Shown: positions 1-44,053 of the stretch, one piece after another
How the letters are laid out: each line of letters opens with the position of its first letter
Position numbering within the stretch: the first letter of the stretch is position 1
NCBI GenBank assembly: GCA_031278715.1
Contig: JAITJW010000013.1
Location: 1 to 44,053, forward strand
Direction: 5' to 3'
Source of the DNA: Treponema sp.
Lineage (GTDB): Bacteria; Spirochaetota; Spirochaetia; Treponematales; Breznakiellaceae
Length of the DNA: 44,053 bases
Notes under the pieces: model-generated
Database searches by the model: none
Told to the model about the DNA's origin: nothing
Seen by the model: the letters and a program-made list of their open reading frames with translations, nothing else
Made by a program: the position numbers and the translations under genes

Positions 1-19
1 CCCCCCCCCCCCCCCCCCC
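1..19. repeat. Homopolymer run of 19 C at the window edge
   Basis: Nineteen consecutive C residues open the window and are followed at once by AT-rich coding sequence. The run is in frame with the phosphatase fragment and would read as prolines, which is implausible inside that protein. It may be a contig-end or gap artefact, or a real poly-C tract. Nothing in the window decides between these. Confidence 0.9.
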
Positions 20-758
20 ATTCTCATTAGTATTTCATGATATTGGCTGGAATATATTACATTCCTTTACATATAATTATGGACTGAATTTTGTTGGAGC
101 TGGATTGGAAACATTGGTATTGATAGCAACGGAAGTTGATTGGAATTGGAGGAATGTTTCATATAATAATACATGGTTATCAAATATTGGACGACCAGGT
201 TTATATATTGGTTATACCGTTCCTGTTATAACGCCAATTACAACATATATAATTGGCAGGGCTATGAAAGATGAAAAATTACAAATAACAAGTTTTGCCT
301 TAATGCAAACACTTATGTTAACATTGGCTATACAAACACCATTAAAAATGATAACAGGCAGAACTTTACCGGGGATTGTTACGGAACTTGATCATACGAG
401 GAATTCACGAAGTGATAATTTTAGTGATGAATTTAATTGGTTTAATAAAAATTTTATTGGCGGTTGGCCTAGTGGCCATACGGCAAATGCTTTTGCTGCC
501 GCAGCAACAATATCAGAAATTTACAATGACAAATTTTTGCTAAAATTAGGTTTGTATTCATATGCATTCTTAATTGGCTTTGGGACTACATTGGATGTAC
601 ATTGGGCATCAGAAGCTATAGCCGGTGTATTAATAGGCTATGCAATAGGAAAATCTGTTGGAAAAAGTTTCAGTAAATTATTGGAAAATAAAAGAGATAG
701 CGAACGTTTCTCTTTTTATTATTCTCCCAATACAATAGGAATAATAATAAAAATTTAA
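18..758 (+). CDS. PAP2-family membrane phosphatase, 5'-partial
   Basis: Likely membrane-associated phospholipid/undecaprenyl-pyrophosphate-type phosphatase of the PAP2 superfamily. The frame is open from the poly-C edge, so the true start lies outside or is lost; the first possible internal start is a TTG at 105 without a clear ribosome binding site. The three PAP2 signature blocks appear in order: KMITGRTLPG (block 1, variant of KxxxxxxRP), PSGHTANAF (block 2, SGH) and DVHWASEAIAG (block 3, His kept, with Glu where Asp is usual). Hydrophobic stretches lie between them. The gene is very AT-rich with A/T-ending codons, unlike the GC-rich genes from 1044 onward, which suggests recent transfer or a different source sequence. 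Family call fairly sure; substrate unknown. Confidence 0.75.
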   Translation, partial: PFSLVFHDIGWNILHSFTYNYGLNFVGAGLETLVLIATEVDWNWRNVSYNNTWLSNIGRPGLYIGYTVPVITPITTYIIGRAMKDEKLQITSFALMQTLMLTLAIQTPLKMITGRTLPGIVTELDHTRNSRSDNFSDEFNWFNKNFIGGWPSGHTANAFAAAATISEIYNDKFLLKLGLYSYAFLIGFGTTLDVHWASEAIAGVLIGYAIGKSVGKSFSKLLENKRDSERFSFYYSPNTIGIIIKI

Positions 759-768
759 GATAGAGCTA

Positions 769-793
769 TTCCCAAAACTTCAGTTTTTGGGAA
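769..793. terminator. Stem-loop after the phosphatase gene
   Basis: Nine-base perfect inverted repeat TTCCCAAAA / TTTTGGGAA with a seven-base loop, 10 bases after the phosphatase stop. There is no strong T run after it on the plus strand, so it is a possible terminator or a small REP-like element. Confidence 0.45.
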
Positions 794-825
794 AGCCTCG
801 ATATAAAAGAAAAAACGTCGTATAA

Positions 826-1038
826 CAGGCGGTAAAGCGGCGGCAGGCGGCGTTGGCTGCCTCTTATGCCAGCAGGCGGACAAAAGTGGCACGGGCCTAT
901 CTGGGCAGCAACAATTATGTGTCCGCCAGTTCTGAGGTATTTTTTAACGACCCCGATGATTACCGGTATATTTTCCCCTGTATGACTCGTAGCATTACTA
1001 CGGTGATAGACCACTTTGAGGAATACCTGGAAGAATAG
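826..1038 (+). CDS. Small unrecognised reading frame, possibly a gene remnant
   Basis: Open frame after the TAA at 823. Possible starts are the TTG at 853 or none at all; no ribosome binding site is visible. It would encode about 61 residues from 853, ending in an acidic segment HFEEYLEE. Composition is intermediate between the AT-rich segment before it and the GC-rich nif-like genes after it. I recognise no family. It ends 5 bases before the stop of the convergent NifK-like gene. The lack of a start and the abrupt left boundary fit the 3' remnant of a larger gene lost at the junction between the AT-rich segment and the chromosome. It could also be non-coding. Confidence 0.3.
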   Translation, partial: QAVKRRQAALAASYASRRTKVARAYLGSNNYVSASSEVFFNDPDDYRYIFPCMTRSITTVIDHFEEYLEE

Positions 1039-1043
1039 TGCCT

Positions 1044-2354
1044 TTACGGAAGTACGTACCTCAATCCGTTAAGTATCTGTTCAAGGAGGAACAGGGCCCC
1101 CTGTTCCCCCAGGAAGGATTTCTCGGTTACATCAACGTAACTGAGGGAAGGCATGGCAATTTCAATGCCGCAGAACCGCTGCCCTTCAAGGCGCAGGGCG
1201 GCGATGGTGTTTGCATCGGCAAAAAGCAGATGGCAGGGGGAACTGATGACGGAACTTGTCAGGGCGCCGCCCCGGTTAATCGAATCGAGGTAAGTTTTCA
1301 ACCGGGGAACAAAGGGGCTTTCCCCTTCATCGTTGAGGGAGATCGCCTGGGGGATCATGCCCAGGTAGGAACTAAGCCACCTGGTCAGGGTATAGGCCGT
1401 GGAAGCTTCGGCCTTGACTGAAAAAAGCGCCCCTTTGGGGAACCCCAACATTCTGGTAAAACGGGCCAGGAAACGGTAGGCCCGCGCACGGGCCTCTCCG
1501 GTACGTTCCAGCGCCGGGGAAGGGTCCATGTCCAGGGCGGCGCAGACCTGCCGGAGGAAGCCCTCGGTGGCGTCGAAACCCACCGGCGGACCGGCTTCCA
1601 CAATAAGCGCCGGCGTGCCGTACTTGGCCCGGAGTTTCTCCGCCAGATACGCGCCGTATTCGGGGTAGACTGCCACGTTCAGCGCCGCCTGCCCAAGGCG
1701 GGTAAAGGATGCCGCATCGTCCCCTGCGCCGGGAACGTTGAGCGTTTCTATACCGCAGAGGCCCAGGAGCCGTTTCAGGGCATGGCGGTCGCCTTCGTGG
1801 TAGCGCTGGTAAATACCGAGACCCAGGAGATTCACGGTCCCCGCCCGCCGCGCTGTTCCCGGTAAGCCCGGCGGTCCGGCAAGGACATCTATAGCCGCGG
1901 CAAGGGCACGCTGGAAGCCCGCGCCGAAATTCCCGGAAAACCCCGCCGTTTCCAGGGCAAGGCAGGGCACCCCTTGCACGGTCCGTTCCAGAAAGCCGCT
2001 CAGATCATCTCCGATAAGGGCGGCGCCCGGAGAATTGACCAGGGCAATAAGCCCGTGGCCCTGTCCTGCTACCATGCGGAGCAGCCGTTCCAGTTTTTCC
2101 CGGCCCGAAAAAACATAATCATTACCGTCCAGGTATGTCGTGGGGATCCGGGGCATGCCGAAGTGGAATTCGCTGCGGAAGATCAGGGGATCCTGCTCAA
2201 AATTGTGCTGAAACTGACTCTCCGAAATGGCGCTGTGGTAAAATTTGCAGCCTGTGGGACCGTTGAGTACCGTACAGGAATCCCGTATCCCCTCCAGGGC
2301 AAAAAGCGCGCCGGAGAAACTGTCAGGCGTAATGTTTTCGGAAAAGGCCCTCAT
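1044..2354 (-). CDS. NifK-like subunit of a nitrogenase-like complex
   Basis: Nitrogenase component-1-type protein, about 436 residues. Start chosen at ATG 2354 ([10 protein letters not shown]), preceded by GGTGGAAGAAAG; an in-frame TTG at 2372 would add six residues. Family marks: ALFALEGI near residues 17-24, [11 protein letters not shown] around residues 31-41 (equivalent of the NifK HGxxGC block, Cys36), [12 protein letters not shown] (equivalent of the NifK STTC...IGDDL block but without Cys) and a C-terminal Rossmann-like half. Of the three NifK P-cluster cysteines only one (C36) is kept: the first position reads Asp/Ser, the third has lost Cys; an extra Cys is at 27. It overlaps the end of the NifH-NifD fusion by about 32 bases, so the two are translationally linked. 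A partner of the NifD-like half is inferred; the reaction is unknown. It is too short and lacks the N-terminal extension of true NifK. Confidence 0.85.
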
Positions 2355-4527
2355 CTTTCTTCCACCCTTCAAGCAGATTCATGTTGAAAATTTCCGCCCA
2401 GCGCCGGGCCGGTACAAGGCCGCTGAAAAAGCCTGCCTCAGGATTGTAGCTTATGGTATCCTGGTAGACCGGCCCCAGATCTTCGGCGGAGGGAAAAGGC
2501 GAGAGCAGCAGATCCGGTTTTACCCGTGCTATATCGGCGTGTCGCTTATCCGGGTTGTAACTCAGTACCAGTTCTCCGATGGAATCCCCCAGTTCCGTGG
2601 TAAAAAGATCATCCTGGGAAAAAGAAAGGATCCCCACAAAAACTATTTTCATACCCGCATCCAGGGCGGTTTGGAGCGCCCAGTCTATATTCTGGGTAAC
2701 GGTGATGATCATGACCCGTTTGCCCTGGAGTTTCGGCCTGATACGTTCCAGTTCCACCTGGTACCGTTCCCGGTAACCGGCCAGTACGGCCTCTATCTGT
2801 TCCCCGCTCCGGTGAAATTTTTCCCCCAGGCGGCGGACCCAGAGGCTGGTGGCGGCAAAGCCGACGGGGAAGGGGTCGTCAAAAAATTCCGCGTCGTACT
2901 CTTTTTCAAGAAATTCGCGGATCGCCCTGCCCATATAATCCCCCCAGGCCAGGAGGTTGAGTTTTCCCCGCCTGAAATTCCGTATATCCTCCAGCGATGT
3001 TTCGCAGATAAAATGACAATTTACGCGTATGCCGAACTGGTCGAGAATCTCCTTCACCGCAGTAAAACTGCCGTGGAGGACATAGGTCTCCGCCTTTTCC
3101 GCCACGATGTTAACCGTGTCTTCCACGGCTTCCACGTTCCGGTCTATGAGGGCCCGTGCTATTTCAAAATACGCAAGAAGTATCCCCTGCAGGAAGTCTC
3201 CCTGTATGTTGCCGTCGGTACGGAGGGGAACGATCTTTGTGGTTTCATCCTCCAGGTCCAGTACCCGGTTTACGTTATCCCCGATGATACCTGCAGGGCA
3301 GGTGCTAAGCACAAAGAACACCCGGTTTCCGGCCTCTCCTCCGGTCCGGGTTTTGAGGGTTTGTATCCTGCCGCGCAGTTCCTCTATCCCGCCGAAGATC
3401 ATCACCCCTTCGCCCATATCCGAAGAAACAAGCGGCGGCGCGCTTGTGTAGGGTAGCACGATCCCCCGTTCCAAAAGGAAACGCCGGGGGGTGGATGTGA
3501 TCGTCTGGTAGGCGATATGGGCGCAACTGCGGGGCCCGTGGGCAATGCTGAGGCAGCCTGATATCTGGGTTGTTATGCTCATGGCGCCGTTAAACGCGCA
3601 GCCCATGAGCGGCTCCCGTGCCACGAGGCTCTTGGAAAAAATACCCGGAGCGGCCCCGTCCCCTTGAGGCGGCGCCGGAACTGCAGGGGGAGGGGAGGGT
3701 GGGGAAACGGTTCTTCCCTTCCGGCCCAGGATACGTTCTTCCAGTTCCTCGTCGCTTAAGGGCGAGGCCGGGTAAAGTTCCGTCTGGTTTTCGATCAGTT
3801 CCGCAAGGCTGAAAAACCGCCCGGCCAGTTCCGAATCGGGGTAGGCTTCCACAAGGCACTTTCCCCCGGCCTCGGAGAGGGAGAACAGATCGCTTCGGGG
3901 AAAAGACGCCGCCAGGGGAAGCCCCACGGCTTCGCAGAAACGGCGGATTCGCCGGTCTTCTTCCCCCAGGGAGCGGGAATTGAAAATAATCCCCCCGGCA
4001 CGGCCCTTCCGGTTCTGATCGTAATTCTTCAGACCCCGGAGTATGTTATTCGCCGCGTAGAGGGCCATAAATTCCCCGGAACTGACAATGTAAACCTTCT
4101 GCGCGTATTCACGTCGTATGGGTACGGCGAATCCGCCGCAGACCACATCCCCTAGTACATCGTAGATCGTAAGGTCGTAATGCCGGTCTTTGATCCCCAG
4201 GCGGCCTACGAGTTCAAAGGTGGTCAGAATACCACGCCCCGCGCAGCCTACCCCCGGTTCCGGTCCCCCGGCCTCAAGACAGTCAATACCGAAAGCCCCG
4301 GTACGGATTATGTCGGAAAGTCTGCACTGGTCCGGGCTTGTCTCTTTAAGGTAATCCAGCGCTGTGGTAAGAGGCTCCCCGTGAAGCAGGAGCCGCGTTG
4401 AATCGTGCTTGGGGTCGCAGCCTATCTGGAGTACCCGCTTCCCCCGTTTTGCCAGGGCCGCTGACACATTGGCGGCGATGGTAGACTTGCCTATCCCGCC
4501 TTTTCCGTAAATAGCAATCTCCGCCAT
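2323..4527 (-). CDS. NifH-NifD-like fusion protein (nitrogenase-like reductase plus catalytic subunit)
   Basis: One 734-residue protein. Residues 1-265 are NifH-like: Walker [10 protein letters not shown] (8-16), GCDPKHDST (36-44), and both Fe-S cysteines, Cys95 in GVGCAGRG and Cys130 in DVVCGGF, equivalent to the two ligand Cys of the nitrogenase iron protein; Arg98 matches the ADP-ribosylated Arg. Residues ~268-300 are a Pro/Ala/Gly-rich linker. Residues ~305-734 are NifD/NifE-like: Cys310 (MGCAFNG), Cys334 (HGPRSCAH) and Cys410 ([11 protein letters not shown]) fit the three cluster cysteines. I see no match to the FeMo-cofactor Cys and His of NifD. No nifB, nifE/N or other nif gene is nearby. 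Known non-nitrogen-fixing relatives include protochlorophyllide/chlorophyllide reductases, Cfb proteins and methylthio-alkane reductase; which, if any, this resembles cannot be told here. The single frame with a real linker argues against a sequencing fusion. Confidence 0.88.
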
Positions 4528-4606
4528 ACGTTTTTAGCGATCCTTGTGCCCGTTACATTATGAATCCCCTATATCCAGCCGAAAACCGGGGTTCAAAGGC
4601 GGCCTT

Positions 4607-4636
4607 ATTTTATGATGCGGGACTGTAGACATTCAA
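4607..4636 (-). promoter_or_regulatory. Possible sigma-70-type promoter of the nif-like operon
   Basis: On the minus strand TTGAAT (4631-4636) and TAAAAT (4607-4612) are separated by 18 bases, which would start transcription about 70 bases before the fusion gene. I see no clear sigma-54 -24/-12 element (TGGC...TTGC) in this gap, unlike many true nif promoters. Inference only. Confidence 0.35.
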
Positions 4637-4658
4637 GAGGGCGTACTATACTTGGAGC

Positions 4659-5384
4659 ATGAGGGGAGTTTTCCGGCGCCGTCTTTTTTTTGCCCTGGTG
4701 GTCTTGGCTTTGCCGGCGGGCCTGGGGGCCGGGGACATGGTGGAACCGGCGGCCGCGGAAACCGCTTTCACCGGCAGTTTTACCTGGTCGTTCCGGGGGA
4801 CCCTCATGATCTTCCCGGAGGAAAACGGTCCCGCATCGGGCGCTCCCATGCCCCTGCTGTCCGTCCCCGGTGCGGCTTTGGCGTACCGCTTCCGGGAGTC
4901 CTGTGAGGCGGAATTTTCCCTGGACCTGTACCTTACCCGCTACGGCTACGACTGGAAACTTGACCGGCCGGTACCTGTAGAGCTGGAAAACCGTTCCGCC
5001 TTTGTGCTTGGGGCCCTGGCCGGTGTGCGGCTGGGGGTGTATGTGCCCCTGGGCAGCCGGGGGATTCTGCGGATCTACGCGGGTCCGGCGGCGGATCTGC
5101 GTCTGGTGCTGCTTGCCGCGGACTTGAACGAATCGGATCTGATACCAAACGACCCTTCAGGCGCCCCCATGCAGACCAGCGCGGTACGGAATTATTTTTG
5201 GGCCGGGGGGCGCTGGTTTCTCCCTTTTGCAGGCGCCGGTTTTGATATTCCCGTAAATGACGATCTGCTTGTGGGGATCGACTTCCGGGTCTGGTTCCCG
5301 GTCTACCGTTGTTGGACCGGGGAGGATCTTCCCCCGCTGGAAGGCTGGCGCTTCGGTCCTGCGTTCAAAATTACGCTGCGCTAG
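4659..5384 (+). CDS. Predicted outer-membrane/periplasmic protein with signal peptide
   Basis: 241 residues, no family recognised with certainty. The N-terminus MRGVFRRRLFF followed by a hydrophobic stretch and an Ala-rich end (GLGAGD, then AAAETA) is a typical Sec signal peptide. The rest is rich in alternating aromatic/hydrophobic strands and ends in an aromatic-containing strand (FGPAFKITLR), the pattern of a small beta-barrel or OmpA/treponemal outer-membrane protein. The start ATG follows GGAGC with short spacing. It is divergent from the nif-like operon and convergent with the alpha-xylosidase; its TAG stop at 5382-5384 lies within the left arm of the hairpin at 5381-5457. Function unknown. 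Confidence 0.7.
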   Translation: MRGVFRRRLFFALVVLALPAGLGAGDMVEPAAAETAFTGSFTWSFRGTLMIFPEENGPASGAPMPLLSVPGAALAYRFRESCEAEFSLDLYLTRYGYDWKLDRPVPVELENRSAFVLGALAGVRLGVYVPLGSRGILRIYAGPAADLRLVLLAADLNESDLIPNDPSGAPMQTSAVRNYFWAGGRWFLPFAGAGFDIPVNDDLLVGIDFRVWFPVYRCWTGEDLPPLEGWRFGPAFKITLR

Positions 5385-5457
5385 CAGCCTGTTGCCCGAT
5401 TATTGGGCATGCTTGCGGCGATGCCGCTTGGCAGTTTGTTGCGCGACAGGCTGCTAG
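5381..5457. repeat. Long hairpin between convergent genes, with both stop codons in its arms
   Basis: Arm CTAGCAGCCTGT (5381-5392) pairs with ACAGGCTGCTAG (5446-5457), and an inner GCGGC/GCCGC stem can form around 5415-5427. The TAG stop of the plus-strand gene (5382-5384) and, on the other strand, of the alpha-xylosidase (5454-5456) both sit in the CTAG tips. It probably works as a two-way terminator. The arms match the dispersed motif AACAGGCTGYYAG found elsewhere in the window. Confidence 0.8.
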
Positions 5458-7790
5458 ACCTGTCCCCCCCATACCTCAAGCCCTTCCGGACTGTCCTTGA
5501 CATTGGCCGTCCTGCTGGCGGCGGCCCCGTCCTCGACAAGCACGCCGGCGCTGTGGACGCCTTGCAGCAGCAGTTTCCAGGGCTTGACTGCCCCCTCGTG
5601 CCGGGCGGTATAACTCTGCCCCCTGCGCTTTAAGGTAAAGCAGCTTTCCGGTATCCCCGAACCGTTGTAAACCGGCGCGGTGATGCTTGTCCCGTCGGTC
5701 TGTTCAAAAACATGGAAACAGATTTCATCGGCATAGTCGTAGTCAGGCCGTGTTGGGTTGTTTCCCAGGGGGATAACCGAGTTGGACCGGGCCAGGAGGG
5801 GAAGGCTGAAGTAACTATGCTGCTCTTTGCGCCACACGCCGCTGCTTTCAATACGTTCACCGCTTATGATATTGGTCCAGGTTCCCGCGGGGAGATAGTA
5901 CTCCAGCATCCCGGAAGGGCTGAAAACCGGGGCCACCAGGAGCGAATCCCCCAGCATGTACTGGCGATCCAGGCAGGCGCAGCCGGGGTCTTCGGGGAAT
6001 TCCAGAAACATGGCCCGCAGCAGGGGAAGCCCCTGGGTATGGGACTCCACCGCCAGGGTCCACAGGTAGGGCATTAACCGGCATTTAAGTTCCGTGAAGA
6101 AGCGCAGTACTTCCCCGGCCTCGTCGTCAAAATCCCAGGGTACCCGGTAACTCTGGTTGCCGTGGAGCCGGCTGTGGGAGGAGAGAAGCCCGAAGGCGCA
6201 CCACCGCTTAAAAAGGTCCGCGGTGGCGGTACGTTCAAAGCCGCCAATATCGTGACTCCAGAAGCCGAATCCCCCCAGGCCCAGGGAAAGGCCTCCCCGC
6301 AGGGTTTCCGCCATGGACTCGTAGGTGGCGGTACTGTCCCCGCCCCAGTGCAGCGGGAAACGCTGGCTTCCCAGGGTGGCGGACCGGGCAAAAACCACCG
6401 CTTCCCCTTTTCCACGTTCCTGTTCCAGCAGTTCAAATACTGTTTTGTTGTACAGGTAGGTGTAGTAATTGTGCATCCGTTGAGGATCGGAACCGTCGTA
6501 ATACACCACGTCCAGGGGAATACGTTCCCCAAAATCGGTCTTGAAGCAGTCAACCCCCATGTTAAGCAGTTCTCTTAATTTTCCTGAGTACCAGGCTGCC
6601 GCGGCGGGCATGGTAAAGTCTACTATGCCCATCCCCGGCTGCCAGCGGTCCCACTGCCATACATCGCCGTTGGGCCGTTTAAGCAGGTAGCCCTTTGCCC
6701 TAGCCTCGTCAAAAAGAGGGGATTTCTGGGCCACATAGGGGTTGATCCACACGCAGATCTTAAGACCCCGCCCGTGGAGCCGCTCCAACATGCCGGCAGG
6801 ATCGGGAAACTGTTCCTGGTCCCATTCAAAATCGACCCACCGGCAGCCCTTCATCCAGAAACAGTCAAAATGAAACACCCGCAGGGGTATCCGCCGTTCC
6901 GCCATTCCGTTGACAAAATGAGTTACCGTTTTTTCGTCGTAGTCGGTGGTGAACGAGGTGGAAAGCCAGAGTCCGAAGGACCATGCCGGGGGCAGGGCGG
7001 GCCTGCCGGTAAGGGCGGTATAACGGCGAATCACATCCTTGGGATCTTCCCCGGCGATGATGTAGTAGTCGATCATCTCCCCTGCTACGGAAAACTGTAC
7101 CGTACTGACCACTTCGCTGGCGGCCTCAAACGAGACTCTGCCGGGATTATTGACCAGCACCCCGTAAGCCCTGCCGGACAGGTAGAAGGGGATATTTTTG
7201 TAGGCCTGCTCACTTGCCGTTCCCCCGTCCTCGTTCCAGCAGTCAACGGACTGCCCGTTTTTGACAAAGGCCGTAAAACGTTCCCCCAGGCCGTAGATCG
7301 ATTCTCCCACCGTAATCGTGAGGTACTGGACCATATAGGTCCTCTCGTTTTCCACCGTAACATGCCCGCTGTGCCGTCCGCTGATAGATGTTATGGCCTC
7401 TGTTCCCCGGTAAAAAGAAACATTCCAGGATTTTTTTTCCACTACCGCCCGCAGGGTCTTTTCCCCGCTTCCTGTCCGCAGGGTCCAGGAATCCGGGTCC
7501 TCGTCAATGGTGGTATGCTCTGTCCTGTCCGCTGTAAGCGGGAATTCAGGTCCCCGTTCCCGTCCGCCCCTGTGGCGGTACATCCGTACCCGGATCACGC
7601 CGGCCAGGGGGGAGGAAAACTCCGTTGTAATCAGGGGGATACCCACTACCCGTTCCCCGGGCCGGGAAAGCTGCTGATTGGTTGTCCATACCGAAAGGGA
7701 ACCGTCCGCCGCTTTACTGTCGATGTTGTTGACCAGATTGATAGGATGTACACCTTTTCGTATCTCCCAATAGCCGTCTCTGAATTTCAT
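5454..7790 (-). CDS. yicI: Alpha-xylosidase, GH31 (YicI type)
   Basis: 778 residues, close to the ~772 of E. coli YicI and similar from end to end. GH31 retaining enzyme expected to release alpha-xylose from isoprimeverose and xyloglucan oligosaccharides, probably in the cytoplasm since no signal peptide is seen. Catalytic nucleophile Asp419 in CFKTDFGERIP and acid/base Asp485 in HWGGD (YicI D416 and D482, same offset of 3). WSHDIGGFE and GLLSSHSRLHG are the usual GH31 substrate-pocket blocks. Start ATG at 7790 has GGAGG five bases upstream. It lies 11 bases after the methylase gene on the same strand and may be co-transcribed. The family is certain; alpha-xylosidase rather than alpha-glucosidase rests on strong YicI likeness. 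Confidence 0.95.
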   Translation of the reverse strand: MKFRDGYWEIRKGVHPINLVNNIDSKAADGSLSVWTTNQQLSRPGERVVGIPLITTEFSSPLAGVIRVRMYRHRGGRERGPEFPLTADRTEHTTIDEDPDSWTLRTGSGEKTLRAVVEKKSWNVSFYRGTEAITSISGRHSGHVTVENERTYMVQYLTITVGESIYGLGERFTAFVKNGQSVDCWNEDGGTASEQAYKNIPFYLSGRAYGVLVNNPGRVSFEAASEVVSTVQFSVAGEMIDYYIIAGEDPKDVIRRYTALTGRPALPPAWSFGLWLSTSFTTDYDEKTVTHFVNGMAERRIPLRVFHFDCFWMKGCRWVDFEWDQEQFPDPAGMLERLHGRGLKICVWINPYVAQKSPLFDEARAKGYLLKRPNGDVWQWDRWQPGMGIVDFTMPAAAAWYSGKLRELLNMGVDCFKTDFGERIPLDVVYYDGSDPQRMHNYYTYLYNKTVFELLEQERGKGEAVVFARSATLGSQRFPLHWGGDSTATYESMAETLRGGLSLGLGGFGFWSHDIGGFERTATADLFKRWCAFGLLSSHSRLHGNQSYRVPWDFDDEAGEVLRFFTELKCRLMPYLWTLAVESHTQGLPLLRAMFLEFPEDPGCACLDRQYMLGDSLLVAPVFSPSGMLEYYLPAGTWTNIISGERIESSGVWRKEQHSYFSLPLLARSNSVIPLGNNPTRPDYDYADEICFHVFEQTDGTSITAPVYNGSGIPESCFTLKRRGQSYTARHEGAVKPWKLLLQGVHSAGVLVEDGAAASRTANVKDSPEGLEVWGGQV

Positions 7791-7801
7791 GGTATCCTCC
7801 G

Positions 7802-8659
7802 TCAGTCTTTCCAGTTCTTTATTAAAACTTCACCAACGTTGCCCCTGCCGGACGAATCCGAGTTGATGCATCTTTTGGCCTGTACGGGTATAATATCAAA
7901 AAATGTATGATCGTACAGGCCGCGGATATATTCCGTGTCGGCGTTGCTTAACAGGCATTTGCTTCCCCGTCCGGTCAGCGTTATCATGAGACCCCTAAGG
8001 CGTTCCTGTTCTCTTTCGGTAAAACCGTCCGCGTGGTAGTATGTAAAACCGGTCTTGCCGGGACTGTGGTAGGGCGGATCAAAATAAACAAAAGAATCCT
8101 CACCGGCCGTCATAACGGCGTCTTCAAAATCGCTGTTTAATATGCTGATTTCATGTTCGTTAAGGTAGCGGCTGATCTGCCGCAGTAGCGTTTCTTCACA
8201 TATTACAGGATTTGTGTATCTTCCGTAGGGCACGTTAAAAAACCCGTGGGAATTAACACGGTATAAACCGTTAAAGCAGGTCTTGTTAAGAAATATCAGA
8301 CGGGCCGCCTTTTCGGTACTGCCCAGCGCGTCAAATTTCCGGCTGTCCCGGTCCAAATTTCTGATTTTGTAAAAATATTCCCTGCTGTTTTTATCCTGAT
8401 GCTGCTTTAACAGTACAATAAGTTCTTCGACGTTTTCTTTTACCGCCGTGTATGTCAGCATCAGCTGGCTGTTACAATCGTTGATTACCGCTTTTGCCGG
8501 CAGCAGCTCGAAAAAAACGGCGCCCGCCCCTATAAAGGGCTCGTAGTAGGTGTAACGCTGTATGCCGGCAGGGAGGCATTTTTTTACTTCAGGCAGCAGT
8601 TGTCTTTTGCCGCCTGCCCATTTTAAGTATGGTTTGATTAAACGATCAGGTTTTGCCAT
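7802..8659 (-). CDS. dam: DNA adenine N6-methyltransferase (Dam/D12 class)
   Basis: 285 residues, the usual length for Dam/DpnM-type enzymes, which methylate adenine (often in GATC) with S-adenosylmethionine. Motifs in order: KWAGGKRQLLP (motif X, SAM pocket, ~14), EPFIGAGAVFFE (motif I), NKTCFNGLYRVN and YFDPPYHSP (catalytic motif IV). No restriction endonuclease lies beside it, so it looks like an orphan regulatory methylase, unless the unknown gene upstream (8740-9324) is a partner, for which there is no evidence. No strong ribosome binding site before the ATG. Target sequence not deducible. Confidence 0.9.
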   Translation of the reverse strand: MAKPDRLIKPYLKWAGGKRQLLPEVKKCLPAGIQRYTYYEPFIGAGAVFFELLPAKAVINDCNSQLMLTYTAVKENVEELIVLLKQHQDKNSREYFYKIRNLDRDSRKFDALGSTEKAARLIFLNKTCFNGLYRVNSHGFFNVPYGRYTNPVICEETLLRQISRYLNEHEISILNSDFEDAVMTAGEDSFVYFDPPYHSPGKTGFTYYHADGFTEREQERLRGLMITLTGRGSKCLLSNADTEYIRGLYDHTFFDIIPVQAKRCINSDSSGRGNVGEVLIKNWKD

Positions 8660-8730
8660 AAGGCCTGATGCTGTAAATACGGCGCTTGCAATGTATTATA
8701 GCTGCACTGCGCCGCTACGCCGGACAGCTG

Positions 8731-8743
8731 AACAGGCTGCTAA
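8731..8743 (+). repeat. Copy of the dispersed motif AACAGGCTGCTAA
   Basis: Thirteen bases matching AACAGGCTGYYAG with one mismatch. It overlaps the stop codon (complement of CTA, 8740-8742) of the unknown 194-residue gene. Without a nearby opposite arm it is a single half-site. Confidence 0.6.
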
Positions 8744-9324
8744 TCCCCAAAGCAGCGCCGGGCTTCTTGCCGTATCTGTTCCACTGCAGTCTGGTAATTC
8801 TCCCTGAGGGCGTTCATGTTCTGGTTGTAGAAGCTGACAAACTCCGGATCCTGGAACGGATCAAGCTGGACCTGCCGCCCGTAGCGCCGGGACAGTTCTT
8901 CTTCCTTGGCCCGGAGTTTTGGTTCGTACTGCCGCCGGATAGCCTTGTCGTACTGGTCTGCCTCGTCCAGATAACGGGAAATAATCTGGGTGAACTGTTT
9001 GTAGCGCCCGGAAAAATGTCCGTCGGAGATGACGGCCCCCAGGCCCTTACCCACGGCCTGTATCCGCTGTCCGTCGTCTTTGGTAAGGGGAAGGGTGATC
9101 TGGGACAGGAGAACCTCGAAGATCCCCTGTCTAAGGCTTTCCCGCTGTTCCCGGGGGGTCTTTTTTATGGTTTCCTCAAGGCTACGGGAAGGATCGCCGA
9201 GGAATTCATTGGCGATCTTTTTACCCTGTTGCCTTGCTTCAAACTGGCCGATGCTGTCCTTGTCGCCTTTTACCGATTCAGTCCGTTCCAGTGCGATTTC
9301 CACCGCGCTTTTTATTCTTCCCAT
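8740..9324 (-). CDS. Conserved-looking hypothetical protein, mostly helical
   Basis: 194 residues, no family recognised with confidence. Highly charged, rich in Glu, Lys, Gln and Arg, with no signal peptide or membrane segment; predicted largely alpha-helical/coiled coil (the SRYLDEADQYDKAIRRQYEP region). Start ATG follows GAAGGAG with good spacing. It is the first gene of a minus-strand run with dam (80 bases downstream) and the alpha-xylosidase. Cytoplasmic and possibly a structural or regulatory protein, but nothing in the sequence shows a function. Confidence 0.7.
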   Translation of the reverse strand: MGRIKSAVEIALERTESVKGDKDSIGQFEARQQGKKIANEFLGDPSRSLEETIKKTPREQRESLRQGIFEVLLSQITLPLTKDDGQRIQAVGKGLGAVISDGHFSGRYKQFTQIISRYLDEADQYDKAIRRQYEPKLRAKEEELSRRYGRQVQLDPFQDPEFVSFYNQNMNALRENYQTAVEQIRQEARRCFGD

Positions 9325-9381
9325 TGAGAAACTCCTTCGTTTTATCTAAAATACGTAGAATAATCGTGAAATTCAAGGAGG

Positions 9382-9890
9382 ATGTTCTTATACCTGGGTA
9401 TCCGGTTCTTCCCGCCCCTGCTTGCGGGGGTTGTTATTTCGGGCATCCTGGCGGCGTCCATTCAAGAAAGACGCCAGTGAGGTTCTGGTTATGTGGGTAG
9501 CCCGGATCACCATGCTGGCGCTTACGGTCTTCGGGGTCGCCATTGCCCTTTCGGACAATCAGTCCATTTTCCGGGTGGTCTCCTACGCCTGGGCCGGGCT
9601 GGGCGCCTGTTTTGGTCCCCTGATACTTTTCAGCCTGTTCTGGAAACGGACCACCTTCCCCGCGGCGGTGGCGGGCATGCTTTCAGGCGGTGTGGTAATG
9701 ATATTGCGGTGTGGTAGTGATATTGTGGAAGAATGTTATCAGCGGCTTCGGCGGGATCTTTGCCGTCTACGAACTGCTCCCCGCCTTTATCATTTCCACC
9801 CTGGTGATCCTGCTGGTAAGCCTTTTGACTAGAAAGCCCTCCGCGGACATTGAAGCGGAATTTGAAAAGGCCAGGATCACGGAATTCTGA
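9382..9890 (+). pseudogene. putP: Decayed sodium:proline symporter (PutP/SSF), C-terminal remnant
   Basis: Three frame-shifted pieces of the C-terminal part of a PutP-like transporter. Piece 1 (9382-9480): FFPPLLAGVVISGILAAS, the membrane segment before the STADS motif. Piece 2 (from ~9464, frame +1): SEVLVMWVARI then SYAWAGLGACFGPLILFSLF, a hallmark PutP segment. Piece 3 (from ~9708 to the TGA at 9888-9890): NVISGFGGIFAVYELLPAF and the charged tail. The N-terminal two thirds is missing and roughly 30 residues including STADS are deleted between pieces 1 and 2. Pieces 2 and 3 are split by a 19-bp duplication. The 3' end overlaps the convergent cyclo-ligase gene. Confidence 0.88.
9689..9726. 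repeat. 19-bp tandem duplication inside the putP remnant
   Basis: Units 9689-9707 and 9708-9726 (GGTGTGGTAATGATATTGC and GGTGTGGTAGTGATATTGT) differ at two positions. Nineteen is not a multiple of three, and removing one copy rejoins the PutP frames exactly, so this duplication is the frameshifting lesion. Confidence 0.92.
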
Positions 9891-10521
9891 AAAAGTTTTC
9901 CCCGGTGCAGACGCCGTCCACCCGGAAGTCCCACTGTTCCACCGGGACTTCCGGTATAAGCTGGAAAGGCATGCACAGGCCGATGATCCGGCCGGCGCTT
10001 TCCGGACAGGCCCCTCCTGAAGCCGCAAGGAAGCGGTCGTAGTAGCCCCCGCCCCGTCCCAGCCGGCGGCCCTGTCTGTCGAAGGCCAGGCCGGGGACAA
10101 GAACCAGCGCCGGGGAATCGGCCGGACCGGGAGGTTCAACGGGGGGCGGTTCCCGGATACCGAAGGGGCCCGGTTCCAGGTCCATATCCGAACCCGGGGG
10201 CATGGGCGTTCCGGGACTTTCCCGCGGGAAGACACGGTAGAATTTCAGTTCCCCCGGTCCGTTTCCGTCTGAGCCGATGCGGGGCGCAAAGACCCGTTTT
10301 CCCGCCTCCAGGGCCGTTTCTACCAGGGGCCGGGTATCAATTTCATCAGGCAGTGAAAGAAAGAGGAATACGGTACCGTAGCGGGCCCACAGGGGGCTTT
10401 TTCGCAGCAACGCGGCGGCGGCTTCCCCCTGCATGCGGAAATCCGCGGGGGACACAAGGGAAAGGCGTTTTTTTATTTCACGGCGAAGTGAGGATTTGGG
10501 GGTGGGGGTATCGTGCCGCAC
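9877..10521 (-). CDS. 5-formyltetrahydrofolate cyclo-ligase
   Basis: ATP-dependent conversion of 5-formyl-THF to 5,10-methenyl-THF (MTHFS/YgfA family), a cytosolic step in one-carbon metabolism. 214 residues, slightly longer than the usual ~180-200 because of a Pro-rich insert in the middle (FGIREPPPVEPPG region). Signature block VPGLAFDRQGRRLGRGGGYY (~150-170) carries the GRGGGYYD nucleotide/folate site; the N-terminal basic helix (SSLRREIKKRL) binds ATP phosphate in relatives. It follows the DRTGG gene by 6 bases on the same strand, so the two form a likely operon. Its 3' end overlaps the dead putP. Confidence 0.92.
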   Translation of the reverse strand: MRHDTPTPKSSLRREIKKRLSLVSPADFRMQGEAAAALLRKSPLWARYGTVFLFLSLPDEIDTRPLVETALEAGKRVFAPRIGSDGNGPGELKFYRVFPRESPGTPMPPGSDMDLEPGPFGIREPPPVEPPGPADSPALVLVPGLAFDRQGRRLGRGGGYYDRFLAASGGACPESAGRIIGLCMPFQLIPEVPVEQWDFRVDGVCTGENFFRIP

Positions 10522-10527
10522 TCCGGC

Positions 10528-10884
10528 CTAGATACGGCGGGTGCCGCCGGTTTTAAGGCCCGCCTCGTAGAGCTTGCCGCAGGCGATAAACATGGGTAGT
10601 TTGGTGCCCCCCAGGATAATATCGGCCCCCGCCGCCATGTCGATCATATCCCGGCTGGGGCTTTTCCCCCGCACAAAGATGATGCTGCGAATATCCAATA
10701 GTTCCGCGGTACGGATAACCTGGGGGTTCACCAGCCCGGTAAGAAGCAGTACCCGGTCCTTTACGAATGCCATTACATCACTCATCAGATCTGCGCCGCA
10801 GGCGGAGACTATGTCCAGGCCGGCCTTCTCCTCCCCCGTGTAGAACTGTCCTTCCAGGATTTCAACAGCATCCGCTACGGTCAT
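10528..10884 (-). CDS. DRTGG-domain protein
   Basis: About 118 residues. Start preferred at ATG 10884 (MTVADAVEIL), which has GGGGGA six to eight bases upstream; an ATG at 10896 would add four residues. The whole protein fits a stand-alone DRTGG domain: GADLMSDVMAF, LLLTGLVNPQVIRTAE and the RGKSPSRDMIDMA segment are typical. DRTGG domains occur beside CBS domains and in phosphotransacetylases, and stand-alone forms often accompany hydrogenase or redox-sensing genes; the ligand is not known. Upstream of and tightly linked to the folate cyclo-ligase. Confidence 0.75.
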   Translation of the reverse strand: MTVADAVEILEGQFYTGEEKAGLDIVSACGADLMSDVMAFVKDRVLLLTGLVNPQVIRTAELLDIRSIIFVRGKSPSRDMIDMAAGADIILGGTKLPMFIACGKLYEAGLKTGGTRRI

Positions 10885-10999
10885 AGTTTCCCCCATTCAT
10901 ATTATTTTAGAAGATAACACCAAACCGGGTTTTAAGCAAGAATAACGGACAAAATCGAAGCGCCATGCGTGGCCGACCCGTATATATCAGGGGGTATAC

Positions 11000-12619
11000 A
11001 TGCGGGTATTTAGCTACGTGCCCTTTGGGGCTTCGGGGATCGTGATCAAGGTGGAGGTGGATGTAAGGCGGGGTATTCCGGGGGTTGATATTACCGGTCT
11101 TGCGGAGGGGGCGGTGCGGGAGGCGCGGGAACGGGTCAGGGCGGCCTTCCGCAATTCAGACTACCGGTTTCCCCTGGACCGGGTTCTTATCAACCTGGCC
11201 CCCGCGGGACTGCGGAAGGATGGCGCCGCCCTGGATCTGCCCATCGCCCTGGCGGTGATGTGCGCGACGGGGCTGGCCCCCCAGGAAGAGGCGGTGATGG
11301 TGTTGGGAGAACTGGAACTTTCCGGTACGGTACGGCCCGTGCGGGGGGTACTGGCCGCGGTAGCCGCGGGGATTGGGGAGGGTATCGGCGATTTCATTGT
11401 TCCCTGGGAGAACGCCGGGGAGGCGGAGGTTCTGGTACGGGAACACGGTTCTATCCGGATAGCCCCGGTAACGACGCTGCGGGAAGCCCTGCATGTTCTG
11501 GTGGTCCGCTCGGAAACCGGAACCCTGCCGGTTTCGGCGTTTTCCCCGGAATATTCCGGCGGGGAATCCGTCCGGGGAAACCGCGGGCTTCCAGCCGTGT
11601 GGGGGGATTTTTCCGAGGTACGGGGCCAGGACAGGTACAAACGGGCCCTGGAACTAGCCGCCGCCGGGGGGCATAACCTCTTGGTTTTCGGCCCCCCCGG
11701 GGCCGGTAAGACCATGCTTGCCCGGCGCTTGCCTGCGATTATGGCCGGTTTGACAAGTGATGAGGCGGTAGAAGTAACCCGGCTTCACAGCCTGGCGGGG
11801 TGTTTTGACAGGAAATCCCGGGAAAGCGGGGATTTTAGCCTTATTACCCGCCCTCCCTTCCGCTCTCCCCACCATTCCGCCAGTGCGGAAGGTATTCTGG
11901 GGGGCGGCAGGATGGTACGGCCCGGGGAGATAAGCCTTGCCCACCTGGGAGTACTTTTTCTGGACGAGGCCCCGGAATTCCGTTCCACCGTACTTCAGGC
12001 CCTGCGGGAGCCTCTGGAAGATCGGGTGATTACGATATCCCGCGCTGAATCTTCGATTCGGCTACCCGCAGCTTTCCAGCTGATCATGGCCGCCAACGCC
12101 TGTCCCTGCGGCAGACTGGGCGCGCGGGGCGGGGATCCGTCCTCCGGCCAGGTATGCCTGTGCAGCCCTGAAGAGGTAAACCGCTATTGGCGGCGTTTCG
12201 GTTCGGCCCTGCTGGACCGGATTGAACTGCGGGTCCCGGTGATTCCTCCCGGCCTTGGGGAGATAACGGGGCGCCCCGGTGAAACCAGCGCCGTCATCGC
12301 CGGGCGGGTTATCCGGGCGGTGGAAATACAGCGGGACCGGCTGGGCGCTCTGCCGGAACAGCCCTGCCGCAATGCACGGCTCCCGGCGGGCCTGGTGGAA
12401 CGGTACTGCCCCCTTTCCGGCCGCGCAAGGCAGGCCCTTGGAATCGCCGTATCCCGCCTTGCCCTTTCCGGCCGGGCCTACCACAGTATTCTCCGTCTGG
12501 CCCGGACCATTGCCGATCTTGAAGGCCAGGATAGCATTGACAAGGTTCACGTACTGGAGGCGGTGGAACATCGCCGCCGGGGGGATGACCCTTACGACAT
12601 ACTAGCGGAAGGCTGCTAG
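11000..12619 (+). CDS. comM: ComM/YifB-type Mg-chelatase-like AAA+ ATPase
   Basis: 539 residues, a little over the usual ~500. Hexameric helicase/branch-migration ATPase that in transformable bacteria helps integrate foreign DNA; its role in spirochaetes is not established. N-terminal Lon-substrate-like domain (FGASGIVIKVEVDVRRGIPG...), then the ChlI-like AAA+ domain with Walker A GPPGAGKTML, Walker B VLFLDEAPEF and the sensor segment MAANACPCG with the usual Cys. Start ATG preceded by AGGGGGTATAC. The last residues LAEGC and the TAG stop are encoded by units 1-2 of the 14-bp repeat array beginning at 12602, so the natural C-terminus has been replaced or trimmed there. Confidence 0.95.
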   Translation: MRVFSYVPFGASGIVIKVEVDVRRGIPGVDITGLAEGAVREARERVRAAFRNSDYRFPLDRVLINLAPAGLRKDGAALDLPIALAVMCATGLAPQEEAVMVLGELELSGTVRPVRGVLAAVAAGIGEGIGDFIVPWENAGEAEVLVREHGSIRIAPVTTLREALHVLVVRSETGTLPVSAFSPEYSGGESVRGNRGLPAVWGDFSEVRGQDRYKRALELAAAGGHNLLVFGPPGAGKTMLARRLPAIMAGLTSDEAVEVTRLHSLAGCFDRKSRESGDFSLITRPPFRSPHHSASAEGILGGGRMVRPGEISLAHLGVLFLDEAPEFRSTVLQALREPLEDRVITISRAESSIRLPAAFQLIMAANACPCGRLGARGGDPSSGQVCLCSPEEVNRYWRRFGSALLDRIELRVPVIPPGLGEITGRPGETSAVIAGRVIRAVEIQRDRLGALPEQPCRNARLPAGLVERYCPLSGRARQALGIAVSRLALSGRAYHSILRLARTIADLEGQDSIDKVHVLEAVEHRRRGDDPYDILAEGC

Positions 12620-12755
12620 CGGAAGGCTGCTAGCGGAAGGCTGCTAGCGGAAGGTTGCTAGTGGAAGGCTGCTAGTGGAAGGCTGCTAGCGGAAGGCTGC
12701 TAGCGGAAGGCTGCTAGCGGAAGGCTGCTGGCGGGAGCTTGCTAGCAGGAGCCTG
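12602..12755. repeat. 14-bp tandem array with CTAG in nearly every unit
   Basis: Eleven units of CTAGCGGAAGGCTG, nearly identical, the last two degenerate. The array fills the whole gap between convergent comM and the PHP gene. The comM TAG lies in unit 2 (12617-12619) and the PHP stop in unit 11 (complement of 12742-12744). CTAG is self-complementary and 14 is not a multiple of three, so successive units place stops in all six frames. The unit contains AGGCTGCTAG, the arm of the hairpin at 5381-5457. Confidence 0.97.
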
Positions 12756-13710
12756 ACAGCGGAGCTGACAGCTCCGGTATGGCCTCCAGTATCGAATCTT
12801 CGATTGGCCGGCCTGCGCAACTGTGCCCCAGGGAACGGCCGGGCCGGTTTTCCCCGTGGAAATCACTGCCGGCGCTGACGTAAAGCCCCAATTCCCGGGC
12901 TATCTCCTCCAGGCGGCGGCACTCCCGCAGTTTGGCAGTGGGGTGCCATGCCTCAATACCCGCAAGCCCCCGGTTTTTCAGGTCTTCAAACAGGGCCGGG
13001 AGACGATTCAGGGACACATAAAGGGACATGGGGTGGGCCAGTACCGGCAGCCCCCCGGATTCCCGGATAAGGGCCTGGGCCTCGTCAAAGTCCAGCCCGG
13101 CCTTGGGGACGTAAAGGGGCTTTCCCGGCGTCAGGTATCGCTCAAAAGCCTGTTCCTGGTTCTTTACAATTCCCCGTTTAATCAGCAGGGCGGCAAAGTG
13201 GGGCCGTCCTATCGAGGGGACCGGCCCGGCGTTTTTTGTGCTGGACTTCTCCCCCAACTTGGCCGCAGAATCCCTCTGAGCAAGTAACAACAGATCTTCC
13301 CAGCCGGCATCCAGCCCCATTCGCCTTACACGCTCCAGAATTTCCCGGTTCCGCTCCTCCCGCAGCCGTGAAAGCCCGGCCACCGCCTCGATAAACGCGG
13401 GGCTTGGCCGGCTGATCCCCAGCCCCAACAGGTGGAATTGGCCGGCATACGGGTGGTTTATTTCAATCTCAATCCCCGGAATGAAGCGGATACCAAGTGA
13501 TTCCGCTTCATTTCTTGCAAACGATAGTCCCTTAATGCTATCATGATCGGTAAGGGCTATAGCGGAAATTCCAAGGCGGACCGCTTCTCTGATAAGTGAA
13601 ACCGGACTTAGGCTCCCGTCCGAAGCGTTTGAGTGGGTATGCAGGTCTATCATTGCAGTCATTATGGGCCTAAAACTTAAGGAATGATAACGGGGTTCTC
13701 GTTGAAACAT
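12742..13710 (-). CDS. PHP-domain metal-dependent phosphoesterase (TrpH/RNase AM type)
   Basis: Up to 322 residues. PHP family; E. coli RNase AM (TrpH) is a 5'-3' exonuclease on RNA and phosphorylated nucleotides, so a nuclease or phosphatase activity is expected. Metal-binding motifs: IDLHTHSNASDGS, ALTDHDSIKG, PGIEIEI, LPVLAHPM and SAGSDFHGE. The core starts at MIDLHTHS; ATGs at 13653 (best fit to family N-termini) and 13662 compete with 13710, and none has a good ribosome binding site. There is an insert of low complexity around LGEKSSTKNAGPVPS. The C-terminus LSGSC and its stop come from the tandem array shared with comM. Confidence 0.88.
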   Translation of the reverse strand: MFQREPRYHSLSFRPIMTAMIDLHTHSNASDGSLSPVSLIREAVRLGISAIALTDHDSIKGLSFARNEAESLGIRFIPGIEIEINHPYAGQFHLLGLGISRPSPAFIEAVAGLSRLREERNREILERVRRMGLDAGWEDLLLLAQRDSAAKLGEKSSTKNAGPVPSIGRPHFAALLIKRGIVKNQEQAFERYLTPGKPLYVPKAGLDFDEAQALIRESGGLPVLAHPMSLYVSLNRLPALFEDLKNRGLAGIEAWHPTAKLRECRRLEEIARELGLYVSAGSDFHGENRPGRSLGHSCAGRPIEDSILEAIPELSAPLSGSC

Positions 13711-13800
13711 AGCATCGCCAACGGTTTTTCCGGAATTACGTTTTTTGGAAGCTTTGTCCTGCGCTTTTCCTCCGGCGGGGAAAGAGGGTAGGGGGGCTTA

Positions 13801-14763
13801 ATGCCGAAAACCTTTCAGTTCCGGGCCGGATCAGTAATCTATTTTAAGGGGGATCCGGCGGACAAGGTGTTTATCCTTCAAAGCGGCATGGTAAACCTGG
13901 TCTATCAGGACATGGAAACGGGAAACGACATGCACGATATGGTCCAGCGGGGGGAATTTTTTGGGGTAAAGTCCGCCCTGGGCCGCTACGCACGGGAAGA
14001 AAACGCCGTAAGCCTTAAAGATTCCACGGTTATGGCCTTTTCGATCCCCGAATTTGAGCAGATCGCCATGACCAATACCCGGATTGTCATGAAGATGCTG
14101 ACCGTTTTTTCCACCCAGCTGCGGCGGGTCCACCGGCAGCTTGCCATTCTGCTCAAAACCGACGAGCAAAATCCCGAGGCCGGACTGTTCAATGTGGGGG
14201 AATACTACCTTAGGCAAAAACGTTACACGTATGCCCGGTATGTTTTTAACCGCTATCTGGCCTACTATCCATCGGGGAAAAATATCGCCGCCGTGGAGTC
14301 AAATTTAGAACGGGTGGAGCGCATCCTCAGTTCCGGTACTGAAGACGGCGGCAGCGCGCCTGCGCGTTCGCCTAAAAAAGACGATCCTTCAGCCGCCTAC
14401 TACGATGCCCTGAACCTGATGACACAGGAAAAATACCAGCAGGCCTGCCTTGCCTTTAAGCACGTCGAGGAGAACTACGGGCAAAGTGAATGGGCGGCAA
14501 AAAGCGCCTTTGAAATTGGCCGCTGCCTCCATATACTTAACAAATTTCCGGAGTGCATTAACTATTATACCGACATGCTGAACCGGTATCCCCGGCATCC
14601 CGATCTGCGGGAGACGGTATTTTATATTGGCCGGTCCAATGAGCGGCTGGGGAAAAAAGAACAGGCCGCAGCTTTTTATAAAAAAGTCCTGTCCATGCCC
14701 GCGCCCGGAGGGGATGGCGTAACGGTTAAGGCAAAACGCGCTCTTGAGGACCTGGAGGGATAA
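13801..14763 (+). CDS. Cyclic-nucleotide-binding domain protein with TPR repeats
   Basis: 320 residues, cytoplasmic. Residues ~5-115 form a CRP-like cNMP beta-roll (FRAGSVIYFKGDPADKVFIL, then MVQRGEFFGVKSALG). The phosphate-binding cassette is divergent, so nucleotide binding is not assured. A charged linker (residues ~180-197) leads to TPR-like helices, including AKSAFEIGRCLHILNKFPEC and YIGRSNERLGKKEQAAAFYK, resembling BamD/YbgF-type repeats. There is no DNA-binding domain. Start ATG follows AGGGGGGCTTA. The next gene begins 1 base after its stop and is a second cNMP protein, so the pair forms an operon and may act together as sensor and regulator. Confidence 0.85.
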   Translation: MPKTFQFRAGSVIYFKGDPADKVFILQSGMVNLVYQDMETGNDMHDMVQRGEFFGVKSALGRYAREENAVSLKDSTVMAFSIPEFEQIAMTNTRIVMKMLTVFSTQLRRVHRQLAILLKTDEQNPEAGLFNVGEYYLRQKRYTYARYVFNRYLAYYPSGKNIAAVESNLERVERILSSGTEDGGSAPARSPKKDDPSAAYYDALNLMTQEKYQQACLAFKHVEENYGQSEWAAKSAFEIGRCLHILNKFPECINYYTDMLNRYPRHPDLRETVFYIGRSNERLGKKEQAAAFYKKVLSMPAPGGDGVTVKAKRALEDLEG

Positions 14764-14764
14764 G

Positions 14765-15406
14765 ATGGCCAGTGGTTTAGAGTCCTTTGAACGCTTTGCC
14801 AGAACATTCACGGCGGGGGAAATTATTTTTTCAGAATTTGAACCCGGCGATAATTTTTATGTGATTCAGTCCGGCCGGGTCCACCTGGTAAAGATCATCG
14901 GCGATTTTGAAAAAACCCTGGATATTATCGGTCCTCCGGATATGTTCGGCGAGATGGCGATTCTTGAGAATTCCTCCCGTTCGGCCACCGCCATTGCCCT
15001 GGACAACGTGAAGGTGCTGGAATTCAACGCAAGGAATTTTGAGGTTCTTCTGTTGGGAAATCCCCAGATTGCCCTGCGGCTCCTGCGGATGTTCTGCAAG
15101 CGGATCTACGACGCCAAACGGCGTTTTATGACTCTTGTTTTAAGCGATCCGCAGGCTAAAATTGCCGACGTGTTTTTGATGTTCGATGAAACCCAGCCGA
15201 ATATTGACAAAACCACGGAAAAAAGGGAATTTGAAGCCACGGTGGATAATATCGCCCAATGGGCAGGGATGGGCGTAAAAGAAACCCGTGATATTATCCA
15301 GCATTTTGTTTCCCAGCACCGGCTTGAGATACACACCGGCAGAATCGTGGTAAAAAACATTAACGATTTTTCCCGTTTCGTCAATTCCAGGAGAAACAAA
15401 CTGTAG
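14765..15406 (+). CDS. Crp/Fnr-family transcriptional regulator
   Basis: About 213 residues. Start at ATG 14765 (MASGLESFERF), preceded by GGAGGGATAAG. N-terminal cNMP domain: FTAGEIIFSEFEPGDNFYVI and the phosphate-cassette region MFGEMAILENSSRSATA, close to the consensus FGE(x)AL...R-A, so cAMP or a similar ligand is plausible. C-terminal winged helix of the Crp_2 type, with DNIAQWAGMGVKETRDIIQH as the helix-turn-helix. It follows the cNMP-TPR gene with a 1-base gap. A large hairpin closes the operon at 15410. Confidence 0.92.
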   Translation: MASGLESFERFARTFTAGEIIFSEFEPGDNFYVIQSGRVHLVKIIGDFEKTLDIIGPPDMFGEMAILENSSRSATAIALDNVKVLEFNARNFEVLLLGNPQIALRLLRMFCKRIYDAKRRFMTLVLSDPQAKIADVFLMFDETQPNIDKTTEKREFEATVDNIAQWAGMGVKETRDIIQHFVSQHRLEIHTGRIVVKNINDFSRFVNSRRNKL

Positions 15407-15409
15407 CGT

Positions 15410-15446
15410 GCGGCTGTTTCAAAACATGCGGTTTTGAAACAGCCGC
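15410..15446. repeat. 16-bp perfect hairpin after the crp-like gene
   Basis: GCGGCTGTTTCAAAAC (15410-15425) and its exact complement (15431-15446) flank a five-base loop. The T run only comes at about 15472, so it is not a classic terminator, although it may stop transcription. It shares the GGCTGTTYCAAAA core with the hairpin at 27312-27361. Confidence 0.85.
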
Positions 15447-15493
15447 AGATCAATGACCCGGTTGGGTTTGAAATTTTTTTTAAGGAGTGAACG

Positions 15494-16213
15494 ATGAAAG
15501 TGAGTATGATGGTTTGTGTGGCGGGGATTTTCTGCGCGGCGGCGCTGATTTCCTGCGCCGGTTCTTCCGTCAGGAAGGAAGGACCTACCGGCAGTATCGA
15601 GGGAACCGGCGCGGAGGCGCCCAGGACCTCGACCAGCATCGAGCGGATCCGGGTAGACTACCAGGGCGCGGTAACCGGTTCGGAAATACCCGCCTGGGTG
15701 CAGGCGGCCATTGATTTTGATGCAGAGTCTCTGCAGCGCCTGCCCGGTTTTGAGGGAAAAGTCGTCATAGTTGACTACGGCGTCGGGCAAAACCTGGAAC
15801 TCCTGCGTTCCCTGGTAAACAATTTTAATATCCAGGCTTCGGTGGCCCGGCGGATCAGCAATTATGTGGAGGCCAGTTTCGGCGCTGAGCAGCTGGGGGA
15901 CAAGAACACTGCGGAAAACAGGAGTTTTGTGGAGGAGGTGGTTGCCACGTTTTCACGGGTAGAGATCAACGGCCTTGCCAGGGAGAAGGAATACTGGGTT
16001 AAACTTCGTGCCCTTGACCGCGGAAAGAAGACTGAGACTGAACAGTATTACTACTATGTACTCTATTCGATTCCCGAACAGCTTCTGAATGAGCAGGTAG
16101 CCCGTGCGATGAACAATATCCCCGCCAAGACCCGTGACCAGGAGGAGATCCGCGCCAATGTGGAAGATGCGATGAGGCAGGCGGCCTACAACAGTGTTGA
16201 GGAAGGCAGCTGA
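15494..16213 (+). CDS. LPP20-like lipoprotein
   Basis: 239 residues. A lipoprotein signal peptide with lipobox LISC puts the acylated Cys at about residue 21, so the mature protein should be membrane-anchored and periplasm-facing. The remaining sequence resembles LPP20/outer-membrane lipoprotein domains: IPAWVQAAIDFD, then a helical region with NYVEASFGAEQL and YYYVLYSIPEQLLNEQV. A Gly/Glu/Thr-rich linker follows the Cys, as in surface lipoproteins. Strong ribosome binding site TAAGGAGTGAACG before the ATG. Exact role unknown. Confidence 0.82.
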   Translation: MKVSMMVCVAGIFCAAALISCAGSSVRKEGPTGSIEGTGAEAPRTSTSIERIRVDYQGAVTGSEIPAWVQAAIDFDAESLQRLPGFEGKVVIVDYGVGQNLELLRSLVNNFNIQASVARRISNYVEASFGAEQLGDKNTAENRSFVEEVVATFSRVEINGLAREKEYWVKLRALDRGKKTETEQYYYYVLYSIPEQLLNEQVARAMNNIPAKTRDQEEIRANVEDAMRQAAYNSVEEGS

Positions 16214-16252
16214 CGCTCCCGGTTTGTTGTGCTTTGCGCTTAAAACACCTGT

Positions 16253-16265
16253 AACAGGCTGCCAG
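16253..16265 (+). repeat. Copy of the dispersed motif AACAGGCTGCCAG
   Basis: Exact match to AACAGGCTGYYAG in the 70-base gap between the convergent lipoprotein and NYN genes. It is a single half-site without an opposite arm nearby. Confidence 0.6.
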
Positions 16266-16283
16266 TGCGCGGCGGTTAAGCGG

Positions 16284-17246
16284 CTATTCGGATTCGGCAA
16301 CGAATACCTTCGTTGCCCGGAAACGCGGAGCCGCCGCGATTTTTGACTGTTCCTCGTCTTCTTCCTGGTAGAATTTAACCTTCATGCCCGGTTTCAGATC
16401 GTTAAAGTCGGCGTTTTCCACCGTGCTGAAGTGGAAAAAGATATTATTGCGGCTTCTGTCTTCAATAAAGCCGTAGCCGTCTTTCAGGTTGAGTATTGTT
16501 GAATAGCGGATGTCTCCGCTGCCGGTGTTCTGCTGCGTGGAATTCGCTTCGTTGATCTGTTTATTGCCTATAATATCATTGATGGAGACAAGGTGATCCC
16601 GGTCCATAACAAAGAGGTTTCTGATGAATTCGTCGGGATGTTTGTCTTCGATAATCTGCGTCATGTGGACCGGGTAGTACACCTCTTCCAGCAGCGCCTG
16701 TGAAGTACGGGTACTTTCCAGCCTTCCGCTTTCACTGTAATAATCGAAGTCCCAGCTGATAAGCATCACATGGGTTCCCAGAGTGTTGAGTTTGCGGACC
16801 AGGGGAACATAGTCCCCGTCACAAACTACCAGTACGATAATGTCAAAATGTTTGTACATGGTCATTTCGTAGGCTTCCAGGGCAAGCCACACGTCAATAC
16901 CCTTTTCCTGCAGAGTATTGTTGGGCCCGTTCCGCAGGGGCAGGTAATGGGTGATAATATTTTCCCGCATCAGAATGTCTTCAAATATCCGTTCACTCTG
17001 TACTTTTTCTCCCATTTCTCTGGCAGAAGACCGGCCCTTAAAATAATGGGCGTCTACGATCTGACATTGCTTAAAATTGGTACCGCTTATTTTGGCCGCC
17101 TCGTTCCGGATAAAATCGTGCAGACCGGAAATACTTATCCGCGCTTTTCTGGGATGTTCATATTTGTAATAGTTGCTTACCTTGTAAAAATAATATCCAT
17201 CATAAAAAATGCCAATTCGAACCAGATTAGTTAATGTAGTGTTCAT
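16284..17246 (-). CDS. NYN-domain (PIN-like) RNase with C-terminal cold-shock domain
   Basis: 320 residues. N-terminal NYN/LabA-like nuclease fold: RIGIFYDGYYFY carries the first acidic residue, KGIDVWLALEAYE the second, and VVCDGDYVPLVRKL the third, a complete set of metal-binding acids. The C-terminal ~75 residues form an OB/cold-shock domain with RNP1-like KDGYGFIED and RNP2-like NIFFHFS. The pairing suggests an RNA-binding endoribonuclease or RNA-quality-control protein in the cytoplasm. ATG at 17246; no strong ribosome binding site. Convergent with the lipoprotein gene. Confidence 0.88.
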   Translation of the reverse strand: MNTTLTNLVRIGIFYDGYYFYKVSNYYKYEHPRKARISISGLHDFIRNEAAKISGTNFKQCQIVDAHYFKGRSSAREMGEKVQSERIFEDILMRENIITHYLPLRNGPNNTLQEKGIDVWLALEAYEMTMYKHFDIIVLVVCDGDYVPLVRKLNTLGTHVMLISWDFDYYSESGRLESTRTSQALLEEVYYPVHMTQIIEDKHPDEFIRNLFVMDRDHLVSINDIIGNKQINEANSTQQNTGSGDIRYSTILNLKDGYGFIEDRSRNNIFFHFSTVENADFNDLKPGMKVKFYQEEDEEQSKIAAAPRFRATKVFVAESE

Positions 17247-17304
17247 ATTCCAATATTATATCAATGATACATAAATCCGCAAGATGGGCAGCCGTAAAAT
17301 ATTC

Positions 17305-17362
17305 CCGGCCATCCGGCCATCCGGCAACCGGAATCCGGCAGCCGGAATCCGGCAGCCGGAAC
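17305..17362. repeat. Intergenic short tandem repeats, 8-bp and 14-bp units
   Basis: Two CCGGCCAT units (17305-17320) are followed by three 14-bp units (17321-17334, 17335-17348, 17349-17362) of CCGGCAGCCGGAAT type. Each unit can fold on itself through CCGG steps. The 199-base stretch 17247-17445 holds this and the tRNA promoter; I see no gene in it. Confidence 0.9.
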
Positions 17363-17403
17363 AACTCCCGGTTCCGGGAAAGGCAAGAACGCCCCCAAGC
17401 CAC

Positions 17404-17432
17404 TTGCTAATCCGTGTTTTTTCGGGTATCTA
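17404..17432 (+). promoter_or_regulatory. Likely promoter of tRNA-Thr
   Basis: TTGCTA (17404-17409) and TATCTA (17427-17432) are 17 bases apart and end 13 bases before the mature tRNA. Spacing and position fit a sigma-70 promoter with a short leader. Confidence 0.45.
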
Positions 17433-17445
17433 TAGGAAGTTGCCT

Positions 17446-17518
<73 letters not shown>

Positions 17519-17660
17519 TTCTCGGTACGGCTTTTGCGGCTTCCATCGTAAAAGGGTCCCGGCGCCTGGTGCGCTTTTCGTATACCATCCTCAAAAATCG
17601 CCGTAAGGTAATTTTTACCCCTGCGCCCGGCATGGGGCGTAACCTGGTGGTGAAAGTCCG

Positions 17661-17689
17661 CTGGCAGCCTGTTGGCAACAGGCTGCCAG
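17661..17689. terminator. Perfect 14-bp hairpin, likely two-way terminator
   Basis: CTGGCAGCCTGTTG (17661-17674) and its exact complement (17676-17689) have one base between them; physically the loop would be larger. It lies between tRNA-Thr and the convergent AMMECR1 gene, whose stop is at 17691. Both arms are copies of AACAGGCTGCCAG. No T run follows. The rest of 17519-17690 holds no gene I can support. Confidence 0.75.
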
Positions 17690-17690
17690 G

Positions 17691-18269
17691 CTATTCCCCG
17701 AAGACTTCTGCGGTGAAGGTGAAAAGCCGGGCTCCCGGAGCTTCGTAGGAACGGGGGGGAAGTCCCGCTTTGACGCAGATGTAGTCCAGGTATTCGTCCA
17801 AATTCCAGCCCTGTTCCACCGGTACCTGGGGGAGCAGTACGCCGCTTTTGCCCCGGTGGATAAGGAACAGGCCGTGAACGCCTACCCGTAACTGCCGGGG
17901 ATCGGCGCAGGGTTCCATAGGGGAGAGGACGGATATTTCGATGGAACAATGGGGAAGTTCCTCCGCGCTGAGGGGCGGAAACCGGGGATCCCCGAAAGCC
18001 GCCTCCTGCGCCATGATCTGTACCGTTTTTTCCAGAGGCCAGGCGGCGCTCATCCTGCCGATGCAGCCCCGGAGTCTGCGTCCTGCCGGGGTGTCGCTGT
18101 GCAGAGTTACGAAGGCCCCGCAGGGCCGGTCCAGAACGGAGGGTTCCCGGTTCAGGGTGTTTGGGTCCCGCCGGTACTGCGGCGGCCGGTTTTCCAGTTT
18201 TGCGGTGATGCTTTCCCGCGCGTCCGCCAGCAGTATCTGTTGTTCTTCCGGGCTTGGGGCGAATTCCAT
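17691..18269 (-). CDS. AMMECR1-domain protein
   Basis: 192 residues from ATG 18269 (MEFAPSPEEQ). The frame stays open upstream to 18578, but that part overlaps the divergent mscS gene and is unlike the family, so it is not counted. AMMECR1 core: LRGCIGRM (family signature LRGCIG), AFGDPRFPPL, IEISVLSP and LPQVPVEQGW. Bacterial AMMECR1 proteins are often linked to the Memo/MEMO1 dioxygenase-like family and to radical-SAM proteins, neither of which is nearby. Function not established. No clear ribosome binding site. Confidence 0.9.
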   Translation of the reverse strand: MEFAPSPEEQQILLADARESITAKLENRPPQYRRDPNTLNREPSVLDRPCGAFVTLHSDTPAGRRLRGCIGRMSAAWPLEKTVQIMAQEAAFGDPRFPPLSAEELPHCSIEISVLSPMEPCADPRQLRVGVHGLFLIHRGKSGVLLPQVPVEQGWNLDEYLDYICVKAGLPPRSYEAPGARLFTFTAEVFGE

Positions 18270-18319
18270 AGAACCAGTATAAGTCCGAAACGGGGAAATG
18301 CAACGTCTGTCCCCTGATG

Positions 18320-18337
18320 GTCCGTCAGGAGACGGAC
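18320..18337. other. Seven-bp perfect stem-loop upstream of mscS
   Basis: GTCCGTC and GACGGAC separated by AGGA, in the 211-base gap between the divergent AMMECR1 and mscS genes. Could be a leader hairpin or operator. I see no convincing promoter pair next to it. Confidence 0.35.
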
Positions 18338-18480
18338 ACAGGGCCGGCGCATTTACGGTACAAGGGGGATATGCCGTATACAGCGTCGATGACCGGAACC
18401 GGCGCTGCAAACCGGATCTTCGCTTGCGGTTTGTGGTGAATTGTATGGTGTTAGGCGATCCTGTGTTGTAGCCTGGAGAT

Positions 18481-19359
18481 ATGAACGAAATAGGTTCGGT
18501 TTTGGCATGGTTCCGGGGGACCGACAACGGGACCTTTTTTGAACTGATTAAGGACTTGGCTGTCGCGGCGCTTATCATTGTCCTGGCCCTTGTTTTGAAC
18601 CGGCTGACCCGGCGGCTTATCAGGAAGACCGCCCGGAATCCGCTACCGGGTACGACGGCCAGTACGCCGGGGGGCTTCCCCCTGAACGATACGGTGAGTT
18701 CTGTTCTGAGCCGGGTTCTGCGTTACGGGATCTTTATTATCGCGGGGATCATGATCCTTACGATTTTTGGGGTGAACACTACCAGCCTGGTGGCGGTGCT
18801 GGGGGCCGCAGGGGTGGCGGTTGGCCTGGCCCTGAAGGATACTCTGGGGAATATCGCCGCGGGGATCATCATCCTGTTCCTGGGCAGTTACTACCGGGGG
18901 GAGTACATCGAATTTGGTTCCTACAGCGGCACGGTGCGGAGCATTACCCTTTTTACTACCATTCTGGAAACTCCCGACGGGCTGTACGTCTCCGCCCCCA
19001 ATTCCAGTATCTGGAGCGGGCCGCTGAAAAACTACAGCCGCAACGGACGGCGCCGGCTTGACCTGGCGGTGGGGATTGCCTATTCGGATTCTATTGATAC
19101 GGCCTTTAGGGTGATGGAGGATATTATCACTGGGGAGGGCCGTTTTTTTAAGGAACCGGTTCCCCAGGTTCTGGTCCAGTCCCTGGGGGAAAGCTCGGTG
19201 ACTATTGTGCTGCGGGCCTGGACTTCTGCCGCCGATTACTGGGATGTCTATTGGGACCTGATGCGGGATATTAAGGCGAAGATCGAGGGGGCGGGGCTCC
19301 ACATCCCCTTCCCCCAGCGGGATCTGCATGTTATCAGCCTGCCGGAACGGCTGCCCTGA
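18481..19359 (+). CDS. MscS-family mechanosensitive channel
   Basis: 292 residues, the size of E. coli MscS. Inner-membrane channel expected to open under membrane tension and release solutes on osmotic downshock. TM1 ~24-42 (LAVAALIIVLALVL), TM2 ~77-97 (YGIFIIAGIMILTIFG), TM3/pore helix with the Gly/Ala-rich LVAVLGAAGVAVGLALKD, followed by the beta domain FGSYSGTVRSITLFTTILET and a cytosolic C-terminal alpha/beta domain. TM1 is followed by basic residues, as in other MscS proteins. Start ATG follows CCTGGAGAT. Convergent with gatB, 10 bases apart. Confidence 0.93.
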   Translation: MNEIGSVLAWFRGTDNGTFFELIKDLAVAALIIVLALVLNRLTRRLIRKTARNPLPGTTASTPGGFPLNDTVSSVLSRVLRYGIFIIAGIMILTIFGVNTTSLVAVLGAAGVAVGLALKDTLGNIAAGIIILFLGSYYRGEYIEFGSYSGTVRSITLFTTILETPDGLYVSAPNSSIWSGPLKNYSRNGRRRLDLAVGIAYSDSIDTAFRVMEDIITGEGRFFKEPVPQVLVQSLGESSVTIVLRAWTSAADYWDVYWDLMRDIKAKIEGAGLHIPFPQRDLHVISLPERLP

Positions 19360-19369
19360 ATACCGGGGC

Positions 19370-20857
19370 TTATGAATCGATAAGGGCGGCGATCTGGGCC
19401 CCGGCGATTCCGGGATCCGCCCGGCCGCCGGTTTGTTCCAGGACTTTTCCCACGAGGAAGGCGGCCAGGGTTCCCCGGCGTTTGCCGTTCCCCCCGGCGG
19501 CCGCTTCCCGTGCTTCCTCCAGGGCCTTGCCCTCCAGGGTTTCCACGGTTTTTACGGCTTCCGCTATTTTTACGGGGTCCGAGAGGATCTCCCAGCCCCG
19601 GTCCCGGACAATGTCCGCCGGGTCCCGGTCTTCCGCGATGGACGCTTCCAGGGTCCGTTTGGCGATTTTTACCGATACAAGGCCGGATTCCTCAAGTCCT
19701 GTCAGGGAGGCAAGGCGGGCAGGACTGAAGTTCAGGCTGGCGATACCGGCCAGGCCAAGGCCCTCTTTGTTGAGGATGTGTTTGATGTCCTGCAGGATAC
19801 GGTTGGCGATTTTTCCCGCGACCGCTTTCGGGTCGAGGCCCTGCGCGGCTGTGAGTCTGAGGGCTTCCTCAAAATAATCGGCCCCTTCTTTTTCTTCACA
19901 GACCAATTCCGCCTGTTCCCTGGAAAGGTCGTAGTCATTTTCTATACGCCGGGAACGGGGCAGGGGGAGTTCCACCAGGGATCGCTCTACGGATTTGAGG
20001 AACTCTTCGTCCGGGCAGAAAACCGGAATGTCGGGTTCCGGGAAGTAGCGGTAATCCTGGGCGTTTTCTTTTTGCCGCATGGGTTCGGTCTGGTCCCGGT
20101 TTTCGTTCCACAGCCGGGTTTCCTGGATCACGGTTTTTCCCGCGTCCAGAAGTTCCCCCTGGCGTTTTATTTCGTGGTTCAGGGCCAGGCGCACAAAACG
20201 GGAGGAGTTGAGGTTTTTGATCTCCACTTTTTTCCCCAGGCCCCGGCCGGGGAGGTTGATGGACACGTTGGCGTCCGCCCGCAGGCTTCCCTCCTCCATG
20301 TTGCCGTCGCAGACCCCCAGGTAGCGGACCACACGGCGGAGCTGCTGAATAAAGAGTTCTGCCTCTTCCCCGGTTTCCATGTCCGGCTGGGTAACGATTT
20401 CCAGCAGGGACACCCCGGCCCGGTTGTAGTCCAGGAGGGATACGGCGCCGGTATGGATCATCTTGCCCGCGTCTTCTTCCAGATGACATTCCTTGATCCG
20501 TACCTGTTTTTTAATGTTCCGTCCGCCTGTTTTGCCCTCCAGCTCTACCCAGCCCTCCTGTCCCAGGGGGGAGGCGAACTGGGAGATCTGGTAATTTTTC
20601 GGCATGTCGGGGTAGAAGTACTGTTTCCGCTCAAACCAGGTTTTTTCGGGGATCCGGCAGTTCAGGGCACGGGCCACCATGCAGCCCATCCTCATGGCTT
20701 CGATGTTCAGGCTGGGGAGGACTCCCGGATAGCCCATGCAGACCGGACACACGTTGGTGTTCGGTTCGTCCCCGAAGGCGGAGCGGCAGCCGCAGAATAC
20801 CTTGGTCCTGGTTAAGAGGTGGATGTGAATCTCCAGGCCGATAAAAGACTGGTACAT
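19370..20857 (-). CDS. gatB: Asp-tRNA(Asn)/Glu-tRNA(Gln) amidotransferase subunit B
   Basis: 495 residues, the normal length. GatB holds the kinase and tRNA-binding part of GatCAB, which phosphorylates the mischarged amino acid and amidates it with ammonia from GatA. N-terminal GLEIHIHLLTRTKVFCGC, the family start, with FGDEPNTNVCPVCMGYPG carrying the zinc cysteines; later GSLRADANVSI and DYRYFPEPD. C-terminal YqeY-like tail domain. ATG at 20857 with GGAG upstream. It starts 2 bases after the gatA stop and ends the gatC-gatA-gatB operon. Unlike gatA and gatC it carries no repeat insertion. Confidence 0.97.
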   Translation of the reverse strand: MYQSFIGLEIHIHLLTRTKVFCGCRSAFGDEPNTNVCPVCMGYPGVLPSLNIEAMRMGCMVARALNCRIPEKTWFERKQYFYPDMPKNYQISQFASPLGQEGWVELEGKTGGRNIKKQVRIKECHLEEDAGKMIHTGAVSLLDYNRAGVSLLEIVTQPDMETGEEAELFIQQLRRVVRYLGVCDGNMEEGSLRADANVSINLPGRGLGKKVEIKNLNSSRFVRLALNHEIKRQGELLDAGKTVIQETRLWNENRDQTEPMRQKENAQDYRYFPEPDIPVFCPDEEFLKSVERSLVELPLPRSRRIENDYDLSREQAELVCEEKEGADYFEEALRLTAAQGLDPKAVAGKIANRILQDIKHILNKEGLGLAGIASLNFSPARLASLTGLEESGLVSVKIAKRTLEASIAEDRDPADIVRDRGWEILSDPVKIAEAVKTVETLEGKALEEAREAAAGGNGKRRGTLAAFLVGKVLEQTGGRADPGIAGAQIAALIDS

Positions 20858-20859
20858 GG

Positions 20860-22551
20860 TTAACTCCAGAAAGAGCGGTAACCCGCCGGATGGGGAACGG
20901 GGTGTTTGGTTTCCCAGTCCCCGGCAATATCCAACAGGGTCCCCTCCGCGAAGGCCCGGCCGATAAGCTGGACCCCAACGGGGAGTCCCCCTTCTACGGC
21001 GGCGGGGAAGGACAGGGCGGGGAGGCCCGCCAGGTTTGCGCAGCAGGTGTAGAGGTCCGCGGCTTTTTGGGCAAAGGGGGAGAGGGAACTGGCACCCCGG
21101 CCAAAGGCCCTGGTGGGGAATACCGGGAGGAGGATGGCGTCACAGGGGGCCGCCGCACGGTAATCGCCGTCTCCCAGGAGGCTTTCAAAATCTTTCCGTA
21201 TGGCCGAGCGGATCCGCTGGGCCCGCAGGTAGTAGCGGTCCTGAAAGCCGGAACGGAGTACGAAGGTCCCCAGCAGGATCCGCAGCTTTACTTCCGGCCC
21301 AAAACCCGCTTCCCTGGTCTTGTCGATAAGTTCATCGGGATTCTCCGCCCATTCCGGCCGGGCCCCGTAACGGACGCCGTCAAAGCGGGCCAGGTTGGCG
21401 CTGGCCTCCGCGGTGGCGATGGTGTAGTACGCGGGAACTCCGTATTTCAGGCTGGGGAGTTCCACCTCCACCAGGCGGTAGCCAAGTTCCGCAAAGCCCG
21501 CCCTGGCGGACTCAAAGGCCCGGCGTACCTCCGGTTCCAGTTCCGCCGCCTGGGCCGCGACCCCCAGGGCCGCCCCGGCGGTTTCCGGGCTTTCGCGGTC
21601 CTCTGCGGTACGTCCCCCTGCGGAGGGGGAGGCTGTGGAGCGTTCCTCCTGGGCGGCCAGGGCAATGGCCCGTGCCACCGCCTCCGGGGAGAGAACCCCG
21701 ATGGTCCTTGCCCTGGGGGGATTGAAGAGGGGCGGCGCCGCCTCCGGGGCGTTCCGGCTGGTCTGATCCAGGGGGTCCGCCCCCCGGATTACGGCGAACA
21801 CGTCCCGGCAGCGGCCGGCTGAATCCGAAAGGATGCCGATCCCTTCAAGACTGGAGGCGTAGGCCACCAGGCCGAAACGGGACACGGCCCCGTAGGTGGG
21901 TTTAAGCCCCAGGACCCCGCAGAAGGCCGCGGGCTGCCGCACCGAACCCCCGGTATCGGATCCCAGGGCAAAGGGTACCAGCCCCGCTGCTACCGCGGCC
22001 GCCGAGCCCCCGGAAGACCCCCCCGGTACCCGTGTGGTATCCCAGGGGTTGTTTGTCCGCTTGATGCCGGAGTTGTCGGTGGAGGAACCCATGCCGAACT
22101 CGTCCAGGTTGGTTTTCCCCACCGGCGCCGCCCCGGCATCCAGGAGTTTTTTTACCGCCGTGGCGGTGTAGGGGGCTTTGAGCTGTTCCAGCAGTTTGGA
22201 TCCGCAGCTAAGGGAAAAGCCCTTGACCGCGATGTTGTCTTTTACCGCAAAGGGCAAACCTTTTAAGTTTGCCCAGGGCAAACCTGTTAAGTTTGCCCAG
22301 GGCAAACCTGTTAAGGCTGCCTTGGGTAAATCCTTTAAGGCTGCCTTGGGCAGATCTGAAATGTCTGGTCGATCACGGTCCGTGGTCCGGGCCGGGTCTG
22401 TGGTCCGGGCGGGATCCGCTGAATCCGCGGCACCATCCCCGGTCCGGCCGTAATTTTCCGCCCGCCGGGGGTCAAATTCAATAAAAGCCCCGATTTTCTC
22501 TTCCCATTGGGCAACGTAGGATAGATAGTCCTGGGGCGCTTTGAATGACAT
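20860..22551 (-). CDS. gatA: Asp/Glu-tRNA amidotransferase subunit A with repeat insertions
   Basis: 563 residues against ~485 normally. Amidase-signature glutaminase supplying ammonia to GatB. Catalytic triad complete: Lys104 (FAVKDN), cis-Ser179 (PGGSSGGS) and Ser203 (DTGGSVRQP), each displaced by the same 25 residues from S. aureus GatA (79, 154, 178). The extra length has two parts: residues ~46-98, made of DPARTT and LPKAALTG/LPWANLKG repeats (an 18-bp and a 24-bp minisatellite) directly before the conserved LPFAVKDN; and a low-complexity insert around residues ~300-335 (QEERSTASPSAGGRTAEDRE). Both stay in frame. GAGGAACCC precedes the ATG. Expected to be functional. Confidence 0.95.
   Translation of the reverse strand: MSFKAPQDYLSYVAQWEEKIGAFIEFDPRRAENYGRTGDGAADSADPARTTDPARTTDRDRPDISDLPKAALKDLPKAALTGLPWANLTGLPWANLKGLPFAVKDNIAVKGFSLSCGSKLLEQLKAPYTATAVKKLLDAGAAPVGKTNLDEFGMGSSTDNSGIKRTNNPWDTTRVPGGSSGGSAAAVAAGLVPFALGSDTGGSVRQPAAFCGVLGLKPTYGAVSRFGLVAYASSLEGIGILSDSAGRCRDVFAVIRGADPLDQTSRNAPEAAPPLFNPPRARTIGVLSPEAVARAIALAAQEERSTASPSAGGRTAEDRESPETAGAALGVAAQAAELEPEVRRAFESARAGFAELGYRLVEVELPSLKYGVPAYYTIATAEASANLARFDGVRYGARPEWAENPDELIDKTREAGFGPEVKLRILLGTFVLRSGFQDRYYLRAQRIRSAIRKDFESLLGDGDYRAAAPCDAILLPVFPTRAFGRGASSLSPFAQKAADLYTCCANLAGLPALSFPAAVEGGLPVGVQLIGRAFAEGTLLDIAGDWETKHPVPHPAGYRSFWS
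22252..22416. repeat. 24-bp minisatellite (plus 18-bp pair) inside gatA
   Basis: Four clear 24-bp units at 22252-22275, 22276-22299, 22300-22323 and 22324-22347 plus a degraded fifth to 22371. Units 1-2 have GGGCAAAC and GTTTGCCC at their ends, so each can form an 8-bp hairpin. Two 18-bp units follow at 22381-22398 and 22399-22416. All are in frame and encode LPWANLTG-like and DPARTT-like peptides. Confidence 0.95.
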
Positions 22552-22612
22552 GGGTTCCTCGCTTTGAACTTCCGTTGGGGTTTGTCTCCGCTACAACGTT
22601 TTCATGGGGCTT

Positions 22613-23017
22613 TTACAGGACATTGGGCACTACCACAAAGCGGCCGTCCCGTTCGCCGGCGCTGTCGAGCATCTGTTCGGCGGTCTGTGCCCTGCTAGCG
22701 GCCCCATTCCCCTTGTCCGCTGCCCCATCAGCCCTGAACCAGAGGGAGTCGACGATCCGGGCCACGGCGGAGATCCCCGCCGCGTGTGTTTCCGTTACCG
22801 GAATTTCCGTTGCCGGAATTTCCGTTACCGGAAATTCTGTTGCCGGACTTTTCGGTAACGGGGTTCCCAGGGCGGGGGGCGTTTCCCGATCCGCTACCTG
22901 CATGGCGGTAAAAAAGCCCAGCATCTCTTCAAAAGCCGCAAACGCGCCGGAAAGCTCCTCATCGCCCAGATTCAAGTGGGCCAGGGCGGCGGTTTCCCTT
23001 AAATCCTCAATGTTCAT
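22613..23017 (-). CDS. gatC: Asp/Glu-tRNA amidotransferase subunit C with repeat insertion
   Basis: 134 residues against ~95-100 normally. GatC is the small belt protein that wraps GatA and GatB. N-terminal half MNIEDLRETAALAHLNLGDE and EEMLGFFTAMQ match GatC, and the C-terminal part (RIVDSLWFRAD then MLDSAGERDGRFVVVPNVL, the usual ending with R-x(2)-FVVP) is present. Between them sits a ~25-residue insertion of five PVTEI/PATEI-type units encoded by a 15-bp repeat, followed by Ala-rich sequence. GGAGAAGCC precedes the ATG. First gene of the operon, 61 bases upstream of gatA. Confidence 0.93.
   Translation of the reverse strand: MNIEDLRETAALAHLNLGDEELSGAFAAFEEMLGFFTAMQVADRETPPALGTPLPKSPATEFPVTEIPATEIPVTETHAAGISAVARIVDSLWFRADGAADKGNGAASRAQTAEQMLDSAGERDGRFVVVPNVL
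22789..22863. repeat. 15-bp minisatellite inside gatC
   Basis: Units of TTTCCGTTACCGGAA at 22789-22803, 22804-22818 and 22819-22833, with degraded units to 22848 and 22863. Each unit has TTCCG...CGGAA ends that can pair. In frame, encoding PVTEI/PATEI peptides on the minus strand. Confidence 0.95.
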
Positions 23018-23032
23018 GGCTTCTCCAAGTGC

Positions 23033-23045
23033 AACAGGCTGTCAG
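23033..23045 (+). repeat. Copy of the dispersed motif AACAGGCTGTCAG
   Basis: Match to AACAGGCTGYYAG 15 bases upstream of gatC in the 241-base divergent gap (23018-23258). The gap otherwise shows no gene; AT-rich stretches near 23180-23230 could hold the promoters. Confidence 0.55.
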
Positions 23046-23258
23046 ACCGATCTTGGCACGGGCCCTTGTTCATGTCAAGGCCGCGTTGCCTCACGTTACA
23101 TCTAACCATAGCGCGCAGGCCCGGTGTCCCATTGCCTTAATACGCCGGCCTTGGTACGGAAAGGAGGCAGGGCGGTATTTTGATAACGATTCCATTTTTT
23201 CATGAGAAACCAATAGCGTAAAAAATCAAACTGCGGGATATTTGTGGAGACCAGGGTG

Positions 23259-23639
23259 ATGAATCACACTAATTCCGGCATGAAAACCGCGAAAAAGGCC
23301 CCTGACGGGCAGGAAATACGACGTATGCTTGCCCAAAACCTTAAACGTCTGCGGGAACTGCAGAATGTTTCCCAGCTTGAACTTTCGGCGATGACCGGGC
23401 TTACCCACAATTTTATCAACGATATCGAGAATTGTAAGAAATGGGTCTCCGCCGATACGCTGGCCAAACTTGCCGCCGCGCTGCACGCGCAGCCTTTCCA
23501 GTTTTTTCTGTCAGAACTTACCCCGGATGAGGCGGGCGGGGCGGCCTTGGGCGTGTACCGGGAGGACTTTGTCGATGTGTTTCAGAAGGTGGTTTCCGAC
23601 TGGATGAACTCCTACCTGTCTAAAAAGGGCAAAAAATAG
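23259..23639 (+). CDS. XRE-family helix-turn-helix regulator
   Basis: About 126 residues from ATG 23259; a GTG at 23244 would add five. The Cro/C1-type helix-turn-helix occupies residues ~25-80: LKRLRELQNVSQLELSAMTG, then THNFINDIENCKKWVSADTLAKLA, the usual five-helix order. A C-terminal segment (EDFVDVFQKVVSDWMNSYL) may mediate dimerisation. It is divergent from gatCAB and 46 bases upstream of aspS, so regulation of one or both is plausible but not shown. The HTH call is firm; target unknown. Confidence 0.88.
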   Translation: MNHTNSGMKTAKKAPDGQEIRRMLAQNLKRLRELQNVSQLELSAMTGLTHNFINDIENCKKWVSADTLAKLAAALHAQPFQFFLSELTPDEAGGAALGVYREDFVDVFQKVVSDWMNSYLSKKGKK

Positions 23640-23685
23640 GAAAGGCCGGGGACAAGGCCGCACAAAAGCGGTAAACTGAGCTTCT

Positions 23686-25020
23686 ATGCGGATACTGGTA
23701 AAGGATATGGCGGAGGCCGCCGGCCAGACTACGGAAGTTGAGGCGGCCGGCTGGGTTCACCGGATACGGGATATGGGGGCTATAAGTTTTGTGATCCTCC
23801 GGGACCGTTCCGGTCTGTTGCAGTTGGTCCTGGGGGAGGGGACTCCCAAACCGGAACTTACCCTGGAATCGGTCATCCGGGTCCGGGGCCTTCCCTCCCT
23901 TAACGAAAAGGCCCCCGGCGGGGTGGAACTTAAGGTTAATTCCCTGGAGATCCTGTCCCGTGCGGCGCCGGATCTGCCCTATCAGGTTAACGGGGATCCG
24001 TCCAAGACCGGCCTGGAGGCTATTCTTGACAACCGCCCCCTCTCACTGAGAAACCCCAGGATACGCTCTATTTTCAAGGTGCAGGACACGATCATCGCTG
24101 CCTTTGTCGCCTACCTGCGGGACCGGGATTTTACCGGGATCAAGTCCAGCAAGCTTACCGCGGGAACCACCGAGGGGGGGACCAACCTGTTTCAGGTGGA
24201 TTACTTTGACCGGAAGCTCTACCTGGCCCAGTCCCCCCAGCTGTACAAGGAGGCCGCGGTGGCCGGCGGCCTGGAGCGGGTGTTTGAGATTGGGCCCGTC
24301 TACCGGGCGGAAAAGCACGATACCCCCCGGCATATCAACGAGTACGTTTCCCTGGATGTGGAGATGGGCTTTATCGAATCCGAACTGGAGCTTATTGAGC
24401 TGGAAAAGGGCCTTCTGGCCCATATTTTCGAGGAATTGGCCCGGAAAAACGCCGCGGACCTGGAGGCCTGGGGCGCTTCGGTCCCCGATTCCGGCGCGGT
24501 GGCCCGTGCCCCCACGGTAAGCTACGATGACGCGCTTAAACTGGTCAACGAAGAACAGGTCCGGGGCACAGGACGCGCTCTTTCCGCGGCTTCCCGGATC
24601 TTCGACATTAACCCGGAGGCGGAGCGGCTGCTCTGCGAATGGTCTCTGCGGGAACACGGGGTCGATCTGGTCTTTGTCAACGCTTTTCCCCGGCGTTACC
24701 GGCCCTTTTACACCTACCCCCTGGGAGGGGAGGGGGGCGGTGGGGGCAAGACCATGAGTTTCGACGCTATCTTCCGGGGTCTGGAGATCACTTCCGGTAG
24801 CCGCCGGCTTCACGACTACGACGCCTTTATCGAGGCCCTGCCCAAATTCGGTCTTAACCCGGAAAACATGACCGGTTACGCGCGGATACTCAAATACGGT
24901 TGTCCCCCGCACGGGGGTTTTGCCATCGGCTGTGAGCGGCTTACCCAGAAAATACTGGGCCTTGCCAATGTGAAAGAGGCCAGCCTCTTTCCGCGGGACC
25001 GCCGGCGGGTGGAACCCTAA
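23686..25020 (+). CDS. aspS: Aspartyl-tRNA synthetase, archaeal type (probably non-discriminating)
   Basis: 444 residues, the length of archaeal-type class IIb AspRS and shorter than the ~590 of bacterial AspRS, because the GAD insertion domain is missing. N-terminal OB anticodon-binding domain (VEAAGWVHRIRDMGAISFVI), then the class II core: motif 2 FEIGPVYRAEKHDTPRHINE and motif 3 GGFAIGCERLTQKILG near the end. A Gly-rich loop GGEGGGGGK is unusual. Archaeal-type AspRS enzymes are frequently non-discriminating, making Asp-tRNA(Asn), which GatCAB then converts; the adjacent gatCAB supports this. No asnS is seen here. No strong ribosome binding site. Confidence 0.93.
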   Translation: MRILVKDMAEAAGQTTEVEAAGWVHRIRDMGAISFVILRDRSGLLQLVLGEGTPKPELTLESVIRVRGLPSLNEKAPGGVELKVNSLEILSRAAPDLPYQVNGDPSKTGLEAILDNRPLSLRNPRIRSIFKVQDTIIAAFVAYLRDRDFTGIKSSKLTAGTTEGGTNLFQVDYFDRKLYLAQSPQLYKEAAVAGGLERVFEIGPVYRAEKHDTPRHINEYVSLDVEMGFIESELELIELEKGLLAHIFEELARKNAADLEAWGASVPDSGAVARAPTVSYDDALKLVNEEQVRGTGRALSAASRIFDINPEAERLLCEWSLREHGVDLVFVNAFPRRYRPFYTYPLGGEGGGGGKTMSFDAIFRGLEITSGSRRLHDYDAFIEALPKFGLNPENMTGYARILKYGCPPHGGFAIGCERLTQKILGLANVKEASLFPRDRRRVEP

Positions 25021-25031
25021 GCCGGCGCGGT

Positions 25032-26471
25032 ATGGAATCATCAGGATGCGGTGAGTGTAAAAGCCTGTCTCAGGAAAACCGGCCTACAAGTCGTTTCAGC
25101 CCCCCGGACAAACAGGTGGACGGTCCGTCCATGATGGAAAGGTGGAACGGCAGGGCCCTGTTCCGCCTGATCTGGCCCCTGATTATCGAGCAGGTTCTGG
25201 CCGTTACCATGGGAATGGCGGACACGGTGATGATCAGTTCCGTGGGGGAGTACGCGATCTCCGCTGTTAACATTATTGACAACATCAACAACCTTTTGAT
25301 TATCGCCTTTGCCGCCCTTGCCACCGGCGGGGCGGTGGTAGTTAGCCAGTACATTGGCCGCGGGGATCACCGGAACGCCGGGGTAGCGGCCAAACAGCTT
25401 CTCTACGCGGTGTCGCTCATCTCCCTTGTGATCTGCCTGTTCGCCTTCTTTTTCCGCCGGCCTATAATCGGGCTCATCTACGGGAACGTGGACGCCAACG
25501 TGATGGAGGCCGCGAGTCTCTACATGCTGATTACCTGCCTCTCGTACCCCTTCCTGGCGATCTACAACGCGGATGCCGCCCTGTTCCGGGCGGTGGGGAA
25601 CTCCGGGGTTACGATGTGGATAGCCCTGTTGGTGAACGTGCTGAACATTGGGGGGAACGCGTTTTTTATCTTCGTTCTCCATTGGGGAGTTATGGGGGTG
25701 GGGCTTTCCACGCTGATAAGCCGGGTTCTGGCCGCGGTAATTACGCTGGTCCTCCTCTACCGGGGTCATGGCCGCCCAATCCGGCTGGAGGGGCTCTCCA
25801 CGATCCGTTTTATCCGTCCCATGTTCCGCAGCATCCTCAACGTGGGAATACCCAGCGGTCTGGAAAGTTCCATGTTCATGGTGGGCCGTCTTTTGACTCA
25901 GCGAATTTTTCCCATGTTCGGCCTTGCGGCTATGGCGGGGAACACGGTGGCCGGGGTGGTCAACTCGTTTTCCTATATGCCCGGTTCCGCCTGTGGTATG
26001 GCCCTGCTGACCATCGTGGGTCAGTGTGTGGGGGCCGGCGACTATGCCGCGGCCAAAAAGCACTGCGCGCAGCTCATGAAGATCACCTATGCCATTACCG
26101 CGGCCCTCAGTCTTTTTACCTGGATTTTCCGGGGCCCCCTTATCGGCATTTTTAATCTGAGCCCGGAGGCCTACGAGTTCGCCATCGTCTTTTTAGAACT
26201 CTACTGTATCTCGATGATCCTCGCCTGGCCTTTAAGTTTTGCCCTGCCCAACGCCCTGCGGGCCGCCGGGGATAGCCGCTACGTCATGTGGGTAGCCACC
26301 ATCTCCATGTGGACCGTCCGCGTAACCATGGCCTACATTTTCACCTTTGCCCTGAACCTGGGCCCCCTTGGGGTCTGGCTTGCTATGGGCTGTGATTTTA
26401 TCGTCCGGGGTAGTTTTTACCTGGGCCGCTGGATCCGGGGCCGCTGGCAGGAGAAACGCGTGATAGAGTAG
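25032..26471 (+). CDS. MATE-family efflux transporter
   Basis: 479 residues with about 12 membrane segments, the MATE pattern of two six-helix halves. Exports drugs or metabolites in exchange for Na+ or H+. Features: FRLIWPLIIEQVLAVTMGMA with the first-half signature, DTVMISSVGEYAISAVNI, then ALATGGAVVVSQYIGRGD, and in the second half GIPSGLESSMFMVGRLLTQ with NTVAGVVNSFSYMPG. The first ~33 residues are hydrophilic and unlike the family; an internal ATG ~34 codons in (MMERWNGRAL) is a likely true start. Substrate unknown. It is followed after 39 bases by the Rpn remnant. Confidence 0.9.
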   Translation: MESSGCGECKSLSQENRPTSRFSPPDKQVDGPSMMERWNGRALFRLIWPLIIEQVLAVTMGMADTVMISSVGEYAISAVNIIDNINNLLIIAFAALATGGAVVVSQYIGRGDHRNAGVAAKQLLYAVSLISLVICLFAFFFRRPIIGLIYGNVDANVMEAASLYMLITCLSYPFLAIYNADAALFRAVGNSGVTMWIALLVNVLNIGGNAFFIFVLHWGVMGVGLSTLISRVLAAVITLVLLYRGHGRPIRLEGLSTIRFIRPMFRSILNVGIPSGLESSMFMVGRLLTQRIFPMFGLAAMAGNTVAGVVNSFSYMPGSACGMALLTIVGQCVGAGDYAAAKKHCAQLMKITYAITAALSLFTWIFRGPLIGIFNLSPEAYEFAIVFLELYCISMILAWPLSFALPNALRAAGDSRYVMWVATISMWTVRVTMAYIFTFALNLGPLGVWLAMGCDFIVRGSFYLGRWIRGRWQEKRVIE

Positions 26472-26510
26472 CCGGCCCTGAAGCTCCTCAAAGCGGGCTT
26501 TTACACACCG

Positions 26511-27251
26511 TTGAAACCTGCGGCGAAAAACCATATTCTGGTAATACTGGTGGAACACCAGAGTACGATTAACCCGAACATGGCGCTGCGGTTTTTGATG
26601 TACATGGCGCGGGTATACGAGAAGATTCTGGGAGATAAAAACATTTACACGACAAAGGCGCTTGTTATACCGCGGCCTGAATTTTTTGTGCTGTACAATG
26701 GGCTTGCCCCCTATCCGGATGAGGATATACTGAGGCTGTCCGATTTATATGAAGATCCGGAGCAGCTGGGGCTGGAGAAGGCGCTGGTAGAGATGGAACT
26801 TGTGGTGGGGGTGATCAACATCAACCAGGGACGGAACGAGATAGTAAAGCGCTGCCGGGTGTTGGAGGGGTACAGTGACTTTATCGGGAAGGTAAGGGAC
26901 ATTGAAAGGGAAGGGATGAAACGGGAAAAGGCCTTAGAATCGGCGATAGTGTATTGCCGGGAGCATGACATATTGAAGGGGGTTTTGGAGGAACACGGGA
27001 CGGAGGTAATGAACATGTTGATGGCGGAATGGAAACAGGAAGATGCGTTAGCGGTACGGTACCGGGAGGGCCGGGAACTGGGCCACGAAGAAGGGTTGAA
27101 AACTGGACTTGAAAGAGGACTTGAGAAAGGACTTGAAAGAGGGCTTGAAAAAGTCGCCAGGAACGCCCTTGTGAAGGGGATGTCCCCGGACGCGATCAGT
27201 GAACTTACCGGGTTGGACAGTACAGCGATCAAAAGACTTGCGGGACAGTAG
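26511..27251 (+). pseudogene. Rpn-family nuclease/transposase-like protein, 5'-truncated
   Basis: 246 residues from a TTG with no ribosome binding site. Middle matches the Rpn (recombination-promoting nuclease, PD-(D/E)XK) family: ILVILVEHQSTINPNMALRF, where Glu and Gln belong to the catalytic motif, and FLMYMARVYEKIL. The usual N-terminal ~50-60 residues carrying the first catalytic acid are absent: the frame runs back only to the MATE stop. The C-terminus has the typical GLERGLEKGLERGLEK repeats and a small helical end. Such genes are common, multi-copy and short-lived in treponemes. It may be dead, or a shortened form using a new start. Confidence 0.75.
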
Positions 27252-27269
27252 TTTTCTGCCGGTGATCTA

Positions 27270-27298
27270 TAGACTTTTTGTACGGTCTCAAGTATAAT
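27270..27298 (+). promoter_or_regulatory. Likely sigma-70 promoter of the flagellar operon
   Basis: TAGACT (27270-27275) and a perfect TATAAT (27293-27298) are 17 bases apart, between the Rpn remnant and fliO. Transcription would start near 27305 and enter the hairpin at 27312. Spirochaete flagellar operons are known to use sigma-70-type promoters. Confidence 0.5.
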
Positions 27299-27311
27299 AA
27301 GACCATTGAGG

Positions 27312-27361
27312 CTGTTCCAAAACCGTGCGCGTGAGCGCACAGTAAATTAGTTTTGGAACAG
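27312..27361. repeat. Nested hairpin in the fliO leader
   Basis: Outer arms CTGTTCCAAAA (27312-27322) and TTTTGGAACAG (27351-27361); inner perfect stem GTGCGC (27325-27330) and GCGCAC (27335-27340) with loop GTGA. Related in core to the hairpin at 15410-15446. It lies 14 bases after the predicted -10 box, so it would be the 5' end of the operon transcript. Confidence 0.85.
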
Positions 27362-27463
27362 GCTTCATTAGGAGCGTTTCAAAAAAATCGACTGGGCTTT
27401 GAGTTGGTTTTTTTAGACCTGCCGTCCGTTCTGATATTCAGTTTGTACTTGGGAGGGGAAAAA

Positions 27464-28162
27464 CTGAAATTGCGAAATTCTTACCAGATTAAATTTCGTT
27501 TATTCTTTTACGCAGGGGTCTTGATTCTGCTTATTACGGGAAGGGGGGCTTCCGCGCTTTGGGCCCAGGAGACAGACGTTCCGCCCGATGCCGCCGCGAC
27601 TAACGGTGCGAACATTACCGCGGATCCGGGCGCGGACGAGCAGAATATCCGGCTGGGGGAGGAAGCCTCCGGCGGTTCCGTGGCTGTTCCGGGGCCGGTT
27701 TCCGGTTTTGCAATTTTCCGCGCCGTCCTGCTCCTTATCCTGGCTGCCGGCGCTATTTACGGCGTAGTGTACGCGGTAAAAAAGCTGTCCCGGCCGCGGG
27801 ATGCCAGGAGCCCCCACCTGCGGGTCCTGGCCAGCACCCAGCTGGGCCCGAACCGGTTTGTTCATGTTGTCGCTCTGGGGACCAGGGGCTGGCTTATAGG
27901 TTCCGGTGAGGGGGGAATTTCCCATATCGCCGATATAGAAGAGCAGGAGGCCCTTGACGCGCTGTTCCTGGAAGAATCCCGCAACGCTGCGTTTGGGCCG
28001 TCCGGCCGTCCGGGGGATTTTCGCTCCCTGCTCCGCCGCCTGGGCATCGGGTCCCCCGGTCCGGAGGCCGCGGGACCTGCCGGGGGAACCACGGGCCTGG
28101 ACGATGGGGAAACCCTGGCCGGGAACATCCGCCGCCGCCGCGACCGGCTTAGGGGGCTCTGA
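27464..28162 (+). CDS. fliO: Flagellar protein FliO/FliZ
   Basis: Start most likely CTG 27464 (GGAGG seven bases upstream) or TTG 27470; the frame is open further up without a ribosome binding site. About 230 residues. Signal/anchor sequence (FYAGVLILLITGRGASALWA), an acidic low-complexity periplasmic stretch, a membrane helix (FRAVLLLILAAGAIYGVVYA) and the FliO cytoplasmic motif LRVLASTQLGPNRFVHVVAL. Helps assemble the FliP ring of the flagellar export gate. Stop overlaps the fliP ATG by one base. C-terminal Gly/Pro-rich tail ends in RRRRDRLRGL. Confidence 0.85.
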   Translation: MKLRNSYQIKFRLFFYAGVLILLITGRGASALWAQETDVPPDAAATNGANITADPGADEQNIRLGEEASGGSVAVPGPVSGFAIFRAVLLLILAAGAIYGVVYAVKKLSRPRDARSPHLRVLASTQLGPNRFVHVVALGTRGWLIGSGEGGISHIADIEEQEALDALFLEESRNAAFGPSGRPGDFRSLLRRLGIGSPGPEAAGPAGGTTGLDDGETLAGNIRRRRDRLRGL

Positions 28163-28992
28163 TGAGGTATCCGCGTGTATTCCCGCCGGTTTTTGTTATA
28201 GTGTTGTTGTCGGCGGCCCTTCCCGCCCCTGCCCAGGAGAGTGGAAATGCGTTTCCGGACCTTTCCACGCAGGGGACTATGGATATTCCCACGCCGCCCC
28301 CCGCGCCGGTGGTTCCGTTTATCGATCTTTCGGTACGGAACCCCCAGAGCGGGCAGGAAGTGGCCTTTTCCCTGCAGCTCCTCCTGCTCCTGACGGTCCT
28401 CTCCCTGGCCCCCAGTATTATCATCCTGATGACCAGCTTCCTCAGAATCTCCATCGTGCTGGACTTTATCAAACGGGCCCTTTCCCTTCAGCAGGTGCCC
28501 CCCAGCCAGGTGCTGCTGGGAATCTCCCTCTTTATGACCATCTTTATCATGTGGAACCCCTTTCAAACCATCTACACCAACTCCATACGACCCCTGTCCC
28601 AGGGGGAAATTTCGGTCGAGGAGGCCTACCGGCAGGCGGAGGCCCCCTTGCGGCTTTTCATGTACCGCCAGATGGCCACCCAGCCGGACAATATCCGGCT
28701 TTTTATGGCCCTGCGGGGTCTGGACCAGCCGGATACGCTGGCCGATGTGCCGACCTATGTGCTGATACCGGCTTTTATCCTGAATGAGCTGACCGTGGCG
28801 TTTAAGATAGGGATACTGCTCTTTATTCCGTTTATCATTATCGACATGGTGGTAGCCAGCGCCCTTATGTCTATGGGTATGATCATGCTTCCTCCAGTGA
28901 TGATATCCATGCCCTTCAAACTTATCCTCTTCATCCTGATTGATGGCTGGGGACTGCTGACGGATCAAATGATCCGTTCATTTGTCGTGTAG
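28162..28992 (+). CDS. fliP: Flagellar export gate protein FliP
   Basis: 276 residues, normal length. Cleaved signal peptide (MRYPRVFPPVFVIVLLSAAL...PAPAQ), a short periplasmic segment, then the FliP core: TSFLRISIVLDFIKRALS, QVPPSQVLLGISLFMTIFIM, and the final pair of membrane helices around VASALMSMGMIMLPPVMISM. Five FliP form the core of the export gate with FliQ and FliR. Overlaps fliO by one base; fliQ follows after 9 bases. Confidence 0.97.
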   Translation: MRYPRVFPPVFVIVLLSAALPAPAQESGNAFPDLSTQGTMDIPTPPPAPVVPFIDLSVRNPQSGQEVAFSLQLLLLLTVLSLAPSIIILMTSFLRISIVLDFIKRALSLQQVPPSQVLLGISLFMTIFIMWNPFQTIYTNSIRPLSQGEISVEEAYRQAEAPLRLFMYRQMATQPDNIRLFMALRGLDQPDTLADVPTYVLIPAFILNELTVAFKIGILLFIPFIIIDMVVASALMSMGMIMLPPVMISMPFKLILFILIDGWGLLTDQMIRSFVV

Positions 28993-29001
28993 GGACCGCT
29001 C

Positions 29002-29271
29002 ATGAGTATCGGTCAGATTACCGCGTTGCTGCGGGGCGGGGTTTTGGAGGTGCTGTACCTGGCGGCGCCCATACTGTTTATCGCGCTTATCGTGGGACTC
29101 CTGGTGGCCATCCTCCAGGCGACTACGTCAATTCAGGAACAGACCCTTACCTTTGTGCCCAAGCTTGTCGCCATCCTCCTGGTACTGATGATTTTGGGGG
29201 GCTGGATGTTTTCCCACCTGGGGGATTACACGATCCAGCTGTTCAAAATGATCCCCAATATGGCGGGCTAA
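29002..29271 (+). CDS. fliQ: Flagellar export gate protein FliQ
   Basis: 89 residues, two membrane helices (APILFIALIVGLLVAILQA and LVAILLVLMILGGWM) with the conserved QATTSIQEQTL between them. Four FliQ pack around FliP in the export gate. fliR begins one base after its stop. Confidence 0.97.
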   Translation: MSIGQITALLRGGVLEVLYLAAPILFIALIVGLLVAILQATTSIQEQTLTFVPKLVAILLVLMILGGWMFSHLGDYTIQLFKMIPNMAG

Positions 29272-29272
29272 G

Positions 29273-30109
29273 ATGATTACCGAAGATGCACTGAACGAAA
29301 TGCTCCGCTGGGTCCCGGCTTTTCTTCTTATCGTGGTGCGGGCGCTGGCAATTGTTGAAACCGCGCCGCTCCTTTCCTCCGACGCGGTTCCCCAGGTGGC
29401 GAAAATCGCCCTGGCGGCCCTGGCGGCCTTTGCGGTGCTGCCCCAGGCGGAAAGCTACCCGCTGCTGAATGTTGATCCGGCCATCCTTAACCCCCAGGGA
29501 CTGTATTTTTTCGTACTCCTCATTGGCGAGGCGCTTATCGGTATAATCACCGGGTTTTTTATCACGATTATCTTCTCCGCCTTTTCCACGGCGGGTCAGT
29601 TTTTCTCCCTGCAAATGGGCTTTGGGGCTTCGGAGACTTTTGATCCCCTGTCCCAAATAGAAAATCCCCTGATGGGTCAGTACCTTAACCTGGTAGCTAT
29701 GCTGGTGTTCCTGGTTTCAGGCGGCTTTCAGGATCTTTTCCTGGGGGGCTTTTGGCGTTCCGTTCAGTCCATCAATGTTACTTCCCTTGCCGCGGGCCGT
29801 TCCGATGTGCTGGGTATGCTTTTAGCGGGCCTTTCCCGGCTTTTTCTGGACGCCATCATCATCTCCATGCCGATACTGGGGACCTTGTTTCTCAGCTCCC
29901 TGGCTACCGGGCTTATCTCCAAGGCCGCCCCCCAGATCAACATCCTCTCCGAGGGCTTTCCCATTTCCATCACCGTGGCCTTTCTCCTCATCTTTGCCTC
30001 CATGCCCTACATGACGGAGGCCTTTAGCCGGGTGATCGACGCGGGATTCAGGACCTTCCAGGACCTCCTGATCCTCGTGGGCGAACCTGTAGCGGAGATT
30101 CGGCCATGA
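29273..30109 (+). CDS. fliR: Flagellar export gate protein FliR
   Basis: 278 residues, about six membrane helices. FliR caps the FliP ring. Conserved parts: RALAIVETAPLLSSDAVPQV, GEALIGIITGFFITIIFSAF, FFSLQMGFGASETFDPLSQI and AAPQINILSEGFPISITVAF, the last being the strongest FliR signature. Its stop overlaps the flhB start (ATGA, 30106-30109). Confidence 0.97.
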   Translation: MITEDALNEMLRWVPAFLLIVVRALAIVETAPLLSSDAVPQVAKIALAALAAFAVLPQAESYPLLNVDPAILNPQGLYFFVLLIGEALIGIITGFFITIIFSAFSTAGQFFSLQMGFGASETFDPLSQIENPLMGQYLNLVAMLVFLVSGGFQDLFLGGFWRSVQSINVTSLAAGRSDVLGMLLAGLSRLFLDAIIISMPILGTLFLSSLATGLISKAAPQINILSEGFPISITVAFLLIFASMPYMTEAFSRVIDAGFRTFQDLLILVGEPVAEIRP

Positions 30110-31329
30110 TGGGCAGTGTGCCTGACCGCAGGCCCGCGGTTCTTTCTTCTGCGGTCCTTCCTTCCGCGGATCTTTTTTCATCGGATCTTTTTTCAGCGGA
30201 TGCCCTTTCCGCGGCCTTAGCCATAGACCTGCAGTGGTTTGCCGCGGAAGACGAGGGCCGTACCGAGGAGCCTTCGGAACTCAAGTTAAGGCGGGCACGG
30301 GAAGAAGAAGGCCGGGTTGCCAAGAGTCAGGAACTGATCGGCGCGCTGGGCCTCCTGTTCCCGGCCCTGATCCTGGCCTTCCTGGGACCTTCCATGCTCA
30401 GAACCAGCGTAGAGATGCTGCGTTTCTTTTTTACCCGTGCTGTTGAACTGGACCCGGTGGAGGACCGCCTGGTGGCGGGGCTTTTTTTCCGCTATTTTAT
30501 CCGTCTTGCCCTGCCCATCGTTACCGTGGGGATGCTCGCGGGGATACTGTCCAACCTGGTGCAGACAGGTTTTATATTTACGGTCAAACCCCTGGTCCCC
30601 AATTTTTCCAGGGTACTGCCCCACTTTGGCCAGTACTTCAAACGGACTCTTTTTTCCGCAGAGGGCCTGTTCAATTTTATTAAGTCCATCCTCAAAATGG
30701 CCATCATCGGTACGGTGGCCTTTCTCCTTATCCGCTCGGAACTGGATCGCCTTGTCAACCTGCAGACTGTAAGCCTGTGGACGGGGATCACGACCATCGC
30801 TTCCCTGGCGATACGGATGCTGATCATCAGCGCCCTGTTGCTGCTCATCCTCTCCGTGCCGGACTACATGTTCCGGCGCTGGCGGCATCGTGAAGACCTG
30901 CGGATGAGCCGCGAAGAGGTAAAAGAGGAACGGCGGCAGTACGAGGGGGACCCCTATGTACGATCCCGGATCCGCGCCCGAATGCGGCAGATGATGAGCC
31001 AGAACATGGCCGCCAATGTCGCCAGGGCGGATGTGGTGATTACCAACCCGACCCACTTCGCGGTGGCCCTGGAGTACCACCGGTCCATGCAGGCGCCCCT
31101 GGTTACCGCCAGGGGGGAGGACGAGGCGGCCCTGTTGATCCGCCGCATCGCGCGGGACAAGGGGGTGCCGGTGGTGGAAAACCGCCCCCTGGCCCGGGCC
31201 CTCTACGCGGAAACCGATGTCGGAGATTTTGTTCCCGTTGCCTATTGGCGGATCGTGGCTACTATTTTGAGCAAGGTCATGAGCGTCAACGAGGCGCGGC
31301 GCCGCAGGGAAGAGGCCCTGCGGGCGTAA
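30106..31329 (+). CDS. flhB: Flagellar export switch protein FlhB with repeat-expanded N-terminus
   Basis: 407 residues against ~355-380 usually. The family-like start is IDLQWFAAEDEGRTEEP (~40-56); before it stands an extra ~38 residues made of AVLSS/ADLFS-type pentapeptides encoded by a 15-bp repeat. Four membrane helices follow, then the cytosolic domain with the autocleavage site NPTH at residues 314-317 (ADVVITNPTHFAVALEY), which sets substrate specificity from rod/hook to filament. Translationally coupled to fliR by the ATGA overlap. The extension should lie in the cytoplasm before the first helix; it may be tolerated rather than useful. Confidence 0.96.
   Translation: MMGSVPDRRPAVLSSAVLPSADLFSSDLFSADALSAALAIDLQWFAAEDEGRTEEPSELKLRRAREEEGRVAKSQELIGALGLLFPALILAFLGPSMLRTSVEMLRFFFTRAVELDPVEDRLVAGLFFRYFIRLALPIVTVGMLAGILSNLVQTGFIFTVKPLVPNFSRVLPHFGQYFKRTLFSAEGLFNFIKSILKMAIIGTVAFLLIRSELDRLVNLQTVSLWTGITTIASLAIRMLIISALLLLILSVPDYMFRRWRHREDLRMSREEVKEERRQYEGDPYVRSRIRARMRQMMSQNMAANVARADVVITNPTHFAVALEYHRSMQAPLVTARGEDEAALLIRRIARDKGVPVVENRPLARALYAETDVGDFVPVAYWRIVATILSKVMSVNEARRRREEALRA
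30136..30210. repeat. 15-bp minisatellite in the flhB 5' end
   Basis: Five contiguous 15-bp units: 30136-30150, 30151-30165, 30166-30180, 30181-30195, 30196-30210. All share GCGG/TCGG starts and T-rich middles; units 3 and 4 differ by one base. In frame, each encodes a pentapeptide of AVLPS/ADLFS type. Confidence 0.96.
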
Positions 31330-31344
31330 TGGAGGCGATAAGCT

Positions 31345-33471
31345 ATGTCTGATCACGTTAGAGCTGTTGACGGTCCTGATACCAAAAGCAGGGGGAATCC
31401 CTTCGGCAGCATACAGGAATTCCTGCTCCCCCTGTTCGTCATAACCATCATCGTTATGATCGTGATCCCCCTGCCCACGGTACTGCTGGATACCCTGATG
31501 GCCCTCAACCTGATCTTCTCCCTTCTGGTACTTCTTATCGTGCTGTACACGCGCAAGGCGGTGGATTTTAACCTCTTTCCCACGGTGCTGCTCATCGTTA
31601 CGGTCTTCGGGCTGGCCCTTAACGTATCCTCCACCCGGCTTATCCTTACCCAGGGGGCCCGGTTTAACGGCCGGATGATCCGGGCCTTCTCCTCGTTTGT
31701 CGTAGGCTCCGGGGGAACCGAGGGCATGGTTGTGGGCTTTGTCATTTTTATCGTGATCATCGCGGTTCAGGCGGTGGTGATCACCAAGGGGGCTACCCGT
31801 GTTTCCGAGGTGGCGGCCCGGTTCCAGTTAGACGGCATGCCCCAGAAGCAGATGTCCATAGACGCGGAATTCAACTCCGGCAGCATCACCGAGGAGGAGG
31901 CCCAGGCCCGTAAACGGGAACTTGACCTGGAACTTTCGTTCTACGGTTCTATGGACGGGGCCAGCAAATTTATATCCGGCAACGTGAAGGTGGGGATCTT
32001 CATTACCGTGGTAAACATCCTGGGCGGGATCATCATCGGTACCCTGCTCCACGGGGAACCGATAGTGACGGCCCTGAGTAACTACATCTCATTTTCCGTA
32101 GGGGACGGTCTTTTGAGCCAGCTCCCCTCCCTCCTGGTCTCCATCGCTATGGGTATCGTGGTTACGCGGGCCGCGGCCCCCGGGGACCTGGGGGAACAGG
32201 TTGCCATACAGTTCTCGCGGGACGCCAAGGTCTACTGGGTGGCCACAGTACTCCTGTTGTTGCTTGCCCTGCTTCCCGGCTTTCCCTGGTACGTGCTTGT
32301 ACCCCTGGCGGTTCTGGTGGGCTTCTACGCTTACCACATTGGCCGCGTCAAGCGGCGCAAGGCCGGCTTTGACCAGATGATGTCCAAGTCCCAGGAGAAG
32401 GGAAAACACCGGGACGAAGGGGAAATGTCGCTCGTCGTACCCCTTGACGCCCTGTCCCTGGAACTGGGTTACGGCCTTATCCCGCTGGTTGACAAGGACA
32501 AAGGGGCGGAACTGGTAGAACGGCTCCAGGGAGTACGCCGTCAGTCCGGTCTGGAACTGGGCCTGGTTATCCCCAAGTTCAGGATCATCGACAACATCAT
32601 GCTGGAACCTTCGGAATACTGTTTCAAGATCAAAGGAGTGGACGTGGGCCGGGGGAAGATACGCATCGGCTATTACCTCTGTATTAAGTCCGGCCAGGTA
32701 ACCGAAGAGATCCGCGGGGAGGAAACCCTGGACCCGGCCTTCGGCCTTCCCAGCGTCTGGGTGGGGGAGGACCGGCGGGACGAAGCTGAGCGGGCGGGCT
32801 ATACGGTGGTGGATCCTCCGTCGATTATCGCCACCCATTTAACCGAGATTATCAAACGCCATGCCCAGGATATTCTGGGCCGTCAGGAGATCCAGGCGAT
32901 TCTGGATACCCTTAAAAAAGAGTACTCCGCGGTGGTCGAAGAAACCCAAAAAACGGCTAGCCTGGGGGATATTCAAAAAGTGTTTCAGGGACTGTTGCGG
33001 GAGCGGGTTTCCATCCGCAACACGGTTTCCATTCTGGAGGCCATTGCCGATTACGCTCCGGTGTCCCGGGACACCGGATTCCTCATCGAAAAGGCCCGGC
33101 AGGCCCTGGCCATGCAGATATGCCACCAGTACGCCGATGAAAACCGCGTGCTAAGGGTATTAACGCTGGATCGCGCGCTGGAACAGAAGATCATCGACAG
33201 CCAGCTCAAGACAAGCTCCGGCCGCGTCAGTGGCCTGGATCCCCAGACCCGCGCGCTCTGGCTGCACGCGCTTTCCCGCTCCGTAACGCTGGTCCAGGAA
33301 AAAGGCTGGCCCGCGGTGATCTGCTGCTCAGAGGAAGCCAGGGCCCTGGTAAAATCTTCTACGGAACGGGAAATCCCGGATCTTGTGGTGCTTTCAATTG
33401 CCGAAATTGCCCAGGGTATAAGCCTTGAGTCGGTGGGGCTTATCAAACTGGAAAATCAGGCGGCGGCATAG
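31345..33471 (+). CDS. flhA: Flagellar export protein FlhA
   Basis: 708 residues. Eight N-terminal membrane helices (from IQEFLLPLFVITIIVMIVI) with the conserved FHIPEP signature region TEGMVVGFVIFIVI and ARFQLDGMPQKQMSIDAEFN, then the large cytosolic ring domain (VPLDALSLELGYGLIPLVDK onward) that docks chaperone-substrate complexes. FlhA forms the nonameric ring that couples proton flow to export. GGAGGCGATAAGCT precedes the ATG, 15 bases after flhB. Confidence 0.97.
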   Translation: MSDHVRAVDGPDTKSRGNPFGSIQEFLLPLFVITIIVMIVIPLPTVLLDTLMALNLIFSLLVLLIVLYTRKAVDFNLFPTVLLIVTVFGLALNVSSTRLILTQGARFNGRMIRAFSSFVVGSGGTEGMVVGFVIFIVIIAVQAVVITKGATRVSEVAARFQLDGMPQKQMSIDAEFNSGSITEEEAQARKRELDLELSFYGSMDGASKFISGNVKVGIFITVVNILGGIIIGTLLHGEPIVTALSNYISFSVGDGLLSQLPSLLVSIAMGIVVTRAAAPGDLGEQVAIQFSRDAKVYWVATVLLLLLALLPGFPWYVLVPLAVLVGFYAYHIGRVKRRKAGFDQMMSKSQEKGKHRDEGEMSLVVPLDALSLELGYGLIPLVDKDKGAELVERLQGVRRQSGLELGLVIPKFRIIDNIMLEPSEYCFKIKGVDVGRGKIRIGYYLCIKSGQVTEEIRGEETLDPAFGLPSVWVGEDRRDEAERAGYTVVDPPSIIATHLTEIIKRHAQDILGRQEIQAILDTLKKEYSAVVEETQKTASLGDIQKVFQGLLRERVSIRNTVSILEAIADYAPVSRDTGFLIEKARQALAMQICHQYADENRVLRVLTLDRALEQKIIDSQLKTSSGRVSGLDPQTRALWLHALSRSVTLVQEKGWPAVICCSEEARALVKSSTEREIPDLVVLSIAEIAQGISLESVGLIKLENQAAA

Positions 33472-33480
33472 GGGGAAATC

Positions 33481-34830
33481 ATGGTACAATTTACCGAACA
33501 GGCCTGCGACTGGGAAGAATGTCTGGACAAGATACGGACGCATTACGGTGAGCATTTCACGATACTCAGCCGTAAGACCATCAGGATGGGGGGGATCTTT
33601 GGTTTTTTTACACGGGAAGGCATCGAAGTAACGGGCTATGTCCCCAACCTCTACGAAAAAACTTATCCCGGGCCGGTAACGCTTCAGGGGCTGTCCGGCG
33701 CGGGTTCCGCTGCTCGTCCTCCGTTTTCCGCCGGGCTTTCCGGCCCGGTTACGGGAAGTTCCACAACGCTGTCCCGCGAACCAGGTTTACCGCGTGAAAC
33801 GGGCGTACGGGACAGTTCACGGGCTGAAGCGCAGGAACCCCTGGCCTTTGAGGAGGCCAAACGCCGGGTCCTGGCGGCCGCCGGCAAAGATCTAACCATG
33901 CAGCAGGTCCTGTCCACCGTTCAGGAGATCAAAGACAAGATCGGCCAGACCGTTCCGGCGTCTCAGGAGGAACACCCTAACCTCCAACGGCTCCGGGATT
34001 ATCTTATCCTTAACGACTTTTCCCCCGGCTACCAGGAAACGATCCTTGCACGGATTAAAAAAGAGTGTTCTCTGGAGACCCTGGAAGATTTCCAGGCCCT
34101 CCAGGACGCGGCGCTGGAGTTGATCGGGGAAAGCATCAGCATCTTCGAGGAAAAGCCTCCCCCCCGGCTGCCGCGGATCATGATCCTGGTGGGCCCCACC
34201 GGCGTGGGTAAAACCACCACCGTCGCCAAACTGGCGGCCGTGTACGCGCTGCCCGAGACGGAGACACGGCCCCTGTCGGTACGGCTGATCACCATCGATT
34301 CCCTGCGCATCGGCGCCCGGACCCAGATTGAGACCTACGGGGAGATTATGTCAATCCCGGTGGCCTATGTGAATAACCAGCAGGAACTCCGGCGGGTTAT
34401 CGCCCTGTGCGGCGAGGATGTGGACCTTGTTCTTATCGACACCTTCGGCAAGAGCCCCCGGGACGCGGCCAAGCTGGGGGAGATGAAGTATATCCTGGAC
34501 GCCTGCGGCAGCAGGGCGGAAACCCACCTGGTGTTGACGGCGGCTACCAAGACCAGCGATCTTAACGATATTATGAGGCAGTTTGAGCCCTTTGCGTACC
34601 GCTCAGTGATCATCACCAAGCTGGATGAAACCGTCAAAATCGGAAACGTTATCAGCGCCCTGGCGGAAAAAGGAAAATCCATCTCGTATATCACCGACGG
34701 ACAGACCGTCCCTACCGATATTCAAAAGGCTGCGGTTGTGGATCTTTTGCTTAACCTGGATGGATTCCAGGTAAACCGGCGGAAAATGGAGAACCGTTTT
34801 CCTGCCGGTAACCAGAAAAAGTTTGGATGA
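33481..34830 (+). CDS. flhF: Flagellar GTPase FlhF
   Basis: 449 residues, SRP-type GTPase that sets flagellar position and number, in spirochaetes probably the subpolar basal bodies. N-terminal basic domain (VQFTEQACDWEECLDKI, then SRKTIRMGGIFGFFTREG), a low-complexity Ser/Gly/Ala linker (~75-125), then NG domain with P-loop VGPTGVGKTTTVAKLAA, DSLRIGARTQIETYGEI, LIDTFGKSPRD and TKLDETVKIGNV. AGGGGGAAATC before the ATG. Followed by its usual partner flhG. Confidence 0.96.
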   Translation: MVQFTEQACDWEECLDKIRTHYGEHFTILSRKTIRMGGIFGFFTREGIEVTGYVPNLYEKTYPGPVTLQGLSGAGSAARPPFSAGLSGPVTGSSTTLSREPGLPRETGVRDSSRAEAQEPLAFEEAKRRVLAAAGKDLTMQQVLSTVQEIKDKIGQTVPASQEEHPNLQRLRDYLILNDFSPGYQETILARIKKECSLETLEDFQALQDAALELIGESISIFEEKPPPRLPRIMILVGPTGVGKTTTVAKLAAVYALPETETRPLSVRLITIDSLRIGARTQIETYGEIMSIPVAYVNNQQELRRVIALCGEDVDLVLIDTFGKSPRDAAKLGEMKYILDACGSRAETHLVLTAATKTSDLNDIMRQFEPFAYRSVIITKLDETVKIGNVISALAEKGKSISYITDGQTVPTDIQKAAVVDLLLNLDGFQVNRRKMENRFPAGNQKKFG

Positions 34831-34842
34831 GGTGTGTAACAC

Positions 34843-35808
34843 ATGGAAGATCAGGCAGAACGATTAAGGGAAATTGTACGTCAACGGGGACCGGCCGGTT
34901 TTGTTGGGGGCGTTACCCCCTCCGGGGGACCCTTTGCCGCCGTTACAGGCCCGGTAGAAAACGGCAAACCGGCCGGGACGGGGAGGAACCACCGCTCACG
35001 GGAGGGAAAGGCCCGGATCATCACCATTACCTCCGGCAAGGGGGGAGTGGGCAAGACCAACCTTTCGGTGAACCTTGCCCTGGCCTACGCCAGGCTGGGG
35101 AAAAAAGTGGTGGTTATGGACGCTGACCTGGGGCTGGCCAATGTAAACGTGATCCTCGACGTGATCCCCAAATACAACCTGTACCACGTGATCCGAAAAC
35201 AGAAGACCATGCGGGATATTCTGGTGGAAACCGATTACGGCATCTCCATTGTCCCCGGGGCCTCCGGTTTTTCCCAAATTGCCAACATGAACGACGATGA
35301 ACGGCAGAATTTTATCAATGAACTGGAAACCCTCTCCGTTGCCGATATTATTATTATTGATACCAGCGCCGGTGTATCCAGTAACGTGATGGATTTTATC
35401 GCCGCCGCCGACGACGCGGTTATCGTTACCACGCCGGAACCTACGGCCATTACCGACGCCTATGGGATCATAAAAATTATCGCCACCGAATACGAAACCC
35501 CGAACATGGGGCTTAAACTGGTGGTGAACCGCGTAAAAAGCGTTGCGGAGGCAAAAAAAGTCGCCGACAGGATGATCAATATCGCCGGCCAGTTCCTTAA
35601 CCTGAAGGTGGATTATTTGGGTTTTGTCTATGATGATGTGATGGTTTCCAACGCGGTGTTACGGCAGCGGCCCTTTATGGTGATCGATCCCAAGTGCAAG
35701 GCAAGCCTCTGCGTACAGCACATTGTGGACCGCATGGAAAAAAGCGATCACAGGGCCTCCGGGGGCTTTGGAGCCATGCTGAACCGGCTTTTTGGAAAAA
35801 AGAACTAA
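34843..35808 (+). CDS. flhG: Flagellar number regulator FlhG/FleN (MinD-like ATPase)
   Basis: 321 residues. N-terminal segment QAERLREIVRQRG resembles the DQAxxLR motif that stimulates FlhF GTPase. The ParA/MinD fold follows: deviant Walker A TSGKGGVGKTNLSVNLALA, DADLGLANVNVILD, IIIDTSAGVSSNVMDF and VVNRVKS. C-terminal amphipathic helix (GAMLNRLFGKKN) for membrane contact. GAGGTG lies upstream of the ATG, 12 bases after flhF. A Gly/Pro-rich stretch (~15-50) lengthens the linker. Confidence 0.95.
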   Translation: MEDQAERLREIVRQRGPAGFVGGVTPSGGPFAAVTGPVENGKPAGTGRNHRSREGKARIITITSGKGGVGKTNLSVNLALAYARLGKKVVVMDADLGLANVNVILDVIPKYNLYHVIRKQKTMRDILVETDYGISIVPGASGFSQIANMNDDERQNFINELETLSVADIIIIDTSAGVSSNVMDFIAAADDAVIVTTPEPTAITDAYGIIKIIATEYETPNMGLKLVVNRVKSVAEAKKVADRMINIAGQFLNLKVDYLGFVYDDVMVSNAVLRQRPFMVIDPKCKASLCVQHIVDRMEKSDHRASGGFGAMLNRLFGKKN

Positions 35809-35812
35809 GCCG

Positions 35813-36583
35813 GTGTTTAACATACGGTGGAGCGGCGTAGCCGCACTGGCGGCGTTTATCATTTCCCTGACCCTGGGGTTCCTGGTCCGTGCCCATGTCC
35901 TTGTTATCCTGCTCCGGGCCTTTGGTTTTGCCGCGGCCTTTTTCTTCCTTGCCGCCCTGGTTTGGCGTCTGGTCAACCGTTACCTCCCAGAACTGCTCCA
36001 AAGCCCCTTGCCCCAGGACATCCCGCTTATGCAGGGCTTTGAAAACGGTTCCAGGGTGAATATCACCGTAGGGGACGGGGAAATTCCCCACGATGCCGCC
36101 GTCCCGCCGGAAACAGCCTCCGGGGAATCGGTAGGAAACATCGTGGATCTGATGCGGGCCGGTCCTTCCGTCCGGGAAAACACCGGGCCCCTTCCTGCCG
36201 CCCCCCCCGCACAGGAGACCGCTGCCCCCTCCGAGTTCCAGTTCACGGCCCCCGCAGCCGCTGAGGGTATGGACCAGAGCCCTCCGGCCCGTTATACTGA
36301 AGAAAGGGAAGGGGTATCCGCGGCCCCCAATCCGGTCCCCACAGGTGGAATTTCCGGGGTTTCGGGCTTGGGAGATCTCTCCGGCGGAGTTGAATCCCTT
36401 CCGGATTTGGATGCTCTGGCGGGGACATTTTTGTCTTCCGGCGCCGCAGAGGAGGAGGCGGTATCAAATCCGGCTTCCTCCAGTGGCGGGGAGTACCGTT
36501 CAAAGAAGGGTAAAGAAGTGGGGGAAGATTTTAATCCCAAAGAATTGGCTTCCGCCATTCAAACCATACTTAAGAGGGACTAA
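35813..36583 (+). CDS. Hypothetical membrane protein of the flagellar operon
   Basis: About 256 residues. Starts possible are GTG 35813 (5 bases after flhG) or TTG 35792, which overlaps flhG; neither has a strong ribosome binding site. Two membrane helices ([17 protein letters not shown] and [20 protein letters not shown]) are followed by a long Pro/Ala/Gly/Ser-rich acidic region without recognisable domains and a charged end [21 protein letters not shown] do not recognise a named family; Treponema genomes carry an unnamed gene at this place between fleN and fliA. Co-transcribed with the flagellar genes. Confidence 0.75.
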
Positions 36584-36594
36584 AGGGAAGCATC

Positions 36595-37401
36595 ATGGGG
36601 ACTGCTAACGGTAGCCAGGTTAGTTCTTTGGAAAAGAGAACGGAGGAAGAACTCTGGCAGGAATACCGTAAAACCCGGGACTTGCAGATTCGGGAATATT
36701 TTATCAAGCAATACGCCCCTCTGGTAAAGTACGTAGCCGGCAAAGTCGCCGTAGGTATGCCCCACAGTGTGGAGTTTGACGATCTGGTTGGTTTCGGCGT
36801 GTTCGGACTCCTTGACGCCATTGAAAAATTTGAACCCGATAAAAGCGTCAAATTCAAAACCTACGCCGTTACCCGGATACGGGGCGCCATATTTGATGAA
36901 CTCCGCTCTATTGATTGGGTGCCCCGTTCGGTCAGGCAAAAGAGCCGGGAAGTAGAGGAGGCCATCGGTTCCCTGGAAGCCCAGCTTGGTAGAACCGCCA
37001 CGGATCAGGAGATTGCCAATTCTATGGGCCTGGACGAGGAGGAGTACCTTAGAATCCTCATCAAAATTTCCGGTACCTCCATCCTGTCCTTAAGCGACGT
37101 GTGGTTTTCCGGGGATGAAAATGACAAGGTCTCTATCGGGGACAGCATCGAATCCCCCTCAAGCCTAAATCCCGACGTCATTGTTGAACGCGATGAGATC
37201 CGGCGGGTCATTGTGGAGGCCATCGGTGAACTGCCCGACAAAGAGAAAAAAATACTGGTCCTGTACTACTTCGAGGACCTGACCCTGAAAGAAATAGGCC
37301 AGGTACTGGAAGTTACCGAATCCCGGGTATCCCAGCTCCATACCAAGGCAATACTCCACCTTCGTTCCAAACTTACCAATATCAGGAAGGGGATCTTCTA
37401 A
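36595..37401 (+). CDS. fliA: Flagellar sigma factor FliA/WhiG (sigma-28)
   Basis: 268 residues, normal length. Region 2 ([60 protein letters not shown]) is the core-binding and -10 part; region 3 has [20 protein letters not shown]; region 4 ends with [20 protein letters not shown] and [13 protein letters not shown] for the -35 contact. Directs class III flagellar genes. GGGAAGCATC precedes the ATG, 11 bases after the previous gene. Confidence 0.97.
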
Positions 37402-37416
37402 TCCCCGGGACAAGCC

Positions 37417-39381
37417 ATGGTCGATTTTATCGAGCTTCAACAGATCGTTAAAGAACAGTTGGAGCGGGACAGGGCTGTTCACTCAATTGAAGCCACCGGC
37501 AACACGCTGGATCAGGCGGTTACGGCCGCGGCTATCCTTCTCAATGTTCCGGTAAAACGCCTGGAATATGAAGTTACCGAGCGGGGTTTCGGGGGCTTTA
37601 TGGGCGCCGGCAGGAAAGACTGGAAGATCCGCGCCTATGAACGGGACCCGGCGGACCTCTATGAAAAAAAAGAGACGGAAGAGAAAACAGACACGGCAGA
37701 ACCGGAGACCCCGGTCATTGTGGATTGGGATGGGGAAGCCTTTGTCCGTCTGTTTCTGGAAGGGGCCTTCCTCAAGGTAAGTTCCCCCCACGGCAAGGGC
37801 AAAAGAGTTTTGGAAGAGACGGTTATGGAAGCCCTGCTTCAACGGGGGGTTGAGGAGTTTGACCGGGACCTGGTAAGCAAAACGGTCGGAGAAGCGGCGG
37901 GTGAATACATCCATATCGGCGATTACCAGCGAAATTCTGCCAATGACAGTACCTTGTCCATTGATATTATCGAAGGGGAAATGAAGGCCAATGTTACGGT
38001 AAGCCGGCCCGGTCCGGGCGGACGGGACTATTCCCCGGAAAACTACGTCAATTTCCTGCACAGCTACAAGGTGTATCACGGCATCAAAGACGATGCCATT
38101 TCCAAGCTGGTTGACAGGCCCGTTTACGATGAACCGCTGACGCTGGCGGAAGGGGACAAAGCCCTCGACGGCCGGGATGCCTACATCCAGTACAACTTTG
38201 AAACCGACCAGAACAAGGTACGGCTTCGGGAGGGCATTAACGGCCGGATCAATTTCAAAGATCTCAACATCATCCAGAACGTCGTGGAAAATCAGCCCCT
38301 GGCGGTAAAAATTGCCGCGGGGAAAGGCAAGGACGGCAAAAACATCAAAGGTGTGCTGCTGCTTGCCAGGGACGGCAAGGACATTCCGCTGCCCCTGGGC
38401 AAGAACGTTCATGTGGGGGAAGACGGTATTACTATTATTGCCGATATTAACGGCCAGGTACTGCTGGTTAACAACAAGATCAACGTAGAGCCTGTGTATA
38501 CCGTGGACGGCGGGGTGAATTTAAGAAGCGGAAACATTGAATTCCTGGGAACCGTGATCGTCAACGGCGATGTGGAAGACGGTTTTCTTGTCAAGGCGGC
38601 GGGGAATATCGAGGTAAACGGCACCGTAGAAAAGGCACGGCTCGAATCCGAGGGGAACATCATTGTTACCCAGGGCATCACCGGAAAGGGTGAAGGGGTG
38701 ATCAAGGCCGGTCATTCGGTATGGGCAAAATTTATCGAAAACGCGGTGGTGGAAACCGGAGACCTTGTGGTGGTTTCCGACGGGATTATAAACTCCCGTG
38801 TGGACGCGGCGAACCGGGTACTCTGTCAGGGCAAACGGGCCGCCATTGTGGGCGGGCAGGTACGCGCCTGTGAAGAGATCAACGCCAAGACCCTGGGAAG
38901 TCCCGTAAGCGGAACCGAAACCCTGCTGGAAGCAGGCTACGATCCCAGACTAAAAACCCGGCTGGTATATCTTACCGAAAAAAAAGAACATATCCGCAGG
39001 GAATTTGACGAGCTTCAGCGGAATATCCAGACCATTATCAACATTAAACGGCAGCGGAAAACCCTGCCGGAAGATAAGGAGATCGCGCTGGCAGACTTTA
39101 TGGCCCAGCGGCAGACCCTTATCGAGGATATGAAAAAGACTGAAGAAGACCTTGCCGAAGTTTTGACGGCGCTGAACGCCATTGAAACAAGAGGCCGGGT
39201 TTCCGCCTCCGCCAAGGTATACCCCGGAGTACGGATCACGATCCGCAATATCCGGGAAGATGTGCGGAGCGAATTCAAGGCGGTTACTTTTGTACTGGAG
39301 GATGCCCTTATCAAGGCCAGCCCCTACGAAGAGACCGATCAAGAACTGATGAAGGCCCCCGATGGCTATACAGCCAATTGA
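37417..39381 (+). CDS. fapA: FapA-family (DUF342) flagellar assembly protein with Jag N-terminal domain
   Basis: 654 residues. Residues ~1-75 are a Jag-N domain (HSIEATGNTLDQAVTAAAIL, then GFGGFMGAGRKDWKI). The middle is the FapA/DUF342 N-terminal domain, and residues ~300-500 a beta-helix of polymer-forming type (LRSGNIEFLGTVIVNGDVED, IEVNGTVEKARLESEGNIIV). A coiled coil (YLTEKKEHIRREFDELQRNI and onward) and a small C-terminal beta part end the protein. Family members are linked to flagellar assembly in Vibrio and to the FlhF/FlhG polar system; cytoplasmic. It overlaps the next gene by 20 bases. Confidence 0.92.
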   Translation: MVDFIELQQIVKEQLERDRAVHSIEATGNTLDQAVTAAAILLNVPVKRLEYEVTERGFGGFMGAGRKDWKIRAYERDPADLYEKKETEEKTDTAEPETPVIVDWDGEAFVRLFLEGAFLKVSSPHGKGKRVLEETVMEALLQRGVEEFDRDLVSKTVGEAAGEYIHIGDYQRNSANDSTLSIDIIEGEMKANVTVSRPGPGGRDYSPENYVNFLHSYKVYHGIKDDAISKLVDRPVYDEPLTLAEGDKALDGRDAYIQYNFETDQNKVRLREGINGRINFKDLNIIQNVVENQPLAVKIAAGKGKDGKNIKGVLLLARDGKDIPLPLGKNVHVGEDGITIIADINGQVLLVNNKINVEPVYTVDGGVNLRSGNIEFLGTVIVNGDVEDGFLVKAAGNIEVNGTVEKARLESEGNIIVTQGITGKGEGVIKAGHSVWAKFIENAVVETGDLVVVSDGIINSRVDAANRVLCQGKRAAIVGGQVRACEEINAKTLGSPVSGTETLLEAGYDPRLKTRLVYLTEKKEHIRREFDELQRNIQTIINIKRQRKTLPEDKEIALADFMAQRQTLIEDMKKTEEDLAEVLTALNAIETRGRVSASAKVYPGVRITIRNIREDVRSEFKAVTFVLEDALIKASPYEETDQELMKAPDGYTAN

Positions 39382-39697
39382 TCTTCAAACCCTCTTTACC
39401 CAGCTGGAAAAAGTCGGCAAGACCCAGGCCTTCCAAAAAGACGGGACCCTGATCCAGCAGGCCATCCAGTCCGTGGAAACGCAGCGCAGGACCGATGAGA
39501 ACATCCGTTCCGTCAACGAAGCCCAGGATACGGGCCGGGGAACGGAGGAGATTAGCGACCGGAACACCCACAGGCGTCAGGCCGGGGAAGATGAGGGCAG
39601 ACAGCGGGGCGGGGAAGGGGAGGAGGAAGAGGAACAATCCGGCGTTCCCGTCTTCCGGGATCCCAGCCTGGGCAATTACGTAGATTTTACCGGCTAG
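39362..39697 (+). CDS. Small hydrophilic hypothetical protein
   Basis: 111 residues, begins within the last 20 bases of fapA. N-terminal helical LFTQLEKVGKTQAFQKDG, a very charged middle with a run of Glu (GEEEEEQ) and a conserved-looking C-terminus VPVFRDPSLGNYVDFTG. No membrane segment. I recognise no family; the DP-x-LG-x-YVD-F end resembles small spirochaete proteins found in flagellar neighbourhoods. Translational coupling to fapA supports a real gene. Confidence 0.72.
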   Translation: MAIQPIDLQTLFTQLEKVGKTQAFQKDGTLIQQAIQSVETQRRTDENIRSVNEAQDTGRGTEEISDRNTHRRQAGEDEGRQRGGEGEEEEEQSGVPVFRDPSLGNYVDFTG

Positions 39698-39734
39698 CCG
39701 GAGAACGTGCTGCGCTTCGCGTTGAAGAGGGAAT

Positions 39735-40352
39735 ATGACGGTACAGGTTATTTTTTCGCTCGCTACTCTGTTGCTTTGCGCTGTTTTCTTTGTCTATGCC
39801 CATATATACATCCGGCGGCAGACCAGCCGGGAGAGTATCATGGCCGCTTACCGTGAAGAGGTAAGCCGCCTTATCGCGGAGATTGACCACGCCACCGACC
39901 GGGACACGCAGTTAGTGGAGGAACGGATCACCGCGCTGCGGAAGATCCTCGAAGAAGCAGACCACCGGATTGCCCTCATGTCCCGTGATATGGAAAAACG
40001 CCGTTCCGCCACGGAACTCTACACCGCCCTGGGAACCCGCCAGCCCGCCCCCGCCGCTTCGCCCCCCGCAGAACAGGCCGTAAACAGCTTCACCCCGGCA
40101 GCCCAGCCCCTGCCAGGCCAAGCCCTGCCAAGTCAGCCCCTGCCGGGCCAAGCCCTAACAGGGCAAGCCCCAACAGGGCAAGCTACGAACAGGCAGACCC
40201 CGGACGGCGCCCCATCCCTCCCCACCCTTAGCCAGCGGGTACTGGAACTTTCCCGGCAGGGATTTGCGGAAGAACTCATCGCCACCCGGCTGGGCCTGAG
40301 CCGTGCGGAAGTGGAACTGACCCTGGCCGTTTCCCGCCGCACGGGGCACTAA
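39735..40352 (+). CDS. SwrB/DUF6115-like membrane protein with repeat-expanded linker
   Basis: 205 residues. One N-terminal membrane helix (VIFSLATLLLCAVFFVYAHI), a coiled coil (REEVSRLIAEIDHATDRD; EERITALRKILEEADHRIAL), a Pro/Gln/Ala linker built from seven 15-bp repeat units (QPLPG/GQALT/GQAPT type), and a C-terminal helix-turn-helix-like end (VLELSRQGFAEELIATRLGL). This order, and the place just after fliA and fapA, recalls Bacillus SwrB, which activates the export gate; the link is by architecture only. GAGG precedes the ATG. Confidence 0.72.
   Translation: MTVQVIFSLATLLLCAVFFVYAHIYIRRQTSRESIMAAYREEVSRLIAEIDHATDRDTQLVEERITALRKILEEADHRIALMSRDMEKRRSATELYTALGTRQPAPAASPPAEQAVNSFTPAAQPLPGQALPSQPLPGQALTGQAPTGQATNRQTPDGAPSLPTLSQRVLELSRQGFAEELIATRLGLSRAEVELTLAVSRRTGH
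40101..40205. repeat. 15-bp minisatellite in the SwrB-like gene
   Basis: Seven 15-bp units from 40101 (GCCCAGCCCCTGCCA) to 40205, e.g. GGGCAAGCCCCAACA. The GGGC...GCCC core of several units can pair. In frame; encodes QPLPG/GQALT pentapeptides. Confidence 0.95.
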
Positions 40353-40386
40353 GCGCCCCAGATGAAGCCGGTCTCTGTTTCAGCCC

Positions 40387-40416
40387 TTGACAGTCTTCTA
40401 CATAACATGGTATTTC
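40387..40416 (+). promoter_or_regulatory. Possible promoter of tRNA-Phe
   Basis: Consensus -35 TTGACA (40387-40392) and a weak -10 TATTTC (40411-40416) with 18 bases between, ending 38 bases before the tRNA. Confidence 0.4.
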
Positions 40417-40420
40417 ATAG

Positions 40421-40443
40421 TGTATGGTGATTTATACCATACA
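40421..40443. promoter_or_regulatory. 8-bp inverted repeat just upstream of tRNA-Phe
   Basis: TGTATGGT (40421-40428) and ACCATACA (40436-40443) with a seven-base AT-rich loop. It sits where transcription would start, so it could be an operator or a leader hairpin. Confidence 0.5.
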
Positions 40444-40454
40444 TGGAAGGAATA

Positions 40455-40527
40455 GCCACCTTAGCTCAGTTGGTAGAGCAGCAGACTGAAAATCTGCGTG
40501 TCTAGAGTTCGATTCTCTGAGGTGGCA
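40455..40527 (+). tRNA. tRNA-Phe(GAA)
   Basis: 73 bases. Acceptor GCCACCT/AGGTGGC, D arm GCTC...GAGC, anticodon stem GCAGA/TCTGC with loop CTGAAAA (anticodon GAA, 40488-40490), T arm TAGAG-TTCGATT-CTCTG with one G-T pair. Discriminator A; CCA not encoded. Confidence 0.97.
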
Positions 40528-40554
40528 CTGTTTATCAGGGTAGCTTAGCCGCTT

Positions 40555-40590
40555 GGTGCTGTCAACGGTGTTGTCAACGATCTTGTCAGC
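40555..40590. repeat. Three 12-bp tandem units upstream of the sirtuin gene
   Basis: GGTGCTGTCAAC, GGTGTTGTCAAC and GATCTTGTCAGC in direct succession in the 96-base gap between tRNA-Phe and the sirtuin gene. They could be repeated operator sites or another slipped repeat. Confidence 0.7.
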
Positions 40591-40623
40591 ATAGTTGTTG
40601 GAGAATGGGAGAGTTGTCCTATA

Positions 40624-41373
40624 ATGGACAGAGCGCAAAACAGCATAGCGGATTTGTTCAAGGCAATTACGGAGGCTAGGCACTGTGTGGCCCTTACCGG
40701 CGCGGGGGTCAGTACCCTTTCGGGAATCCGGGATTTCCGGGGAAAGGACGGCCTTTACAACGACATAGATGCGGAAAAAATATTCGACATCGGGTATTTT
40801 TGTGAAGATCCCGCCTTTTACTACCGCCACGCCAGGGAATTTATCTACAACCTTGACGAAAAAGAGGCATCACTGGTCCATATCTGCCTGGGGAATTTGG
40901 AAAAGCGGGGCTTTTTGAAGGCCCTGATCACCCAAAACATCGACCTGTTGCATCAAAAGGGAGCTTCGCGCCGCGTGATCGAGGTTCACGGTTCCCCCCG
41001 CATCCACTACTGTCTGCACTGTTCCGGCACACGCATGGGGTTTGATGAGGCCGCCGCCATAGTACGTTCCGGGGGCCTTCCCCGCTGTTCCAGTTGCGGC
41101 GCGGTACTTAAGCCCGCCATTGCGTTTTTTGGGGAAAGCCTCCCTATAGACGCCCTGCGGGAGGCCACCGGGGAAGCCCAGGACGCGGACCTTATGCTGG
41201 TCCTGGGTACGAGCCTTACGGTGAACCCCGCCGCCTCCCTTCCCCTGTACACGCTGCGAAACGGGGGCAGGATCGTCATCGTCAACAACATGCCAACCCC
41301 CCTGGATTCACGGGCCTTTATGCATTTCGAGGACCTGGGGAAAGTGTTTGAGGGGATAGAGGCCCTGCTTTAG
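40624..41373 (+). CDS. cobB: Sir2-family NAD-dependent protein deacylase (CobB type)
   Basis: 249 residues. NAD-dependent removal of acyl groups from lysines, cytosolic. Motifs: [16 protein letters not shown] (~25-40, NAD binding), [14 protein letters not shown] with the conserved Gln-Asn-x-Asp, EVHGS with the catalytic His, four zinc Cys (CLHCSG and CSSCG) and FFGESLP plus [14 protein letters not shown] at the end. Standard length. ATG 40624 with only a distant GGGAG upstream. Between tRNA-Phe and the GH29 gene. Confidence 0.94.
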
Positions 41374-41426
41374 CCGGGCTTGGAACAGGGTCGGAAGCAG
41401 TACTACACTATTTGCAGGAGATCAAT

Positions 41427-42698
41427 ATGGGTATACATCCGGTGGCGGAGCCATCGACTCTGCCGGTGGCAAAGCCGGCAGTTTTGCCGACAGCGAAACA
41501 GCTGGCCTTTATGGATTGGGAATTCGGCGTGTTTTTTCACTTCGGAATTCGTACATTTTACCAGGGACACAAGGATTGGGACATGAAAGAGATGCCCCTT
41601 GAGGGGTTTAACCCCGTTTCCCTGGACTGCGGGCAGTGGATTGCGGTTTCCAAAGCGGCGGGGGCGCGCTACGCCATCCTGGTATGCAAGCACCACGACG
41701 GCTTTGCCAACTGGCCTTCCCGGTATACGGATTATTCCGTGGCGAACACCCCCTGGAAGAACGGTAAGGGCGATGTAGTAGGGGAATTTACCAGCGCCTG
41801 CCGGTCCCAGGGATTAAAGATCGGCCTGTATTACTCCCCCGCGGAATTCGGATTCAAACACAAGGCGGAGAAAGACTACGACGATTATTTTATCAACCAG
41901 GTGAGCGAGCTCCTGGGGAACTACGGGACCATCGACTACCTGTGGTTTGACGGCTGCGGTTCTGAAGATCACAGGTACGATACGGAGCGGATCGTTGCGG
42001 CCATCAGAAAACTCCAGCCGGGAATTCTGATCTTCAATATGTGGGACCCCGACACCCGCTGGGTGGGTAATGAGTCCGGCTATGCCCACAGCCCTAACGT
42101 TAACTGCGTAAGTTCAACGGATTTTTCGGTACAGACCGAGGTAAAGGATACCCTGGGAGAGAAGCGGTTTCTGCCGGTAGAGTGCGATTTCAGGATGCGG
42201 CTCCACAATTGGTTTTACAGCGAGGACGACGAGCATACCGTAAAAAGCGTAGAGGAACTGATGGGGATCTACTACTACTCAGTTGGCCGGGGGGCTAATC
42301 TGCTGATCAACATCGGCCCGGACCGGCGGGGCCTCTTACCCGATGCCGACGCCCGCAGGCTTGTCGAGTTCGGGGATGAGGTCCGGCGGCGTTTTTCCGA
42401 TCCCCTCCCCGGTGAGTATATCCGGGAAGCCGGCGCCTGCGTGTTCAAAAGCGATAGCCCCTGCCTGGCCGATCATCTGGTACTGACCGAAGATTTGACG
42501 GTTGACGGGCCCGTCGAACATTTTATCGTCCGGGCCCATCCCTACTCATACGGGGAGCCGGTCATCGTGTACGAGGGCCGGAGCATCGGCCACAAGGCGA
42601 TCTGCCGGTTCCCGCCGATCCTGACAAAGAAGATCGAGCTTATCCCGGACGGGAACAAGACGGACCGGATCAGTTCCATGAAGGTCTACAAAGTGTAG
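41427..42698 (+). CDS. Alpha-L-fucosidase, GH29 (subfamily B-like)
   Basis: 423 residues from ATG 41427, which has AGGAG upstream; a TTG at 41412 is less likely. No signal peptide, so probably cytoplasmic. Removes alpha-linked fucose from oligosaccharides. Core blocks: WEFGVFFHFGIRTFYQG, YAILVCKHHDGFANW, IGLYYSPAEF and TIDYLWFDGCGS, where Asp175 is the probable nucleophile. The acid/base residue is not fixed in this family and not assigned. C-terminal part (~330-423) is a beta domain. The N-terminus before LPTAKQLAF consists of two further copies of a 24-bp unit (PVAEPSTL, PVAKPAVL). Confidence 0.9.
   Translation: MGIHPVAEPSTLPVAKPAVLPTAKQLAFMDWEFGVFFHFGIRTFYQGHKDWDMKEMPLEGFNPVSLDCGQWIAVSKAAGARYAILVCKHHDGFANWPSRYTDYSVANTPWKNGKGDVVGEFTSACRSQGLKIGLYYSPAEFGFKHKAEKDYDDYFINQVSELLGNYGTIDYLWFDGCGSEDHRYDTERIVAAIRKLQPGILIFNMWDPDTRWVGNESGYAHSPNVNCVSSTDFSVQTEVKDTLGEKRFLPVECDFRMRLHNWFYSEDDEHTVKSVEELMGIYYYSVGRGANLLINIGPDRRGLLPDADARRLVEFGDEVRRRFSDPLPGEYIREAGACVFKSDSPCLADHLVLTEDLTVDGPVEHFIVRAHPYSYGEPVIVYEGRSIGHKAICRFPPILTKKIELIPDGNKTDRISSMKVYKV
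41439..41510. repeat. 24-bp repeat at the 5' end of the GH29 gene
   Basis: Units 41439-41462 and 41463-41486, and a more diverged third at 41487-41510 that encodes the family-conserved PTAKQLAF. In frame; looks like outward duplication of the conserved segment, as in gatA. Confidence 0.8.
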
Positions 42699-42713
42699 AA
42701 CCCTGCCGGGCGC

Positions 42714-43829
42714 TTAGCCTTCTTCAAATTCCACGCTTACCTCGTGGCCGCAGGCCGCTGAACGGATAATACCGTCAATGATGGCCTGGTTGTAAATGAT
42801 CTCGTCCGAAGGAACAGGAGCGGGCAGCCGCTGCCGTACTGCGTCCACAAAAGAACGGCACTTAAGGTAAAAGTTGTCTTCCGTGGGCGTGTTCAGTGGT
42901 ATGGGCGTGTGGGTGGGTGTCCCCAGGTAATCGTGAAACAGGGTAACCGGACCGCAGCTTCCGTCCCAGGCGCCGCCCCAGGGGTGGCCGGGACCGGCGG
43001 GTTCCACCTTGAGCCCCCCCTCGGTACCCAGGAATATGGTGGCGCCGGTACTGTCCATGTGCATGGCCCAGGACATGCGGAAATCGAGACTTATACCCCC
43101 TTCCAGCCGGATAAAGGCGCCGCAAAAGTCGTCCACCGAAAAACGGGCGGCGTCTTCCGGAGTATTGTAGGCGGGATTCGTGCCGAAGTAGTTGTAAGTC
43201 GCTGCAGACACCGTAAGGGGCCGGGGGTAGCCGATGGCGTTAAGGGCCATGTCGAGGCTGTAACAGCCTATGTCGGCCAGCGCTCCGACACCGGCGTAAC
43301 GTTTTTCGATGAAAGTACCACCGGGGATTCCCCGGAAACGGCCGCCCCCGGTCTGTACGTAGTAGATCTTCCCCAGGGCCCCGCTTTGGATCACCTCTTT
43401 GATTTTTTTCATCCGCAGATCGTAGCGGGGCTGGAAACCGATGCTGAGTATCTTCCCTGATTTTTTTTCGGCCCTGCGGATAGCCAGGGCCTCGTCCAGC
43501 GTAACGGTCATGGGCTTTTCAAGGAGTACATCGCAGCCGTGTTCGAGAGCCGCGACGGCACATTCGGCGTGACTTGAGTTATAGGTACAGACGCTGACAG
43601 CGTCGGGTTTAAGGGCGTCAAGCATTTTAACGGCGCTGTTAAAATCTTTTGCTGTTTTAAGGTTGAATGTGTCCAGGAATTTGCGCGCTTTCCCCTCCAC
43701 AATGTCCGCACCGCCGATTATTTCAACATCATTATCCATACGCAGGTACGATGTTACATGGGCGCCGGCTATACCGCCGGTTCCTATAATAGCGATTCTT
43801 GTTTTTGAATTCGGTTTTAGGGCTGCCAT
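42714..43829 (-). CDS. Gfo/Idh/MocA-family NAD(P)-dependent oxidoreductase
   Basis: 371 residues. N-terminal Rossmann fold with IAIIGTGGIAGAHV (~13-26), then the family signature CDVLLEKPMTVTLDEALA with the conserved Glu-Lys-Pro, and the C-terminal beta-sheet domain with GVGALADIGCYSLDMALNAI. Acts on a sugar or inositol-like substrate with NAD(P). AGGAGG lies before the ATG at 43829. Convergent with the GH29 fucosidase; a role in handling sugars released by it is possible, not shown. Exact substrate unknown. Confidence 0.92.
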   Translation of the reverse strand: MAALKPNSKTRIAIIGTGGIAGAHVTSYLRMDNDVEIIGGADIVEGKARKFLDTFNLKTAKDFNSAVKMLDALKPDAVSVCTYNSSHAECAVAALEHGCDVLLEKPMTVTLDEALAIRRAEKKSGKILSIGFQPRYDLRMKKIKEVIQSGALGKIYYVQTGGGRFRGIPGGTFIEKRYAGVGALADIGCYSLDMALNAIGYPRPLTVSAATYNYFGTNPAYNTPEDAARFSVDDFCGAFIRLEGGISLDFRMSWAMHMDSTGATIFLGTEGGLKVEPAGPGHPWGGAWDGSCGPVTLFHDYLGTPTHTPIPLNTPTEDNFYLKCRSFVDAVRQRLPAPVPSDEIIYNQAIIDGIIRSAACGHEVSVEFEEG

Positions 43830-43917
43830 AGAGCCTCCTGTGGATCACAGTATAGCCCCTCGGTTTTTCGTTTGTATAGAGGACGCATTGCCTCATAATT
43901 AATCTAACCCAAAAAGG

Positions 43918-44052
43918 TCATGCCTCAAAATACACTTTAAGCGCCCGCGTCACCGCTTCGTGCATGGCAGACGCCGTTTTATCTTTCATGAGGACGGCAA
44001 TGAAAAACCGGCTTTTCCGCTCAACAAGGACTGCCGCACACGCCTTGCTTTC
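43918..44052 (-). pseudogene. IS30-family transposase fragment, cut by the window edge
   Basis: 45 codons reading in from the right edge: AAVLVERKSRFFIAVLMKDK, then TASAMHEAVTRALKVYF and a TGA at 43918-43920. This matches the start of the IS30 integrase core (LVERKSR segment, normally followed by TxDxGxEF). The stop comes before the second catalytic acid, and that motif is not seen in any frame toward 43830, so the copy is truncated. The remaining gap 43830-43917 shows nothing else clear. Confidence 0.75.
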
Positions 44053-44053
44053 G

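Follow-up and report, generated by a model that had tools for sequence, protein, structure and literature searches.

How does a short tandem repeat come to end two convergent genes, and what has it done to the proteins that they encode? The question is raised by a 14-bp minisatellite in the window, by which we mean the whole 44,053-nucleotide stretch of Treponema sp. DNA analysed here (contig C146 of genome G000). The array lies between comM (11000-12619, plus strand), a complete gene for a YifB-family Mg-chelatase-like AAA ATPase identified by Pfam, NCBIfam and its open reading frame, and a convergent gene for a PHP-domain phosphoesterase (12742-13710, minus strand) identified by profile matches and its open reading frame. 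The initial annotation had proposed that the array stops all six frames and ends both genes, that it has thereby replaced both natural C-termini, and that it grew from a copy of a dispersed hairpin motif. The first part of this reading stands, but neither the replacement of the C-termini nor the hairpin origin does.

The array itself is real. Read directly unit by unit, 14-bp units follow one another at 12602-12755, and TRF reports period 14 at 12602-12746 with 10.4 copies, 93% matches and a score of 241; head-to-tail units within roughly 10-100 bp are what defines a bacterial minisatellite. Unit 1 (12602-12615, plus strand) is the native 3' end of comM, namely the codons L-A-E-G followed by TG, and units 2-10 (12616-12741) are tandem copies of the same 14 bp. 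Units 1-3 and 7-9 match CTAGCGGAAGGCTG exactly and units 4-6 differ from it by one base each, all of units 1-9 being within one mismatch. Unit 10 is CTGGCGGGAGCTTG and unit 11 (12742-12755) is CTAGCAGGAGCCTG; beyond the annotated limit there is also a decayed unit 12 of 12 nt, ACAGCGGAGCTG, at 12756-12767, which today is coding sequence within the PHP gene. Units 2-12 have no strand assigned. As annotated, the present comM stop, TAG, lies in unit 2 (12617-12619), and the PHP frame passes through unit 12 into unit 11, where it stops on the minus strand (12744-12742).

The six-frame stops are likewise confirmed, but they are unremarkable. The CTAG of the unit gives TAG on both strands, and since the unit length is not divisible by 3, every frame is stopped within the array. 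The same outcome is obtained for 13.6% of the 14-mers in the window if each is arrayed 11 times, and we therefore rejected the idea that the stops are a designed property. CTAG is rare in the window, with 23 occurrences against 98 expected, ten of them inside the array and 13 outside.

Could the array, or its length, be an artefact of a metagenome bin? The assembly (2.74 Mb) is in 213 contigs and 84% complete, and the number of copies may be wrong. That the array itself is false is unlikely, however: units 4-6 and 10-12 can be told apart by their variants, the genes on both sides stand in their conserved neighbourhood, and the array has no matching second locus in the genome. We consider an artefact very improbable overall. 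The nearest named relatives of the genome are the Treponema sp. metagenome bins Cd354_bin14, Cd354_bin128 and Im510_bin46, which we take to be termite-gut assemblies. The array was found in one of 200 genomes of the family, that of the window, which is the one genome of its species in the comparison; the other 199 have none, and no second locus was found in this genome, the genus or the family.

The genome is rich in minisatellites. Twenty stretches of its contigs, 428 kb in all, with a simple longest-ORF rule for calling genes, hold 59 tandem arrays, among which the present one has the top score; the period is divisible by 3 in 37 of the 42 coding arrays. In the window, in-frame coding minisatellites lie at 22251-22315, 22789-22851, 27105-27150, 30136-30201 and 40108-40170 (periods 24, 15, 12, 15 and 15), several of their units appearing self-complementary. 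An intergenic 14-bp array with self-complementary units ATCCGGCAGCCGGA lies at 17319-17361, about 85 bp upstream of tRNA-Thr, and a degenerate 14-bp array on contig C2 (locus L187, 2046-2110) crosses the 5' edge of a called ORF (654-2054, minus strand).

The state of the locus before the array can be read from a relative in the same genus, G005 (locus L014, the same as L041), which has TTAGCGGAAGGCTGA at the homologous place and no array. In the comM frame its junction reads ATA TTA GCG GAA GGC TGA AAG CTC CGG, so that ComM ends in ...DPYDILAEG* and, on the opposite strand, the PHP protein ends in ...PELSAFR*, the PHP TAA being the complement of the comM TTA. The two genes thus overlap tail to tail by exactly 15 bp, each stop lying inside the other gene, and they serve as our model of the ancestral state. 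The G005 overlap, TTAGCGGAAGGCTG followed by A, is identical to the array unit at 13 of 14 positions, with one substitution. Aligned with G005, the window junction shows a single uninterrupted insertion between highly identical flanks, and if 12616-12767 is removed from the window, joining 12615 to 12768, ComM ends in ...DILAEG* and PHP in ...PELSAFR*. Both are the G005 ends, which argues that the array grew in place from the overlap.

These comparisons also show how little the proteins have changed. With the array, ComM ends in ...LAEGC*, one Cys more than without it; its TIGR00368 match (495.9 bits) covers residues 3-525 of 539, and its domains are complete up to residue 525 in both Pfam and NCBIfam. 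The PHP protein ends in PELSAPLSGSC instead of PELSAFR, its last two residues having given way to six. The natural C-termini are therefore nearly kept, and the comparison of C-termini that the initial annotation had suggested finds in G005 a relative with the same ends and no array.

A tree of ComM places the window together with G002 (support 100/99), and G005 and G001 come next. Sister G002 has no overlap; a hairpin-type element begins at its comM stop, and the ends of its comM and PHP genes are on separate contigs, where non-homologous sequence continues past each gene. Because this sister has lost the overlap, the evidence for one in the direct ancestor comes from G005 and from the reconstructed empty site. 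The Leu codon at the homologous place is CTA in unit 1, TTA in G005 and CTG in G002, where there is no overlap. We infer that the CTAG of unit 1 is the former PHP stop; the Leu codon would be CTA because it is the complement of the PHP TAG.

A convergent PHP gene lies within 3 kb at 25 of 59 comM loci, the window's included, and five of the 25 pairs overlap. In relatives without the array the distance ranges from -58 to 1228 bp, several having 24-61 bp gaps or overlaps. At seven loci (L016, L017, L029, L044, L047, L052 and L055) the gap holds a BrnT toxin gene, an identification confirmed by Pfam in L016 and made by eye, from similarity, in the other loci; in some relatives a BrnA-like gene follows, with a weak Pfam match below the cut-off in L044.

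We conclude that the array is very probably a young minisatellite born in place, in which the comM/PHP overlap was tandemly duplicated and then expanded. The ancestor would have had a tail-to-tail overlap of 15 bp, CTAGCGGAAGGCTGA, with comM ending in CTA GCG GAA GGC TGA and PHP, on the other strand, in TCA GCC TTC CGC TAG. Fourteen base pairs of it would have been duplicated by replication slippage or unequal exchange. A single duplication would be enough to separate the genes: comM would read from GGC into the CTAG of the next unit and stop (...LAEGC*), and PHP would stop in the unit on its own side. The array would afterwards have expanded to about 12 units. Since every regular unit has TAG on both strands, gain or loss of units alters neither protein. 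Most likely, then, the array is a tolerated spacer that is insensitive to copy number and serves no function of its own.

How the first duplication arose is suggested in part by G005, where a direct repeat AGC...AGC spans the overlap at a distance of 14 bp and may possibly have primed slippage. A repeat as good as this occurs by chance in 16% of such stretches, and we set it aside as proof of slippage, keeping it as suggestive. Slippage at AGC predicts a 14-bp duplication whose second copy starts with ACAG, and unit 12 fits. Units 2-9, however, have CTAG junctions rather than ACAG, and simple AGC slippage would need an additional step. This could be a first duplication that was blunt at CTAG/CTG, or a change that spread along the array later.

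The CTAG junctions lead to the dispersed hairpin from which the array had been thought to derive. This REP-like, palindromic family with CTAG ends has the form CTAGCAGCCTGTTG...CAGGCTGCTAG, with a copy in the window at 5381-5457; exact CTAGCAGCCTGTTG occurs 49 times in the window genome and 32 times in G002, and the reversed pattern not at all. Exact copies are present in all six other genomes of the genus too. In the 428 kb sampled, the flanking gene takes its in-frame TAG stop from the element at 15 of 33 element ends, and none of the 33 is inside a gene; of 29 genes that end in CTAG, 15, or about half, do so at an element. A link of the family to RAYT/Y1 transposases is possible. The genome has two Y1_Tnp (PF01797) genes, L167 (C26:489-788) and L168 (C49:4522-4824), and no copy of the element was found within the flanks examined of either.

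The 10 nt AGGCTGCTAG are indeed common to the array and the arm of the 5381 hairpin. Six of these bases (AGGCTG), however, belong to codons native to comM, which G005 has without any element, and the rest are the former PHP stop. The array has direct units only and not the two inverted arms of the element (CTAGCAGCCTG / CAGGCTGCTAG or CAAACTGCTAG); the full hairpin arm is present at 5381-5457 and absent from the array. Unit 1 is the 3' end of comM in frame, matching G005 at 13 of 14 positions, so that the unit comes from the host gene, and we rejected the view that the array is a copy of the hairpin.

The element might instead have seeded the array. On this account it was inserted after comM GGCTG, bringing a second CTAGC to a distance of 14 bp from that of comM; slippage between the two CTAGC copies then amplified the interval, and the remaining element was lost. 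This would account for the unit junctions being CTAG and not ACAG. It would also account for the AGGCTGCTAG common to the array and the element arms, a match which CTAG plus ten random window bases gives in about 0.16% of cases, and in sister G002 one of these elements does lie at the comM stop. Nevertheless, the unit body is native comM and not element, neither the array nor the sequence next to it holds any of the element past the shared 10 bp, the element of G002 joins at another position, after GGC (GGCTAG against GGCTGCTAG), and G005 has the overlap with no element. We regard seeding as unlikely, and would give a small role of the element in creating the CTG|CTAG junction a similarly low chance.

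A further question is whether the array has been selected as a 3' structure, as REP elements at gene ends may be, its hairpin protecting comM mRNA, blocking read-through or separating the transcription units. It is located between convergent genes, as is the hairpin element at 5381-5457, and its plus-strand RNA has a predicted fold of -83.7 kcal/mol (z -5.1 against dinucleotide shuffles), a long hairpin that forms because the 10-bp CUGCUAGCGG pairs with itself. Against such a role, when the bases of the unit are permuted at random and arrayed 11 times, 8% of the permutations fold equally well; folding of the minus strand is much weaker; no intrinsic terminator (a G+C-rich stem with a T run) was found in 12400-13000; several relatives cope with the short gaps or overlaps given above; and the array occurs in one genome. 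Selection for a 3' structure thus seems quite improbable, and a neutral spacer is the most economical reading.

Among the known systems that the array resembles are the intergenic minisatellites or VNTR loci of bacteria, with which it shares short tandem units, a homogeneous core, decayed ends, a likely origin by slippage and, outside genes, a period that is not a multiple of 3. It differs in having as its unit a former overlap, with a stop for both of the genes that once shared it. Mycobacterial MIRU elements also are repeats on overlapping gene boundaries, but MIRUs are longer, are dispersed and sit between genes that run in the same direction. The REP-like elements of the genus (CTAGCAGCCTGTTG...CAACAAACTGCTAG) are similar in their gene-end location, in CTAG ends that are often gene stops and in the shared 10 bp; they are dispersed over many loci, with two inverted arms and a variable loop, whereas the array has no such arms, occupies a single locus and consists of comM sequence. 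Convergent pairs with overlapping stops use the tetramers CTAG, TTAG, CTAA and TTAA (PMC2174442), and the two-strand stop in the array's CTAG is this known 4-bp solution. Gain and loss of overlaps through movement of stops has been discussed (PMC4161906); in the present case an ancestral overlap of 15 bp would have been resolved by tandem duplication, not by a stop-moving point mutation. The titles and abstracts of the literature searched mention neither minisatellites born at convergent overlaps nor this array or the CTAG element in termite Treponema.

The array is a neat but ordinary bacterial minisatellite, and reading it so corrects the view that it replaced natural protein ends or came from a dispersed hairpin family. 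Together with its array-less relative, it offers a worked example of how a minisatellite with a period that is not a multiple of 3 may be born at a gene boundary with neither gene harmed, and of how a convergent overlap can be undone by duplication instead of by mutation of a stop codon. Tentatively, tandem duplication of a tail-to-tail overlap might even be a general one-step route by which convergent gene overlaps end, although we think this doubtful; if so, the duplicated segment would carry a stop for each strand, the proteins would be left nearly unchanged, and the spacer would be free to grow or shrink.

Follow-up and report, generated by a model that had tools for sequence, protein, structure and literature searches.

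The flagellar export genes from fliO onwards probably form a transcription unit of their own in this termite-gut-type Treponema, the product of an old break between fliY and fliO, with a putative promoter, a late miniature inverted-repeat element (MITE) and a leader from which FliO would start at a CTG codon. The history of the locus is thus corrected to an old break and a late MITE. The CTG-start leader in front of fliO is more unusual than the operon break itself. The window, meaning the whole stretch of DNA analysed, is contig C146 (44,053 bp) of an 84%-complete assembly in 213 contigs (genome G000). The features of the locus are collected in Table 1.

Table 1. Features around the fliO junction, in window coordinates.
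Feature	Position	Strand	Basis or remark
MATE-family efflux gene	25032..26471	+	PF01554, E 1.9e-48; outside the flagellar unit
Rpn / Transposase_31 remnant	26511..27251	+	Without the N-terminal ~70 residues; homology from about 26538
Predicted sigma-70-type promoter of the fliO operon, TAGACT-N17-TATAAT	27270..27298	+	Motif common to 5/6 genus loci
Target-site duplication CATT, left	27304..27307	+	Flank comparison
Miniature inverted-repeat element, 58 bp (nested hairpin)	27308..27365	+	Arms, copies, target-site duplication, folding
Target-site duplication CATT, right	27366..27369	+	Flank comparison
Conserved fliO leader CAGTTTGTACTTGGGAGGGGAAAAACTG, candidate stem-loop	27439..27466	+	Leader comparisons
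Shine-Dalgarno GGGAGGGG	27451..27458	+	Leader comparisons
fliO from likely CTG start, 232 aa, signal-peptide-like N-terminus	27464..28162	+	CTG in 94/100 leaders; PF04347
fliP, fliQ, fliR, flhB, flhA, flhF, flhG-like	28162..35808	+	Rest of the export unit; ORF list and profile matches

Profile matches give the gene order MatE, Rpn ORF, FliO, FliP, FliQ, FliR, FlhB, FlhA, FlhF, an FlhG-like protein, a sigma factor and FapA; an AsnS-like synthetase is also found upstream of the fliO block, together with the MATE pump and the C-terminal part of the Rpn protein. FliO was identified by its match to PF04347 (40.5 bits, cut-off 22) and its placement before fliP. All the parts that the initial annotation had described upstream of fliO are present: the MATE pump, the Rpn gene cut short at its 5' end, the TAGACT-N17-TATAAT motif and the nested hairpin, which is a strong one. 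A search of the incomplete G000 assembly returned no match for FliM or for any part of the flgD-fliY operon; FliG and the export genes are present there.

Relatives carry a single run flgD-flgE-motA-motB-fliL-fliM-fliY-fliO with fliY just before fliO, the order given for Treponema in the initial annotation. Among 80 named loci, which were collected through FliP so that joints to the left of fliY are under-sampled where fliY is lost, fliY lies upstream in 49 (six of them with 1.4–5.6 kb between fliY and fliO), is absent in 18 with more than 2.2 kb of sequence, is probably absent in 4 and is unreadable in 9. With the window added, 63 loci are informative for the fliY-fliO joint: the two genes are adjacent in 43, and the joint is broken in 20, of which 6 have inserts of more than 700 nt and 14 have no fliY. 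The export joints hold, with breaks at fliP-fliQ in 1/80, fliQ-fliR in 2/77 and fliR-flhB in 1/72, and none at flhB-flhA (0/67), flhA-flhF (0/61) or flhF-flhG (0/58). The repeated breakage of one joint of a long flagellar operon while these hold amounts to a natural experiment on operon boundaries. Seven apparent inserts between fliM and fliY were left unused, since partial FliY matches account for some or all of them. Separately, one locus (L250) has a real-looking insert between fliL and fliM, and another (L276) has fliL and fliY with no fliM match between them.

In a tree of 82 loci built from five export proteins, the genus is monophyletic (support 0.999) as a clade of six, with intact loci (L247/L324) as its sisters (0.995). 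The fliY-fliO break requires six changes on this tree by parsimony, and shuffled labels require at least 16. The comparison points to at least six independent breaks, one in the genus and at least five more in related termite-gut treponemes. The left neighbours of fliO vary by lineage, with GH43 in G003/L287, GH2 in G006 and others elsewhere. In G001, a convergent oxidoreductase-like frame comes after fliY. The break is common to the genus members that can be read, and these comparisons show the ancestral fliL-fliM-fliY-fliO run to have been broken at fliY-fliO within the genus.

Most of the assemblies are fragmented metagenome-assembled genomes, and it is conceivable that the window is an assembly chimera in which fliY truly precedes fliO and the contig jumps from the repeat-bearing MATE-Rpn region to fliO. 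FliM was found in all six other genus genomes; five of these also yielded fliO, each time on a different contig from FliM. In all six the fliY contig ends inside fliY or within 0.8 kb after it; because fliY contigs end at or near fliY, repeats at this joint could mislead an assembler, and such repeats occur at the joint in several genomes. In G004, the fliY contig (end of L167) and the fliO contig (start of L087) share exactly 119 nt, the k given in the public contig names, within a MITE-like inverted repeat. They look like a linked pair broken by the assembler, and fliY, MITE and fliO may still be joined in that genome. Against a chimera, suffix-prefix overlaps number zero in the other seven contig pairs tested, the Rpn stretch is single-copy in the G000 assembly and would be a poor place for a false join, and G003 and G006 independently have other neighbours to the left of fliO. 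We regard a chimera as improbable.

The nested hairpin is a MITE belonging to a multicopy family of this genome, as judged from sequence comparison. Its 15-nt arms (27309–27323 and 27350–27364) fold at -31.8 kcal/mol (z -6.75), with 0 of 200 shuffles as low. The hairpin sequence occurs at 26 BLAST places in the G000 genome, the window's own included, and its arm has 27 exact 14-mer matches there (reversed control 0), so that the hairpin is a dispersed repeat and not a product of chance. The element has 16-nt inverted ends of the type GAGGCTGTTCCAAAAC; solitary copies measure 58–59 bp and are bordered by identical 4-bp flanks in 8 of 13 cases. Bacterial MITEs and IS-derived miniature elements are noncoding and multicopy, with terminal inverted repeats and short target duplications. 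The present family shares these properties and differs in that composite forms also occur, of about 139–157 bp and built from two inverted-repeat units (L016, L020, L022, L024). Two other identities for the hairpin were rejected. As a terminator it fails, with 0 terminator-like sites in 26400–27600 and no T run behind the hairpin; its dispersed copies and a target duplication of its own speak against a relic of the fliY 3' flank. In another lineage (L268), the fliO leader at 603–639 is immediately preceded by an inverted repeat whose ends resemble those of a MITE.

The Rpn ORF is incomplete. It matches PF04754 at profile positions 71–147 of 203 only, short of a complete domain, and its residues 7–10 align at residues 70–78 of four relatives of 296–313 aa each, in keeping with 5' truncation; the other three of the seven relatives are L177, where the alignment falls at residue 44 of 271, and two short proteins. 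A 12-bp tandem repeat (three overlapping 24-nt copies) is present near the end of the remnant at 27105–27152. Further upstream, the asnS-MATE block is 80–90% identical in five genus genomes and is followed there by different sequence. Since the sequence 3' of the block differs in each (L332, L333, L334, L338, L339), gene order appears to be widely shuffled here. The block in G002 is 90% identical to that of the window and then gives way to other sequence.

The presence of the MITE and the Rpn remnant at the breakpoint might suggest that one of them broke the operon in this lineage. G004 has a MITE-like repeat after fliY and before fliO, and a second, separate Rpn-like C-terminus, seen by eye, lies directly upstream of fliO at a contig start in G028 (L255/L110). 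However, G001, G003 and G006 have the same break and carry neither element at fliO; since the break is common to the split genus members, neither the Rpn remnant nor the MITE caused it. The flanks of the MITE are a simple 4-bp duplication, so the element inserted without rearrangement. Among the five genomes compared, both elements are confined to this lineage; in G002, which the tree places nearest, the site is free of a MITE and the fliO contig gives no Rpn match, and the two therefore look like later arrivals. As the cause of the break for this copy, the MITE and Rpn are largely refuted, and we attach little probability to this explanation; older repeats may have played a part in the first break. 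In the reading that we prefer, of an old break with its own promoter, the DNA to the left of the promoter would later have become MATE and Rpn remnant in this lineage, and the 58-bp MITE would have inserted between promoter and ribosome-binding site, in the presumed 5' untranslated region. The repeats at this locus are an ordinary product of a fluid genome, and the locus is informative as one instance of an operon break that recurs.

The putative promoter has hexamers TAGACT at 27270–27275 and TATAAT at 27293–27298, with a spacing of 17 nt. It scores 10 of 12 matches and is the best among 4 sites found, against 1.1 expected by shuffling. The pattern TRGACTTTTT-N13-TATNNT occurs once per locus, 60–169 nt upstream of the leader, in G000, G001, G002, G003 and G006. 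A motif search was used here in place of an upstream multiple alignment, which put the G002 and G003 promoters out of register. The pattern has no other occurrence in 158,800 nt (both strands) of six genus sequences, and has 12 matches in 4.9 million nt of all collected loci, duplicates of the genus ones included. G004, whose fliY and fliO look as if still linked, lacks it. The two hexamers, at a spacing within 16–18 nt and conserved among relatives, thus have the character of a sigma-70 promoter, which split genus members appear to hold in common before fliO. Transcripts would begin near 27305 and pass through the MITE hairpin.

The export half accordingly seems, from the distribution of the motif, to have gained its predicted promoter before the MITE and Rpn arrived. 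The initial annotation had taken the promoter as new-looking; a fresh creation at this junction is rejected for this locus, the same motif standing before fliO in five split genus members. Its proposal that the operon split and the export half then acquired a promoter holds at the level of the genus, with timing and agents wrong. Promoter, Rpn and hairpin do not represent one recent event, and fliO stands at an operon start without these repeats in G003 and G006, an arrangement that the annotation had named as contradicting its reading. Elsewhere in the family, 18 of the 72 loci scored, intact as well as broken ones, have the -10 box of their best promoter-like site 9–11 nt upstream of the leader. 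Sites with p ≤ 0.05 occur in 10/18 split versus 9/44 intact loci (Fisher p 0.013, kinship uncorrected). In the same scan that threshold was reached by just one of the six genus loci. The window locus itself came out at p = 1.00, as its -35 box lay outside the 150 nt scanned. The fliY-fliO joint may tolerate breaks because the genes to its right have, or readily gain, a promoter near the leader; we hold this more weakly.

The start of fliO in the ORF list (TTG at 27353) falls inside the MITE, and the likely start, judged by leader comparison, is the CTG at 27464; ribosomes would load at the strong Shine-Dalgarno GGGAGGGG. The ORFs of fliP, fliQ, fliR, flhB, flhA and flhF in the window start with ATG. 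The leader is identical in all six fliO-bearing genus genomes, once per genome, and G033 shares 30 of 30 leader nt though its FliO is only 37% identical. Of 195 family genomes, 74 contain a looser form of the leader pattern, 71 of them as a single copy and 3 as two copies (reversed control 0). A GGG[AG]GGG Shine-Dalgarno with open frame was found in 100 of 118 loci examined and not in the other 18; these leader counts include some species twice, as unnamed and named records. The start codons in the 100 leaders are CTG in 94, TTG in 5, ATT in 1 and ATG in 0, the lone ATT (L105) being an artefact of the offset limit, with a CTG at offset 3 past its Shine-Dalgarno. FliO proteins read from CTG mostly begin with MK or MN and by eye have a signal-peptide-like N-terminus.

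An ordinary ATG, GTG or TTG start, with the CTG a coincidence of a conserved ribosome-binding region, appears very unlikely. Such codons do occur in frame at -7 and -5 in 27 of 86 distinct leaders and at -5 in 16 more, and TTG occupies the start position in 5 leaders. Those at -7 and -5 nevertheless fall before or in the Shine-Dalgarno, and 35 of the 86 leaders have no upstream ATG, GTG or TTG before a stop. The next such codon downstream lies anywhere from codon 2 to codon 56, and none was found in 6. Moreover, the leader length shifts by one base between lineages, moving the upstream frame, which is not conserved; no start other than the CTG fits. Gene finders rarely call CTG starts, and for this reason the leader counts suggest that treponeme annotations systematically give fliO a wrong start or overlook it. 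A literature search on the CTG start codon in Treponema found no report, which does not prove that none has been published.

If CAGTT paired with AACTG within the leader, the CTG would be buried. Of 86 distinct leaders, 72 can form a stem of 6 bp or more over the CTG; shuffling the 5' arms gives an expectation of 25.3 and a highest count of 34 (kinship uncorrected). The two sides lengthen and shorten in step (12 + 6 nt in 38 leaders, 11 + 5 in 19, few others). The 86 distinct CTG leaders gave 81 distinct after trimming, of which 62 entered a pair count; those left out mostly lacked the CAGTT arm or were near-duplicates, so that the 99.3% of cells that pair refers to a chosen set, and yet this set has 0 two-sided changes and hence no covariation. 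When a longer stretch of the window is folded, a structure other than the proposed stem results, and Rfam returned no family over its gathering score in window positions 26450–28200. The predicted stem burying the CTG is plausible but unproven. With the Shine-Dalgarno in the loop and the CTG in the stem, FliO output might be low or regulated, a weaker element of the preferred reading.

More broadly, and as a tentative, rather doubtful idea, the leader could be a fliO-specific translation-control element across this spirochaete family. A short stem-loop lying at the 5' end of the mRNA or close to it would expose the Shine-Dalgarno and bury the CUG, metering assembly of the export gate, perhaps through CsrA or another partner; being self-contained and promoter-proximal, the leader would let the export operon be cut loose and moved repeatedly. 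The conserved leader is a directly testable candidate for control of export-gate assembly and merits a test at the bench.

The fla operon of T. denticola, listed as flgE-motA-motB-fliL-fliM-fliY-fliP (PMC6930189), resembles the left-half gene order of the intact relatives, whereas the export half is detached in the window genome. That list gives fliP directly after fliY with no fliO, which would fit a fliO overlooked owing to its CTG start. Atypical or misannotated fliO starts have precedents in the 'putative tandem starts' of Salmonella fliO (Schoenhals 1998, as referenced in PMC2947984) and in start-codon misassignment of FliO (PMC12403147). The sections of the latter that we draw on do not describe a conserved CTG start within a conserved leader, and neither 'Treponema' nor 'spirochet' occurs in its main text. 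In T. denticola, CsrA controls flagellin mRNAs at the Shine-Dalgarno (PMC9481697). The likeness lies in a flagellar mRNA whose GGA-rich Shine-Dalgarno may sit in a loop; the difference is that fliO is not among the targets named in the portion of that report used here. By eye, GGA motifs can be seen in the fliO leader.
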